From the NCBI GenBank assembly GCA_943736015.1, contig OX031069.1:18543235-18607234 (forward strand): a DNA stretch of 64,000 nucleotides, written 5' to 3'. Source of the stretch: Tridacna crocea (lineage: Eukaryota; Mollusca; Bivalvia; Cardiida; Cardiidae). Position 1 is the stretch's first letter; each line of letters begins with the position of its first letter. The notes below the pieces were generated by a model that did no database searches, had not been told where the DNA came from, and saw only the letters and a program-made list of their open reading frames with translations. A program made the position numbers and the translations under genes. Below are positions 1 through 64,000 of this stretch, piece after piece.

Positions 1-82
1 TACCTCTCATACGTTTGTATCAAAAAAGGTCTTTTTCGGCGGGGGATATCATTTCAACGAAATTGCTTGGGTTTTTTTTTTT

Positions 83-1511
83 AGCTCACCTGAGCACAAC
101 GTGCTCAAGGGGAGCTTTTAGGATCACCCGGTGTCCGTCGTCCGTCGTGCGTCGTCCGTCGTGCGTCGTCAACAATTCTTTGAACATCAACTCTTCCTAA
201 ACCGCTGGGCCAATTTGGACCAAACTTGGCAGGAATGTTCCTTCGGAGCTCCTCCTTTAAAATTGTCCACAGAATTTGATTTGAATAAAAACTCTGGTTA
301 CCATGGCAACCAAATGGAATTTTATAGCAAATTCTTTAAAAATCTTCTCCTCAGAAACCGCTGGTCGGATTTTGAAATAATTTCAGAAATATGTTCCTTG
401 GCTGACCCTTTTCAAAAATTGTTCGTGAAATTTTGATCCGTCAAAAAATGTGGCTCTGGTGAATGGGGGCTACTTGCACTATACAGAAATGAAGGAATTC
501 TTAAAAAATCTTCTTCTCTGAAACTGCTGGTCAGATTTTGAAATAATTTCACAGAGTTGTTCCTTGGGTGACCCTTTTAAAAAAGTGTTCGTGAAATTTT
601 GATCCGTCAAAAAATGTGGCTCTAGCGAATGGGGGCTACATGCACTATACAGAAATAAAAGAATTCTTAAAAAATCTTCTTCTCTGAAACCGCTGGTCAG
701 ATTTTGAAATAATTTCTCAGGTATGTTCTTAAGGTGACCCTTTTCAAAAACTGTTCGCGAAATTTTGATTGGTCAAGAAACATGGCTCTGGTAAATGGGG
801 GCTACTTGCACTGTATGGAAATGAAGAAATTCTTGAAAATTCTTCTTCTCTGAAACGGCTGGTTAGATTTTAAAATAATTGACAGAGATGTTCCTTGGAT
901 GACCTTTTTCAGAAATTGTTCACGAAATTTTGATCCGTCAAGAAACATGGCTCTGGTGAATGGGGGCTACTTGCACTATATGGAAATGAAGAAATTCTTA
1001 AAAATTCTTCTTCTCTGAAACGGCTGGTCAGATTTTAAAATAATTTGACAGAGATGTTCCTTGGATGACCCTTTTCAAAAATTGTACATATAATTTTGAT
1101 CCGTCTTGAAACATGGCTCTTGTGAATGGGGGCTACTTGCACTATACGGACATGATGAAATTCTTGAAAATTCTCTTTCTCTGAAATCCCTGGTCAGATT
1201 TTAAAAGACATTTTCGGAAATGTTCCTCGGGTGACCCTTTTCAAAACTTGTTCGTAAATTTTGATCCATCAAGAAACATGGCTCTCGTGGATTGGGGCTT
1301 ATTGCTCTTATACAGAAATGAAGAATTCTTAAAAATTCTTCTTTTTGAAACCGATGGTCAGATTTCGAAATGACTTTTACAGGTGACCTTTTGAAAATTG
1401 CTTGGCAAAATTATAAATTTGGTTCCAATGTTTCAATACCTCAAAAAAATAGACTATGGTCATCTCAAAAATTCAGGTGAGCGATCCAGGGCCATCTTGG
1501 CCCTCTTGTTT
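83..1511 (+). mobile_element. Pearl/Helentron-like non-autonomous element, family A copy 1
   Basis: The element opens with TAGCTCACCTGAGCAC, whose GAGCAC/GTGCTC forms a small hairpin, followed by a GTCC/GTGC-rich tract near 130-170. Its body is a tandem core of about six units with a period near 166 bp; the word TCTCTG recurs at 515, 681, 847 and 1012. It closes with TCAGGTGAGC, the inverse of the opening, then a hairpin AGGGCCA/TGGCCCT (1488-1504) and CTTGTT. Hairpin, short tetranucleotide tract, tandem core and inverse end together match bivalve pearl/HINE elements. The class assignment is inferred from architecture. No transposase is encoded. Confidence 0.7.
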
Positions 1512-2291
1512 AATGTTGGAATGACCAGAAACTTTGTATGCACATTTCCTTAACATTAGAGGAGGCATTCATGCCTACATTTATTTCAATCAGTTACACG
1601 GTCTCTACTACTCTACTATTTATACCCATTGGAAAACGAATGTTTTCGGTGATATACTGAAATATCTGTCCGTTCGTCCGTCCGTGTGTCAGTCCGTCCG
1701 TGTGTTCGTCTGTGTACAAATATTTGCCTGTTTCTGTCAAAGCGCTGGCAGGGGTATTAAGTCACATTCAGTGACAGCTTTAGTTTCCTCTACCTGCCCT
1801 TTACGAGTATTACTTCCCCTCGACAACTCACGGTAGGACGGGCGTATCATGCGACAATTTGCCGATCTTGTTTATCTCTCAACTGATACTACGAGAAGAA
1901 AGGGCTATTTGTTTCAGTGCTGCAATAGTATTACCATATGTGGGAGAAAACATGGGTGTACTTTGATTTACTTCCCATGACAAAAACATGATTATGTGCA
2001 GAAGGATGTGTGCAAACATTTGTAATGTACGTCGTAAAGTTTGAAACGCAGTGGGTTTTTGAAAGGCAGCAGTATGAAAGAAAAAATCGTCTGAGCACAT
2101 CTACAGAAGTATTTACCTGTATCTCTTTGTAGGTCTGGAGATAGTAAATGACCTTCAAATATTTTAGCATGCGAGTCAATTCACTTATGTTTCTGAAACA
2201 ACACACTAAAATTGAATGTTTAGTTTGAATATTTGTTAGCCTTTCCATAATTACGTGTAATTAAGATGTTGAACTTAATCCTTTTTCACAG
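1512..2291. other. No recognisable feature apart from CCGT-rich tract
   Basis: AT-rich sequence with a GTCCGTCC-like tract near 1670-1710, which may be a scrap of a pearl-type microsatellite. The short open frames here have no splice context or family resemblance that I can see. It is probably intron upstream of the exon at 2292. Confidence 0.4.
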
Positions 2292-2432
2292 GGTGAGAAA
2301 GACGATGTTATTACAATAGATTGGGAAAAAATTAAAGATTGGTCAATTGTGGGTGCTTTAAGAGAGACGGATCCTGCAGAAACTTGGCTGAAGAACCGTC
2401 TTTCAGAAATAGCCTATGAATATGACAACATG
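2292..2432 (+). CDS. Internal coding exon of an unrecognised host gene
   Basis: A 141-nt segment is bounded by an acceptor (TTTTTCACAG, ending 2291) and a consensus donor (GTAAGA, from 2433). It is open in phase 0 for exactly 47 codons, starting Gly-Glu-Lys-Asp-Asp and ending Tyr-Asp-Asn-Met. The peptide is hydrophilic, mixed-charge and Trp-containing (DWEKIKDW, ETWLKNRL), unlike the low-complexity frames elsewhere in the window. I do not recognise the family. The next coding sequence I can see is the phase-0 terminal exon at 7634, which fits as its partner; the roughly 5.2 kb between them holds families A and B. Upstream exons must lie before this window or be missed. The boundaries are seen in the sequence; the pairing is inferred. 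Confidence 0.6.
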
Positions 2433-2569
2433 GTAAGACAAAAACTTTAACTCATTCTGTACCAAATATTGTAACTCGGCCTTGTACGAAAGCTGAAAAT
2501 AAACCTGAAAATCTGAAAGGTTATCTCATAAGCATGGTTTAAACGATGCTTATCGTAATAAAAGCCAGC

Positions 2570-2619
2570 TTCGAAAGGCCATGTTTCGAAAGGCCATGTT
2601 TTGAAAGGCCATGTTTTGA
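2570..2619. repeat. Short 15-bp tandem repeat, about three units
   Basis: The unit TCGAAAGGCCATGTT recurs about three times with small changes just before family B copy 1. Confidence 0.8.
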
Positions 2620-2634
2620 ACCTTACCAACCGTT

Positions 2635-3517
2635 TTTAGCTCTATTGGCTTTCAGCCAGCAGAGCTTATATCATGGCGTGGTTTCCGTCGTCCGTCCGTC
2701 CGTCCGTTAGTCTTTTTCTTGTTTACGAGATAAATTCTGCATTTGTTGCCCGATTTTCGTGAAACTTGCACAATTTGTGTATCTCATCAATAGCTTTTAC
2801 CAAATTGATTTTGAGAAAAATCCAACATACAGTATGGGAAAAGTAGCCATTTCAAGTTGAAAATTTCAAATTCTTGTTTACGCGATAAAGTCTGCATTTG
2901 TTGCCCGATTTTCGTGAAACTTGCACAGTTTGTGTATCTAATCAATAGCTTCACTAAATTGATTTTGAGAACAATCCAACAAACACTATGGGAGAAGTAG
3001 CCATTTCAAGTTGAAAATTTCAAATTCTTGTGTACGGGATAAAATGTTCATTTGTAATTAGATTTTTGTGAAACTTGCACAGTTTGTTTATCTCACCAAT
3101 AGCTTCAACCCTATCTATTTTGAAATAAATCCAACAGGCAGTATGGGAAAAGAAACTATTTTGTTTATCTTATCAATAGTTTCAATCTTATTGATTTTGA
3201 GAACAATCCAACAAACCGTATGGGAAAAGTAGCCATTTCAAGTTGAAAATTTCAAATTCTTGTTTACGGGATAAAATGTGCATTTGTGATTAGATTTTTG
3301 TGAAACTTGCACAGTTTGTTTATCTTACCAATAGCTTCAACCCTATCTATTTGGAAATAAATCCAACAGACAGTATGGGAAAAGAAACCATTTCAAATTG
3401 AAAATTACCAATTCTTGTTTTCGTGACAAAGTATGCATTTCTTGTCAGATTTTCATGAAAAAGCAAAATTGAATTCTCTGCCAGTAGAGCATATTCAGGC
3501 CTTTCAGGGCCTTCTAG
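2635..3517 (+). mobile_element. Pearl/Helentron-like element, family B copy 1
   Basis: Begins TTTAGCTCTATTGGC, with CTTTCAGCCAGCAGAGCT closing the head hairpin, then a (GTCC)n tract at about 2686-2706. The core has units of about 155 bp; GTTTACG or a near match recurs at 2721, 2876 and 3030. The end carries GCCAGTAGAGC, the inverse of the head, a hairpin AGGCC/GGCCT and then CTAG. A hairpin followed by CTAG is the kind of 3' end rolling-circle elements have. It sits in the intron of the host gene and abuts family A copy 2 directly. Confidence 0.72.
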
Positions 3518-5521
3518 TTAGCTCACCCTCAGCACGAAGTGCTCATTGTGAGCTTTTGTGATCGCCTAATGTCTGTCGTCCCTTGTGCGTCGTCCAACGT
3601 CCACAATTTCTTTAAACATTTTCTCCTTCCAAACCACTGGGCCCATCTTGATGAAACTTGGCAGGGATGTTCCTTGGGTAAAGCTCTACCAAAGTTGTTC
3701 AAGAGATTGAATTCCAGCCATAACTCTGGTTGCAATGGAGCAACTAAAAGGAAAAAATAGCAAAATCTTTGAAATTCTTCTTCTCTGAAACTAGAAGGCG
3801 TAGAGCTTTGATATTTAGTATGTAGCATCTCCAAGTGGACCTCTACCAAGATTGTTCATATGATGCCCCAGGGGTCGAAACTGGCCCTGCCCCGGGGGTC
3901 ACAAATTCGAAACATAGGAACAAAGAAGGAAAACTTTAAAATTCTTCTTCACTGAAACTAGAAGGGGCAGAGCTTTGATATTTGTTATGTAGCATCTCAT
4001 AGTGAACCTCTACCAAGATTGTTCATATGATGCCCCTTGGGTCAAAACTGGCCCCGACCCGGGGGTCACAAGTTTGAAACATAGGAACAAAGAAGGAAAA
4101 CTTTAAAAATCATCTTCTCTGAAACTAGAAGGTGCAGAGCTTTGATATTTGGTATGTAGTATCTCCTAGTGGATCTCAACCAAGATTGTATCTATGATGG
4201 TATGAAGCATCTGCTAGTTGACCTCTACCAAGTTTGTTCACATGATGTCCCTGGGGTCAAAACTGGCCCCGCCCCGGGGGTCACAAGTTTGAAACATAGG
4301 AACAAAGAAGGAAAACTAAAAAATTATCTTCTCTGAAACAAGAAGGAGTAGAGCTTTGATATTTGGTATGAAGTATCTGCTAGTTGACCTCTACCAAATT
4401 TGTTCAAATGATGTCCCTGGGGTCCAAACATGCCCCGCCCCGGGGTTCACAAGTTTGAAACAGGAACAAAGAAGGAAAACTTTAAAATTCTTCTTCCATG
4501 AAACTAGAAGGGGCAGAGCTTTTATATTTATTATGTAGTATCTCCTAGTGGACCTCTACCAAGATTGTTCATATGATGCCCCTGGGGTCAAAACTGGCCC
4601 CGGCCCGGGGGTCACAAGTTTGAAACATAGGAACTAAGAAGGAAAACTTTTAAAATATTTTTCTCTGAAACTGGAAATCTAATTTAATTTAATTCCACCC
4701 ATTACTCTGGTTGCCATGGCAACCCAAAGGAAAAAAACGAAATCTTTGAAAAATCTTCTCTGAAACAAGAATGAGTAGAGCTTTGATATTTGGTATGAAG
4801 CATCTGCTAGTTGACCTCTACCAAATTTGTTCAAATGATGTCCCCGGGGTCCAAACATGCCCCGCCCCGGGGGTCACAAGTTTGAAACATAGGAACAAAG
4901 AAGGAAAACTTTAAAATTCTTCTTCCATGAAACTAGAAGGGGCAGAGCTTTTATATTTATTATGTAGTATCTCCTAGTGGACCTCTACCAAGATTGTTCA
5001 TATGATGCCCCTGGGGTCAAAACTGGCCCCGGCCCGGGGGTCACAAGTTGAAACATAGGAACTAAGAAGGAAAACTTTTAAAATATTTTTCTCTGAAACT
5101 GGAAATCTAATTTAATTTAATTCCACCCATAACTCTGGTTGCCATGGCAACCAAAAGGAAAAAAACGAAATCTTTGAAAAATCTTCTCTGAAACAAGAAT
5201 GAGTAGAGCTTTGATATTTGGTATGAAGCATCTGCTAGTTGACCTCTACCAAGTTTGTTCACATGATGTCCCTGGGGTCCAAACTGGCCCAGCCTCGGGG
5301 GTCGTAAGTTCGAAACATAGGAACAAAGCAGGAAAACTTTTAAAATATTTTTCTCTGAAACTGGAAATCGTAGAGCTTTGATATTTCATTATGTAGCATC
5401 TTTTAGTGGACCTCTACCAAATATGATACAATGATCTTTTCGGAAAAGAAGAATTTTCATTGTAGACCTTTACTGCTTAGTACTCAGGTGAGCGATATAG
5501 GACCATCATGGTCCTCTTGTT
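3518..5521 (+). mobile_element. Pearl/Helentron-like element, family A copy 2 (long core)
   Basis: Head TTAGCTCACCCTCAGCACG with hairpin AGCAC/GTGCT; end ACTCAGGTGAGCGAT followed by hairpin AGGACCATCATGGTCCT and CTTGTTTT. The core of about 177-bp units differs in sequence from copy 1, with repeated CCCCGGGGGTCACAAGTTT blocks. A higher-order duplication of about 428 bp is visible: the GGAAATCTAATTTAATTTAA block occurs at 4673 and again at 5101. The element follows family B copy 1 with no spacer. Confidence 0.7.
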
Positions 5522-5780
5522 TTGTATCTATGGATTATTACATACATGTATAAGAGCTTAACTATAAGAGCTCAAGTAAGTTCGAATGATTTAGACTTTT
5601 TTGTTAATGTTCATCACGTATTATCCACATGATGATGGTACTACGGAGCTATTTCACAATTTATCAAAAAAATCAAAAATGTATATAATCATAATTTCAT
5701 CATTGGACATAATGCTTTACGATTTTTTAAATTAAGGATTACATTACTGCAAAAGTAGTCCCTGCACTGCTGGTTTTTTT

Positions 5781-6894
5781 TTAGCTCTACTGGCTTTCAG
5801 CCAGCAGAGCTTATGTCATGGCGTGGTTTCCGTCGTCCGTCCGTCCGTCTGTCCGTCCGTCCGTCCGTCCGTTAGTCTTTTCTTGTTTACGCGATAAAGT
5901 CTTCATTTTTGGTCAGATTTTCGTGAAACTTGCACAGTTTGTTTATCTCATCAATAGCTTTAACCCTATTGATTTTGAAAAAAATCTGACAAACAGTATG
6001 GGAAAAGTAGCCATTTCAAGTTTAAAATTTCCATTTATTGTTTACGCGATAAAGTCTGTATTTGTGGTCAGATTTCCATGAAACTTGCAGAGTTTGTTTA
6101 TCTTATCAATAGCTTGAACCCTATTGATTTTGAAAAAAAAAAAAAAAAACAGTATGGGAAAAGTAGCCATTTGAAGTTGGAAACCTTCATTTCTTGTTTA
6201 CGCAATAAAGTCTTCATTTTTTATCAGATTTTCGTGATACACAGTTTGTTTATCTCATCAATAGCTTTAACCCTATTGATTTTGAAAAACATCCGACAAA
6301 CAGTTTGGGAAAAGTAGCCATTTCAAGTTTAAAATTTCCATTTCTTATTTACGTGGTAAAGTCTGTATTTGTGGTCAGATTTCCATGAAACTTGCAGAGT
6401 TTGTTTATCTTATCAATAGCTCCAACCCTATTGATTTTGAAAAAAAAAACCAACAAACAGTATGGGAAAAGTAGCCATTTGAAGTTGAAAACTTTCATTT
6501 CTTGTTTATGCGATAAAGTCTGCATTTGAGCTCAGATTTTCATGAAATTTGCATAGCTTGTTTATATCACCAATACCTTAAACCCTATTGATTTTGAAAA
6601 ACATCCTACAAACAGTATGGGAAAAGTAGTCATTTCAAGTTGAACAATTTCATTGCTTGTTTACACGGTAGAATATTTATGTGATCAGATTTTTGTGAAC
6701 TTTTCAGCTTGTTTATTCCATCAATAGCTTTTTAACCCTGTTGAATTCAACAAACAGTAATGGAAAAGTAGCCATTTTGAGTTAAAAAAATGTCAATTTT
6801 TTGTCTCTTTGCATAATGAATTCGTAATGTATGCTTTATTTAAAAGCAAAATCTCTGCCAGTAGAGCATATTCAGGCCCTTCAGGGCCTTCTAG
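5781..6894 (+). mobile_element. Pearl/Helentron-like element, family B copy 2
   Basis: Same architecture as the 2635-3517 copy: head TTAGCTCTACTGGCTTTCAG, a longer (GTCC)n run (about 5831-5875), a core with repeated GATAAAGTCT and AACAGTATGGGAAAAGTAGC words at about 155-170 bp spacing, and the terminal GCCAGTAGAGC, hairpin AGGCCCTTCAGGGCCT and CTAG at 6891-6894. It is the best-preserved family B copy and lies in the same intron. Confidence 0.75.
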
Positions 6895-7633
6895 TTTTTT
6901 TTTCATGGAGCTATGATTTTTCAGCCAGTCAGAACTCGCCTATACCCATGAAAACAACTAATATTGAATTATGAGTACATAATAAAAATATGAAATGTAA
7001 ACAAAACGCTTGTTCTGAATAACAGTAACTATAACGATGTAAAATGTGTCTATTGGACAGGTTTATTGGCCATAGAATTATTCAGCGAAAGGAAAGGATG
7101 CTCAGTCGCCATCTTGTTTAAATACATGCCTCTAGAATTGGTGACATCATCGTTAGGCAATATTGAAAAATCCGCGAAAGCATTGTAGTTAAAGGAAACA
7201 GAATTCTTACGCTTTTGAAAGAATTTATAAACAAGACAATATAAAGATGAATCAATGAATTTGATGGAAACAATGTTCAGTCACGGGCAATTATATAAAC
7301 AATATCAAAATATGTAATAAAAAGGTACATGTTCTTGTATGGATAATGTTGAACTCATTCTTTTAGAGTAATTTCCCACGCAAGTTTGAGCGAACTCTAC
7401 CAAAAAAGCTCCATCAACAAAATATATTCAAAAATAAGTGCAATGACGTATAGTAGTAATTTTCAGCATGCTCGTATTTGATATGAGCATCATGAGAAAA
7501 TTTATTTTCGCGCGAGACCTAAGGTTTAGTGATGTTAAAGATGCGGACAGCACACAATGACATATGTTTTGTAGATGTAATAAAGATCCTTTTTGTAGAG
7601 TATGGCTCATGTGAGTGTATTTTGTCATTATAG
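6895..7633. other. Intron sequence without recognised features
   Basis: AT-rich, non-repetitive as far as can be judged. No exon with both splice signals was found. It ends in the acceptor TCATTATAG that opens the terminal exon. Confidence 0.4.
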
Positions 7634-7741
7634 GAAGCTGAAGAACTGGTTATGACCGCACCTTTTGGAGGATGTAGTTCAATATGTGAGATGGCAAAGA
7701 ATTTTCTTGTTATTGAAATCAAGAAAGAAGAGACTAGCTAA
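7634..7741 (+). CDS. Terminal coding exon of an unrecognised host gene
   Basis: After the acceptor CATTATAG the frame is open for 35 codons (Glu-Ala-Glu-Glu-Leu-Val-Met ... Lys-Lys-Glu-Glu-Thr-Ser) and ends in TAA at 7739-7741. It starts in phase 0, the phase in which the exon ending at 2432 leaves off, so the two may be spliced together directly unless an exon between them was missed. The tail is acidic/basic (EIKKEE) and preceded by a Gly/Cys-rich stretch (FGGCSSICEM). I recognise no domain and give no function. A poly(A) signal was not located with confidence downstream. Confidence 0.55.
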   Translation, partial: EAEELVMTAPFGGCSSICEMAKNFLVIEIKKEETS

Positions 7742-7897
7742 CTGGTAACGGGAAGCAGTATTTGGTTATGGTGTTGATGGCTTTAATCGGTGTTTCATAC
7801 ATAATACTCTATAATGACATTATATGTGTATTAGATAGCTTTAATTATAATATTTGAGACTTGCTAACTGGCAACGGGAAGCAGTATTTAGTCATAA
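7733..7897 (+). repeat. Direct duplication across the stop codon and 3' UTR
   Basis: The segment starting CTAGCTAACTGGTAACGGG at about 7733 recurs as CTTGCTAACTGGCAACGGG at about 7860, each followed by AAGCAGTATTT. The first copy contains the last codons and stop of the terminal exon, so the second may be a decayed duplicate of the exon end. Confidence 0.7.
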
Positions 7898-8282
7898 ATC
7901 CCATACGAAGGCAGACATTATGCACCTTTACTGGATTTTTGTTTCAAAGTCATAGCAACAGCAACTTTGCTAGTTACTAAATGTACTTAATGTCGGGAAA
8001 ATGGCTGATTTAGAACTAAGAAATCAGTGTGACAGTGTATGCATCTTAACATTTCAGACTAAATTTTTAGTACCAATAATGAAGCGGCATTCCAATATTA
8101 CCCTCCAGTCCTCATTGCCAGTGTCACAATCTGTATATGTGCTTGCGAACGTGCAGTGTTATGCGATGAAGTTATGCTCTGATTATGCAGTGTGGGGTCT
8201 ATCATTATTACTATTATTTTTTTTAAATTGTCATCAAAAATTGTCATCAAATGTCAGGCACTTATGAAGCATTTCAAGATTT

Positions 8283-8303
8283 GGGGGGGGGGGGGGGGGG
8301 GGG
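8283..8303 (+). repeat. Run of 21 G
   Basis: Uninterrupted G tract, followed about 85 bp later by a GC-rich inverted stretch (GGGCGGGGGCCCGAGCCCCG). It could form a quadruplex and is likely to be length-variable. Confidence 0.9.
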
Positions 8304-8667
8304 ACTTCGAAATATTGAGATTTTTGCGTGGTTGTTGCATTGCACTAAAACCTCATATATTAGTTACTATGATTTTCAAAATTATTCGGGCGGGGGCCCG
8401 AGCCCCGCCCCCAGCCCCCTGTTCCTATGTTGAATGTTGAAAATGCAAGTTACTGTTTTGATTTTACATTTATACATTATTAACCCGTCAGTAAAAATTT
8501 ACATTTTTTATGTCCGTAAGAAGAGAAGAGGGCTTTGGAAAAATTAAAAAAAGATCATGATTTTCTCATTTACCTACAATATTCTGCACTCTTTCAAAGA
8601 GATATGCAATCATGTGAACCAAATTTACGTAAAAGTTTTGAAAGTGCTTTCTTTGTGGACAAGACGA

Positions 8668-8976
8668 GCCCTGATAGCTTAATTGATAGCGCACAGAACT
8701 TGAGAACAGGGGGTCCCTGGTTGGAAACCTGACTGCAAATTTCTTTCCGAGGATTGATAATAGTCATTGCGAAAAGATCCATTCCTCTCTCACCGCAGAC
8801 CGTTATTTTCACAATGGCTATATGGGAGAGCAGCCACTTGCTTGGAAAGAATATTTCGCTGAGTACTAGTAAAAGAAATTCCAGGAAAGCATGGATGGGT
8901 GCAGTGGCCGTAGTGATATAACTAAAATAATGTAGAAAAAGGTGTTAACCGCCATACAATCAATCGATCTGTCAAT
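8668..8976 (+). mobile_element. tRNA-derived SINE, near full length
   Basis: The head contains an A-box-like TAGCTTAATTGATAG and a B-box-like CTGGTTGGAAACC about 40 bp later, as in tRNA-derived promoters. The body ends with a block (GTAGTGATATAACTAAAATA, then GGTGTTAACCGCC) that recurs at 42580 and 27040, and the tail is (CAAT)-like. This head-body-tail order is that of bivalve tRNA SINEs. Confidence 0.65.
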
Positions 8977-10011
8977 ATGGAAAAGTTTTATTTTTATTTT
9001 CAGGTAAATGGTAAACACGCGATTCAGTTAGAAAATAAAGCAAAAGGGAAAAGGAGACCTTTGATGTCTTAGTAAATGGAATGATTCCGCATAGGTGTTG
9101 CAGTCTTCGTTTTCTTTTTCTCCACCAGGGACTTCTTTGCAATTACTCTGTCTAACGATATTCTCATCAAACGTTGTCCTTTTAACCACACCAAAGACAT
9201 CTTTGCTACTTAAGCACTGTAATGCTAAAGCCAGAATGATTGTTTATGCAGACAGGCATAGCTCAATATCAAACTAAACAGAGTATACAATCTGATCAGG
9301 GATCTCCTTTGTGAGATACTTTGAGAAAAAAGGTTTCAAATTGCAAAACATGCATCATTGGTACTGGCTGAGATTGTACAAATCATTTAGTTGGCACTCA
9401 AAGGCTTAAATAAGAATAATTTGATAAATCATTTTTATGTACAAGGTCTGTTCAAGAAGCATCTGGAAAAATGTTACAGTTAATGGTACCAAGTTTAGAT
9501 ACTTCCTAAGTCTAAAGAATGAAAACATAAATGGTGAATTTGTACCCTCCTATTACAACTTTGCAATTTCCGTAGTCACCAAAGCCACGTCAAGTTACAT
9601 TGAATGCGACACACGTAAATGTAAACGAACTACATTTGCAGAATCTCTTTCCCGCAGTGAAATATGTTTTTGAAATATTTGCTATTCTTAAATACATATG
9701 ACAAATCTACATACAAACTTGTTGCAGAAGGATGCTAAAATTGATTTCGATCTCAATTTATCAACTGTGATCGGTCAAGAGCAGTTATGCAAGAGCAAAG
9801 TTCCTGAATAGAAAAGTCCAATAACACCATGAAAGTGTTTCATTGTGCTATTCTAACATCAATACTAGGATCAGTATAAAAATCCCTCAATTTGCAGGAT
9901 ATATTAAGGTCATGTATTTTCACGAATTTTCGACATAATTCAAATTGCAAGGCTATACAATACGTTTGTTGAGTTACTGTTCCGCAAACTTTCAAGGAAT
10001 GATTCCACACA
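8977..10011. other. Unexplained AT-rich segment
   Basis: Frames of 60-80 codons at 9095 and 9437 are open but lack splice or family support. No repeat copy elsewhere in the window was noticed. Could be intergenic. Confidence 0.35.
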
Positions 10012-10079
10012 GTGCTTTTAAATGTGGATTTGTGGGTGAGATATGTGTGCTTTTAAATGTGGATTTGTGGGTGAGATAT
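10012..10079 (+). repeat. Perfect 34-bp tandem duplication
   Basis: GTGCTTTTAAATGTGGATTT plus 14 further bases occurs at 10012-10045 and again at 10046-10079 without change, so it is recent. Confidence 0.9.
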
Positions 10080-10262
10080 GTTATACCACGTAAATGAGAA
10101 TATGAAAATGTGTTCGTAACATAAAATGTGCGAGAGAAGATCTGTCATACATTCTTCTGTTGCGAATTTATTTTCTCTCGCCCACCCTCGGAGCCTATCT
10201 ATATTTCAATGGACCACAGCATTTGCGTAGGTACTAAAAGGGCAAGTGTCTTTATTATTTTG

Positions 10263-11560
10263 TTAGCTCACCTGAACACTTTGTTAGATTACCTGAATAC
10301 TAAGTGCTCAAGGTGAGCTTCCTTGATCGTGTTGTGTCCTTAGTGCATTGTCTGTCGTGTGGTCATCATCATTTATCTTGTTTGCACTCTAGAGGCAACT
10401 TTTTAGTAAGATACGCAGAAACATTGGTCAAAATGTTTATAAATATGATGCAATTTTGCGGTTGAGTCATGTTGGGTCAAATTGTAAAACACCAGGTTAG
10501 GTTTCAGGAAAACCTTGTGTACACTTTAAGGGACACATTTTCAGCCAGATACTTATGAACCTTTGTCAAAATGTTTGTCTTAAAAAATCTCGGACACGAT
10601 TGCAATCGGGTCATGTAGGATTTCAATAAAATCTTGCACAATATCGAATATGGGTCGTGAAATGTCAAAAAGTAGGTCACCAGGGCAAATTGTATAAAAT
10701 GCGTGTCTGCCCTATAGAGGTTAATTTGTTTAAACTTGGTCAGAATATTTTTCTTGATAAAATCTGGTACAGTTTTGAAATTGGGTCATGTAGGGTCAAG
10801 ATTTAGATCACCATGTCAAATTTTAAGAAAAAACTTTTGTACTCTCTAGAGGACACACTTTTAGTCAAATTCTCATGAACTTTCGTCAGGATATTTGTCT
10901 TGAAAAATCTGGGACAAATTTAAATCGGTTCATATAGCGCAAAAAGGGTAGGTCACCCAGGCAGATCTTAGAAAAGGCTTGCGCACAGTTTAGAGGCTAC
11001 ATTTTAAGTCAGATTCTCATGAAACTTCGTCAAAATGTTTATTCTGATAAAATCTTGTACAATATCGAAATTGGTTCGTGAAATGTCGAAAAGTGGGTAA
11101 ATTGTATACAAGGGGTTTTGTGCATCCTAGAGGTTAGAAGCCTCATTTCATTCAGATGCTCATGTAACTTTGTCTCGATGAAATCGCTACACGTTCGAAA
11201 ATTACTTATGTGGATTCAAGTCACAAGGGTAAATCTTAGAAAAAGCTGGTGTGCACTCTAGAGGCCACATTTTCAGCCTGAACTTCCTGAAACTCAATCA
11301 GAATGTTTTTCTTGATGATATCTTGGACAAGTTCGAAATTGGGATATATGGGATAAATGGTTGGCCACATGGCAAAATTCTTAGAAAAATATCAGGACAT
11401 ATTTTCATTCAGATACTCGTGAAACTTGGAAATATATGAAATTGATCACATTTTAAGCCTGATACTCTTGAAACTCGGTCAAGATATTTCTTATAATGAT
11501 ATCTTGGACACGCTCAATATTAGGTTATATGGGGCCAAAAAGGAGGTCTTTGGGCCAAAT
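10263..11560 (+). mobile_element. Pearl-like element, divergent relative of family A
   Basis: Opens TTAGCTCACCTGAACAC like family A, but the core is a different sequence: blocks with ACTCTAGAGGCCACATTTT, TCTTGATAAAATCTTG and GGGTCATGTAGGGTCAA repeated at about 150-180 bp. The far end is not clear because a foldback begins near 11585. Family A ends therefore carry at least three unrelated cores in this window. Confidence 0.55.
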
Positions 11561-11584
11561 ATTTTGGGCCTTATATTTTGGGGT

Positions 11585-11968
11585 TGAAGGGCAGGGGGCG
11601 CCTTGTTTCCCTTCATCACTACATAAATTTAAGGCAATGTAAAAATCTATGTTAAACTTGTGACCTCCGCCATTGTCCTCTTCTGAATTTCTTGAAAGAA
11701 ATTGATCTCTTCAAAAATTCTGGTTTACATTGCAAGAGAACTGAAACTAATAAAAATCTTTGAAAATCTTCTCGTCTGTAACAAAAAAGCCAAGGGCTGT
11801 CGTGTTTGGTATGTAGCTTCATGTAATAGACCTCTACCAAGTTTCATCATTTTATACCCCTTGGCATAATATTGGCCCCATTTCGGAGGTCACAAGTTTA
11901 ACATGGATTTTTACATTGCCTTAAATTTATGTAGTGATGAAGGGAAACAAGGCGCCCCCTGCCCTTCA
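11585..11968. repeat. Foldback: 85-bp inverted arms around a family A core unit
   Basis: Arm 11585-11669 is repeated as its reverse complement at 11884-11968 with very few differences, ending in GAAGGGCAGGGGGCGCC. The roughly 214 bp between them resemble one core unit of family A (ACCTCTACCAAGTTT, CCCCATTTCGGAGGTCAC). Seen directly; the origin is inferred. Confidence 0.8.
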
Positions 11969-12238
11969 CCCCCACCCCAATAATCTGATTACCAATAAAA
12001 TGACTGTCAGTGTTTGGCCGAATATTGCTGGAAAATCGTCGTATATAAAGAGGATGAAATAATATTTCAAAGTAGCTACTTTGTAGTAACCACGTCCACG
12101 TGATTGAAAAATTCAAACAAATTAAAATAGTTCTAAACAAATGGCGGCATGTATGAAGTGACATCTTTTCTGACTGAACCAGTGTTAAAAACCATAGAAA
12201 ACAACAAATTGCGTGTAGCTTAAATGATTATTTCTACC

Positions 12239-12375
12239 TTAAAGAGGATAGGAAACATTGTGAGAAATGGAGAAAATGCCTGCTTACAACAATGTCTCCT
12301 TTTCCCACAGTCTTTCTCAAAAGCTTCCTTTTTAGGGTCATTAGCTCTTAGAATTATGTGGTAAAGGGTTGAAAG
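12239..12375. mobile_element. TTAA palindromic MITE family C, decayed copy
   Basis: Contains the C core words GGAAACATTGTGAGAAATGG and CTCCTTTTCCCACAG and the end GTGGTAAAGGGTTGAA. Much of the left half is missing. Confidence 0.65.
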
Positions 12376-12391
12376 CCATCGTGGTGTCTTG

Positions 12392-12552
12392 TTAGCTTAC
12401 CTGAGCACAGGTAAACTTTTGTGGTCGTCTGGCGTTCGGTATAAATAAAATTTATAGCCAATCAAAGAAGACTTTTCGTTTTTTAGCAGAAAAGACAAAA
12501 TGGAATTCATAAAAATACGGGATATTGGTCCTAAAGTACTCACCTGAGGATA
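12392..12552. mobile_element. Family A remnant
   Basis: Both ends are present (TTAGCTTACCTGAGCAC and TACTCACCTGAGGATAATC) but only about 130 bp lie between them, so the tandem core has been lost or was never gained. Confidence 0.5.
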
Positions 12553-14372
12553 ATCATCTATATCAGCATGCTGACCAAGTACTCAAAGTAAATACCCTTT
12601 ATTTTTAATCAAAAGCCAGTCGTCTAAATGGCTAACAGTTACCGTCTTAAGCAACAAGTTGGCAAGTCTTTGTATCTAAAAGTAGAAAAATTCTGGTACA
12701 GTTAGAAATATCAACAAATACTGTTCCTGTTATCTGCAGCACCAACTATCCGATTACGTATGTTCGAATATGCCAGACAAAGAATGAAATGGAACTCGTC
12801 CTCAAATTCATTTTTATTATATTGATGACAAATTCTTTGGTTATCATCGATTCGTTGAAAGCCTTATCTTCCCGCTTCTACTTTGAAAATATGAGAGGAC
12901 AAACATATTTTTGCAATAAATCTACATAAGTGTTTAGGTAAAAGGAAATGGCTATTTGCTCAAATGAAGATATAGTACTTATGTTCGACTTGTAGCATTA
13001 TTGCATTTGTCTTCGTTAATTTTTTTTAAACTGTAGTCCTAGATCAAACATGAAATCTACCGTATAGTTGCCTTATTTTCATAAAAACTAAAACAGGGAA
13101 GCTTTATTAAAAAAAGGAAACGTTTATAACTCCATTATTAATATAATATATATTTTGTTCCACCTAAGTTTTAAAAATCTGTTTTTCTATGTGGATTCAA
13201 GATCAAAATGCGTGTTTCACAATATCGTCTGAATTTAATGTAGGTGAGGAGTACTCAAGGACCCAATAGCTTCCAAAAGTATACGGTTTGGAGATAATAT
13301 GCATTTAAGGTTAAATATTACGCCAAGTGTTAGTCGGAGGCAGAAACGTGAATTTTCCAATGTTGTAAAATTAAACAAAAGATATGAAAACCTTGCATCT
13401 AGTTACAAAACATTAGATTGTATTTTTCTGCTAGCGACAAACACATGTACTGGCTGTACAATAACAGATTGTCATCTTCAAGATGGTTTGATTTAAATCA
13501 AAATTCGATTTCAAGCAATCATTATTTTTATTTAGCAGGCATATGACCTTCAGATATTTTGCCTATGGATACAGATAATATGTAGACGCATGAAACATTT
13601 TATCTCCTTCTGCAGAAGGCTTGCCATTTTATGCTTTTGTCCTGTCTCCATCGTCTCTGCGTCTGTTTGTCTGTCTATGCATTAATTTAAATTTCAAAAC
13701 CTTTTTAGAATGTTTTGAAGTAATGCTGATAAAGCTTCATAAGATCATGTCATGGTCATCTTCAGACGTCATTCTTAGAAATTGAATGCATCATACATAT
13801 GATGCCACTAAAACTGAAAACAGCGAAAATCTTCTACAAAATGCCCTTTTCAAAACGTTTTGTTGGAATGTTCTGCATAATTGACACAATTAATCCTGAG
13901 GTAGACCTCTTTGAGATTCCTTGATTTAATTTTGAGCAATCCATAAATATAGCTGCAGTGTGCTTGGCTTATCTTCTCATGGAGGTTAACTCACGTTTTA
14001 TGCCGTAATGATTTGGGAAAATAATTCTTCCTTGTGATAAGTTTTTGTAATCTTGTAGCTCCATTTATTACTGTACACTTCACTGTAAAAATGTTTAATA
14101 TTGTTTGTTTTCATATATTTGTGTAAAAGAAATGTTTATTTGATGGTCATGGTTATTTATTTTGATGTTTTATGTTATGCTTTGATTGTGTTAGATGTCA
14201 ATCATGATGTGATTTTTATTACAATATAGACTGTTTTTTCAGATAACTGTAACTTGCAATGACAATCACAGATCACAAATCTCTAAAGCAGGCTGTAGGA
14301 GCAAGACAGTGCTACAAACCACCTCATGTTAAATACTAAAAAAAACAGCCTTGTAAATCTAATCTATGCAAG

Positions 14373-14404
<32 letters not shown>

Positions 14405-15166
14405 CATTTTTTATTATTATCATTATTTTTGTAATATGTACATCGAAACAAAATAAAATGATAGAAATTCCGCAATCTTTATATTATATTTTCATATGAA
14501 ATGAATAAATATGCATATTCCATCGTCTTTTTTTTTTTTAAACAAAAATCCTATTGTTGTGTTTATAGGCTATTTACATATTCTTATAGGCTACTTTTAT
14601 AGCTGATTGAAAAACAGATTAATTGATTTTATACTATGAAAATTTCCTTGAGCGTTGCCTGTGTTGTATGGGAGAAAGCGATGTTTCCTTGGTGAGAAAG
14701 GTTCACTATGCTCTAGCCCAACAATCATTCGATTTTACTTAAGTATTGCTTTTGACCTAAGGAGGAGCCCAATGGCTTTTTTAGCCAAGAAGGTCAGAGA
14801 CACTAGATAATTTTATTTTTCTTAAAGAAATTTGTCTTGTCCCCGAACAAAAAGTTATATGACATAGGACAATGAAAAGTTAAAGAAGAAAGACTCTCAT
14901 TATTCAGGATAAAAGTCAAATGTGATGGTTTATTTTATTTCAAATTGATATTGATTCAGTGTTAAGGTACTTTGTGAGGATATATCGTCCGCCTTTAACA
15001 CTTCTAGTTCATAAAAAAATCAGTACAGTTCTTTAGTATTTGTATCTTTCTTTTTTTGTTATGCATATATACAAATATATGTATACCAGTCCTTCCTTTC
15101 ATTAGCCATAAACTTTTTGTTTTTTGTATTCTATTTTAACTTAATTGAATAAATGATCATTTTATT
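12553..15166. other. Largest stretch without a recognised element
   Basis: AT-rich sequence with a run of 28 T at 14377-14404. No exon with paired splice signals, no palindrome family and no SINE was seen. Candidate for single-copy sequence, useful for identifying the species by alignment. Confidence 0.4.
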
Positions 15167-15619
15167 ATTTCATGCTTTCCGGTAGGATATCGAGAAATGG
15201 CAGTGAAAATATTTTTCAATCTTACACTGATACCACCAGTGAAAATACCGATTTTCACGTTCTTGTTGCCTACGTAAATTGCGCGTGCCTAACAACCAGA
15301 TGGGAAATATGACGTCATATACCTTACATTTCTCTCACTTGACGTAACGTTGCTATGCGGGAGGGGTACGCCACGGGGAATAAGGGAAAAGAATTGTATT
15401 GAAATTTGATAAAGCTCCTCCCAGAAAGGGTTAAAGGCATGAAATAAATAGAATATTTGTTTTTTTCGGTGAAAGATCGAAATTTATTTCATCTCGTGAA
15501 CACCATCAGTAATATTTTCACTCGTGGCTGCGCCACTCGTGAAAATATTACCGATGGTGTCCACTCGGTGAAATAAATTTCAATCTTTCACCGAAAAAAA
15601 CAAATATCCTCTATTTCAT
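15167..15619 (+). mobile_element. Hairpin-headed element, family E copy 1
   Basis: One end is ATTTCATGCTTTCCGGTAGG; the body holds a palindromic ATGACGTCAT and GGGAGGGGTACGCCACGGGG; the other end is a hairpin of about 65-bp arms (15464-15598) centred on GAGTGGCTGCGCCACTC. Copies at 20945, 51383 (reverse), 54832 (reverse) and 56325 share the order. No protein coding. The transposon class is not known to me. Confidence 0.75.
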
Positions 15620-15772
15620 TGAGAGTTCTTTATTCACCCGAGTCGGCTGACTTATCACCACAAATTATCATCGCTATACTTGGAATGATTTTAGTTGGAC
15701 GGAAGCTATGCTTAAAGCCTTATTTCCAGCTCAATGAACTAAGTCGAATATACACTGAGTCATGATCTGAGG

Positions 15773-15990
15773 AAAGGTGGTATAAGGATAATGGGATTCG
15801 TGTAACATAGCCTATCATCGCCGATAAGCGTGCGCATTCACCTAGGACTCGAGCAATCCGTAATCGATCGTTCGACAGACGCGGGTTCCTGGCATCAGTT
15901 ACGGATTACCTTAGTGTTAGCCGAATCCGTACGGTTTTCGGCGATGAAATGCTATGTTACAAGAGTCCATGAGGGTTCCCTATCCTTAAT
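15773..15990. mobile_element. MITE family K copy 1
   Basis: Inverted ends GGGATTCGTGTAACAT and TTACAAGAGTCC with inner pair AATCCGTA/TACGGATT. The outer ends resemble copy 2 at 23294-23517, where a TTAA borders each side. Confidence 0.65.
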
Positions 15991-16060
15991 TAATCTGTAT
16001 CAATCCATGTTAGCCTGGGCAGTTTGTCCGAGCTTACATGGGTCAAAACATTCTATATTT

Positions 16061-16962
16061 TAGCTCACCTGAGCACAACGTGCTCAAGGGGAGCTTTTAG
16101 GATCGCTAGGTGTCCGTCGTGCGTCGTCCGTCGTGCGTCGTCAACAATTCTTTAAACATCAAGTCAGCTGGGCCAATTTGGACCGAACTTGGCTGGAATG
16201 TTTCTTGGGAGGTCCTCTTTAAAAACTGTTCACAGAATTTGATTCCGTCAAAAACTCTGGTTGCCATGGCAACCAATAGAATTTTTTAAGAAATTCTTTA
16301 AAAATCTTCTTCTCTGAAACCGCTGGCCAGATTTTAAACTAATTTCACAGAGGTGTTCCTTTGGTGACCTTTTTCAAAAAGGTTTGCGAAATTTTGATCC
16401 GTCAAGAAGCATGGCTCTGGTGAATGGGGGCTACTGGCACTACACGGACATGCAGAAATTCTTAAATATTCTTTTACTCTGAAACCGCTGGTCAGATTTT
16501 GAAATAATTTTACAAGGATATTCTTTGGCTGACCCTTTTCAAAATTTGTTCGCCAAATTTTGATTCGTCAAGAAACATGGCTCTGGTGAATGGGGGCTAC
16601 TTGCACTATATGGACATAAGGAATTCTTGAAAATTCTTTTCTCGAACAGCAGGTCAGATTTTGAAATTATTTCACAGACGTTCCTTGGGTCACCCTTTTT
16701 AAATATTGTTCGTGAAATTTTGATCCGTCAAGAAACATAGCTCTGGTGAATGGGGACTACTTGCGCTTTACGGAAATTAAGAAACTGTTAAAAATTCTTC
16801 TTTTCTTAAACTGCTGGTCAGATTTTGAAATGACTTTAACAGGTGACCTTTCCTTGGCAAAATAATGATTTTGTTTCCAGTGTTTCAATACCCCCCAAAA
16901 ATTGGCTATGGTCCTCTCAAAAATTCAGGTAAGCGATCCAGGGCCATCTTGGCCCTCCTGTT
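16061..16962 (+). mobile_element. Pearl/Helentron-like element, family A copy 3
   Basis: Head TAGCTCACCTGAGCACAACG, GTCC/GTGC tract, about four core units with the same words as copy 1 (CCGCTGG, ATGGCTCTGGTGAATGGGGG), then TTCAGGTAAGCGAT, hairpin AGGGCCATCTTGGCCCT and CCTGTT. Close in sequence to copy 1, so the same subfamily. Confidence 0.72.
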
Positions 16963-17152
16963 AAATTTTTCCTATCAATAGACAACTCGACCATGATTCA
17001 GCCAGTTTTGAAACAAGCTGTACATAGAGGTTTTTTACTAAGTAAACCGACGATATGTATCCATATTGTGCGACTGCTGGCTTGGTATAATGCAGTATAG
17101 AGATGCTTTTAACCTCTTTATGTCATAGCGCCACTAATATTTCCACCAATTT

Positions 17153-17519
17153 TTAACCTTATCCTGCTAGTTAAGACGCATTGATTTTTAAACTCTTTAC
17201 CAAAAGGCAAATTTTGGGCTGGTCCAAATCGAAAGCATTTGCAGAAGACAAAATAAAAGTGACTGAAAATTTGAAATTTGTTTTGTGAATGGTTGGCAGC
17301 ATTTTCTCTTTCTCCTTTCTGAAGGATTCTTTCTCAAGAGTCGTGAAAGGTAGGGATTGTGTGGTAATGGGTTAATCCCAAAACGTTGCTATTTCGAAGG
17401 TATTTTTTGTGGACAAGATGCCCTTATCGGACAGTGTAGATTAAAGATCAAACTGCACGTTCTGATCCTGATCTACACTGTCCGCTAAAGGTCAGTCTTA
17501 GCCGCCTAAAAGTTTAGGA
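17153..17519. mobile_element. TTAA MITE family N copy 1, interrupted by a C element
   Basis: Left end TTAACCTTATCCTGCTAG, then at 17188 a family C element intrudes; N resumes after it and contains the stem GACAGTGTAGAT ... ATCTACACTGTCC and the right end CTAAAAGTTTAGG. Family N shows the stem AGATCAGACTGCACG/CAGTCTGATCT in most copies. Confidence 0.65.
17188..17375. mobile_element. TTAA MITE family C nested in family N
   Basis: TTAAACTCTTTACC ... GGTAATGGGTTAA, with a shortened centre: one arm of the usual core hairpin is missing. TTAA stands on both sides, as expected for TTAA-duplicating (piggyBac-type) insertion into N. Confidence 0.75.
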
Positions 17520-17601
17520 GACGGTAATGAAGGAGTAAAGCGTCAAGTTCTCCGGTCAGAGATTCTGGATTAGAATCCTGTAATGGATAGGCTTTATCGT
17601 A

Positions 17602-17830
17602 TGAACTCATTACCACACGAGAAAATTTTAGACTGGTCCAAATTGAAAGCATTTGCAGACGACTAAATAAAGGTGACAAAAAAATAGAAATTTGTTCTGG
17701 GAAGGATAGAAAACACTGTGGGAAAAGGAGAAAATGCTGGTTACCAGCATTTTCTCCTTTTCCCATAGTGTTTTCAAAAGGCCTCTTTCTCAAGGGCGTC
17801 AAAAGCAGGGATTGTGTGGTAATGGGTTAA
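17602..17830. mobile_element. TTAA palindromic MITE, family C
   Basis: Complete copy. Ends ACTCATTACC and GGTAATGGGTTAA; at the centre a perfect hairpin around ATGCTGGTTACCAGCAT. Right half carries GGGATTGTGTGGTAATGGG. Confidence 0.85.
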
Positions 17831-18152
17831 CCCACCCACGGCTTTGCAAGAGTTTCAGTTACGTTACTAGGAAGCAATCATTGAATAGTCGGGTCCAAGT
17901 TGTAGAACTTGTTTCACAATCAGTGTTAAATCGTCAGATCTAAAACAATCTTTTGTCGTCCCACCATGTTTCACATAAACGTGAATGAAAGTCTCCATCG
18001 TCTTCCACGAAAACAACATATCGATTACAACTACTAGTTCTCTGTTTCTGTCGAATATATTTGTTGGATCAACTTGTAATGACTTCTAAAAGTAAACTTG
18101 ATCTATACATTTATTGCGATTAGGTCAATTTTCTACAACGACAGTGAATGAC

Positions 18153-18502
18153 AAGAGATAATGACCGGTAGTCTCGTCTGCGCATGTCATATTCTTCGAA
18201 GATTCGACCTGTCTGCTATGACGCATCACTCCCCCCATTATGGGAGGGGGTGGGGTGGGGTTGTAGAAATACGCGCAAGAAAGTACCAATGGAGTAAACG
18301 GCTTTTATCAACACAGGCCTGTTTTAGCTCTAGATTTCTCTAAACTGCTGATCATCGCACCATTTAGCGTTTTACTGAGTACACGTTTATTTCAGTTTGA
18401 AATCCAAAGTAACGGTTGTCACGTAGAAAAGTAGTCCGGTACTGTACTCAGAATGCCCAAATTAGATGGTATTTGTAGAATGCCATCTAGCGGGAGATAA
18501 TG
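18153..18502 (+). mobile_element. Interspersed repeat family L copy 1
   Basis: About 350 bp, shared with 22405-22765 and 37386-37720: TCTGCGCATGTCATATTCTTC, AAACTGCTGATCAT, TGCCATCTAGCGGGAGATAATG. GAGATAATG occurs at both borders of this copy, a possible 9-bp direct repeat, but it belongs to the right end in copy 2. Class unknown. Confidence 0.65.
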
Positions 18503-18590
18503 CAGGTAATCTAGTCATTTATTGATGTCGAAAATAGGTTTAAAGTTCGTTCTGTAATTCCCTTCTTACTACATGCCATGTGTTTTACAG

Positions 18591-18735
18591 CGGTCATAAG
18601 CAAACACTGGTCTCATGTCCCAGAGCTCGTGGGCGCCCAAAGAAGCATCGTTTCGATACAGTAAAACTGAAATTTCTCCCATTTAAAGCCATGTTTTCAA
18701 AGTCATCTGAAATTTCTGCCATTTCGGACAAGTAA
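18591..18735 (+). CDS. Possible terminal exon with AT-hook-like motif
   Basis: After an acceptor-like TGTGTTTTACAG (ending 18590) a frame runs 47 codons to TAA at 18733-18735. It includes PRARGRPKKHR, which has the GRP core and flanking basic residues of an AT-hook. The same frame stays open for a further 31 codons after the TAA, to TAG at 18829, so this could also be an exon carrying an in-frame stop. No partner exon was found. The motif is short and can arise by chance, so the call is weak. Confidence 0.28.
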
Positions 18736-18867
18736 CCCTTTTTGTCGTCTGGTAAGGAATCAAACACCATGAATTCAGGTCAAACGGTCGAAAACGAACC
18801 GTCTCATCCTGGTCATGAGCATTTGCAGTAGAAAAAAAGTGCATAAGTGTCTATGGTATGATCATCA

Positions 18868-19050
18868 GGGCCTGCATTCACCAACCATCCTTATGAACGT
18901 TCTTGGTCTCAGTCTCCAGAATTTTCTAAATTTGAAAGTAACGCAACTTCTGATTGGCAAAACGGTCAGCCTAAACCAAATGGTTTAGCCAATCACAAGT
19001 TGCGTTACTTTCAAATTTAGAAATTCTTGGGAAAAAAGCCCAGAATGTAA
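18868..19050. mobile_element. Foldback MITE family M copy 1
   Basis: GGGCCTGCATTCACCAACC at one end and a long inverted centre: CAACTTCTGATTGGC pairs with GCCAATCACAAGTTG around the loop, and GAAAGTAACGCAACTT recurs inverted. Best copies at 45181 and 62068. Confidence 0.75.
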
Positions 19051-19435
19051 TTGCCATGAAGGGTAAAGTGCTTCTCCTCCTTTCCCCCCCCTCCCCATGG
19101 TATCATGGACTCATCGAATATGAAAAGAAAATACTAGTAAAGACTGACATATTAGACCAAAACTGGGTAGATCATCGAGACATTTTGTAGTCTGACATCA
19201 CGTTCGAAAATATCCTTAATTAAATCAATTTTTTTGAGCAGACGAAACCTTTTAATTTGTAATGTGTTTTTTATGAACTTGTCAATTTAAGTAAAGTCTG
19301 GTTAAAATGGGAATCGATAATCACGTGTACTGCAACGCTCACGTTTCGTCAGACACGTGCACAACAGAAAAGATTTTTTTAAAGCTTGCATACAACCTAT
19401 GCAATGTAAAAGACACGGTACAAACAATTTACACA

Positions 19436-19800
19436 ATTAGTTTAAACATAGTTTATTCAACAGTATATAACAAATAGTAACAAACTTAAGACATATTACA
19501 CATGTACTGAAGAAATGGATCAGAACGGAAGCTACAGCTTAAAGAGTTCTTCTCCAATTTCCAGACAAAGGTTATGGTACAATGTATTTCATAGTCAATA
19601 CGAAAAAAAATAATTTCAAAGTGGATAGAAGTAGAAAGGAAACAACATTAACAAGATCAAAAAAAGAAAAGAAAAAAACATTAGAAGTAGATTGAGACAG
19701 AATGGTCTGGAGCGTTAATGGTAGAGATTTGCCAATCTATAGATATAGATTAAGAAGTCATAGTAACTTCCAACTTGACCAACACCTCTGTATTGACATT
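19436..19800 (-). other. Possible 3' UTR and poly(A) site of a minus-strand transcript
   Basis: On the minus strand the sequence is U-rich and non-repetitive and contains an AATAAA signal in TGTTGAATAAACTATG near 19450. No minus-strand coding exon was identified upstream, so this is only a candidate. Confidence 0.25.
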
Positions 19801-19949
19801 TTAAATTACGACATAAATTATGATAAATGGGAAAAGTACAAGATTATCTGATGATGGTCATGAAAGACAATACACAACAAGAGCGGCAAACTGTCGCAAG
19901 ATACGCCCGTCTTTCCCCAAGTTGTAAAGCTGGGGCATGCACCAGACTA

Positions 19950-20400
19950 AATTCAAGTATGAAAAACGACAAAGGGCACTAACTCAAAAATTAAGCGAGC
20001 AAGAGTTATGATTCCTGTGCACTGCACTCCCCCTTGATGAGATCTATCCACCCATGAAATTTCATAACCCTAGCTAGTATAGTTTTGGAGATATTCACCA
20101 GACAAAAAACAAGTATGAAAAACAACAAAGGGCAATAACTCAAAAATTAAGCAAGCAAGAGTTATGAATCCTATGCATTGCACTCCCCCTTGATGAGATC
20201 TATCCACCCATGAAATTTCATAACCCTAGCTAGTATAGTTTTGGAGATATGCTCCGGACAAAAATCAAGTATGAAAAATGACAAAGGGCAATAACTCAAA
20301 AATTAAGCAAGGTCCCTTGATGAGATCTATCCACCTATGAAATTTATCTGAACTAGAGGGGGAGTGCAGTGCATAAGAACCATAACTCTTGCTTGCTTAA
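19950..20400. repeat. Three tandem units of about 156 bp, family O
   Basis: CAAAGGGCAATAACTCAAAA recurs at about 19970, 20126 and 20281, with GATGAGATCTATCCACC in each unit. After the third, truncated unit an inverted piece (AGGGGGAGTGCAGTGCAT) follows. It resembles the tandem core of a pearl-type element, but its ends are not seen. Confidence 0.75.
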
Positions 20401-20595
20401 GTTTGACAGTCGAAATCAATACTTTGGATAGAAAGAAGAAATCAGGGACATAGTGCGGATGAATACATAATTTAAAAGAACGAGAAAAGAAGTCGGATTG
20501 TCTGGTTGAAAATATAAAACTTACTGTTAACACTATAACTGCTTAATGAAAAAATGTAGTTCCTAAATTACGGCGGGAAGTGAAAGTGAAAGTTG

Positions 20596-20623
20596 ATATC
20601 GTCACTAGTGATGATATCAAAAT
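20596..20623. repeat. Short palindrome
   Basis: TTGATATCGTCACTAGTGAT and its continuation read the same on both strands but for one base pair. No family assignment. Confidence 0.7.
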
Positions 20624-20944
20624 TTTATTACACTGGGAAATTCCAGGATTTCACTGCTAGGTATATAAAACATCTTATTGACAGAAAACTTATATGATTT
20701 TGACTTTTTCTCAACGGCTGCAAAACTACGATGCAGCCTTAGCCGAAAAGCCTCGTATTAGAAGTAGTTATAACAGCAGTGACCTTCGTAGAAAGCATTT
20801 TTGGAAATGAGAAAATGTTGGTTTCCTGCCTTCTCGTCTTCCAGCAACATTTCATTTTTTTTTTTCTTCAAAGATTCGTAAAGTAACTGGAGTATTTAGT
20901 AAAGGGGTTACAATACAGTCACACACAAAAATATAAGATACTTT

Positions 20945-21307
20945 ATTTCATGCTTTCCGGTAGGATATCGAGAAATAGCAGTGAAAATATTTTTCGATAT
21001 TCCACGGGCACGACCAGTGAAAATACCGATTTTTACATTCTAGTAACCTGTGTGTGACTTCACAACCAGATGGAAATATGACGTCATTTACCATGCATTT
21101 CTCGTGCTTGACGTAAAATTGTAATGCGTCGCTATGTGGAGGGGTTACGCCACGCGGAGTAACTGAAAAGAACTATACTGGATTTTGGTAAAGCTCCTCC
21201 CAAAAAGGGTTAAAAGCATGAAATAAATAGATTTTTTTTTTCGGTGAAAGATCGAAATTTATTTCATCTCGTGAACACCATCGGTAATATTTTCACGAGT
21301 GGCTGCA
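20945..21307 (+). mobile_element. Family E copy 2, cut within the head hairpin
   Basis: ATTTCATGCTTTCCGGTAGG to CACGAGTGGCTGCAG. Only the first arm of the terminal hairpin remains; the sequence switches to a different, partly N-like repeat at about 21308. Confidence 0.75.
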
Positions 21308-21434
21308 GTCTGATCTTATATCTAAGATATTCTTCATTTTACAGTCACACAATATCAACGACATTCTTAGTCGTACAATTAGAATATGGAGGCGTAAATA
21401 GAAAGGATTTTAGTTTTAGAGTAAGGAAGCGAGC

Positions 21435-21490
21435 AGTGTAGAGCCAAGATCAAACTACACGTTCTGTGCAGTCCGATTGTCTTGTATACA
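21435..21490. mobile_element. Family N fragment
   Basis: GTAGAGCCAAGATCAAACTA and TTCTGTGCAGTCCGATTG match the N stem; the ends are missing. Confidence 0.5.
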
Positions 21491-21552
21491 CGTCATTGGT
21501 ATTGGTATATTTATTATACGGAGGGGTAAATAACTATGATTTTAGTACTTGA

Positions 21553-21784
21553 TAAACCCATTACCACACAATCCCTACTTTTGACGACCCTTAGAAAGAA
21601 GCCTTTTGAAAACATTCTGGGAAAAAAGGAGAAAATGCTGGTAACCAGCATTTTTTTCCTTTTCCCACAATGTTTTCTACTCTTCACAAAACAAATTTCA
21701 AATTTTCAGTCACTTTCATTTTGTCGTCTGCATATGCTTTCGATTTGGACCAGCCAAAACTTTTATCGTTTGGTAATGAGTAAA
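21553..21784. mobile_element. TTAA palindromic MITE, family C
   Basis: AACCCATTACCACACAATCC ... TTTGGTAATGAGT, with the hairpin centre ATGCTGGTAACCAGCAT. The terminal TTAA are partly eroded. Confidence 0.8.
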
Positions 21785-21796
21785 AGAAGCCTGCTT

Positions 21797-21898
21797 CGTA
21801 GATCCAAGATCAGACTGCACGTTCTGTGCAGTCTGATCTTGATTCACACTTTCTGCAAAATGTCAGTGAGTCGCGTCTTTCAGCCTCAGGATTAAGGG
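21797..21898. mobile_element. Family N, right part
   Basis: GATCAGACTGCACGTTCTGT forms the hairpin with CAGTCTGATCTTG; the right end is CAGCCTCAGGATTAAGG. Lies 13 bp after a family C element. Confidence 0.65.
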
Positions 21899-22404
21899 AT
21901 TGTTTTGTCAGACATGATGTTCCAAAAATAGGTTTTCTGTAATGGAGCGTAAACGATTAAAATGCGACTGATGTAACCGTGTGAAATTAAAACTAATGGC
22001 TGTGGGTTTTTTTTTTTTCCAAAACACTTTACAAAACCAACCCGTATTCTTACAAATCCTAGAGACAAGGGCTTTTGAAAATATTGTAACGAGAGGAGAA
22101 ATTGCAAACAACACTGTAATACAATGACTTTTTTTTCATTGCTTCGAATATTTTACAAAGATGAGTCCAGCTCGTTTCAGAATCGTTTCTTTCAACTTGG
22201 TATCCAGGGTTACTGACTTTATACTGATGCGTTTTGTCTGAAAGGGAAGATTTTTTGTTAAGTATAGAAGGAAGAAAAACCCATCAATATTTCATCATGA
22301 TTTTATTGCGAATCTTGAAAACTTTGCACTTTATTAAACCGATAATTTTATCCATACGCGTTTTGTTCAATGACAATTATGCACTCATTTAAAGGACCGA
22401 GTTA
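21899..22404. other. Unexplained segment
   Basis: Nothing recognisable. An open frame on the minus strand (21892-22107) has no support. Confidence 0.3.
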
Positions 22405-22765
22405 TCATTGTCTGCGCATGACATATTCTTCCAAGATTCGACCTGTCTTATATGACCCGTCACTCTCCCCGATATTCAGGAGACTGTAGTATTACGTGCT
22501 ATAAAGTAGCAATGTTGAAAATGGCTTTTATAAATATGTTTGAGGAGAAATCCGGCCTGTTTTAGCTCCAGATTTCGCTAAACTGCTGATCATAGCTACA
22601 TGAATCGCAGCTGGTAGCTTTAATAGACCAAACGTTTATTGCACTTTGAAATTCAAAGTTTATTTCAGTTTGAAATTTGAGTAGAAAAGTAGTCCGATTC
22701 TGTACCCAGAATGCCTAAATTAGATAGATGAGTATTTGTAGAATGCCATCTAGCGGGAGATAATG
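22405..22765 (+). mobile_element. Interspersed repeat family L copy 2
   Basis: TTGTCTGCGCATGACATATT ... GCCATCTAGCGGGAGATAATG, clearly the same unit as 18153-18502. Confidence 0.65.
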
Positions 22766-23059
22766 ACCAAGTTGTATCAACTCGGAGGAAAACAAGTTTC
22801 TTTTTAAAAAAATATGGGAAAAAGAGATATATTAGTCGCGTTCATTTTGTTGTCTGCATATGATTTCAATTTTCACTAGTCTGAGAAATTAGTCTTTGAT
22901 GGAGAGATTTATTTTAGTTGTCCAAACAGAGAGCATTTAAAAAAAAAACTCAATGTGATTTTACTGAAGAGATCAGTCGCTGAAAGGGTTTAAAATGCAT
23001 TAAATGCATCTTATCTTTTCCTACCAATATTTACAAAAAGCCTGTCTTTGCAAGGGTCG
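22766..23059. other. Short gap with scattered MITE-like words
   Basis: Words such as TTTTGTTGTCTGCATATGAT resemble the right half of family C, so this is probably a decayed copy. Confidence 0.3.
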
Positions 23060-23287
23060 TTAACTCATTACCAAACGACAAAATTTTAGATTTGCCCAAA
23101 TTGAAAGCATTGGCAGACGCCATAATAAAAGTGGCCGAAAATTCGAAATTTGTTTCGTGAAAGGTAGAAAACATTGTGGGAAAAGGAGAAAATGCTGGTT
23201 ACCAGCATTTTCTCCTTTTCCCTCGGTGTTTTCTAAAGGCTTCTTTCTCAGGGTCGTCAAAAGTAGGGATTGTGTGGTAATGGGTTA
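23060..23287. mobile_element. TTAA palindromic MITE, family C
   Basis: Complete: TTAACTCATTACCAAACGAC ... GTGGTAATGGGTTAA, centre ATGCTGGTTACCAGCAT. TTAA at both borders. Confidence 0.88.
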
Positions 23288-23293
23288 AAACAC

Positions 23294-23517
23294 GGGGTTC
23301 TGTTAAAGGATAGGGGACCCTAATAGGATTCGTGTAACATCGCCATTCCTAAAAACATACAGATTCGGCAAAGACACGGGTATTCCGTAATCGATGCGGG
23401 AAACCAGCGAGTATCGGCCGGTCGATTGCGGATTATTAGAGGCTTAGCCGAATCTGTACGTTTTTTGACGATGTAAGGCGATGTCACAAGAATCCCATTT
23501 GGTTACCCACTCCTTAA
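23294..23517. mobile_element. TTAA MITE family K copy 2
   Basis: TTAAAGGATAGGG at one end and CCCACTCCTTAA at the other, with inner inverted pair GGATTCGTGTAACATCGCC / GGCGATGTCACAAGAATCC. It lies 6 bp from the preceding C element and shares its final TTAA (23514-23517) with the next one. Confidence 0.75.
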
Positions 23518-23742
23518 CCCTTTACCAAACAACCCCTGGTGTTTACGACCCTGAGATAGAAGCCTTTTGAAAACATTGTGGGAAAAGGAGAAAATGCTGG
23601 TAACCAGCATTTTCTCCCTTTCCGGCAATGTTTTCTATCCTTCTGGAATCAAATTTACTTTTTTTTTAATTACGTTTATTTTATCGTCTGCAAGTGCTTT
23701 CAATTTGGATCAGTCTAAAATTTGTTCTTTGGTAAAGGGTTA
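23514..23742. mobile_element. TTAA palindromic MITE, family C
   Basis: TTAACCCTTTACCAAACAAC ... GGTAAAGGGTTA, centre ATGCTGGTAACCAGCAT. Its first TTAA is also the last TTAA of family K copy 2. Confidence 0.87.
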
Positions 23743-23836
23743 TATTAGATAGGCGTGTTGGCGGTGCAAATAAGGACTATAGTGTGACCTTAGTGTGCAA
23801 AAGAAGAGGAGAAAAAGTATAATTTCATGTGATAGC

Positions 23837-24224
23837 CATCTTCGCGAGCCAAGGTTACGATCACTACGTGGATCTTACCTTGGCTGATTGAGCCCGATTT
23901 CGAGCCCTCTATTGGATACTGGTTATTACCCCCTTTACATCATATTTCTAAAAGCCAATGAAATATCGTTTTACAAACCGCTTACAAATACACATGAAGC
24001 GAGAAGCAGACATCCACGTGGGTTTCCATGTGTACCTTCTATTCGAAAGGTAGCGACCTTGTTCTATCTTTATCAAAGATGAAATGCTACGAGCGATTTC
24101 ATTCGTTGCAGTTAGAGCTGGCTGCATCCAAAGAAAAAGCGTATCGGGGGAATGTAAAAATCAAGCTAGATCCGCCAAGGGTAGAGTAGCGTAGTGAATC
24201 GTCAGCCTTGGCTTGCATAGATGT
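23837..24224 (+). mobile_element. hAT-like MITE family H copy 1 with 8-bp TSD
   Basis: Inverted ends CATCTTCGCGAGCCAAGG and CCTTGGCTTGCATAGATG. The 8-bp word GTGATAGC occurs at 23829-23836 and again at 24225-24232, immediately outside the ends. An inverted copy of the same element lies at 30971-31380. Assignment to hAT rests on the TSD length and its NTNNNNNN form; no transposase is present. Confidence 0.8.
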
Positions 24225-24659
24225 GTGATAGCCTGCTTCAGCCAAAAAAATTTACCGGTAAAATGCCGGCCAGTGTAGGTTCAATGTAAGACGGTTAGTG
24301 CTGTGCACTCTGATCTTAGTCTACTTCATCCACTTAAACAATTTGAAGTGTTCTGGCATCCCAGGACTTATGTATTGCATCCTTATCGTCGATGAACGTG
24401 AAGAAAAACACATGAAACTAAGTAGGAATTTGAACTCTGGGAAAAGCCAATGCATGTACGTTGACTCAAGATGTAATGCTACTTTATTTTCCGGTTATTT
24501 TTTGTTTTTATTCAATTGTTGTAGATAGCTTATATATTTATTTGAAATACAAAAGAAAGTGGAGTTCATGTTTAAGATAAAAAAAAAATAGAGAAATGCT
24601 TCTTGAGATGGAGAGTTACTTGAGACTTGAGAGATGCAGAGACATAGATTGAAAGAAGG

Positions 24660-24663
<4 letters not shown>

Positions 24664-24692
<29 letters not shown>
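24664..24692 (+). repeat. (GA)n microsatellite
   Basis: About 14 GA units. Confidence 0.9.
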
Positions 24693-24696
<4 letters not shown>

Positions 24697-24705
24697 AAGA
24701 GAGCA

Positions 24706-25330
24706 GGGGGTTTGATTCCATCTCCCTAATTCATAGTAACAAGCAAGGCATCACATATATCTGTAAATATATACAGATAAACTATCCTCTTGCAAAAAGG
24801 GGTTTGACTCCATCTCCCTAATTCATAGCAACAAGCAAGGCATCACATATATCTGTAAGTATATACAGATAAGCTATGCTCTTGCAAAAAGGGGTTTGAT
24901 TCCATCTCCCTAATTCATAGTAACAAGCAAGGCATCACATATGTCTGTAAATATATACAGATAAGCTATGGTCTTGCAAAAAGGGGGTTTGATTCCATCT
25001 CCCTAATTCATAGTAACAAGCAAGGCATCACATATGTCTGTAAATATATACAGATAAGCTATGGTCTTGCAAAAAGAGGGTTTGATTCCATCTCCATAAT
25101 TCATAGTAACAAGCAAGGCATCACATATGTCTGTAAGTATATACAGATAAGCTATGGTCTTGCAACAGGGGATTTGATTCCGTTTCCCTAATTCATAGTA
25201 ACAATCAAGGCATCACATATATCTGTAAATATATACAGTTAAGCTATGCTCTTGCAAAAGGGGAGGGGGGTTTAATTTCGTCTCCCTAATTAATAGCAAC
25301 AAGCAAAGCATCACATATATTTATAGATAC
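24706..25330 (+). repeat. Tandem array of about 92-bp units, family F (six to seven)
   Basis: TTTGATTCCATCTCCCTAAT recurs at about 24711, 24803 (TTTGACTCC), 24895 and 24988 and onward, each with CAAGCAAGGCATCACATAT and GCTCTTGCAAAAAGGGG. The last words resemble the end of family D (GCTCTGGCAAAAGGGGGCTT), so the array may have grown from a D element end. Confidence 0.88.
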
Positions 25331-25356
25331 ATGTAATCCTCTTTTGTTATTATTAT

Positions 25357-25572
25357 TTAACCCTTGTCCTGCGAAATAACTAAACTAAAATGTTCATTTC
25401 GATAGTAAAAAAACCCTAAATATTGCTGGTGTAAAATAATCTTTTGTGGAATAGTATCTCCTTATCGGACAGTGTAGATCCAAGATCAGACTGCACGTTC
25501 TGTGCAGTCTGATCTTGGATCTACACTGTCCGCAAAAGGTCAGTGAGTGGCGCTTAGCAGCCTAAGGGTTAA
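25357..25572. mobile_element. TTAA MITE family N, complete copy
   Basis: TTAACCCTTGTCCTGC ... GCAGCCTAAGGGTTAA. The right side has an almost perfect hairpin GACAGTGTAGATCCAAGATC/GATCTTGGATCTACACTGTC with AGACTGCACGTTCTGTGCAG between. TTAA at both borders. Reference copy for this family. Confidence 0.82.
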
Positions 25573-25679
25573 CAACCGCCTGAATCATGACGTTACAGGT
25601 ACTCTGACACGCAGAAAAATTACCCAAACCAAAACGTTTCAGTCCACATCTGAGGGCTGCGCAGCCTGCCATAGGTCCA

Positions 25680-25965
25680 TACTCTTTGCAGGTGTATGAA
25701 GCCCCCTTTTCACAGAGCACGGCTCGTATATGGCTTTCCAACACGCGAAAAGGGGCATTTGGACATCTGCGTAGTGTCGTCTCGGATCAGCCTGCGCAGT
25801 CCGCGCAGGCTAATCCGAGACGGCACTGTCCGACTACATTAGATTTTGTGCTACGGCAGACTTGCGCAAAACAGAAAATTACATAAAAACGGAAGGTGTA
25901 GTCTCGGATTAGCCTGCGCGGACTGCGCAGGCTGATGCGAGACGACACTTTACGCAAATGTCCCA
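25680..25965. mobile_element. Family D-like element with two successive hairpins
   Basis: Hairpin 1 (about 25768-25827): GTCTCGGATCAGCCTGCGC / GCGCAGGCTAATCCGAGAC. Hairpin 2 (about 25898-25943): GTCTCGGATTAGCCTGCGC / GCGCAGGCTGATGCGAGAC. Preceded by GAAGCCCCCTTTTCACAGAGC, the family D end. The two stems are nearly the same sequence. Confidence 0.75.
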
Positions 25966-26894
25966 ATGTCCCTATTCGTGTGTTGTACGCCATATTATAC
26001 TCCCGCGATATCGACTCGACTCCTTTTAGTTTTATTTCCTCTTCGCGCGGGATGCATTTGTCCCAAATACCTACAGTAAATTTTTCAAGGCTGTAAAGAT
26101 CAAATAATCGGTACTTTTCAATCAATAAACACTTTATTGATCAATTAACCTCGACTTGGTGACGCATATGTGCAAGACAGAGTTTGACCTATATTTGACC
26201 CCAAAGTGCAGTCAAAATTTTGTAAACATCAACAAATATTTATCAGACCCGTAACCCTTCTCCCTCGAGGTCATAATCGGGAACTGGTCATAAAATTAAG
26301 AAAGTTTGAAAATAAATTTTGTAGAACATGACCATTCTACATTATGACTACGTGAATCGTGCCATGCTATAATCAAGTAAAAAGTTCAGTATATTAAGAT
26401 ATACAGCCGTATTTATGACTGAAATAATGCAAAAACAAATCGTTAACTCTGTTTTCAGGGTTAATATATACCGTTAATCATATTTGACGTCTGGCGCACC
26501 TAGCGGTGCAGTCAGCTGTTACCTGTCCTTAAAAACATGTTTACGTACAGCATATCGAATATCGTCTATAGTATTTAAATCACGCAGTGAACACGTATGT
26601 AAATAAATCTATGCGAATAGATTATTCATCTAAGAAAATATGTTTATATATGCATTTGTTGAAATCCACAAGACAATTGTTTTTTGTTTAGTTTCATGTT
26701 TAGATCAGTGGATGAAAACTTCGAAGTAGAAGAAAACAACAATTAATAATTAACTATTAGTATAAATTTAGAATGTCCAAACTGTCTTGACATGACTAAT
26801 TTATGAACTTCTGTACTGCGGTTCAAAATTTTCTCAAAAATAAGAAAGTGTCCTCTTAAATGATCTGTTACTCCCCAGAAAATGATATTTGGTC
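25966..26894. other. Mostly unexplained; contains a 66-bp segment also found inside the Polinton
   Basis: The segment from GTTTGACCTATATTTGACCC to TTTATCAGAC (about 26172-26248) recurs at about 30042-30108. Nothing else is recognised. Confidence 0.45.
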
Positions 26895-27647
26895 CTCCGT
26901 GGGTCTATGGCAAGGTGTGGGGCCGCATCCTGGGCGCCTTGGGTTTGAACTTCACCCGAAGTACCGGACACTTCAAAGTCCTATTCGTGATACCCTGGAC
27001 AAACAAGGATGTGTGAGCTTTCGCCGTGACATTCTGTCTGAAATAATGTTACAAGCAATGTTAAACACATCTTCGCAAGCCAAGGATACTAACTCCACTT
27101 TGTTCGTTACGTACCCTTAGCCGCTCGCCTCTTTAAAAATCGAAATATTCGCTGCGCCACCTATCGAATATCACGAGTTGCTTAACCTTTGCTGATGTTA
27201 TTTCTGCCAATCAAAATGCTCGTAATAAAATTTGTTATGCATCAAATATGGCTGCGCTTTCGGATTCATCACATCAAAAACAAGATTAACAGAAATACGA
27301 TGATTCGCAATCATTTGGCTGTGGAACCCGTCCTAATATTTCACATAATTGATCGTATACTATAAAAAAAAAATCTCATTAAATATCGATCGTCTACTCT
27401 TTTTCGACAAATTTTCTTCACAAACACGACAAGTTTCGTTTTTGACGGGCGCCGCCATTATTGTTTTCTGTTTTGCGAAAGATTTCTTGCTACGGATGGT
27501 TTCATTGGACGCAATGGGTTTTGATCGCATCCAATGAAATGGAGCAGCAGGAGCTTCGATTTTTAAAGAGGCTAGCGGCCAAGGGTACTACCTTAGTATC
27601 TTTGGCTTGCGAAGATATCTTAAACACCATTCAGTCAATCAATTTGT
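26895..27647 (+). mobile_element. tRNA-derived SINE interrupted by a hAT-like element
   Basis: A-box-like TATGGCAAGGTGTGG near 26906 and B-box-like GGGTTTGAACTTC at 26941. The body end GAAATAATGTTACAAGCAAT plus GTTAAACAC is followed, after the insertion 27069-27619, by TTAAACACCATTCAGTCAAT, the expected SINE tail. The same tail without interruption is seen at 8940-8976 and 42600-42668. Confidence 0.68.
27069..27619. mobile_element. hAT-like MITE family H, longer subfamily, inside a SINE
   Basis: Inverted ends of roughly 70 bp: ATCTTCGCAAGCCAAGGATA and, on the other strand at the right end, ATCTTCGCAAGCCAAAGATA; both continue to CCTCTTTAAAAATCGAA. The flanks carry TTAAACAC at 27061-27068 and 27620-27627, with three extra bases at the right junction. 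Centre not related to copies 1 and 3. Confidence 0.75.
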
Positions 27648-27767
27648 CAGGAAATTAACTACGCAGAAGGTAAGCACGGCCGATAATGTCCTTTGTGAAT
27701 TCTTCAGCACCCTATTTGTTAAAGATATACAGCCAGGTCGTATTTCCTGTTCTTTAGTTTTGACCAT

Positions 27768-27963
27768 TATCCTTCTAGATAACTAGAAATCAAATTTTCA
27801 GTCGATATTGATGATCAAAATATTGCTATTTTAAAGTGATGTTTTGGGGGACAAAATCTCCTTATCGGACAGTGTAGATCAAAGATCAGACTGAATGCTC
27901 TTTTATCTTTGATCTACACTGTCCGCAAAAGACCATTAAATCGCACTGGGCAGATTAAGGGTT
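27768..27963. mobile_element. TTAA MITE family N
   Basis: CATTATCCTTCTAG at the left; stem TCGGACAGTGTAGATCAAAG / CTTTGATCTACACTGTCCGC; right end ATTAAGGGTTAA. The hairpin loop is shorter than in other copies. Confidence 0.75.
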
Positions 27964-27969
27964 AAAAGT

Positions 27970-28721
27970 GTCCCAGTCGCACGCTCTGCTCCTGGTCCCC
28001 GTACTTCGGTGTTAAAATCATACAAGTCATTCAGTTTGCTCATGGTTCCTATTCTTTTGTGCTCAAATTTTTTCATCGTGCAGCTCCGCTTGATTGCTAG
28101 TATTTGATGCTCAATTTTCCTAGTGTTGTAGGCTGCTCCTTCATCTCCTTTTCGATGCTCAGATTATTCTTGTCGCGCAGTATGCTCTTTGTCGTTAATT
28201 TTCAGTGTTTAATTTATACAATTCATACAGTTGGTCTTGGTCCGTAGTGTTCGATTCTCAAATGATCTCAATCATGCAGGCTATTCTCAGTCACTAGTCT
28301 TTCGTGCTTAATTCCAGTCGCACAAACTGCTCTTGTCCTTTTAGTCCTTGGACCTTAAGTTAATTCCAATCGTGCAGCCTACTTTTTGTCCCTTGTCTTT
28401 GAGTGCTGCAACTACCAAATTCGTGCGGACTGCTCTTCATCCCCAGTCTTCGGTGCTTATACTATCCCGCTCTTTATCCTTCTTATGCTCGTAGTTTCGC
28501 TCTTTAAAGTCTTAAAGATTACTGGCCATATTGTCACATCCCACACATTGGTACTCAAATAATCCTTGTCATACAGCCGGCATATAGTTTCTATTTCTCA
28601 GTAATTGCTCAAATTGTTCTTAGTCACTACTCCTTTATGCTCAAAATTAGCCTAGATTGTGAAGTTAAGATCTCAAATCCTCAACACTTGTACAAATTAC
28701 ACAAGTCTTGCAATCTTGGTT
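27970..28721 (+). repeat. Degenerate satellite of about 50-bp units, left block
   Basis: Units begin GTGCTCAAATT or GATGCTCA and contain TCGTGCAGNCTGCTCTT and CAGTC/TTAGTCACTAGTCTTTC words, at about 47-52 bp spacing, for about 15 units. The array resumes after the Polinton remnant at 33436 in the same orientation. Confidence 0.65.
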
Positions 28722-28727
28722 CTAGAT

Positions 28728-29214
28728 AGTAGTACAGGGGTCACTTTGGAGGTACCCTTTTGACCTACTTTCGGCCTTCGTGTTACTATATTTAGAAACT
28801 CATTTGCATAAAAGGAGTTCTTGGTGTGTCATTGGTATTCGTGGCTGGTATGGTGAGTCTGCCATTTTGGATGAGGATCGGCCATGTTGGATAAGGGTGG
28901 TACATGTTGGATCAGGATCAGTATGCAGAGCTGACGTGTATACTTCGTGCTGGTAAGCACTCGCTAGCATTGAGAATCAGGCTCTCTCCTTACCAGACGA
29001 TAAATAAATGTGTAAATAATTTACTTAAAGCTCCGCGATATGCCCTGGTCAAAGTGTGGATAACGGTAGGTTATGTTGGATCAGGATCATGATGCAGAGC
29101 TGAGTGTATACCTCGTGCTGGCGGGCAGGCCCTTTCATCACCAGACGATAAATAAATTTACCCCTGTCTGATGTGCACTCCTCAAGGTCCTACTCTCAAA
29201 TGAGGTCTTAAGTC
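28728..29214 (+). repeat. Left terminal inverted repeat of the Polinton remnant
   Basis: Pairs with 32880-33429 and with the extra inverted copy 32014-32486. Contains two internal subrepeats marked by ACCAGACGATAAATAAAT and GTTGGATCAGGATCA, so the repeat is itself duplicated. Confidence 0.75.
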
Positions 29215-29314
29215 CAGAACAGAGTCTAAGGTAAAAGGATGCTCATGCGTGATGCTATACTTAGTTATGTGATCATCAACTATGTTTAGAGTCATTACAT
29301 CAGCTATAATAGGG

Positions 29315-29700
29315 GTCAGAAGGTCTGAACAATGGTCTTTTGTTAATATCATCAGCGTGTCTGGGTTCTATTGATATAAGACCGGATATCAGAACAATAC
29401 CCTCTTGAACTGTCAAATTAAATCCCTTAACAGAGGAAATTAAGGCAGAGCGATGGTCTTTTGTAAGTGTCGCCATACTGTCTGGGTTTGTTTCTTTTGT
29501 GACGGAAGTACGAAGAATGACCTATTCAACTGTCAAAGTTAATCCCCTAACAAAGGATCAGGTAGCTGAACAATAATCCTTTGTTACAGTCGCTACACTA
29601 TCTGGTTTTGTTTATTTGTTGCAGAAGTACGGACAATACCTATTCAACTATCAAACTTAATCCTTTTTCAGTTTTTCAAGTCGTCAGCATGTCTGGCTTC
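29315..29700 (+). repeat. Three to four tandem units of about 120 bp inside the Polinton
   Basis: GAACAATGGTCTTTTGT, GAACTGTCAAATTAAATCCC and the matching words recur near 29329, 29450 and 29563. Confidence 0.65.
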
Positions 29701-29734
29701 TGTTGACATAGAACCGGAAGTTCAGCCAATAGCC

Positions 29735-30345
29735 TTTTCAACAAAAGGACCTCGAGCCTATACCCATAAAACGGATTGAAATTGGACCAATCAGAAACAG
29801 GGATTTCCGACCAATTAGATTGCAGGATGTTTCGACCAATCAGAATACAGGAAAATGACGTAATGTTCTAAAATAGATCATGCTTTCCGTTGGAGAGCAT
29901 ATAAGAAGGCACACAACTCTAGTTCTTCATTCTGACTTCAGAATTACAACTGACAGTATAGAACACACCCTGGAAATGATAGTGAATGGTTTCAACGAAA
30001 GGGAAGACCGGATGGCCTTTGCAGTAACATGGGATATACAAGTTTGACTTATATTTGACCTCAAAGTACATTCAAAATTTTGTAAACATCAACACGTATT
30101 TGTCAGACAAATTAGATTACAGGACGCTTCGACCAATCAAAACACAGGAAAATGATGTTATGTTCTAAAAATAGATCATGCTTACTGTAGGAGACTATAA
30201 AAGAAGGCACACAATTCTAGTCTTCATTCTGACTTCAGAACTGCAACTGACAACATGGAACATGGAACACCCACTGGAAATGATAGTGAATTGTTTCAAC
30301 GAAGCAGAAGACCTGATGGCCTTTGCGGTAACATGGGATATACAA
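29735..30345 (+). promoter_or_regulatory. Duplicated promoter-like segment of the Polinton remnant
   Basis: Two copies of one segment carry GACCAATCAG-type CCAAT boxes and a TATA-like box (CATATAAGAAGG near 29898; CTATAAAAGAAGG near 30194), followed by the shared TTCATTCTGACTTCAGAA. The spacing is that of an RNA polymerase II core promoter. Part of the fossil; no claim of activity. Confidence 0.5.
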
Positions 30346-30359
30346 TTCCCGGCTTTATC

Positions 30360-31806
30360 AGTTGAGAAACCGAGGGAATGAAAACCAAGTGGTCAACACA
30401 GAGATAATAGACGAGATGGAAGACAACTTGGAGTTGGCCGTGGAGTATTTGATGGAGCAAGAGGAGATAGAGGGAACCATCAAAGCCCTAATCTTTGATG
30501 ACGAAAGGGAGGTGCTTGCCCAAACCTGCGCAGAAAATGGAGAGTGTTATACCCCAGTACAAGAAGCTAGGAGAGATGAACCACAACCCAGACCATCGCA
30601 TCAACTATAGTATACTATGAAAAAAAACCTCACAACGCACTTATGCAAAAAAATGCAGCTATAGAGTGAACTTACAGGGTGAAAATAGACGAAAAATACA
30701 ATGGAGACCAACTCAAAGACGTGAGAGAGGGTCTCCATGACATGATGCAGGACGTATTGAGCCAGGTCCGGGGAATTTAGAAAGGAACAATTTAGGGTGT
30801 GTGGTGATACACCATGATGGATTGCACGACCCTGTCGTCGTCCCCCTCCAGGCCTGGGAGCAACTGGAAGCAACCAAAGTGATGAAGACCCTGCAAAACG
30901 TACTGAACAGCAACGAGAAACTCTCCATCAATGAAAGTTTCTTAATCACTATAGGCACCGGGGTAAATACATCTTCGCAAGCCAATGCCGACGATTCACT
31001 ACGCTACTCTACCCTAAGCGGATCGAGCTTGATTTTTACATTCACCCTATATGCTTTTTCATTGGATGCAGCCAACTCTAGCTGCATCGAATGTAATCAC
31101 TCATAGCATTTCATCTTTCATGAAAATAGAACAAGGTCTCTACCTTTCGAATAGAAGGTAAAACAAAGCAATCCGTGTGAATGTTTGCTATTCGCTTCAT
31201 GGGTATTCGTAAGCGGTTTGTAAAACGATATTTCATTTGTTTTTAGAAATATAATGTAAAGGGGGATAATACCCAGCATCCAATAGAGGGCGCATCGCAG
31301 GAATCTCGAAATCGGGCTCAATCAGCCAAGGTAAGATCAACGTAGTGATCGTGATCGTAAACTTGGTTCGAAAAGATGGGGTAAATACAGACAGAAAATC
31401 AAGCCTCAACGATATAGAAGCGTTTGAAGAACTTCTTGAGGTTCGTGTGATGATGGTGAATGCACAGCTTGGCAACAAATTTATAACGGCGCCAAGCAGC
31501 GATGATCATCCATGCAATTATATTTATTTAGTGGTTGACGAGCACATTCATGCCATTACCAACATCACAGGGTTCTTCAGCGCCATATACTTTTGCGACA
31601 AATGCCTCAAATATTGCAATAACAAAGAAAGGCATCAGTGCGAAATAAAGTGTGTTGTCTGCAAGAGAAACTTATGCTGCGATGAGAAGCCAGTAATGTG
31701 TAATAGCTGTAACATGATATGCAGATCTAGAGAGTGTTACAACGAACACAAGAAGGTCCCTTTGCATATTGAGGGGAAAAGGAAAGGACAACCCAGCTGT
31801 CCTTAA
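30360..31806 (+). pseudogene. Polinton DNA polymerase B region, decayed, with an inserted H element
   Basis: Parts resemble the region ahead of the catalytic domain of Polinton/adintovirus-type protein-primed family B polymerases. One is a segment of the DNPVxxPLxxxEQL type near 30820-30970. The other, after the insertion, is a Cys/His-rich segment near 31389-31806 with several CxxC pairs of zinc-binding type. The catalytic domain was not seen. The region is broken in several places and cut by the element at 30971-31380. Recognition is from memory of the family and not from a search. Confidence 0.6.
30971..31380 (-). mobile_element. hAT-like MITE family H copy 3, inside the Polinton remnant
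   Basis: Reverse-orientation copy of 23837-24224: ATCTTCGCAAGCCAATGCC at one end and TTGGTTCGAAAAGATG at the other. GTAAATAC flanks it at 30963-30970 and 31381-31388 (GGGTAAATAC if extended). Clean insertion with TSD, so it postdates the Polinton. Confidence 0.82.
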
Positions 31807-32013
31807 CAATGCGAGAAATGTTCGAAATGCCCATCTGTTATAAAGTTGTGAGACTGGGCCAGAGAAAGAAAGAAGACCATGATTGTGGAGAATATTGTAC
31901 TACCTAGGTAATGGACGACCACAAGTGCTATTTGAGAGCGACACCAGTAAAAGAACATATGCGCTACAACAAATTTTGGTCGGTGGATCGCTTTACCGCA
32001 CCATGACATTTTT

Positions 32014-32740
32014 GAACTTAAGGCCTCATTTGAGAGTAGGACCTTGAGGAGTGCACATCGGAGACAGGTAAATATGTTTATTTATGTACAATATTTATCG
32101 TCTGGTAAGGAAAGGGCCTGCCCGCATGTACTTACCAGCACGAGGTATATACTCAGCTCTGTATACTGATCCTGATCCAAGACAACCTACCCTTATCCAC
32201 ACTTTCACAAGGGCACATTACGGACCTGTAGTTAATTATTTACATATTCATTTATCGTCTGGTAAGGAAAGGGCCTGATTTACAATGCCAGCGAGTGCTT
32301 ACCAGCACGAGGTATACACGTCAGCTCTACATACTGATCCTGATCCAATATGGCCGAACCTTATTCAACATGACCGATCCTCATCCAAAATGGCGGTAAA
32401 TATAGTAACATGATGGCCGAAAGTAGGTCAAAATTACGACCGATTACGTCATCTTTGTTTTCCTCCAAATTGACCCCTATGCTACTATCTAGAACCTAGA
32501 TTGCAAGACTTGGCAATTTGTACAAGAATTGAGGATTGGAGATCTTAAATAGACAATCTAGGTTGATTTTGAGCATAAAGGAGTAGTGACCAAGACAAAT
32601 TTGAGCAATTACTGAGAAATGGATTATTTGAGCACCGACGAGTTGGATGAGACAACATGGCCATTAATCTTTAAGATTTTAAAGAGGGGAATTACGAGAA
32701 GACTGCATGACTTGGGTTATTGGTGCATCGAGGAAGCAAG
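32014..32740 (-). repeat. Inverted extra copy of the Polinton left end plus its satellite flank
   Basis: 32014-32486 is the reverse complement of the left terminal repeat. Beyond it comes ATCTAG, the reverse of the left flank CTAGAT, and then satellite words in reverse orientation to about 32740. So the copy includes host flank, which an element end alone would not. Confidence 0.7.
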
Positions 32741-32879
32741 GGGGTCAGAGCCTTCATTCACTTACAATTCATGCTGACATTTTTTTACTATTATTTGAAA
32801 ATGTTTTAAACTTCAAAGTGACATGGTTTGTTATTGACAAACTAGGTGGCAAATCAGAATTTGTGTAACTTTACAAATC

Positions 32880-33429
32880 AGAAAGACTGAGAATAAGGCC
32901 TCATGTGACATTAGGACCTTGAGCACATCAGAGAGAGGTAAATCTATCTATTTATTTATTTACTTATCGTCTGGTAAGGAAAGGGCCTGACCTGCAATGC
33001 CCACGAGTACTTACCAGCACGAGGTATACACTCAGCTCTATATACCGATCTTTATCCATTACAACCGACCCTTATCCACACTTTAATCAGGGCACATCGC
33101 AGAGCAGTAGGTAATTATTTACATATTTATCAATCGTCTTGTAAGGAAAGGGCCTGATCCTGAATGCCCGCGAGTGGTTCCAAGCACGAGGTATACACGT
33201 CAGCTCTGTATACCGATCCTGATCCAACATAGCCGACCCTTATTCAACATGGCCAATCCTCATCCAACATGGCGGACTCACCATACCTGCCACAAATACG
33301 TATGACACACCAACAACTCCTTTTATGCAAATGAGTTACTAAATGTAGTAACACGATGGCCGAAAGTAGGTCAAGATTACCATCGATTACGTCATCTTAG
33401 TTTACCTCCAAAGTGACCCCTATACTACT
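32880..33429 (-). repeat. Right terminal inverted repeat of the Polinton remnant
   Basis: Reverse complement of the left repeat: TATCGTCTGGTAAGGAAAGG twice, TCCAACATGGCGGACTCACC, ending CCCCTATACTACT. Confidence 0.75.
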
Positions 33430-33644
33430 CTTGATCTCCTCTTCTCAGTATTAAAATTGTCCTAGTCTTGTAGCCTGTTCTTAGTCACTGTTCGTCAATG
33501 GTCAAATAATTATGTCAGAATTATTTGTCCATCGACGAATACTGACTAAGAACATACAGTCATAAAGTCTGCTTACTCTCTGCACTCCCCGAAGCCGATA
33601 TCGTCCAAGTCTTGCAGTTTGTTTGATCTTAGTCTGAACTCAAC

Positions 33645-33748
33645 TTATCCCAGGCATCAAAAATCAGACTGCACTTTCTGTGCAGTCTGGTCTTGATCTA
33701 CACCGTCCGCAAAAGGTCAGTAAGTCGCGCAAAACGGTTAAGGGATCC
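33645..33748. mobile_element. Family N fragment inside the satellite
   Basis: AATCAGACTGCACTTTCTGT and GATCTACACCGTCCGCAAAA are N words; ends in CGGTTAAGG. Confidence 0.7.
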
Positions 33749-33874
33749 TAGTCATACATTCCGCTTTTAGTCTACAATCCTCGTTTCCGAAATTATCCAT
33801 TTCGTGCCGTTTGTTCTTATTCCGCAGTCCTCAGTGTTCAAATTACCCAAGTCTTGCAGTCTATTTGTTTTCCC

Positions 33875-33985
33875 ACATGTGCTTGACATGTCTGGTATCA
33901 TACAACTCCTCTATATAGATATAATAAAGTTTTTATTATATCTACATAGAGGGGTTGTATGGTACCAAACATGTCAGGCACCTGT
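33875..33985. repeat. Near-perfect 111-bp hairpin
   Basis: Arms of about 52 bp (ACATGTGCTTGACATG... and its inverse), centred on TATAATAAAGTTTTTATTAT. Inserted in the satellite. Could be a small MITE or the source of a small RNA. Confidence 0.85.
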
Positions 33986-34266
33986 GCTCTGTCCCATCTC
34001 CTCAATGGCCAACTAATCAACTAAAATTCTTTTAGTTTTGCAGTCTATTCCAGGTCCCTTTCTCTTTGTTGGAAAATCAGCTGGAAACCATTTTTTTCCC
34101 CATTTCCCTACAATGTGAGAAAATCATCTGGAAACAAATTTTAATTTTTGAGTTATGTTTATTTTGTTGTTTACAAGTGCTTTCAACTTGGATCGGTATA
34201 AAAAAAAAAATCGACGTTTGATCTTCAAAACGTTTTATTGTTTGCTGTTTTGCTACCTACGTGTAT

Positions 34267-34498
34267 TTAACCTATTGTAACACAAACCTTACTTTTGACG
34301 ACCTTGAGAAAGAAGCCGATAGAGGACGCTGTGAGAAAAGGAGAAAATGTTGGTAACCGGCATTTTCTCTTTTTCCCACAGCATTTTTCTACTCTTCCCA
34401 AATCAGATTTCAATTATTCTTATTCACAATTATATTGTCTTCTGCAGATGCTTTTAATTTGGACTAGTTCAAAATATTGCCGTTTGGTAAAGAGTTAA
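34267..34498. mobile_element. TTAA palindromic MITE, family C
   Basis: TTAACCTATTG ... GTTTGGTAAAGAGTTAA, centre ATGTTGGTAACCGGCAT with paired changes at the stem. TTAA at both borders. Confidence 0.83.
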
Positions 34499-34504
34499 AT
34501 TTTT

Positions 34505-34728
34505 GCCTATCCCGATGGGACGTTACATGCATACTCCCGATGAGAAGTATAAAGTTGTTTGTATTGTATCGTAATTGTATTGTATTATATGTAAAATTTA
34601 TCTTTGTATTCGTATGTTTATTCCTGGTGTTGTATACGTATTATGCTGTTATTTTCATGTGTAATGGGCCGGAGGCCTAAGTCACCAATAAAGTATTGTA
34701 TTGTATTGTATTGTATTGTATTGTAATA
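34505..34728 (+). mobile_element. Non-LTR retrotransposon 3' end with (TATTG)n tail
   Basis: ATGGGCCGGAGGCCTAAGTC is followed by CAATAAAG and then (TATTG)n at about 34694-34724, the form of a LINE 3' UTR ending in a pentanucleotide tail. No coding part is present. Clade not determined. Confidence 0.5.
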
Positions 34729-34772
34729 GCAAGGTAGTTATCCCATTCATCTCATCCTTTCGTCAACCATTT

Positions 34773-34970
34773 TTAACTCTACCAGACGACAAATTGAAAG
34801 AGTTTGCAGACGACAGAATGGACTTAACAATTAAAATTTGTTTCCAGCAAGGTAGAAAACATTGTGGGAAAAGCAGAAAGTGCTGGTTTTCTCCTTTTTC
34901 CACAATGTTTTCAAAAGGCTTCTAGATCAGGGTCGTAAAAACCAAGGATTGTTTGGTACAGAGTTAGAGC
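34773..34970. mobile_element. TTAA palindromic MITE, family C, shortened centre
   Basis: TTAACTCTACCAGACGAC ... GGATTGTTTGGTACAGAGTT. The stem reads GAAAGTGCTGG then TTTTCTCC, so part of the second stem arm is lost. Confidence 0.75.
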
Positions 34971-35076
34971 AATCGGAAAGAAAAATGTCTAAATCCTCTT
35001 AATCTTCGGTCTGCTAATAATCGCAATTCTACAGAAATAGTTCAAAATGGAGAATGAGCCTTCCTTCAACATTTAT

Positions 35077-35301
35077 CCCTTCATCCCATAAGGCATTTCT
35101 ATGGTATCCCTAATTGACCCTAAATAACAGCAAGGATGATGCTGTTTCTTATGTGTATATGACACCTTTTGATAGCATAGAAAACATTGTGACAAAAGGT
35201 GAAATTGCTCGTCACGAGCAATTTCACCTTTTGCCACAATGTTTTCTAAAGGCCCCTTCAAGCTATGCGTAGAAAGGAGTATCTATGGAGTAAAGGGTTA
35301 A
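35077..35301. mobile_element. TTAA palindromic MITE, subfamily C-prime
   Basis: Keeps the outer stem AAAACATTGTG/CACAATGTTTT, but the inner stem is GGTGAAATTGCTCG / CGAGCAATTTCACC in place of GGAGAAAATGCTGG. A second copy, 58191-58419, has the same ends (CCCATAAGG-like, TCTATGGAGTAAAGGGTTAA). Confidence 0.83.
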
Positions 35302-35445
35302 GATAAAGAAAGAAATACTTGCTAACAGCATTTTATCATTTTTGCACCTTACTTCCTGTCCTTTCAAAGTCACTTTCCATTACCTAGACCACCGCCTGTT
35401 TGGCATCTGCAAGGGTCCTTTGTAGAGACAAAAGCACACCGCACT

Positions 35446-35514
35446 TGATAGTGGCCCCTAGTAGTATGAGGGCCACTTTTTGGGGGCGCTCATACTACTG
35501 CCCCTGGCCATCCT
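35446..35514. repeat. Short imperfect palindrome
   Basis: GGCCCCTAGTAGTATGAG and CTCATACTACTGCCCCTGG pair across about 20 bases. No further copy noticed. Confidence 0.7.
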
Positions 35515-35724
35515 TGAACAACCATTATCCTGCTAAGAAAATAAGTGAAACTTTTAAATCGTTGATAAAATCCTAGATAATACTTTTTAAAAGTTATTGA
35601 GGGAAATATATCTCTATCGGAAAGAGTAGATTTAAGATCAGACAGCAAATTCTATGCAGTCTGATCTTGATCTATTGGTTTCTGCAATAGGTCAGCGAGT
35701 CGCACTCAACAGCCTAAGTGTTAA
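35513..35724. mobile_element. TTAA MITE family N
   Basis: CATTATCCTGCTAAG ... CAGCCTAAGTGTTAA, with stem AGATTTAAGATCAGACAGCA / GCAGTCTGATCTTGATCT. Its last TTAA (35721-35724) is also the first of the following C element. Confidence 0.77.
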
Positions 35725-35962
35725 CTCTTTACCAAACAACAAAGTTTTTGACTAGTCTTAATTGAAAGCATTTGCAGAAGCATTTGCAGAAGACAAAATA
35801 AATGTGAATTAAAAATTGAAGCTTCATTTGGAAAGGGTAGAAAACATTGTGGGGAAATGAGAAAAATGCTGGTAACCAGCATTTTCTCCATTTCCCACAA
35901 TGCTTTCAAAGGCCTTCTTTCTCATGGTTGTTAAAAGTCGGGATTGTGTGGTAAAGAGGTAA
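35721..35962. mobile_element. TTAA palindromic MITE, family C
   Basis: TTAACTCTTTACCAAACAAC ... GTGTGGTAAAGAGGTAA, centre ATGCTGGTAACCAGCAT; an internal GCATTTGCAGAA is duplicated. Confidence 0.85.
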
Positions 35963-36027
35963 TGTAGTAGGCCTACAAACAGTTTTTGAGCATATCTACT
36001 TAACTTTATAAACTGTATATACCTAAT

Positions 36028-36256
36028 TTTAACTCATGGCCATACGACAAAACTTTAGATTTGCCCAAATCAAAAGCATTTGCAGACGACAAAATGAAGA
36101 TGACTGAAAATTTAAATTTTGTTTCTTGAAGGATAGAAAACATTGTGGGAAAAGGAGAAAAAGCTGGTTACCAGCATTTTCTCCTTTCCCACAATGTTTT
36201 CTAAAGGCTTCTTTCTCAGGGTCGTCAAAAGTAGGGATTGTGTGGTAATGGGTTAA
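36028..36256. mobile_element. TTAA palindromic MITE, family C
   Basis: TTAACTCATGGCCATACGAC ... GTGGTAATGGGTTAA, centre AAGCTGGTTACCAGCAT. Complete. Confidence 0.86.
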
Positions 36257-37385
36257 TGCCATGAAAGGCTTGAGCAATTGATCCAGAAAGCATCGTTGGA
36301 AAAGAACCAATGAGGACCATTCTTCAGTTATTTCCCTTGATTCTTCTCCAGTACTACATTGGTCTTGATAAGAGGATTACTTGGATTTTATCCTTGGTTT
36401 TCTTGCACCGAACAGCTATGTTCTTGCAATAACATCGCAAGTAAACATACTTAGATTGTTTTACAAATCAATGTATGTGTAGTTCCTGATGATTAAGAAT
36501 TAAATTGAAATAATACATGCCGGCCTTACACAAACATAATAAATAGGCCTAATAATAAATTATTGTCATAATTATCGCAACATCCCCAAGGGAACCAAGG
36601 ATAAAACAAAGGAATACAAAGGAATACATTTAAAAGGTGTCACACCACTGGTTTTGGGCCATATTGAAAATAGAATGAAATTGGCCATCTTTGAAGCCTC
36701 GCAGATCGCTTGATGGCAAACCTTTTGCTTTCCCGTCTCCTGCTGTCTAAAGTACGTCCATAATCCTTCAAACTGCATTAAAAACAACATGTCAACAACG
36801 GGCACTCTAGAATTTTCCCTCTCAAAAACACCTGTTCACTGCCGTGACCCCCAATTTTTTGTTCCTCTAGTGACACAAAATAGTCCACTCAATATACAAT
36901 AAAAACACATCTAAGTGGTCCCCCAATGCCTAAATTTGAAGCAAATCTAAATTATATACCACCAAGCCCTCTTAGCTCCATACAGCAGTGCAACAAAAGT
37001 GCAACTGCAGATTTTCACTTGGGACTAGTTTTGACTACTACGAACCGGAAGCAGTCTTGCAGTGGTGCGACACCAAAAGGACCAATCTGTTATTTGGATA
37101 CCTTTAGTGTTTATCTGGTAAGGGAGATAATTCAATTCCCAAGAATGCCCCCATTTCTGTTGAAATGCATTTAATCCTTTTGCCACAGCATTTCAAAAAA
37201 ATGCATGGCGTTTGGTTGCATAATGTGTATAAGCTATGGGGTCATGCAAGGCAAGAAATCACATGATCATGAGTCCATAAAATCCGGCCTTTTTTTTTTA
37301 ATCAGATCTGGAGGTAAAATGGTCCTTTGACATACAGAAAATGGCTAACAGCAAAATGTTTTGACTCATTTCAGCCTGCACTTGC
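36257..37385. other. Unexplained segment with a weak minus-strand exon-like stretch
   Basis: On the minus strand an acceptor-like TTTTTAATGCAG near 36779 is followed by an open frame (Phe-Glu-Gly-Leu-Trp-Thr-Tyr-Phe). No donor or family was recognised. A block with ACGAACCGGAAGCAGTCTTG near 37040 recurs near 52210, so part of this is repetitive. Confidence 0.3.
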
Positions 37386-37720
37386 GTTGTCTGCGCATGT
37401 CATATTCTTCGATGTCTTATATGACACATCACTAGCCCCGAAAGCGGGTGGACTGTAATATTACTCTCTTTAAAATAGCAATGTAGAAAACAGCTTTTAT
37501 CAATACGTTTGAGGAGAAATGAGATCTGCTTTAGCTCCAGATTTCTCTAAACTGCTGATCATAGCTGAGTGAAATGCACGAGGTAGCGTTTTATTGAGTA
37601 AACGTTTATTTTAGTTTGAAATTCAAAGTGACGGTTATCGCGTAGGAAAGTGGTTCGGTTCTGTACCCAGGATGCCCAAATTAGATAGATGAGTATTTAT
37701 AGAATGTCATCTAGCAGGCT
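37386..37720 (+). mobile_element. Interspersed repeat family L copy 3
   Basis: TTGTCTGCGCATGTCATATT ... GAATGTCATCTAGCAGG, same order of words as copies at 18153 and 22405. A family D scrap (AAGCCCCCTTTCCCCAGAGC) follows at about 37750. Confidence 0.63.
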
Positions 37721-37807
37721 GACATGGGTTGATATATTTTGCGGATGCACCAAGCCCCCTTTCCCCAGAGCGCAGCCAATTTGTACTCAATTTTATCTGT
37801 ATGATCT

Positions 37808-38034
37808 TACTCTTTACCAAACAATCCCTTGTTTTTACGACCCTGATATAGAAACCTTTTGAAAACATTGTGGGAAAAGGATAAAATGCTGGTAATCAGC
37901 ATTTTCTCCTTTTCCCACAATGTTTTCTACCCTGCTAGAAAGAAATTTCAGTTTTTGAATTACGTTTATTTTGTCGTCTGCAAGTGCTTTCAATTTGGAA
38001 TAGTCTAAAATTATGTCGTTTGGCTAAAGAGTTA
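37808..38034. mobile_element. TTAA palindromic MITE, family C
   Basis: ACTCTTTACCAAACAATCCC ... GTTTGGCTAAAGAGTTAA; centre ATGCTGGTAATCAGCAT with a stem mismatch. Confidence 0.83.
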
Positions 38035-38289
38035 ATATGTATCACTCGTAGTGTTTCGCCGTAAACAGGAAGTGTTGAACCTATTGTGTCTCAAGTATGA
38101 TTTCTCTTGTTAACTTGAAAAAATCAAGTATATGATCTCTCTTCTTAACTTGAAAACATATGACAACGTGGTTGAAAAATAATAAATTGCCTGTCACAAA
38201 TAATTCATCATAATTGCCCGCCGATTTCTATATTATTCAAGCAATCTTATTTCGTCCCTAGTAAAAAATATGAATTATCCGCTTCGGCG

Positions 38290-39000
38290 TCTTCTTCTGT
38301 CTGTCTGTCTGTCTGTCTGTACACATGTGTGGCTCCAGTCTGTACTTCTCTCTGTGTGTCTGTTTATACGTGCACCTTTGTGTATCTCAAGTTTGCCCCT
38401 CTGTCAGTCTCTCCGTACCCATCTGTGTATTTCTCATCCATACATATATCTGTCTGTCTGTGTGTCTGTTTGCTTGTCTGTCTTTCTGTCTGTCTGTCTA
38501 CAAAATTACTTCTGTGTGTCTCTCGTTCGGATTATGTCTGGTTTCTGTCTGTAACTCTGTCTGTCGCTTCTGTCTACCCGTCTGTCTGTCTGCCTGTCCG
38601 TCTGTCCGTGTCCCTCTGTGTATTTCTCGTAGTCCGTAATTATGTCTGTCAGTCGATATGTACATATGTGAGTGTCGACCGTCTGTACTTCTCTACATGT
38701 ATCTGTCTATACTGGCACCTCTGTGTATCTCACGTCCGCCCGTCTGTCAGTCTGTCCGTACCGCTCAGTGTATTTCTCCTCCGTCCATATATCTGTCTGT
38801 CTGCAGGTCTCTTCATGTGAGTGCCTTTCCTGTCTAGTGTTCTGTCTATGTGTCTGTACCTACACTTCTATGTGTCTGTTATGCGTCTTTCTGTCAGCCT
38901 GTCTGTCTGTGTGTCTCTTGTCCGTCCATATGTCTGTGCGTACACATGTCAATGTCTGCCGTCCATCCTGCTGTCAGTACGTACACCCCTGTGTGTTTCG
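38290..39000 (+). repeat. Degenerate CTGT-rich simple-sequence tract
   Basis: CTGTCTGTCTGT runs, with GTGTATCTC and TCCGTCC words, over about 700 bp. The Cys/Ser/Val-rich frames open in all three phases are products of this composition. Confidence 0.85.
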
Positions 39001-39317
39001 TCCTTTTCATGTCCCACTTCCATCCCCCACCCCCTCCTCCAAAGAAAAAACAAACAAACAAACAAGGTTTCGTTAATTGTTGAATTAACTATTAATTATT
39101 ATGATTTCAGACTAAACCCCAATCTTCCCCCTGTACTTAACTCTTTCTTTTGGTAGTTATCAAAGCTGAAATGGGTTTTTAATGAACATTCCTTTTAGTT
39201 GACTTAGCTGCATAATGAACAATACATGTACCTATTTTGTTCTACTTGGAATCGTCTTTCAGTGTACGATATTTATCTCCGATAAGATTTCTTAAGATAG
39301 CATTCTTTCCAACTATT

Positions 39318-39820
39318 CATACCTTTACCAAAACAACACGTTGCTAAACATCGCTGAGGAAGTAAGCATTTGAAAGATAGTGGGGAAAGGCCTAAAATGC
39401 TGATAGGTACTACATTTTCTGTTTTACTAAATACGAAGGGTATCATTTTAGCCACAATTAATTTGTCTGTTGTACGTGCTTTTACTATCTAAAAAGTCCA
39501 AATATTGTGCCGTCTAGTGAAGGATAAGACAGGTGCACAAAGAAATACAAGACTTAGACTATTGTTATTGTATACTGCTATCTTTCTTCTTCATGCATGT
39601 GTCTTTTCCCTGATCTCTGGTGTTTTCGACCCTGAGGAACAAGGCTTTTGAAAACATTGTAGGGAAAAGGATAAAATCCTGGTAACCAGCATTTTTCTCC
39701 TTTTTCCACGATGTTTTCGACCATACAAAAAATACAACTTATCGTTTAAGATAAATTCTATATGCCGTTTGCAAAATGGTTCAATTTGGATGTTGGTGAA
39801 TTGTTGTTACTTGGTTAAAC
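39318..39820. mobile_element. Two decayed family C elements
   Basis: 39318-39530 keeps ACCTTTACCAAAACAACAC and a weak hairpin; 39610-39820 keeps GAAAACATTGTAGGGAAAAG and CCTGGTAACCAGCATTTTT. Ends eroded. Confidence 0.55.
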
Positions 39821-40009
39821 AAACCTTAAAAACTTCAATGTCTTAAGAAGAAGGCCGTTTAAAAAAAAGATATTTTTTTGGCCTGATATTGTGTTACTTT
39901 CGGACAAAGACTATTTCTGAAAGCCCGCATTCAGTGGGATTGCCAAATGGTTGAATCTTTACCACATGTCATTTAGAGTCATAAAAATGAAAGCTCTCGC
40001 TGGATCAAA

Positions 40010-41940
40010 CGCTGGAGAACTCCAGGAAAGATATATTTCCGCTAGACACCGTTACATGACATGGAAAAATGTCGAAAACAAAAACTGCAGGAGTCTTCGG
40101 AAGAGTCTATGTGCTCTATCCAACGTTACATGAAAAGGAAAAATGCTCTAGCTAACGTCATATGACATGGAAAAATGTCAAAAAACGAAAACTGCTGCAG
40201 CCTTATGAAGAGCCTATGTGCTCTAGCCAACGTTATATGACATGGAAAAGTGTCAAAAAACGAAAACTGCTGCAGCCTTATGAAGAGCCAATGTGCTCTA
40301 GCCAACGTTATATGACATGGAAAAGTGTCAAAAAACGAAAATTGCAGCAGCCTTATGAAGAGCCAATGTGCTATAGCCAATGTCATATGACCTGGAAAAG
40401 TGTCAAAGAACGAAAACTGCAGCAGCCTTATGAAGAGCCAATGTGCTATAGCCAACGTCATATGACATGGAAAAGTGTCAAAGAACGAAAACTGCAGCAG
40501 CCTTATGAAGAGCCAATGTGCTATAGCCAACGTCATATGACATGGAAAAGTGTCAAAAAACGAAAACTGCAGCAGCCTTATGAAGAGCCTGTGTACTCTA
40601 GCCAACCTTATATGACATGGAAAAATGTCAAAAATGAAAACTGCAGCAGCCTTATGAAGAGCCTATGTGCCCAAGCCAACGTTTTATGCTACGGAAAAAT
40701 GTCTAAAAACGAAAACTGCAGCAGCGTTATGAAAAGCCTTTATGCTCTAGCCACATTATATGACAAGGAAAAATGTCAAAAACGAAAACTTCAGGAGCCT
40801 CTGAAAAAGCCTATGTGCTCTAGGCAACGTCACATGACATGGACAAATGTCGAAAACAAAACCTGCAGGAGCCTCTGGAAGAGTCTATGTGCTCTATCCA
40901 ATGTAATGAAAAGGAAAAATGCCAAAAGCAAACACTGCAGGAGCCTTTGGATAAGCCTATGTGCTACATGACACGAGAAAATGTCTAAAACGAAAACTTC
41001 AAGAGCCTTTGGAAGAGCCTATGTACTCAAGCCAACGTTACATAACATGAAAAAATGTCAAAAACAAACACTGCAGGAGCCTTTGGAAGAGCCTATGTGC
41101 TCTAGCCAACCTTATATGACATTGAAAAATGTCAAAAACGAAAACATCACGCCTTATGAAAAGCCTATGTGTTCTTGCCAACGTTACATGACATTAGAAA
41201 ATGTCCAAAACGAAATCTTCAGGAGCCTTTGGAAGAGCCTATGTGCCCCAGCCAAGATTACATGACACTGAAAAATGTCAAAAACCTAAACTTCAGGAGC
41301 CTTATGAAGAGCCTATGTGCTCTACCCAACGTCACATGTCATGGACAAATGTCAAAAACGAAAACTTCAGGAGCCTTTGGAAGAGCCTATGTGCCCTAGT
41401 CAACGTTGCATGACATGGACAAAATGTCAAAAAGAAAAACTGCAGGAGCTTATGTGCTCTAGCCAACGTTACATGACATGGAAAAATGTCAAAAGCGAAA
41501 ACTTCAGGAGCCCTAGGAAGAGCCTATGTACTCTAGCCAAAGATACATGACATGGACAAAATGTCATAAAGAAAAACTGCAGGAGCCTTTGGAAGAGCCT
41601 ATGCGTCTAGCCAACGTTATATGACATGAACAAATGTCAAGAACGAAAACTGCACTAACCTCTGGAAGAGCCTATGTGCTCTAGCCAACGTTATCTGACA
41701 TAGACAAGTGTCAAGAACGAAATCTGCAGGAACCTCTGGAAGAGCTTATGTGCTCTAGCCAACGTTACATGACATGGAAAAATGCTTAAAAAAAACTTCT
41801 AGGAGCCTATAGAAGGGCCTATGTACTCTAGCCAACGTTACATGACATGATGCCAAAAGACAAAATTCCAGGACCTTTTGGAAGGGCCTATGTACTCTAG
41901 CCAACGTTACATGACATGGACAAATGTCAAAAACGAGTGA
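40010..41940 (+). repeat. Minisatellite, 75-bp unit, about 26 copies
   Basis: CCTTATGAAGAGCC recurs at 40201, 40276, 40351 and 40426, exactly 75 bp apart; outside this homogeneous block the unit is 70-75 bp and more varied. Each unit holds ATGACATGGAAAAATGTC and GTGCTCTAGCCAACGTTA. Because 75 is a multiple of three, frames stay open on both strands (269 codons at 40162-40971, with a 25-residue repeat starting MTWK). Both strands being open and the lack of splice signals argue against a gene. Confidence 0.92.
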
Positions 41941-42344
41941 GATTATATTTTTTTAAATGTTTTCTGCACCGTAAATGTCCAAATATGAAGAGAATGGCCG
42001 TAAATGTCTCATTTTTGAAAGTCGAAATCATTCATCCATACATAATTTTCCATAATTCTGGAAACACTTATAACTGCCATAACTGCGACTACATTTCCCA
42101 TTTTCTACGACCCCACCTACCCTGCCGCCGCTTGCGAAAGCAGATTCATATCAGAATCATGTCGGAATTTCCGGAGATTTATCAAAGTTGAAAGGAAGGG
42201 AATTCTCTCTGTATTTCTACTTTCATTTTTAATTTTTTGAATAGTTCTTTATATGTCCGTGTAACAATGCGCTCGCAACTCGGCAAGCCTCGAGAAAAGC
42301 GCATTTGGTAAATCTTAGGTAAGTTGATAAAAATCCCTAGCCCG

Positions 42345-42440
42345 AGCTGTAACGAGTGGGGAATTTCGTGTAAGCAGTTTACGGAATCGACCGAGTTGTG
42401 ACGAGTTGGGAATTTCGGGTAAGCAGTTTACGGAATCGAC
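42345..42440 (+). repeat. Tandem pair of about 48 bp
   Basis: GAATTTCGTGTAAGCAGTTT and GAATTTCGGGTAAGCAGTTT, each followed by ACGGAATCGAC. Confidence 0.8.
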
Positions 42441-42519
42441 TAAGTAATGACGAGCAGAACAAGACATCGTACACAGAAAGCAACGTGTCCTCGCATCTCG
42501 ACGATGATTTTGTGGGAAA

Positions 42520-42668
42520 GTACTCAGTGGATTGGAAAGAAAATTGTGCAGAGTACTGGTAAAAGGGACTCTAGGCAAGCATGACTAGGTGCACTGGCCG
42601 CCGCGATATAACTGAAATAATGTTGAAAATGGCGTTTCACACCATACATTCAATCACTCAATCAATTC
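42520..42668 (+). mobile_element. tRNA-SINE body and tail, 5' part missing
   Basis: GAGTACTGGTAAAAGGGACT, GTGCACTGGCCGCCGCGATA, ACTGAAATAATGTTGAAAAT and a (CAAT)n-like tail correspond word for word to the SINE at 8840-8976. Confidence 0.65.
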
Positions 42669-42824
42669 CTGGCATTTAAATTACACAGATTCTATTAAGA
42701 ACAATTTGAGAAAATTTGTCGTGTTGAGATTTTAATCACAACTTCACTTGCTCTTTGTTGACAGCGCAGATCGTTGAAGACGGGCATTACTTGTATGAAT
42801 TTATATGATTCAGACATACTCTAT

Positions 42825-43082
42825 GAAAGGAAGGGGGGAGGGGGGCTTAAGGCATTTGCAAAAAGTATCGACCTATGCCAGCCTGCGCTGTTCGCGCAGG
42901 CTGGCATGGGTCGATACTTTTTGCTATTAGTTAATTTTCTTAATGTCCAAGGTCTTGTGTGCCTCTTGGTTTAGTCCATTGTTTGGCAGCATGGATTTGT
43001 GGGTTCATAATCATCTGATGACTTGCCTGATATAATGCAATACAGAAATGCATTAAGCCCCCTTATGCCGAAGCAAGGCTCA
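42825..43082. mobile_element. Family D element
   Basis: GGGGGCTTAAGGCATTTGC and hairpin GCCAGCCTGCGC/GCGCAGGCTGGC with outer stem AAAAAGTATCGACC; far end ATGCATTAAGCCCCCTTATG. The two ends are inverted copies of each other, as in other D copies. Confidence 0.72.
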
Positions 43083-43288
43083 ACTGTTTTCATTGTAAGT
43101 CTCAGTAAAAAAATCTATTACCCTTATTTTAAAAAAAATAAGGGTACACAAAGGCTGTACCATTATTTGAAGCTTCGAAAAGCAAGTATGGAAGGGAAAA
43201 AAGATGAACAAATAAATAATATACGCAGCATTTCACTGGAATAGAAGTTCAAAGGTTTTTTTTTACTTGATAAGATGATTTATGCACT

Positions 43289-43327
43289 GCGTCATTAACA
43301 CCTGATGTTTGATTACATCAGGTGTTG
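43289..43327. repeat. Small hairpin
   Basis: AACACCTGATG and CATCAGGTGTT around an 8-base loop. Another (CCCTTATTTT/AAAATAAGGG) lies at 43121-43146. Either may act as a terminator-like structure or be chance. Confidence 0.7.
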
Positions 43328-43542
43328 AAATCGAAGTAAGTAAGAGAAACCGTAAAAGTAATTTGAATCTCTCTTAGTTTTTTAAGCATGTGTCTATCTA
43401 TTACGTAAAAGAAAAACAAAAGATGGTGGGTTAGCGCAAAACTAATGTCAGTGTCTATTCTTATAACTAACCAAAACAAACTTTAACTTTAAAGTTACCA
43501 GTTTATATAAATTGTTAAGGTTCTAGTCTCCTAATGGAAAAC

Positions 43543-44592
43543 AGTTATTTCCACTGTATTTATTATCCTACAAAATTTGCTATGATTAAAAACAAGTATT
43601 ATCGTATGACTTTAACCAAGCCACTTTTTCTTCTTCTTTTTTTAATTCTTAGAATTATCATTTATAAATCTAAAACCACTATTTTCTCATTACAAAGGGA
43701 GAAAATAATTACCTCCCTTTTCTAGAAACAAAAGCATCAACCAATAATTTCAAAATAGACATCAAAGGAATTTCTGGTCTTAGAAATGTGCAGAAATATT
43801 ATATCAGTATAAATTCTTACTTATCAACTAATAAGAACTTTTCTTCCATGTTGCACTAGCAGCGTTAGGATGGTAATACCCTAAAGCTCTAAGTACAACT
43901 AAACTTTAAAAAACTTATCCGTATTGAAAACATTTGCAGATGACAATCAATATGGCCTAAAAAGATGATTGGCTTTTTTTTGGAGGCGGGGGGGGGGGGT
44001 AAAAAACAATATGAAGAAAATTCCGGTTACCGGTATTTTATTCTTTTCCTCAATATTTCCAAAAGCTTTATCTTTGTATCCGTTAAAGCTCGGGACTGTA
44101 TGGTAAAGGGTTAAGTGTTTTACATGACCTTCCAAAATTTGATTACTTTTCCATTCAATTTTGATCTGGACATAACTTTCAATGGAAAGTAAAGCTTTCA
44201 ATTTGATAATGGTGACGTTTTGATAAAAGGTCTGACTTACAATATTAGACCCCTCATGCTTCCAGTGCAACATGGAATATAATTTCTTGATAGTTGATAA
44301 ATAAGGATTTATACTGATGTGATAATTTTGTACCTTTTCAACCGACCAGACATTCCTTCGATGTCTATCTTGAAATTATTTGTGATACTTTTTTTTTAAC
44401 TGTCTACAAAAGGGAGGTAATTATCATCTCCCTTTGTAATGAGAAGATACTTGGCTTTAGATTTATAATTGATAATTCTAACAAGGGAAAAAAGGAAAAA
44501 GTGGCTCGGTTAAAGTAGTACAACAATACGCATTTTTAATCATAGCAAATTTTGTAGGATGATCTTATTGTGGAGCTGTTTTCTTCTCGTAT
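43543..44592. repeat. Long inverted repeat, arms of about 190 bp
   Basis: Arm 43543-43740 and arm 44395-44592 match in reverse with gaps: AAAGGGAGAAAATAATTACC against GGTAATTATCATCTCCCTTT, TTAGAATTATCA against TGATAATTCTAA, ACAAAATTTGCTATGATTAA against TTAATCATAGCAAATTTTGT. Roughly 650 bp lie between, with a family C element in the middle. Confidence 0.75.
43911..44114. mobile_element. Family C element inside an inverted repeat
   Basis: GAAAACATTTGCAGATGACA ... GTATGGTAAAGGGTTAA; stem CCGGTTACCGG with decayed flanks. Confidence 0.65.
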
Positions 44593-44800
44593 TACGGGTC
44601 CACTACCTTAAATTTAAATGCATGATTTAAAAACACCTGTGTTGTTCATTTTTGGCGCTTTAAACTCATTTCTATGAAGGAATATAAAAGCCTGTGACAT
44701 CTATCACAGCTGTATAATTTCCTTCCTTTTCGGAAACTTAATCATAGCCTGGGTTATAGGTTTTCAAGATCAGATAAAGGAATCGTCTGTATTCTATTTT

Positions 44801-44986
44801 TAGCGCGACTCCAGAACCTTTTGTGGACACAGAAGGTGCAGTCTGATCTTGGATCTACACTATCCGATGAACATTTCTTCTTTTCTTCGACAATAGTTTT
44901 TGAGTAGGGAAATTAAGGTTTTTTTTTACTATCAGTTTGAAAGTTTCGTTTCATTAATTAATCAGGGTAAACGTTGAAATTAAGGG
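44801..44986. mobile_element. Family N, reverse orientation, left stem lost
   Basis: AGCGCGACTCCAGAACCTTT, GTGCAGTCTGATCTTGGATC and CACTATCCGATGAAC, ending in AAATTAAGG. Confidence 0.65.
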
Positions 44987-44992
44987 ACAATT

Positions 44993-45177
44993 TTAACTCT
45001 AACTAAATGATAAAGTTTTGGAAATGTCGCTCAAAAAATGATTTCTGTCTTGGATAGCGTAGAAAACATTATTGGAAAAGGAGAAAAAGCTGGTTTCCCG
45101 CATTTTTTTCTTTTCCCACAATGTTTACAAAAGCTTACTGTTTTAGGGTACCCGGGATTGTGTGGTAAAGAGTTGAA
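44993..45177. mobile_element. TTAA palindromic MITE, family C
   Basis: TTAACTCTAACTAAATGA ... GGTAAAGAGTTGAA. The hairpin centre is AAGCTGGTTTCCCGCAT, so the stem is weakened. Confidence 0.76.
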
Positions 45178-45180
45178 CTA

Positions 45181-45368
45181 GGCCTGTATTCACCAATCAA
45201 CGTTCTTTGTCTTACTCATCAAGATTTTCTGACAGTGAAAGAAACATAACTTCTGATTGGCTAAACCATACGGTTTAGCCAATCAGAAGTTCTGTTACTT
45301 TCACACTGACGAAATTTTGAAGAATAAGACTAAGAATGTTCTTAAGAATGGTTAGTGAATACGGACCC
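45181..45368. mobile_element. Foldback MITE family M, complete copy
   Basis: GGCCTGTATTCACCAATC ... GTGAATACGGACC at the ends; centre ACTTCTGATTGGCTAAACC / GGTTTAGCCAATCAGAAGT with a four-base loop. Almost the whole element folds on itself. Confidence 0.85.
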
Positions 45369-45708
45369 TGCTGCTGGTGTTTTTGCGAAAAACACCATTT
45401 TGTCACAGTTTACGATTTATAAACCTTCTTCTATTTGGCTAGGTCTTTTATGCAAAACAGACCAAGAAACTGGAAAATCTTGTTCCAGTACACCGACTGA
45501 AAAATAATGATTTCCTTTTTTCTCTCACTTTTGGGTCGGTTAACCTAAATTTTAGACTATGAAATTCATAGAATTTATTTTACTGGCAGCGGTTGAGTTA
45601 CACGAAAGAAAGAGAAACAAAAAAAAAAAACAAAAAAATAAATCGAAATTACCCGTTTCAAATATCAAGCAGTGGGTAGTCAAGTGATCAAGAAAGAATT
45701 CTATTTTT

Positions 45709-45711
<3 letters not shown>

Positions 45712-45762
<51 letters not shown>

Positions 45763-45774
45763 CTGTCTCTCTGC

Positions 45775-45815
<41 letters not shown>

Positions 45816-45859
45816 TTTCTCTCTTTCCCTCTGTTTCTGTCTCTCTGTCTCTGCCTCTG

Positions 45860-45898
<39 letters not shown>
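45712..45898 (+). repeat. (CT)n array with short interruptions
   Basis: About 185 bp of CTCT broken by GTTTCTGTC and GCCTCTGCC. The Ser/Leu frame on + and Arg/Glu frame on - come from this. Confidence 0.95.
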
Positions 45899-45902
<4 letters not shown>

Positions 45903-46184
45903 CCCCATTAGATAGAGAGAGCTTCCCCAATTACCAAGTCAGTTTATTCTAATTTTGGCTGACTCTTCAAAAAGTAAACTGTCTCTGGAGACAGGCCGCC
46001 TCAGAAGGAAGTTATTTCTGGGAAAATATGTGAAAATATATCTCTTATTTTTACGGTGATAGGAAAAACTAAATGTAACACCGAATCCTTCCTCGTTTTA
46101 CTATTGGTTATTGTTTCAGATCTAAAATTTCATATTTTTCCTCTTGTTTTCTAGCTGATCATTGATTTGATCAGAGCCTTGCTC

Positions 46185-46300
46185 TTGCAAAGGGGGGCTT
46201 AATGCATCTCAATGATTTATGAAACAAGATCAGTCATCACATAATTGTGGATACACAAAATCCATTTTCTCTTACAATCGACCGGTTCATAAGGAAGTCT
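46185..46300. mobile_element. Family D end fragment
   Basis: TTGCTCTTGCAAAGGGGGGC then TTAATGCATCT, as at other D borders and like the unit of array F. Confidence 0.55.
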
Positions 46301-46325
46301 GGTCCTTCGACATACAGAAAATTAA

Positions 46326-46525
46326 TAAACTCTTTTCCCAAACGACAAATTTTAGACTCTTCCAAACTGAAAGAATTTGCAGACGATAATTTTAACTTTT
46401 ATTACAATGGCAGAAAATGATCAGAACGGGCAGAAAACACTGTGGGAAAAGGAGAAATTGCTCGTTACGAGCAATTTCTCCTTTTCCCACAATGTTTTCA
46501 AAAGACTTGTACTGCAGACACGCAT
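46326..46525. mobile_element. TTAA palindromic MITE, subfamily C-double-prime
   Basis: AAACTCTTTTCCCAAACGAC; stem GGAGAAATTGCTCG / CGAGCAATTTCTCC inside AAAACACTGTGGGAAAA. Ends in AAAGACTTGTACTGCAGAC, the same as 62721-62948. Confidence 0.76.
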
Positions 46526-46585
46526 GGCCAACTTTATCATGCAAATCAAACCCGGTAACTGTTATTTGACCGCTATGTAAGCCAA

Positions 46586-46840
46586 TTAAATTATCAGAGT
46601 TTGATCCCTTTTGGCCGTGAAATCGATCACGTACGGAATGATATATTGACTGGCGATCTCTGCAAACCCTTTGCACTTATAACCCGAATTTCGCGCTTCG
46701 AGTGTAGAGGGTTTCAATTTATTGGAAAACAACTCTGCGGGATATCTGGAGTTGTAAATTACTGGGGTACCAAAACTTGTAGGATATGTTTTCCTTTCGG
46801 GTCTTGCAATTTGATCTACCTCGAATTTTACCGAAAGCAC
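46586..46840 (-). other. Open frame of 84 codons, not recognised
   Basis: Minus-strand frame, moderately balanced composition (KFEVDQIARPERKTYPTSFG at its start). It is not palindromic or low-complexity, so it cannot be dismissed at once. No splice signal, family or repeat copy supports it. Confidence 0.2.
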
Positions 46841-48370
46841 GCGTTTGAAAAATTATGGTCAGCTATAGAAATGCTTTTGACCAGCATTTGCTCTTTTTCA
46901 AGCAATGTTGTCATGCCTTAATTGATACAAATTTAATAATTTGAGCCACATTTATTGTGTTGTCTACAACTGATTTAAATATTGGGACAGTCATACATTG
47001 CCAGTTCCTGAAGAGTTAAAAAAAAAAGAAAAATATCCGCAGTACAAGTTTCTTATGATGAGACTCAAGCCGGGGAAGGAGCGCAACACGAACGCTCGAA
47101 ATGTAACAGCATGCACATATGTTTACCGCATCTTTGGAATTTTATCTCTGATTTTTTCATCATAATTTTGAATTCAATCTCTGATATTTTTATTGATTTA
47201 TCAACAAAAATAGTACAATAGTAAAAATACTTCGATTGGATATATTTCTGAATAGCTACCCACAAAGTTAAGGATATTATGAAGAGGCTTCTCTTCTTAC
47301 AATGTTTTTGAAAACATTAATCTCCAACCTGTAGGATAGAGCTATTACATAGTCGACAGACGGCATTTTATTGTAATTGTTTTGCATAGCATCGTCACAA
47401 AAACAGGTACGTACATGTATATTAGACTGGGGAAAGTGTGGTGGTAGATCAGACCACACGGGTATCACCTGATCTATCATAAACGAAACAACCGAATACA
47501 AATTGTACTTTTTAACCTTTATGTTCAATAGGCCAGTTCTGTTTAAAATAATTTCGTCATTTTTAGAAGAAGTCAGTGGTTTTTTGAGCACACGGTAAAC
47601 ATAAATCAGCCTGCACATTGTGTTGGAAAATCAAAATTATCTTCAGGGAAGTGAGAAAGCTTATTTATTGTTCTTTAATATGGCGTAGTTTTCAGTCATT
47701 TAGAAAATACATTTTTAGCTCTTTTCACACTTTTTTAGAGCAACTATCGTTTTTTTTTTCCTTTTTCCCTGATCGTTTGCATTGTGTCAGAGTTCTCCGA
47801 AGATGACCGAGTCCCACTGTTAGATAAGACGCCTATCGGGTATCTTGATTGGTGTTACGTAATGGTATACATCGATACATTGATACGGGGTAATCGGAAA
47901 GAACGTATCAGGAAAAAAATCAGATTTCTTTAGGGAGAGGAACTATATAAGTTTTGATGCTTTCGTTTCAATCCTTTTCGCAATGATTTTGCTTGTTGTA
48001 AATGAATAATGTTATTATATTGAATAAATTAAAAATAAATGTTTAAACTAAGATCAGACTTTTTTTATGAGATTATTTATAAGGATTTAAAGTCAAGTTT
48101 AACAAGATTTTGTATAAGGAAGTCCAATTTGCCGCCTTCTCTCTTTAGCTCTTTACTTGCAAATGTGTGATGATTAATGCATTTTCAAAAGTATTTTATG
48201 GCGACAGCTCACATATTCAAATTTTCTCGCTATTTTTAATCTGATCACATGTATTTTCTCCCTCTCATGTGTTTTCAAAAGTCAACAATTTAAAACTTTT
48301 GCCTTCACCAACTTTAAAAAAAAGCAATTTCAGGAAATAAATCAAATGTAGCTCAATTGATATTCTTCAT
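46841..48370. other. Mostly unexplained; one unsupported 113-codon minus-strand frame
   Basis: A scrap of family C (ATGCTTTTGACCAGCATTTG) lies near 46870. The minus-strand frame 47277-47618 is open from ATG to stop, with a plausible composition, but I recognise no domain. The rest is AT-rich. Confidence 0.3.
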
Positions 48371-48376
48371 TTAAAA

Positions 48377-48475
48377 GAGTAGAAAACATTGTAGGAAAAG
48401 GAAACAATGTTGGATATTGGTATTTCTCCTTTTCTCACAATGTTTACAAAAGCTTTTATACAGGACCGTTAAAAT
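48377..48475. mobile_element. Family C centre only
   Basis: GAAAACATTGTAGGAAAAGG ... CTCCTTTTCTCACAATGTTT; stem decayed. Confidence 0.6.
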
Positions 48476-48489
48476 TTGGGAGTGTGCTG

Positions 48490-49585
48490 TACTGGTCACA
48501 TCTATACTACCAAAACGCAAATGGTTTTCTTCTGATTTCAGTCACATATTGATATTGCAACGTCAATTTTTTTAAGCCAAAAGAATTTCGACACATAAAA
48601 TAAAACCGATTCGGCCCAGGATCAGATTGCTTGTTTTGTACAGTTTGTTACTGGTCTATTGACTGCGTAATTATTATAATGATCCAATAGTACAACAAAT
48701 TCAATCTTCTTTAGAAATAAAGACTAAAAAAAAAAATAAATAAATAAATAAAAATGCAATTTAAAGAAATTTATCCTAACTAAATTGAAATTATTTTCCT
48801 AGAAAGAATTAAGACGATATTGGGAAGATAATGGTTTTTACAAATCTCTTAAAAGTTTTCACTGATGCAAATAATATACACGTACATGTATAAAAATGAT
48901 AAATACAGTCATTATATATTTGGACAATGTGTAAAAACAGGATCCAGGTTTAACAAAACAATATAGACAAGGTTATCATGTCATCAGTTCTTATCTTCCC
49001 TTTATCCGTTGCTAAATCTTTTCACCCAGTCTTAAAATCTCACTTAGCTCGATGCAGCATTTTTTATACAAAAATTAACGATAGTGTCGTTTTCAAACAA
49101 AAATGGACGCAAGATCTCAATTTAACAAATGTAAACGAATACTTTGATCATAATCACAACAAAACATAGAATACTTCATGACGTTATAGATTTTTTTCTT
49201 GCAATTCATTTTTATGTTATTTAGCGTCAAAAACGGCGCAAGAGCAAATTTCTTAAACCTTTCTATAGAAATAAGAAGGAGAATGGGTCAGTAACTTTAA
49301 ATCAAAATGGACGCAACTTCCCATTTTGCTACAGGAATTAAAATTATATTGAAGTGAAGTAGAGATATTACAGAATACTTCAAGACGTTATAGATTTTAA
49401 TCATTTTAGAAGAAAAATGTGTTTTAGCCGATCAAAAAATTTTCCCTTCTGAATCCTATATGACAGGCCGTTATCGGAAATCCTTTCGGACCAGATAATC
49501 GATAAGTGCCAAGGACAGTAACTCTTGCTCGACCTGCAGCTGAAAGTTGGGGATGAAAATAAGGGCTTGTTTGGGAAAGGGTTAA
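48490..49585. other. Unexplained; direct repeat of about 200-bp period
   Basis: AAAATGGACGCAA at 49102 and 49303 and AGAATACTTCATGACGTTAT/AGAATACTTCAAGACGTTAT at about 49168 and 49372 point to two diverged tandem units. Confidence 0.45.
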
Positions 49586-49690
49586 AAGCAAAAAGTATCC
49601 ACCCAGGTCAGTCTGCGCTAAGTGCAAAGGCTGATCTGAATCGATTTTTATTGTACATGCATTTAGCCTCCTTTTTACAGAGAGTCACTT
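49575..49690. mobile_element. Family D fragment
   Basis: GTATCCACCCAGGTCAGTCT then GGCTGATCTGAATCGA, a weakened D hairpin, followed by ATGCATTTAGCCTCC. Confidence 0.55.
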
Positions 49691-50049
49691 ATTTATTTTT
49701 GGAACATGGAGAGCCCCATAAAATCAAATATCTGTCTAGTTTCGGGCTGTGAAAAGACCCGGAATGTAATTAGATACTAATACTTGTTCTATTTATATGC
49801 GAGGGAATTTCTCAAAACATGATTAACGATTGGACGGTCTATGGTATAACTGTAAACGTCATTATATTGCCTAGCCTATCGACTATCTCGACGGATACCC
49901 AAGTGTTTATTTATATCTCAGAAAATCCTTTTTGTGGGGCTTTTCACGTAAAGTGAATAGCGATTTCGAAATACTAGAATTCAATCCCACGTTTTGATAA
50001 AGAAATGCAATTGAAAATCCCAATATTTAAAGAGCAAGAGGAGGAACAA

Positions 50050-50229
50050 AAACTTTAAAAATAGTGTGGGGAAAAGGAGAAAATGCTGGTAACCAGCATT
50101 TTCTCCTTTACCCACAAAGTTTTCTATCCTATGAGATACAAATTCCATTATTTTAGCGACATTTAATTTGTTGTCTGCAGGTGCTTTAAGTGTAGACCAG
50201 TCTAAATATTTGTATTTGTATTTGGTAAA
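50050..50229. mobile_element. Family C element, left end missing
   Basis: GTGGGGAAAAGGAGAAAATG with centre ATGCTGGTAACCAGCAT; right half to ATTTGGTAAAG. Confidence 0.77.
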
Positions 50230-50238
50230 GTGAATGTA

Positions 50239-50300
50239 GCCACAAAAGATGCAGTCTGATCATGGATCTATACTGTCCGATAAGGTGAAATTGTCGGGAA
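50239..50300. mobile_element. Family N fragment
   Basis: GATGCAGTCTGATCATGGAT, CTATACTGTCCGATAAGG. Confidence 0.6.
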
Positions 50301-50347
50301 AACAATACATGTGAAGTAGAATCAGTTCGGTTTTAACATGGTTTTGT

Positions 50348-50577
50348 TTAACCCTTTCCCAAATGGCAAATTTTTGGACCAGACCAAATTCGAAGCATTT
50401 TGCAGATGACAAATTAACAATTGCTAAAAATATTATTTTTCTATATGATAGGGTAGAAAACATAGTGGGAAAATGAGAAAATGCTGGTTACCAGCATTTT
50501 CTCCTTTTCCCACAACGTTTTCAAAAGGCTTCTATTCCTGACCCGTAAAAACCAGGGATTGTTTGGGAAAGGGTTAA
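50348..50577. mobile_element. TTAA palindromic MITE, family C
   Basis: TTAACCCTTTCCCAAATGGC ... GTTTGGGAAAGGGTTAA; centre ATGCTGGTTACCAGCAT. Complete, TTAA at both borders. Confidence 0.87.
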
Positions 50578-50627
50578 CACATTTATTACGATAAGGGTTC
50601 AGAAAAGAATCCACGGTTATGTCATAA

Positions 50628-50915
50628 CTGATTGATTGATTAATTGATTGATTGATTGATTGTATTGGGGCTTAACGCCACTTTAACAGCTAAGGTCATA
50701 TCATGGCGGTAGTTGACGCACATGTGTTTCCTGGCTTTCTCACACCGGTACTTACACTACTTTCTTTCCAAAGCCACCGACTACTTTTATCACATGCTTC
50801 AGCAGAGGTGAGAGGCGAAAATACGCCGGAAAGAAAGTTCGCCTCAACCGGGTATCGAACTCACAACCACCAGGTCCTGAGTCCGACACCCTCACCACTG
50901 AGGCACCCGGGCGGG
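50628..50915 (-). mobile_element. tRNA-derived SINE, reverse orientation
   Basis: Read on the minus strand from about 50915: A-box TGCCTCAGTGGTGAGGG, then B-box GTGAGTTCGATACCC, a body, and the end GTTAAAGTGGCGTTAAGCCC followed by a (CAAT)n tail (the + strand TGATTGATTGAT at 50628-50660). Full head-body-tail order. A different subfamily from 8668. Confidence 0.78.
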
Positions 50916-51070
50916 CTTGTGTGATAACTTGCCTGGTGCATCTAGTTCCCTTTTTGCCAGAGAGCGGATCATGTCTTTTGGCCACAGAGAGTATAGAAAT
51001 CGCGACCTAGGCCCTTGCATTTTTTGCTATTTCACCTAAAATACATCTACCATAAAAACACACAGATATA

Positions 51071-51225
51071 TAGGATCTGACATGAGTTGGCTTTTGAGGT
51101 AAAATTTTATTAAACAAGTCTAGGGAAATGTTATTAAGCGAGCCTTTGGCGAGCTTAATAACATTGTTTTCTTGACGAGTTTAATAAAATTTCATCTTAA
51201 ATGCCACTGAATGTCAGGTTCTTTT
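51071..51225. repeat. Foldback of about 155 bp with nested palindromes
   Basis: GGATCTGACAT/ATGTCAGGTTC outermost, AAATTTTATTAAAC/GTTTAATAAAATTT next, TGTTATTAAGCGAGC/GCGAGCTTAATAACA at the centre. No other copy in the window. Confidence 0.75.
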
Positions 51226-51382
51226 TATCACATAACGATATTTCACCAATGATAGAAGATGCAAAAACATCTAAAGATGCAATCGCAGTAGTATCCGTAA
51301 GCCCCGTTCATTCTATGAAAAACGTTCAAAATGACTTGAAAAATGACGTCACACAATTGTGATATTACACGTGTATAAGATA

Positions 51383-51830
51383 AAGAGGATATTTTTTTTT
51401 CGGTGAAAGATCGAAATTTATTTCATCGAGTGGACATCATCGGTAATATTTTCACGAGTGGCGCAGCCACGAGTGAAAATATTACCGATGGTGTTCACGA
51501 GATGAAATAAATTTCGATCTTTCACCGAAAAAACAAATATTCTGTTTATTTCATGCTCTTTACCCTTTCTGAAAGGAGCTTTATCAAAATTCAGTACAGT
51601 TCTTTTCCCCTTATTCCCCGTGGCGTACCCCTCCCGCACAGCAACGTTACGTCAAGCGCGAGAAGTGTAAGGTATATGACGTCATATTTCCCATCTGGTT
51701 GTTAGGCACGCGCAATTTACCTAGGCAACAAGAACGTGAAAATCGGTATTTTCACTGGTGGTACCGGTGTAAGATCGAAAAATATTTTCACTGCAATTTC
51801 TCGATATACTACCGGAAAGCATGAAATAAA
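51383..51830 (-). mobile_element. Family E copy, complete, reverse
   Basis: Head hairpin (CACGAGTGGCGCAGCCACGA at the centre), body with ATGACGTCAT, end CCGGAAAGCATGAAAT. Confidence 0.78.
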
Positions 51831-51892
51831 AGAAAATTCGTAATGGGTATATTACACTGAGAACAAGGGAGGTTATGTGATAAAATAAAATA

Positions 51893-52066
51893 TGGCGTTT
51901 CGTGGTGGAACCCCATGTTTCTTTATGTGGTCAGGGGCAGAAAATAGTTCCCCAAGAAACTCAAATACATCTACAAAAAAACCACAATGAACATGGCGTT
52001 TCCTGGTAGAAGCCTATGTTTCTTTATGTGATCAGAGGCAGAAAATAGTTCCCCAAGAAACTTAAA
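51893..52066 (+). repeat. Tandem pair of about 100 bp
   Basis: ATGGCGTTTCGTGGTGGAAC and ATGGCGTTTCCTGGTAGAAG, both followed by CAGAAAATAGTTCCCCAAGA. Confidence 0.8.
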
Positions 52067-52532
52067 CCTTACATGTACACTCAGGTTCCCCAAAAATCCA
52101 TAAATCAACACCAGAAAATATATTTTAGACACGTCTTTGCATTTCCTTTTTGATAAACAGTGCAATATCCTCCCTGTCAAATGTTCAAACGGGGTTACTT
52201 TTGACTATCACGAACCGGAGGCAGTTCGCAACTGTGCGACACCTCATGTGTTGAATATTCGGCTTTAGATTTGCTTTTAAATAAATATTGCTGCTCTTTC
52301 TGTTGTTGTTGTTGTTGTTGTTTCTGTTATGGATGTTGTTCAGTTATTGTTGCTTTGTTGCTAGTCATAACGGGGAAAAAAAAGGATTCATAACCGGTAT
52401 GAAAGAGGGTTTTTTTTTTACCAGGAACATAAATATAGTTGGGAAACTATCGAGTGTGTCTCATAACCTGTCCTTAGTTTACTATGAATAGTACAAAGTA
52501 TATTTGATGGAAGTCCAAAGGTCATCAAACCT

Positions 52533-52760
52533 TTAACCCATTACCACAAAATCCCTACTTTTGACGCTCCTGGAAAAGAAACCTTTTGAAACACGGTGGG
52601 AAAAGGAGAAAATGCTGGTAACCAGCATTTTCGCCTTTTCCCACAATGTTTTCTACCCTTCACAAAACATATTTCAAATTTACAGTCACTTTTATTTTGT
52701 CGTCTGCAAATGCTTTCGATTTGGACAAGCCTAAAATATTGTCGTTTGGTAATGAGTTAA
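52533..52760. mobile_element. TTAA palindromic MITE, family C
   Basis: TTAACCCATTACCACAAAAT ... GTTTGGTAATGAGTTAA; centre ATGCTGGTAACCAGCAT. Complete. Confidence 0.87.
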
Positions 52761-52829
52761 CCACGAAGCCTTTTCTTGTGTTTCATTTCTATATCTGTGG
52801 AAGCGTTCGTGACAACTTTACTTGTCTTT

Positions 52830-52925
52830 GAGGCCAGTATAAATCAAAGATCAGACAGCACAAAATGTGCAGTCTGATCTTAGATCTACACTGTCTGCTT
52901 TGCTGATACAATGTAGGGTTTAGCA
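52830..52925. mobile_element. Family N fragment (hairpin)
   Basis: AAGATCAGACAGCACAAAAT / GTGCAGTCTGATCTTAGATC, ACACTGTCTGC. Confidence 0.68.
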
Positions 52926-53263
52926 GCCATAAAATTACACTTAACATAGTTTTATTTCTATTAGAAAAAAAATATCTGCTTGGCCTTATTATTGAACCGT
53001 CATATTTCAGGGACTTCTTGCATGATATCATCAGTCCCTTAACCTGTAAAACAGATTAAAAGAAAAATATTTGCCAATAGTCCAGCTCAAATATTGCCAT
53101 ATCAAAGGCCCTTGTTTAGTTTAAACATCTTTATTTTCCCTCAAGTTTTCATGGAAATGGGGTTGGGTCACAAGTTACAACAACTTAGAAATCGACCCTA
53201 CCCCTACAATATAATAGATTTACAAGTGTTCACACAACTAATTTAAATACACAAGAAAGAGAG

Positions 53264-53342
53264 GGAAAGAGTAAGAGAGACAGAGACAGAGGGAGAGATA
53301 GAAAGAGAGGGAGAGACAGACAGACAGACAGACAAACAGAGA
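53264..53342 (+). repeat. GA/CAGA simple repeats
   Basis: AGAGAGGGAAAGAGTAAGAG, then (CAGA)n at about 53315-53332. Confidence 0.85.
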
Positions 53343-53639
53343 TTTTGTCCATTTGCTCAGCATAATAAAAAGGAAAGATCAGAGCATACAAAAGTATGCT
53401 TATATCAAGTAAATCTGCCAGTTTGTTGAAGATACTGCTGGGCTGATACAAATAAGCCCTTGTTGCCAAGGAACAAAACGTTCACATATAATAATTATAT
53501 CGGAAAATGGAGATCAGGATCATTTTGCATGTTTTGTGCAGTCGGATCTTCATTTACCCCGTCAATAAAAGCATGTTGAGTGATGCATAGTGGTCTTGTG
53601 GGGATATTTTGCAGCGCTTGGAGTCATAAAAGGATTATA

Positions 53640-53915
53640 TTTATGATAGCATTGGTCTGTGAAAACGGGGCTTAATGCATCTACAAAAAGTACCGACTCA
53701 GGTCAGCCTGCGACGTCTGACATCGGACGACACTTCTTTGCCATCGGTAAATATTCTGCCTGCCAAAGGATCATCCTACCTCCGGATTCACTTGACCGTC
53801 GATAAAATGGATTCCGTGGATCAATAATTATAATGATTATCACTGATTTGGTAAAACGCATCACGGAGATGCATTAAGCCCCCTTTTGCCAGAGTGTTGC
53901 TCATTTTGAAAGATA
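53640..53915. mobile_element. Family D element, hairpin half lost
   Basis: GGGGCTTAATGCATCTAC, ACTCAGGTCAGCCTGCG, and far end GATGCATTAAGCCCCCTTTT. Confidence 0.65.
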
Positions 53916-54082
53916 GGCATACGTCGTGAGAGGGCAGAATGAGCCAGTTTTTTTTTTCCTTTCCACTTGTTTTGGGATGGGAAGAAAGAGGGTCAAAGTC
54001 TATTTTTGCCCCGCCCACAAATGGATCGGCCTGAAGATGTGTGCTCTGGTAAAGACTGAACGTAAATACTACCTTACAAAAA

Positions 54083-54350
54083 ATGAGCCGTGCTTTGGCA
54101 AAAGGGGGCTTAATGCATCTCCGTGATGCATCACATCACGCAGGTTATCACGTGATTTTGATGCCATTTTTATCCATTTTGTCTAACTCATGACTGAGTC
54201 CTACGCAAGAATGGCCTTTGGGCGTACAGAAAAATTGATCGATAGCGAAAAGTTTCGGCCCAGGTCAGCCTGCGCGGACTGCGCAGGCTGACCTGGGTCG
54301 ATGCTTTTCGCAGATGCATTAATCCCTATTTCACAGAACACGGCTCAAAT
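54083..54350. mobile_element. Family D element, complete
   Basis: TGGCAAAAGGGGGCTTAATG; hairpin GGCCCAGGTCAGCCTGCGC / GCGCAGGCTGACCTGGGTC (54250-54310) with the outer stem GCGAAAAG/CTTTTCGC; end AGATGCATTAATCCC. Best D hairpin with 58755-58815. Confidence 0.8.
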
Positions 54351-54424
54351 GTAACAGACGACTTTTAAAATATCCTTATAAAATAAAAATGGTCCTGGCG
54401 AATTCATGTTATATACATAACTAT

Positions 54425-54770
54425 TTGACCCTTGCTCTGGCAAAATGGGGCTTAAGGCATAGCCGATATGCTTTATACCAAGCATGTCCTCTTAAAATTG
54501 ACCCATGCTCGGTAAAAAAGGGGCTTAATACATCTGCGAAAACTATCGAACCAGATCGGCCTGCGCAATGCACGCAGGCTGACCTAGGCCGAAACTTTTA
54601 GCTATCTGTTAATTTTCTGTATGTCTAAGGCCCAGTCTATTTCATGATTAAGTCGATTGTTGAAAAAAGGTGGCTGATATGGATCCATTAGATGATGGAT
54701 CCATTTGATAGCTTGTTTGGAATGATGGATTACGGAGAAGCCCCCTTTTTGCAAGTGCATGGCTGATATT
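54425..54770. mobile_element. Family D elements, overlapping or nested
   Basis: Two left ends (GCTCTGGCAAAATGGGGCTT and CTCGGTAAAAAAGGGGCTT) precede one hairpin, AGATCGGCCTGCGC/GCAGGCTGACCTAGGCC. The right end near 54740 is AAGCCCCCTTTTTGCAAG. Confidence 0.68.
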
Positions 54771-54831
54771 GATGGATCAAATAAATCGATAAATCCGCTT
54801 TGCCCAACAATCGATATAAATATGAGGTACA

Positions 54832-55288
54832 TAGAGGATATTTGTTTTTTCGGTGAAATATCGAAATATATTTCATCGAGTGGACACCATCGGTAATATT
54901 TTCACGAGTGGTGCAGCCACGAGTGAAAATATTACCGATGGTGTTCACGAGATGAAATAAATTTCGATCTTTCACCGAAAAAAAATATTCTATTTATTTC
55001 ATGCTTTTAACCCTTTCTGGGAGGAGTTTTATCATAATCCAGTACAGTTCTTTTCCATTATTCCCCGTGGGGTACCCCTCCCGCATAGCAACGCATTACA
55101 ATATAACGTCAAGCGCGAGAAATATAAGGTAAATGACGTCATATTTCCATCTGGTTGTGAGGCACGCGCAATTAACCTAGGCAACAAGAACATGAAAAAT
55201 TGGTATTTTCACTGGTGATATACCAGTGTAAGATCGAAAAATATTTTCACTGCAATTTCTCGATATCCTACCGGAAAGCATGAAATAA
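54832..55288 (-). mobile_element. Family E copy, complete, reverse
   Basis: Head hairpin about 54846-54980, body with ATGACGTCAT near 55134, end CCGGAAAGCATGAAAT. Confidence 0.78.
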
Positions 55289-55298
55289 TCTATTCTAT

Positions 55299-55440
55299 TT
55301 AACCTTTACCTCACAATCTCGATATTTAACGGCCCTGACGGAGAAGCCTTTTGAAAGCATTGTAGGAAAAAGGAGAAAATGCTGGTTACCAGCATTTTCT
55401 CCTTTTTCCCGCAATGCTTTCTATAACCTTCTAAAAAATC
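55299..55440. mobile_element. Family C element, right part missing
   Basis: TTAACCTTTACCTCACAATC then hairpin AAAATGCTGGTTACCAGCAT; stops before the usual right half. Confidence 0.78.
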
Positions 55441-55479
55441 AATCATTTTAGACACTTTCGATTTTTAGACACGTTCAAT

Positions 55480-55612
55480 TGACGAATAGCATAAAGATAA
55501 AGTTTCGAACCAGCCTGCGCAGTCCACGGAGACTGTGTAATCTGACCTGGATCGATTCTTTTCTTTTGCAGATGCGTTAAGTACCCTTTTCACAGAGCAT
55601 CTCCCAATTATG
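55480..55612. mobile_element. Family D fragment with a decayed stem
   Basis: AAGTTTCGAACCAGCCTGCG, ATCTGACCTGGATCG, GCAGATGCGTTAAGTACCC. Confidence 0.6.
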
Positions 55613-56088
55613 TGTCACTATTTTGGTTCAAAGAAAAAACACGATAGGTCCCCTTCACCACGGTGTTTTCGAGATAAATCAGTTGGAAGTATGAAAAATC
55701 CATCTATGGGAGAAAACAGTAAACATAAAGATTGTCTCATTATTTACCTAACGATCCCAAGATTTAAGAACCCAGAAGAAGACTGAAAGCATTGTGGGAA
55801 AAAGAGAAAATGCTGAAAATCATAACAAAGAAAAGTCCCATGAATTATTTTTAGCTCCATCTGATAATTATGTCATTTGACTGAATTGAATTTGAAAAAT
55901 TCTATAATTCTATCATTGAATAAATAGTTCAAAGTTCAAAGTTGCAGCTGATTAATATCAAGGAAATTTATTCATTAAACGAACTTCCTTTGTTTATGGT
56001 ATGATACTCAGTAGAGAGAAAAGGTGCTCTCCCTTAGTTTTTCCCGATCTCCCTCTCTGCATATTTTTAGTGATTTCAGATCTATATA

Positions 56089-56210
56089 TTAACTTTTTAC
56101 CAAACGATATAATTTGAGACTAGTCCAAATTGAGAACACTTGCAGACAACAAAATAAACGTTACTCAAAAATTGAAATTAGTTTCATGCAAGGAAGAAAA
56201 CATTATCTAG
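56089..56210. mobile_element. Family C, left half only
   Basis: TTAACTTTTTACCAAACGAT through AGGAAGAAAACATTAT; then (CAGA)n at about 56225-56250. Confidence 0.65.
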
Positions 56211-56324
56211 CCTGTCAGAGACAGACAGAAAGACAGACAGACAGACAGACCCTGACTTTGCGTTATTGAAAAAAAAAATAATTCAAAAGACTCTTATAAA
56301 AAGATATAAAACAACACAACTTTA

Positions 56325-56682
56325 TTTCATGCCTTCCGGTAGGATATCGAGAAATAGCAGTGAAAATATTTTTCGATCTTACACTGGTACAACCAGTGAA
56401 AATACCGATTTTCACATTATTGTTTCCTAGGTAAATTGCGCGTACCTAACAACCAGATGGGAAATATGACGTTATATACCTTACATTTCTTGGGCTTGGC
56501 GTAATATTGTAATGCGTTGCTATGCGGGAGGGGTACGCCACGGGGAATAACTGAAAAGAACTAAACTGGATTTTGATAAAACTACTCTCAGACAGGGTTA
56601 AAAGCATGAAATAAGTAGAATATTTTTTTTTCAGTGAAAGATCGAAATTTATTATTTCACCGAAAAAAAAAAATTCTCCATA
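56325..56682 (+). mobile_element. Family E copy with reduced head
   Basis: ATTTCATGCCTTCCGGTAGG to GAAAGATCGAAATTTATT; the hairpin is nearly all deleted and only its outer stem remains. Confidence 0.75.
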
Positions 56683-56747
56683 CATGTATATTTTGCTATT
56701 CTAGTGTCCGCCGCCATTTTTTAATAAATCTGTTTTTGAAAGTTTAA

Positions 56748-56955
56748 CCCATAGGCTGATATGGGTCGACCTTTCGAGGACAGTGTAGATCAAGATCAGA
56801 CTGCACAGGATGTGCAGTCTGATCTTAGATCTATACTGTCCGATAATATGATATTTTTCTCCAAGTAATCTTGAAATAACATTATTCAGGTTTTTACTAT
56901 CTGCTTGAAAGTTGCATTTCAGTTATTTGGCAGGATTAGAGTCAAAAGAACACTT
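56748..56955. mobile_element. TTAA MITE family N
   Basis: TTAACCCATAGGCTGATATG, stem ACAGTGTAGATCAAGATCAG / CTGATCTTAGATCTATACTG, then the long AT-rich right half to GGCAGGATTAGAG. Confidence 0.75.
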
Positions 56956-57022
56956 TAACTCTATACCCACACAATCCCGACTTTTAACAACCCTGAGAAA
57001 GAAGCCTTTTGAAAACACTGGG
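56955..57022. mobile_element. Family C, left end only
   Basis: TTAACTCTATACCCACACAA to GAAAACACTGGG, where it breaks into a 58-bp inverted segment. Confidence 0.65.
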
Positions 57023-57076
57023 TTAAGTTATGATTTGTTACAATTTGTCCATATGTAGACATCTCCCTGCCCCCGT

Positions 57077-57208
57077 TAACCCATTACCACACAATCCCTA
57101 CTTTTGACGCCCCTGAGAAAGAAACCTTTAGAAAACATTGTGGGAAAAGGAGAAAATGCTGGTAACCAGCATTTTCTCCTTTTCCCACAGTGTTTTCTAC
57201 CCATCCCA
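57077..57208. mobile_element. Family C, left end and hairpin
   Basis: TTAACCCATTACCACACAAT, centre ATGCTGGTAACCAGCAT; breaks off at about 57208. It is followed by roughly 280 bp of unexplained sequence. Confidence 0.75.
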
Positions 57209-57491
57209 AACCAGAGTTAACTGCAACCGAGGATGATTCTGATTAGCATTTATCATCCCTTTTTAAAAAAAAAAAACGAAAACAATAAACTCTAAAATTA
57301 TCACCCATTGCGGACATTGAAGATTGAGACCAGACTTTGAGTACATGTATGTATTTTGCTTTCTGATCTTACATCTATGCCGTTCAGTATTTTGTGAGAT
57401 AACTTCACCAAAAAATAGAATTGACATTCGAATATTATGGGGGTTTCTTTTTTTAATTCATTACTTACTTATGTAGAGATCCACAGTTAGT

Positions 57492-57720
57492 TTAACTCAT
57501 TACCAAACGACAATATTTTAGGTTTGTCCAGATTGAAAGTATTTGCAGACGACAAAATGAAAGTAACTGAAAAATGGAAATTTGTTTTGTAAAGGGCAGA
57601 AAACATTGTGGGAAAAGGAGAAAATGCTGGTTACCAGCATTTTCTCCTTTTCCCACAATGTTTTCTAAAGGTTTCTTTCTCAGGGGCGTCAAAAGTAGGG
57701 ATTGTGTGGTAATGGGTTAA
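57492..57720. mobile_element. TTAA palindromic MITE, family C
   Basis: TTAACTCATTACCAAACGAC ... GTGTGGTAATGGGTTAA, centre ATGCTGGTTACCAGCAT. Complete. A new C left end starts at 57771. Confidence 0.87.
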
Positions 57721-58059
57721 GGGGGGGCAGGGAGATGTCTACATATGGACAAATTGTAACAAATCATAACTTAACCCATTACCAAGTGAACAGTCAAAAT
57801 CTCTTTATTCACCCAGTAATGTAAAACATTATACATGGGGATATGACAGAATAATGTAAAATTTGGTGAAGACAATAATTTACAGTGAACATACATACAC
57901 ACAAACACTCACTCATACACACTTTTAATAAATCAATGAGGGGGAAATCATGTCGAAAAAACATCCTTTGTATTGGTTTCTAATCATGAGGTATTGCTTA
58001 TACTACAGAAAGAAAATATTTTAGAAGTTGTAACCCTAATAATTGCATATTCAACTGAT

Positions 58060-58445
58060 ATCCACATAATCCTACTTTTAACGACTCTTTAGAAAACATT
58101 GTGGGAAAAGGAAAAAATGCTGGTAACCAAATTCACATTTTCAGTCACTTTTATTTTGTCGTCTGCAAATGCTTTCGGTTTGGACAAGCCTTAACCCTTT
58201 ACCCCACAGGGCATTTCTATGGTATCTCTAAATGACCCTGAATAATAGTAAGGATGAAGCCGTTTCTTATATGTATATGACACCTTTTGATGGCATAGAA
58301 AACATTGTGACAAAAGGTGAAATTGCTCGTCACGAGCAATTTCACCTTTTGCCACAATGTTTTCCAAAGGCTCCTACAAGCAATGCGTAGAAATGAGTAT
58401 CTATGGAGTAAAGTGTTAAAATAGTGTCGTGTCGTAATGAGTTAA
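58060..58445. mobile_element. Family C element interrupted by a C-prime element
   Basis: Left part ends in TTTGGACAAGCC at 58190; after the insert, AATAGTGTCGTGTCGTAATG plus AGTTAA completes the C right end. One arm of its own hairpin is lost (GCTGGTAACCAAATTCAC). Confidence 0.8.
58191..58419. mobile_element. C-prime element nested in a C element at TTAA
   Basis: TTAACCCTTTACCCCACAGG ... GGAGTAAAGTGTTAA, with stem GGTGAAATTGCTCG / CGAGCAATTTCACC. TTAA at each border within the host element. Confidence 0.85.
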
Positions 58446-58707
58446 AGTCATCAAGGATGTTTGGTATCCAAAAACAAATGTAAACATCAGATAGACTGTA
58501 TACATCAGATAGACTGTATACAATAATATAGATACGGCCTCTCACGCCCCTCATTGTTTATGGGGAAGAACGCTATATACTGTTGATAAAAACACTGCTG
58601 AATTACATTTATTGCTTATTTCATACGTTTCTGCAGTCAACAATTTTTAACACTTTGGTGGAAAAGAAGCAGTTGATTTTACCAAGATCCTATTGAAAGC
58701 ATTAGAA

Positions 58708-59212
58708 ATATGCTCATGCAGTGAAAAGGGGGGCTTAATGCATCTGCGAAAAGTTTCGGCCAAGGTCAGCCTGCGCGAAGTGCGCAGGCTGACCTGGGCC
58801 GAAACTTTTCGCTATCGGTGAATTTTCTGTTTTTCGAAGGATCACTCTACCTCATGATTAAGTCGGTTATTGAAAAAAAATGGCTCCTATGGACCCATAA
58901 TTATGTAATAATTTGGGTTAGTTTCATGTGTTACAAAGGAGATGCATTAACCCATTACCACACAATGACGACTTTTAACACCCCTGAAAGAGAAGCCTTT
59001 CGAAAACACTGTGGGAAAAGGAGAAAATGCTGGTAACCAGCATTTTCTCCTTTTCCCACAATGTTATCTAGTCTTCACAAAACAAATATCAAATTTTCAG
59101 TCACTTTTTTTTTTGTCGTCTGCAAATGCTTTCGATTTGGACAGGCTGAAAATATTGTCGTTTGGTAATGAGTTACGTCCCCTTTTGCCAGAGCTGGGCT
59201 CATTTCCAGACG
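58708..59212. mobile_element. Family D element interrupted by a C element
   Basis: AAAAGGGGGGCTTAATGCAT, hairpin GGTCAGCCTGCGC/GCGCAGGCTGACC, and GATGCATTAA at 58941-58950. After the insert, CGTCCCCTTTTGCCAGAGCT is the expected D end. Confidence 0.78.
58947..59176. mobile_element. Family C element nested in family D at TTAA
   Basis: TTAACCCATTACCACACAAT ... GTTTGGTAATGAGTTA, centre ATGCTGGTAACCAGCAT. Confidence 0.85.
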
Positions 59213-60100
59213 ATAAATTTGATATGACTGAAATGATAGAATTAGTCTTCGGAAGGGTAGAAAATGGAGTAAGCTTGTAAGCAGCTTGTCTCCTATTCCA
59301 ACAATATTCTCAAATTTTCATCTTTTTTTTTTTTCAAGGTCGTTAACACTAGAGATTTTCTGGTGAAGAATTGGTCTTTGTCAGAATTGAAAGCAGTTAG
59401 TTACAGATGTAAATTTTCACAGTTGACTAAAGTTTGTGGCTTGAATCGATAGAAAAGTAGCGGGAAAATTTGAAAATACTTTTTTCGCGTCATCTTTTTG
59501 ACGTCATCATATTCATTTGAGTATGTACACTTATAATTGCTGTTTGTTATCGATTATGTGATATTCCAGATTTCTTGGGGAAAATTGGTTCGAAATCTAA
59601 GAATAACTTAAAAGGCTTTGTATCCTAATCATGAAACACCTATTTTTTACCTTTCGTTTCCCTACTATTTCTATGATTTGCCCGATACATCTATAGTCGT
59701 ATGAAGCAGTTTGCTTAAGTCTACAGTTTGCAAGCTTCGTTAAATTCAGTGATAAATGTTTTTTTTTTCTATAATTTTAGGGGATAAACGTTACAGAGTC
59801 AACATTGCCCCTTAAAAACCAATGAGCCAGGGAGGCCGGAAAATCTGGTCAAAAGCCTCGAGCGAAAAACAAAACTGAAAATTTGGATGTAAGGTTTAGA
59901 TTTAGTCTATAATAAAATATTCAGATGCTCAAGATATAAAATATGCATTGATGTATTAGCGCTTGACGTATTAGCCACTTCGTGATCGATATCGATTTAT
60001 TTGGTATTGAACAGATCGATTGTTGTGTATCAAATTTGTACTGAAAAATGGGAGACCACTGTGAATGTATTTCAGTTATCACAAAGTGCCGTGTTTTAAT
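59213..60100. other. Unexplained, with a decayed C-like scrap at the start
   Basis: GGGTAGAAAATGGAGTAAGC and a weak stem at 59260-59310 suggest an old C copy; the rest is AT-rich with no recognised feature. Confidence 0.35.
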
Positions 60101-60244
60101 AATCCCAATGAAAAGGTCTGGTAGCATTTTTTCCTTTTCCTAGAATGTTCCCTACCTTTTCAAAGACTAATTCAATTATTTGGGCCACATACTAGTAATA
60201 TTTTTTGTCTGCAAATGCGGTCATTGTTGTTGATTGGTAAAGAA

Positions 60245-60477
60245 TTAACCCATTACCACGCAGTCTCTACTTTTGACGAAGCTGAGAAAGAAGTCTTTAG
60301 AAAACATTGTCGGAAAAGGAGAAAATGCTGGTAACCAGCATTTTCTCCTTTTTCCCACAATATTTTCTACCCTTTACAAAACAAATTCTTTCAAATTTTC
60401 AGTCACTTTTATTTTGTCGTCTGCAAATGCTTTCGATTTGGACAAGCCAAAATTTTTGTAGTTTGGTAATGAGTTAA
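60245..60477. mobile_element. TTAA palindromic MITE, family C, next to a decayed C
   Basis: TTAACCCATTACCACGCAGT ... GTTTGGTAATGAGTTAA, centre ATGCTGGTAACCAGCAT. The TTAA at 60245-60248 also closes an older C scrap (about 60110-60248, ending TTGGTAAAGAATTAA). Confidence 0.85.
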
Positions 60478-61238
60478 CACAACTCCAAATGCGACTGCAG
60501 GCGACTTTTTTTTTTCTTGCATAAGACCTCTTTTGGAAATATGGTAAAATAAGAAAATTGCTCTGAGGGATCCTGCACCATGAATAGTGCTAGATTTACA
60601 GACTTTTGTGATGAGTGCAGTGTCTTATGGATATTATTCAATCGGCAAAACCCTAAAGCCTTCGTCAACTTCTCGGTATATTTCGTAAAATGACTTTCCT
60701 GAACAACTTCATTCGGTAAATTCCGTACATAGTTGCCAACGATCAAGTCGGAAATGTTTATAATAATGATTACTACAAATTTTGACAGTAATAACCGATG
60801 TAATTAGTTCAGTACTACGGTCTAGAAACATTTACCATATCAAAATGTGACACCTGTTTTGCTATTTATAGAAGATCGTCAGACGAGGATCAGCAAATCC
60901 TTCCGTGTACAAGGTGTGTGGTTATCTCAGAATGCGGACAAAAAAATCACGAAAGTGCCATGAAAATACTTTCACCAATGTGTTAAGCCAATCAGAAATA
61001 GCACTACTTTCAAACCACGAAAACTCTTCTGATTATGAACTGAAAATGCAATTAAAAATGGGTGGGTTAAAGGCCCTGCTATTTATTCACAGTTATTTCT
61101 AGACGGGGCTTTTTATTTTCACGAAGATTTTGTGTGCCTTGCCAACTTTAAGGGTATAGGGAATAGTCTCCGGAGAGCCTTTTCCCGCCATTTACATCAG
61201 ACACATTGACCACAGGTCCATTTTTCGTGTTTCCTATA
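60478..61238. other. Unexplained segment
   Basis: Frames of 60-90 codons on both strands have no family or splice support. No repeat copies noticed. Confidence 0.3.
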
Positions 61239-61313
61239 TATCGTCGGTTTACTTCGAAAACCTCGTAAGTACAGTTTGTTACAAACCGAGGTTTTTGAAG
61301 TAAACTGACGATA
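61239..61313. ncRNA. Pre-miRNA-sized hairpin (candidate only)
   Basis: 27-bp arms (TATCGTCGGTTTACTTCG... and its inverse) with a loop of about 21 bases, 75 nt in all, two internal mismatches. A piece of one arm (GTAAACCGACGATAT) recurs near 17042, so a repeat origin is at least as likely. Confidence 0.25.
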
Positions 61314-61429
61314 GACCCATGCAGACCTTGTTCAGTAAATTCAAAAAGAAGGGCGTGCTATTCGATGTGGGTATAAAACTGTAAAATCCACGCCCGCTGA
61401 CTCTGATCGAAACATTTTACCATTTTCAG

Positions 61430-61590
61430 TTTTCTGTATGTCCAGGGACCATTCTACCTCATGATTCAAACAGCAGTTGGAATAAAATGGATTTCAAGAA
61501 TCTGCGATTATAATATGATTTTGATACAATTTGGTTGGTATACAGTATTAGGGAAATGCATAAATCTCGTTTTTGCCAGAACGCTGCAGA
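61430..61590. mobile_element. Family D right-part fragment
   Basis: TTCTGTATGTCCAGGGACCA, TCTACCTCATGATT and AAATCTCGTTTTTGCCAGAA follow the order of the D right half. Confidence 0.5.
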
Positions 61591-61594
61591 TTGA

Positions 61595-61634
61595 ATGGTT
61601 GGTTGGTTGATTGGTTGATTGATTAGTTGATCGG

Positions 61635-61671
<37 letters not shown>

Positions 61672-61785
61672 CGGTTTGTCGGTCGGTTGGTTGGTTGGTT
61701 GGTTGGTTGGTTGGTTGGTTGGTTGAATGAATGAATGAATGAATGAATGTATGAATGAATGAATGAATGATCGATCGATCGATTA
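61595..61785. repeat. Compound tetranucleotide array
   Basis: (TTGA)n, (TTGG)n, (GAAT)n and (CGAT)n blocks in succession, probably the expanded tail of the adjacent SINE. Confidence 0.92.
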
Positions 61786-62020
61786 TCAAAACACCCCCAG
61801 CAAAATTACCTCAGTCGTGTCATGGCGACAGCTAATATATTCGTGTATATCCTTGGATAACAAAAGAATAATACAAATACACGACTAGGAACCTAAGACT
61901 CTGAAGCGTCTTGCCCAAGGACATCTCAGTGCTTCAAGTAAAGCTCGAATTCGCGGCCTCTGTATTTTGAGTCCTAAACTTTACAACTGAGCCAAGCAGA
62001 ATCCTCCAGAAAGACTTGTA
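61786..62020 (-). mobile_element. tRNA-derived SINE, reverse orientation
   Basis: On the minus strand from about 62015: A-box TGGCTCAGTTGTAAAG, B-box GCGAATTCGAGCT, then the body with GATGTCCTTGGGCAAGACG. The tetranucleotide array lies where its tail would be. Confidence 0.6.
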
Positions 62021-62067
62021 TCATTAGGCTTGACTGAACAAGTAGACGGTCTTGGTTAAAGAGATCA

Positions 62068-62268
62068 GGGGCCGTATTCACCAACCATTCGTAAGAACGC
62101 TCTTTGTCTAAATCTTCAAGATTTTCTGACTGTGAAATTAACAGGACTTCTGATTGGCTAAACCATTTGGTTTAGCCAATCAGAAGTCCTGTTACTTTCA
62201 CATTGACAAAATTCTGAAGAATAAGCCTAAGAATGTTCTTAAGAACGGTTGGTGAATCAGACGGACCT
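62068..62268. mobile_element. Foldback MITE family M, complete
   Basis: GGGCCGTATTCACCAACC ... GGTTGGTGAATC; centre GATTGGCTAAACCATTTGGT then TTAGCCAATC. Nearly perfect fold over 190 bp. Confidence 0.85.
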
Positions 62269-62269
62269 A

Positions 62270-62365
62270 GGGCCCGTATTCACCAACCACTCTTAAGAAC
62301 GTTCTTTGTCTTATTCGCCAGAATTTTCTGCATTTGTAATTAACGCGACTTCTGATTGGCTAAAC
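62270..62365. mobile_element. Family M, left half
   Basis: GGGCCCGTATTCACCAACCA to TTCTGATTGGCTAAACC. Confidence 0.75.
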
Positions 62366-62395
62366 CGAAGGATTGCACATTCTGTGCTCTCAGCA

Positions 62396-62524
62396 GGGTC
62401 CGTATTCACCTACCACCCTCAAGAACTTTCCTATAGTCTTACTCTTCAGAATTTTCCATATCTCAGTAACACAACTTATGATTGGCTAACCCATTAGAAT
62501 TAGCCAATCAGACGTGGTGTTTCT
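62396..62524. mobile_element. Family M, third copy in the cluster, truncated
   Basis: AGGGTCCGTATTCACCTACC, centre GATTGGCTAACCCATTAGAA then TTAGCCAATC; right arm cut where a C element begins. Confidence 0.75.
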
Positions 62525-62656
62525 TTAACTCTTTACCAAACGACAAAATTTTAGGCTGGTCCAAATTGAAAGCAAATTTTCAGTCACTTTTATTTTGTGG
62601 CCGGTAAATGCTTTCGATTTTAAATGCTTAAAATTTTGTCGAGTGGTAAAGGGTTA
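62525..62656. mobile_element. Family C element lacking its whole hairpin centre
   Basis: TTAACTCTTTACCAAACGAC through TTGAAAGCA joins directly to AATTTTCAGTCACTTTTATT and on to GGTAAAGGGTTAA. Both ends and TTAA are intact; about 100 bp are missing. Confidence 0.85.
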
Positions 62657-62720
62657 AAAGACGAAAATGTTAGTGGGCGTTAAAGCAACAAAAGAAACAT
62701 AATTATAGGCTTTTCTTTCT

Positions 62721-62948
62721 TTAACCCTTTCCCAAACAAGCATTTGTTGTTACGTGTCTGCAGTACAAGTCTTTAGAAAACACTGTGGGAAAATGAGAAA
62801 TTGCTTGTAACGAGCAATTTCTCCTTTTCCCACAGTGTTTTCTACCCATTTGGAGAACTTTCTGCCATTTTTATTAATTTTGAAAATTATCGTCTGCAAA
62901 CTCTTTGAGTTTGGAAGAGTCGAAAATTTGTCGTTTGGGAAAGGGTTA
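62721..62948. mobile_element. TTAA palindromic MITE, subfamily C-double-prime, complete
   Basis: TTAACCCTTTCCCAAACAAG ... GTTTGGGAAAGGGTTAA; stem GAGAAATTGCTTG / CGAGCAATTTCTC. Confidence 0.85.
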
Positions 62949-62989
62949 AAAGCGTTGAAAAGTGTGGGGAGGGGACAAAATGTATCTCA

Positions 62990-63065
62990 GAGAATAGAAA
63001 ACATTATGGGAAAGGGAGAAAATGCTGCATTTTCTCCTTTTCCCACGATGTTTTCAAACATCTCT
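62990..63065. mobile_element. Family C hairpin centre only
   Basis: GAAAACATTATGGGAAAGGG, AAAATGCTGCATTTTCTCC: the loop is shortened to TGCTGCA. Confidence 0.7.
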
Positions 63066-63332
63066 GATGAAGCATTGTTGTAACAAGTGAATTTTTGGTT
63101 AAGTATTAAAATAATGAAAGCAAGATCGAAACTCTTCCTTCACTAGATCTATTTAACTTCCCTGGTCTCACTAGTGAAACCATAACCCCCTTTCTAGATT
63201 GAAACTGTTTGATATTTCTCTGCATATCAAAAGCCCATTCTACCTTATGACTCAACCAGTTTTAGAAAACAAGAATCCATGTTATTCACCGACTTGTTTG
63301 ACATAATGCAAATACGAAGATATATTATTCCT

Positions 63333-63430
63333 TAATCACACAATCCCAAAGAAAGACAGCTTTTGAAAACGTTATAGGAAAAGGAGAAAATGCTAGTAAC
63401 CACAATGTTTTCTACTCTCCTAAAGTTAAG
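63333..63430. mobile_element. Family C, partial
   Basis: AATCACACAATCCCAAAGAA, AAAATGCTAGTAACCACAAT: the second arm of the stem is mostly lost. Confidence 0.65.
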
Positions 63431-63530
63431 TTTTGATTTTGAGTCACATTTAGCCTGCATTTTTGTCGTTGGATGGAAGACTTCTTATACGTCCTTTTCC
63501 AAGCGCTATTTTAGATTCTACGACCAGAGA

Positions 63531-63759
63531 TTAACCTTTACAAAACAATCCCTGGTTTTTTACGATCCTGAGATAGGAGCCTTTTGAAAACATTGTGAGA
63601 AAAGGGAAAAAAGGTTGATAACCAGCATTTCCTCCTTTCACACATTGTTTTCTAACCTGCTGGAAACAAATTTCAAATTTTGAGTTACATTTATTTTGTC
63701 ATCTGCAAGTGCTTCAATTTGGACCAGTCTAAAATTTTGTCGTTTGGGAATGGGGTAGG
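63531..63759. mobile_element. TTAA palindromic MITE, family C
   Basis: TTAACCTTTACAAAACAATC ... GTCGTTTGGGAATGGGGT; stem weakened (AAAGGTTGATAACCAGCAT). Confidence 0.77.
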
Positions 63760-63954
63760 AATAAAGTTTGTTTTACAAAAAAAGGAAAATGAAAAAATAA
63801 ACTTCGAACAACCTCACGATTTTTAAGTCCCATATTTACTATTTCTTGATGCCACCAAAAGTGTCTGTGACACTGAAAATAGCTAGAATTTCTTCTTTTG
63901 TACACGACCTATATAACATTTTCGGCGCCATTGGCGAAAATTGTGGCTTGTGCT

Positions 63955-64000
63955 AACGGCATAGATCAAGATCAGACTGCACAGAACGTGCAGTCTGACC
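63955..64000. mobile_element. Family N, cut by the window end
   Basis: ATAGATCAAGATCAGACTGC and AGAACGTGCAGTCTGACC form the N hairpin. Confidence 0.7.

Follow-up and report, generated by a model that had tools for sequence, protein, structure and literature searches.

What kind of element left the 4.7-kb remnant that lies in a 64-kb stretch of the Tridacna crocea genome (hereafter the window), and by which route did it become so short? We assign a probability of about 0.75 to its being the old and collapsed remnant of a palindromic Polinton derivative.

Borders and end repeats of the window element

The borders of the element were set at 28728-33429, with AGTAGT and ACTACT termini lying within inverted repeats (Table 1). 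On the left, CTAGAT is followed directly by AGTAGTACAGGGG; on the right, CCCTATACTACT runs up to CTTGAT. The two flanks agree at five of six positions (a chance of 0.6% from base composition), and this duplication taken alone is modest evidence. The inverted repeat, in which 262 nt pair with 88% complementarity and additional blocks follow suit, is well above chance. The left end repeat (L) and the true right one (R2) differ by p=0.143 over 476 aligned positions. Two segmental duplicates of the locus, L010 and L011, carry CTAGAT on the right and CCAGAT (5/6) on the left, where three terminal bases have been lost. A perfect pair is kept at none of the three loci, and CTAGAT is their common reading. 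An earlier note on this DNA had described AG...CT ends in matching inverted repeats and CTAGAT/CTTGAT flanks with one difference; both descriptions agree with these data, the right flank reading CTAGAT in both duplicates. Degenerate short repeats are also present in the outer flanks of the element.

Table 1. Features of the window element and its immediate surroundings (positions in the 64-kb window)
Feature	Position	Strand	Remark
S, surviving left host flank copied by S′	28486..28727	+	outer part absent in window, kept in L010/L011
Left target-site duplication CTAGAT	28722..28727	.	CCAGAT in L010/L011
Left end repeat L, promoter-like inner part	28728..30042	+	29495-30042 equivalent near both ends of long copies
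Promoter-like stretch, tandem duplication copy 1	29796..30041	+	CCAAT 29811, 29836; TATAA 29900
Tandem duplication copy 2	30091..30345	+	CCAAT 30133; TATAA 30196
Left-arm 5′ part, PolB gene region	30106..30959	+	broken frame; 84% nt identity with two long copies
Nested MITE 30970-31378	30961..31387	.	9-bp duplications GGGTAAATA at 30961-30969, 31379-31387
Left-arm PolB, Cys/His-rich, upstream of DNA_pol_B_2 domain	31389..31958	+	70% nt to long copies
Right-arm PolB piece, inverted	31959..32012	-	trace of palindrome; junction common to L010/L011
Additional right end repeat R1	32010..32486	-	end-repeat comparison
S′, inverted copy of left host flank	32487..32894	-	flank comparison
True right end repeat R2	32895..33429	-	outer 535 bp only
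Right target-site duplication CTTGAT	33430..33435	.	CTAGAT in both duplicates

The element carries three end repeats: L, R2, and an additional right one, R1. In the window, R1 seems to reach exactly as far inward as the repeat does, but the repeat extends further inward in L010; R2 is truncated within the repeat at its junction with S′. From the arrangement of these parts, R1 and S′ are best read as a probable repair scar. The earlier note had asked whether the flanks continue as repeat in other loci, and here the result is mixed. The left flank does recur, inverted, at the window locus and its two duplicates (six arms at three loci among the matches listed); the only other match listed is a weak one on C15 (73% over ~140 bp). 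The near confinement of the flank copy to these loci supports a history of repair.

Alternatively, R1, S′, and R2 could form a compound end repeat that belongs to the element, with no scar of repair. The arms S-L and R1-S′ are symmetrical in all three duplicates of the locus, and in L010 and L011 CTAGAT also stands at the outer edge of S. However, R2 is cut within the repeat at the S′ junction, and the distribution of S among the matches listed means that it is absent beside end repeats elsewhere, which counts against a compound repeat and makes it unlikely. The pairwise distances among L, R1, and R2 are all 0.13-0.16, so that they impose no order on repair, collapse, and duplication.

Polymerase remains and palindromic relatives

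Two full-length relatives have an open PolB frame to whose N-terminal part three frames of the window correspond, at 61-84% aa identity and with E values between 2e-32 and 2e-61. This PolB frame itself matches DNA_pol_B_2 (PF03175) with E 1.4e-48; the left-arm frame at 31270-31806 gives 61-62% aa to long copies. The polymerase-B-like remains noticed earlier are thereby substantiated. Direct Pfam and PHROGs searches of the window remains gave nothing better than E 0.1, and a PDB sequence search with the 178-aa frame returned weak zinc-finger-type matches only (best E 0.067); the structure model of this frame, with a mean pLDDT of 36.9, is too low to use. Scans of IMG/VR by peptide and by DNA pattern yielded no relative; the sole DNA-pattern match (L001) was dropped, its matching strand having no frame of at least 40 codons. 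The polymerase is of family B, and its family membership suggests the protein-primed subtype.

Nine clean +/- pairs, taken from 46 matches in the same genome, serve as full-length relatives. They are 17.1-18.9 kb long, all nine with perfect 6-bp duplications and with flanks that differ between copies. The ends of the window element, which the earlier note had proposed to compare with the borders of other copies, coincide with them in 9/9. At 3 kb inside each end the arms are inverted-identical in every copy, with 0-4 differences per 580-600 bp, and in C8 the inverted match covers 3321 bp at 99.97%. Seven of the nine centres fold within ~50 bp of the midpoint, with a common loop of ~36 nt, and PolB is present in both arms of 7/9. 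The centre matches the PolB gene (134 bp, 75%, E 4e-21), and judging from this match the predicted central stem-loop is PolB-derived. The family is palindromic where compared, to the centre in 7/9, and at the depth of these comparisons it lacks a unique middle part bounded by end repeats of limited length. This palindromic nature had been missed in the earlier note. Apart from the nine there is a C10 cluster, with one left end and four right ones; it was partly read on its own, as were the solo ends and the short copies. The copy C1, also outside the nine, has the ends, the centre, and a PolB pair, and it is flanked by TCAGTT at both sides provided that its left end has one more AGT.

Arm content was sampled in pieces of C17a and C4b (type A) and, with gaps, of C9 and C2a (type B). 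Pfam scans of 20 frames from these pieces, one of them in host flank, named no retroviral-type integrase and no capsid, ATPase, or protease gene, a result that small or spliced genes could escape. The large frames in the sampled pieces are PolB or BIR.

In the window, left-arm PolB passes into an inverted piece of right-arm PolB, and this succession points to a palindrome that collapsed there. The inverted piece starts at the same junction in L010 and L011, where it extends for 207-211 bp. Inside the window the right-arm evidence comprises only 54 bp, which counts against a collapsed palindrome. With relatives of ~17.5 kb and the centre gone in the window copy, reduction by internal loss, as proposed in the earlier note, holds. 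Its alternative, a non-autonomous form, is unsupported because the two nearest copies are segmental duplicates and not independent insertions. The assignment to Polintons stands as regards the (AGT)2...(ACT)2 ends, the target duplication of 6 bp, the remains of PolB, and the reduction, but the full-length relatives examined are palindromes and not standard Polintons.

Loss of the middle could also have struck a standard Polinton with integrase, capsid, and one PolB gene, the palindromic relatives being a side branch with only the ends in common. The end repeats of the window differ by 15-18% from those of the palindromes. In addition, among at least 62 PolB loci listed, 8 carry PolB as ++--, which favours the palindromic reading, and 54 on one strand only, so that standard Polintons are probably present in the genome. 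(For this count 70 of 454 candidates were scored; 140 listed matches gave the loci, the last ten weak ones, at loci already counted, being left out.) Yet the window and both duplicates share the passage into inverted right-arm PolB, and the promoter-like stretch and the PolB 5′ part of the window align to palindromic copies. A simple deletion of this kind is therefore improbable.

Fold-back chimeric reads occur, and palindromes might be assembly artefacts of such reads. Against this, the nine copies have different flanks with direct 6-bp duplications, the same ~36-nt loop is present at the centre of seven of them, and the old window copy retains a trace of the palindrome. Furthermore, the arms within a copy differ (0-4 sites per 600 bp), which argues for separate sequences in at least four copies. 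An artefact is thus very improbable. We give hardly any credence to a foldback-type transposon of another superfamily with a captured Polinton polymerase gene: the long, internally repetitive inverted arms recall Galileo/Foldback (PMC3573991), a group with a P-superfamily transposase and no basis in PolB, but the ends, the 6-bp duplications, and a PolB that adjoins one end and reads inward match the description of Mavericks (PMC8097293). The 20 scanned frames contain no P-superfamily transposase, which non-autonomous Foldback/Galileo forms would lack anyway. All four alternatives (compound end repeat, non-palindromic deletion, assembly artefact, captured PolB) were weighed and ranked below the collapsed palindrome.

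Proposed history and comparison with known systems

Under the collapsed-palindrome reading, an extrachromosomal palindrome with arms of ~8.8 kb, PolB in each, and a PolB-derived stem-loop at its centre would have integrated at CTAGAT, with a retroviral-type integrase supplied in trans. Later the right end repeat may have broken; the broken end would have copied the left repeat together with 0.4 kb of left flank and rejoined within the right repeat. The centre of the palindrome would have been lost and the locus duplicated on the chromosome, with the MITE insertion and small deletions coming afterwards. The full-length relatives are younger than the window copy. Judging from the window copy, the palindromic form is of long standing and no recent accident.

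Palindromic relatives of 17-19 kb, several with a polymerase gene in each half, suggest an unusual, hairpin type of copying. The relatives would probably have arisen, and their arms been kept alike, through snap-back copying by the polymerase. The arm differences in the outermost 500 bp (C5, 26 sites; C9, 5; C8, 3; C4a, 2; C11, 1; C2b, 1) and the displaced centres of C5 and C11 do not fit simple copying of one arm and count against this history. Tentatively, and as a possibility that we hold to be somewhat below even, these would be self-complementary Polintons, cut to the polymerase end and doubled with a PolB-derived hairpin, in which one arm is rewritten from the other in each cycle; they would borrow the integrase of standard Polintons and feed non-coding palindromic satellites.

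Vertebrate Mavericks are reported to measure 12.7-24.6 kb and have (AGT)2//(ACT)2 ends, 6-bp duplications, and an inward PolB module near one end (PMC8097293). The Tridacna family shares these ends, the duplications, the inward PolB near the end, and a similar size. In Mavericks, however, end repeats of 46-1447 bp flank two modules of differing gene content, integrase and capsid among their genes (PMC8097293), whereas the Tridacna arms are inverted copies in all compared stretches, and integrase and capsid were not found in the sampled pieces. The snapback genomes of AAV are likewise self-complementary; they retain a single end of the genome with its promoter, plus a portion of the replication gene (PMC8235507). 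Unlike the Tridacna family, they belong to another virus with another polymerase, and they occur in particles instead of forming a family in chromosomes that is flanked by target duplications. A multiple end repeat on one side, as in R1/R2 and the four right ends of C10, is known from Mutator-like elements with tandem end repeats; these are plant transposons, and the abstract makes no mention of host flank between the repeats (PMC3310237).

Among the literature matches listed, with subscription papers outside that scope, there is no account of Polinton derivatives that are palindromes, have PolB as their only gene, and are accompanied by palindromic relatives without coding content. Should the hairpin reading prove true, a virus-derived, polymerase-coding element in an animal genome would have switched its topology to a fold-back palindrome, and Polintons would be tied to linear plasmids and hairpin replicons. 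The copies imply that 17-kb palindromes can integrate into chromosomes at many sites and persist there, centre loss, as in the window copy, being one route of their decay.

The MITE inserted within PolB of the window element is 409 bp long. A second copy, inverted, lies at ~23837-24223, with GCTATCACA at both its sides. The MITE, like the third end repeat, had been missed in the earlier note.

Borders and segmental duplicates of the window element

The earlier note described a reduced Polinton/Maverick copy with both ends and a 6-bp target duplication still readable, and its coordinates are exact. The flanking hexamers are also as claimed, and long inverted repeats (262 nt at 88%, and more) join the ends. 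On its own, a flank match at five or more of six positions has a chance probability of 0.6%. A left-end probe (window 28722-29160) gave at least 46 matches in the genome searched (1.05 Gb, 31 contigs). The window locus (C14:18543235-18607234) has two segmental duplicates on its own contig, L010 at 18.20 Mb and L011 at 17.77 Mb, since the match extends both inside and outside the element; outside it, the similarity covers window 27956-28481 on the left side of L011 and, on the right, reaches 35070. The two duplicates share 97.6% identity across 4859 aligned bases. Both carry CTAGAT as right flank, where the window has CTTGAT, and CCAGAT as left flank, where three bases of the element end are missing. 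Taken together, the readings at the three loci indicate CTAGAT as the target duplication.

Features of the window element and its surroundings (window coordinates)
Feature	Position	Remark
Left flank	28722-28727	CTAGAT
Element	28728-33429	begins AGTAGTACAGGGG, ends ...CCCTATACTACT
Right flank	33430-33435	CTTGAT
L, left end repeat	from 28728	
Promoter-like stretch, first unit	29796-30041	in tandem with second unit
Promoter-like stretch, second unit	30091-30345	
MITE	30970-31378	409 bp, inside dead polymerase gene
Polymerase stretch	31402-31958	just 70% identical to long copies; neighbours 79-84%
R1, extra right end repeat	32010-32486	
S', inverted copy of left host flank S	32487-32894	
R2, true right end repeat	ending 33429	
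Second MITE copy	about 23837-24223	inverted
Repeat of about 230 bp	21552-21785, 23056-23294, 34260-34500, 57491-57720, others	many copies, both orientations
Tandem array	40112-41936	units about 75 bp; open for 271 codons on one strand, 178 on the other

Palindromic relatives

Pairing of left-end matches in plus and minus orientation, 17-19 kb apart, gave nine long copies of 17,108-18,928 bp, all with AGTAGTA ends and perfect 6-bp duplications. At arm positions 8-10, just inside AGTAGTA, the left and right ends of C5, C8 and C9 (copies are named by contig) bear two alternative versions. The outer pieces of C8 are inverted copies of each other (99.97% over 3321 bp), with a polymerase frame in each. 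At 3 kb inside the ends all nine copies are inverted-alike, with 0-4 differences per 580-600 aligned bases; on the direct strand, these pieces align over 20-110 bp. Within the seven polymerase-bearing copies the arms differ at 7 of 4174 positions in total, while comparing left pieces between copies, in 21 pairs of about 590 bases, gives 112 differing sites (0-9 per pair). Arms are more alike within than between copies, and some pairs of copies are identical too. The palindrome reaches to about 50 bp from the midpoint in seven of the nine; there it surrounds a stem whose loop, about 36 nt long, is the same in these seven and lies in opposite orientation in two.

Weaker matches (about 64-84%) to the central module, the stem-loop stretch at the midpoint, mark additional loci. 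Eight of ten tested are self-inverted 3 kb either side (99.4-100% over about 900 bp); C1:2980393 and C4:7794272 gave no inverted match at that distance. In a control with mismatched partners (n=10), six align over 506-901 bp (94.8-99.4%), three over stretches of about 100 bp (68-83%) and one not at all. Such partners align because several of the ten loci belong to one family, and therefore agreement within copies is only slightly above that between copies here; the palindrome finding at these loci rests on the inverted arrangement. Five of them were read outward. Those on C3, C5 and C8 have AGTAGT ends, perfect duplications (ACGATG, GCTATG, GTCACT) and arms 99.66-99.96% alike over 4.7-5.0 kb; on C14 the inverted match stops without AGTAGT end and duplication, and on C13 it continues to the end of the piece. 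No frame above 172 codons was found within the palindrome in the right-hand pieces of these five or the inner pieces of three others; the remainder of these palindromes may carry genes. A 231-codon frame (L125 4805-5497) lies in the host flank of the C8:39.0M palindrome, outside the palindrome, and has a Cornifin match below the cut-off (1.1e-7), possibly a low-complexity resemblance.

On C2 a copy of 5.0 kb is flanked by a perfect GCAATG duplication, and its inner arms match over 895 nt (100% as rounded). A 10.2-kb copy (C7:22479249-22489491, ends in L060 and L061) retains AGTAGT ends and part of the central module between TTTCTA/TTTGTA flanks (5/6), and a 959-bp copy on C16 (L039 195-1153) is almost nothing but two end repeats, flanked by GCTCAA/GCTCGA (5/6). 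A cluster at C10:17771390-17802159 (L041-L045) contains one left and four right end repeats, with TTTGTT at both outermost flanks and identical following sequence at the three inner right ends. Repeated right ends were found more than once in this element family (window R1/R2, C10).

Gene content, origin and classification of the palindromes

Both arms of the seven type A copies carry a polymerase, whose open frames are 1255-1558 codons long with no stop within the matched stretches; in one arm on C1 the frame has 992 codons. The remainder of the type A arm, read in C4b, contains 221-bp tandem repeats and no frame above 105 codons. Genome-wide, the 140 listed matches to PF03175 (DNA_pol_B_2) represent at least 62 loci. 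Among the matches listed, eight of the 62 have the arrangement ++--, namely seven of the nine long copies and C1, and the other 54 are confined to one strand. In type B (C9, C2a) a polymerase frame was not found in the pieces read; the relics are C-terminal alone and lie near the centre, and a frame of 156-159 codons has a BIR domain (2.7e-23, 1.5e-22). BIR-domain frames (inhibitor-of-apoptosis type) lie at L092 1660-2139 and L062 1828-2295, in palindromes without a polymerase frame.

The central module (238 bp) is common to types A and B at 97.9%, and a 134-bp part of it aligns to the polymerase gene in L036, a piece of a long relative (75%, E 4e-21). Residues 1241-1283 of the polymerase are recognizable in two adjacent segments that span stem and loop (60%, 71%). 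By these matches the centre derives from the polymerase, and it looks like a fold-back within that gene.

When a linear molecule is replicated by protein priming, single strands are displaced, and a displaced strand that folds back on itself can serve as template for a palindrome that has origins at both ends. Adenovirus is known to form snapback genomes. They have also been reported for AAV (PMC8235507). The arms were probably made alike repeatedly, since the palindromic form is shared by old and young copies, and in the young ones the arms show hardly any differences in the stretches compared. Evidence against simple copying of one arm is that the outer 500 bases differ between arms at 26 positions in C5, five in C9 and three in C8, and that the centre is displaced in C5 and C11.

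Vertebrate Mavericks are described as having (AGT)2//(ACT)2 ends, terminal repeats 46-1447 bp long, an inward polymerase module and 6-bp duplications (PMC8097293). The Polinton/Maverick identity proposed earlier stands in part: by its ends, duplication and polymerase the element is Polinton-derived, but it is not classed here with standard Polintons because integrase, capsid and a unique middle were looked for in pieces of its relatives and not found. In 20 frames scanned from these pieces there was no integrase or capsid match; integration with 6-bp duplications would need an integrase supplied from elsewhere.

The window copy as a probable collapsed palindrome

The window frames gave nothing better than E 0.1 against Pfam and PHROGs. 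Pieces of two full-length relatives each contain one open frame, truncated where the piece ends, of at least 1432 codons in one and 1096 in the other, with PF03175 matches of 1.4e-48 and 1.8e-23; the longer includes DFTSLYP, KLCLNSFWG and YYDTD, which we take to be polymerase motifs. Three window frames match the relatives' open frame upstream of the Pfam domain (61-84% amino acid identity), which bears out the polymerase-B-like remains noted before; the catalytic domain is missing from the window. The left-arm polymerase runs to L036 position 2225 and is followed directly by polymerase in opposite orientation from 2429. This inverted piece comprises 54 bp at 90.7% in the window and 207-211 bp at 89-90% in L010 and L011, and the junction is identical in all three. 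The window element thus appears to be a palindrome that had already lost its centre when the segmental duplication took place, so that the palindromic form would be no younger than this event.

On its outer side R1 is followed by the inverse of the left host flank, and R2 is not. Among the matches listed, a probe from S' (window 32488-32894) finds the window locus, L010 and L011, each on either side of the insertion, and otherwise a single weak match (73%) on C15; S' is therefore read as an inverted copy of host sequence. R2 is cut off inside the repeat, at the junction with S'. The simplest account would be that the right repeat was broken, that the broken end was extended by copying the inverted left repeat and then the flank beyond it, and that end-joining followed. 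A compound end repeat instead of a repair scar has one feature in its favor, as in both L010 and L011 a further CTAGAT borders S on its outer side. At each of the three loci the pairwise divergence among L, R1 and R2 is 13-16%, and all nine repeats group together in a single clade (100/100), separate from the long copies; insertion, repair and duplication would thus lie close together in time, in an order that distance does not give.

Both MITE copies have CATCT-type inverted ends and a 9-bp direct repeat as target duplication (GGGTAAATA; GCTATCACA), a length that we assume to be a sign of the Mutator type and that suggests this assignment. The promoter-like stretch, in tandem in the window, is present once in each of the two duplicates, L010 and L011, and once in both long copies used for comparison.
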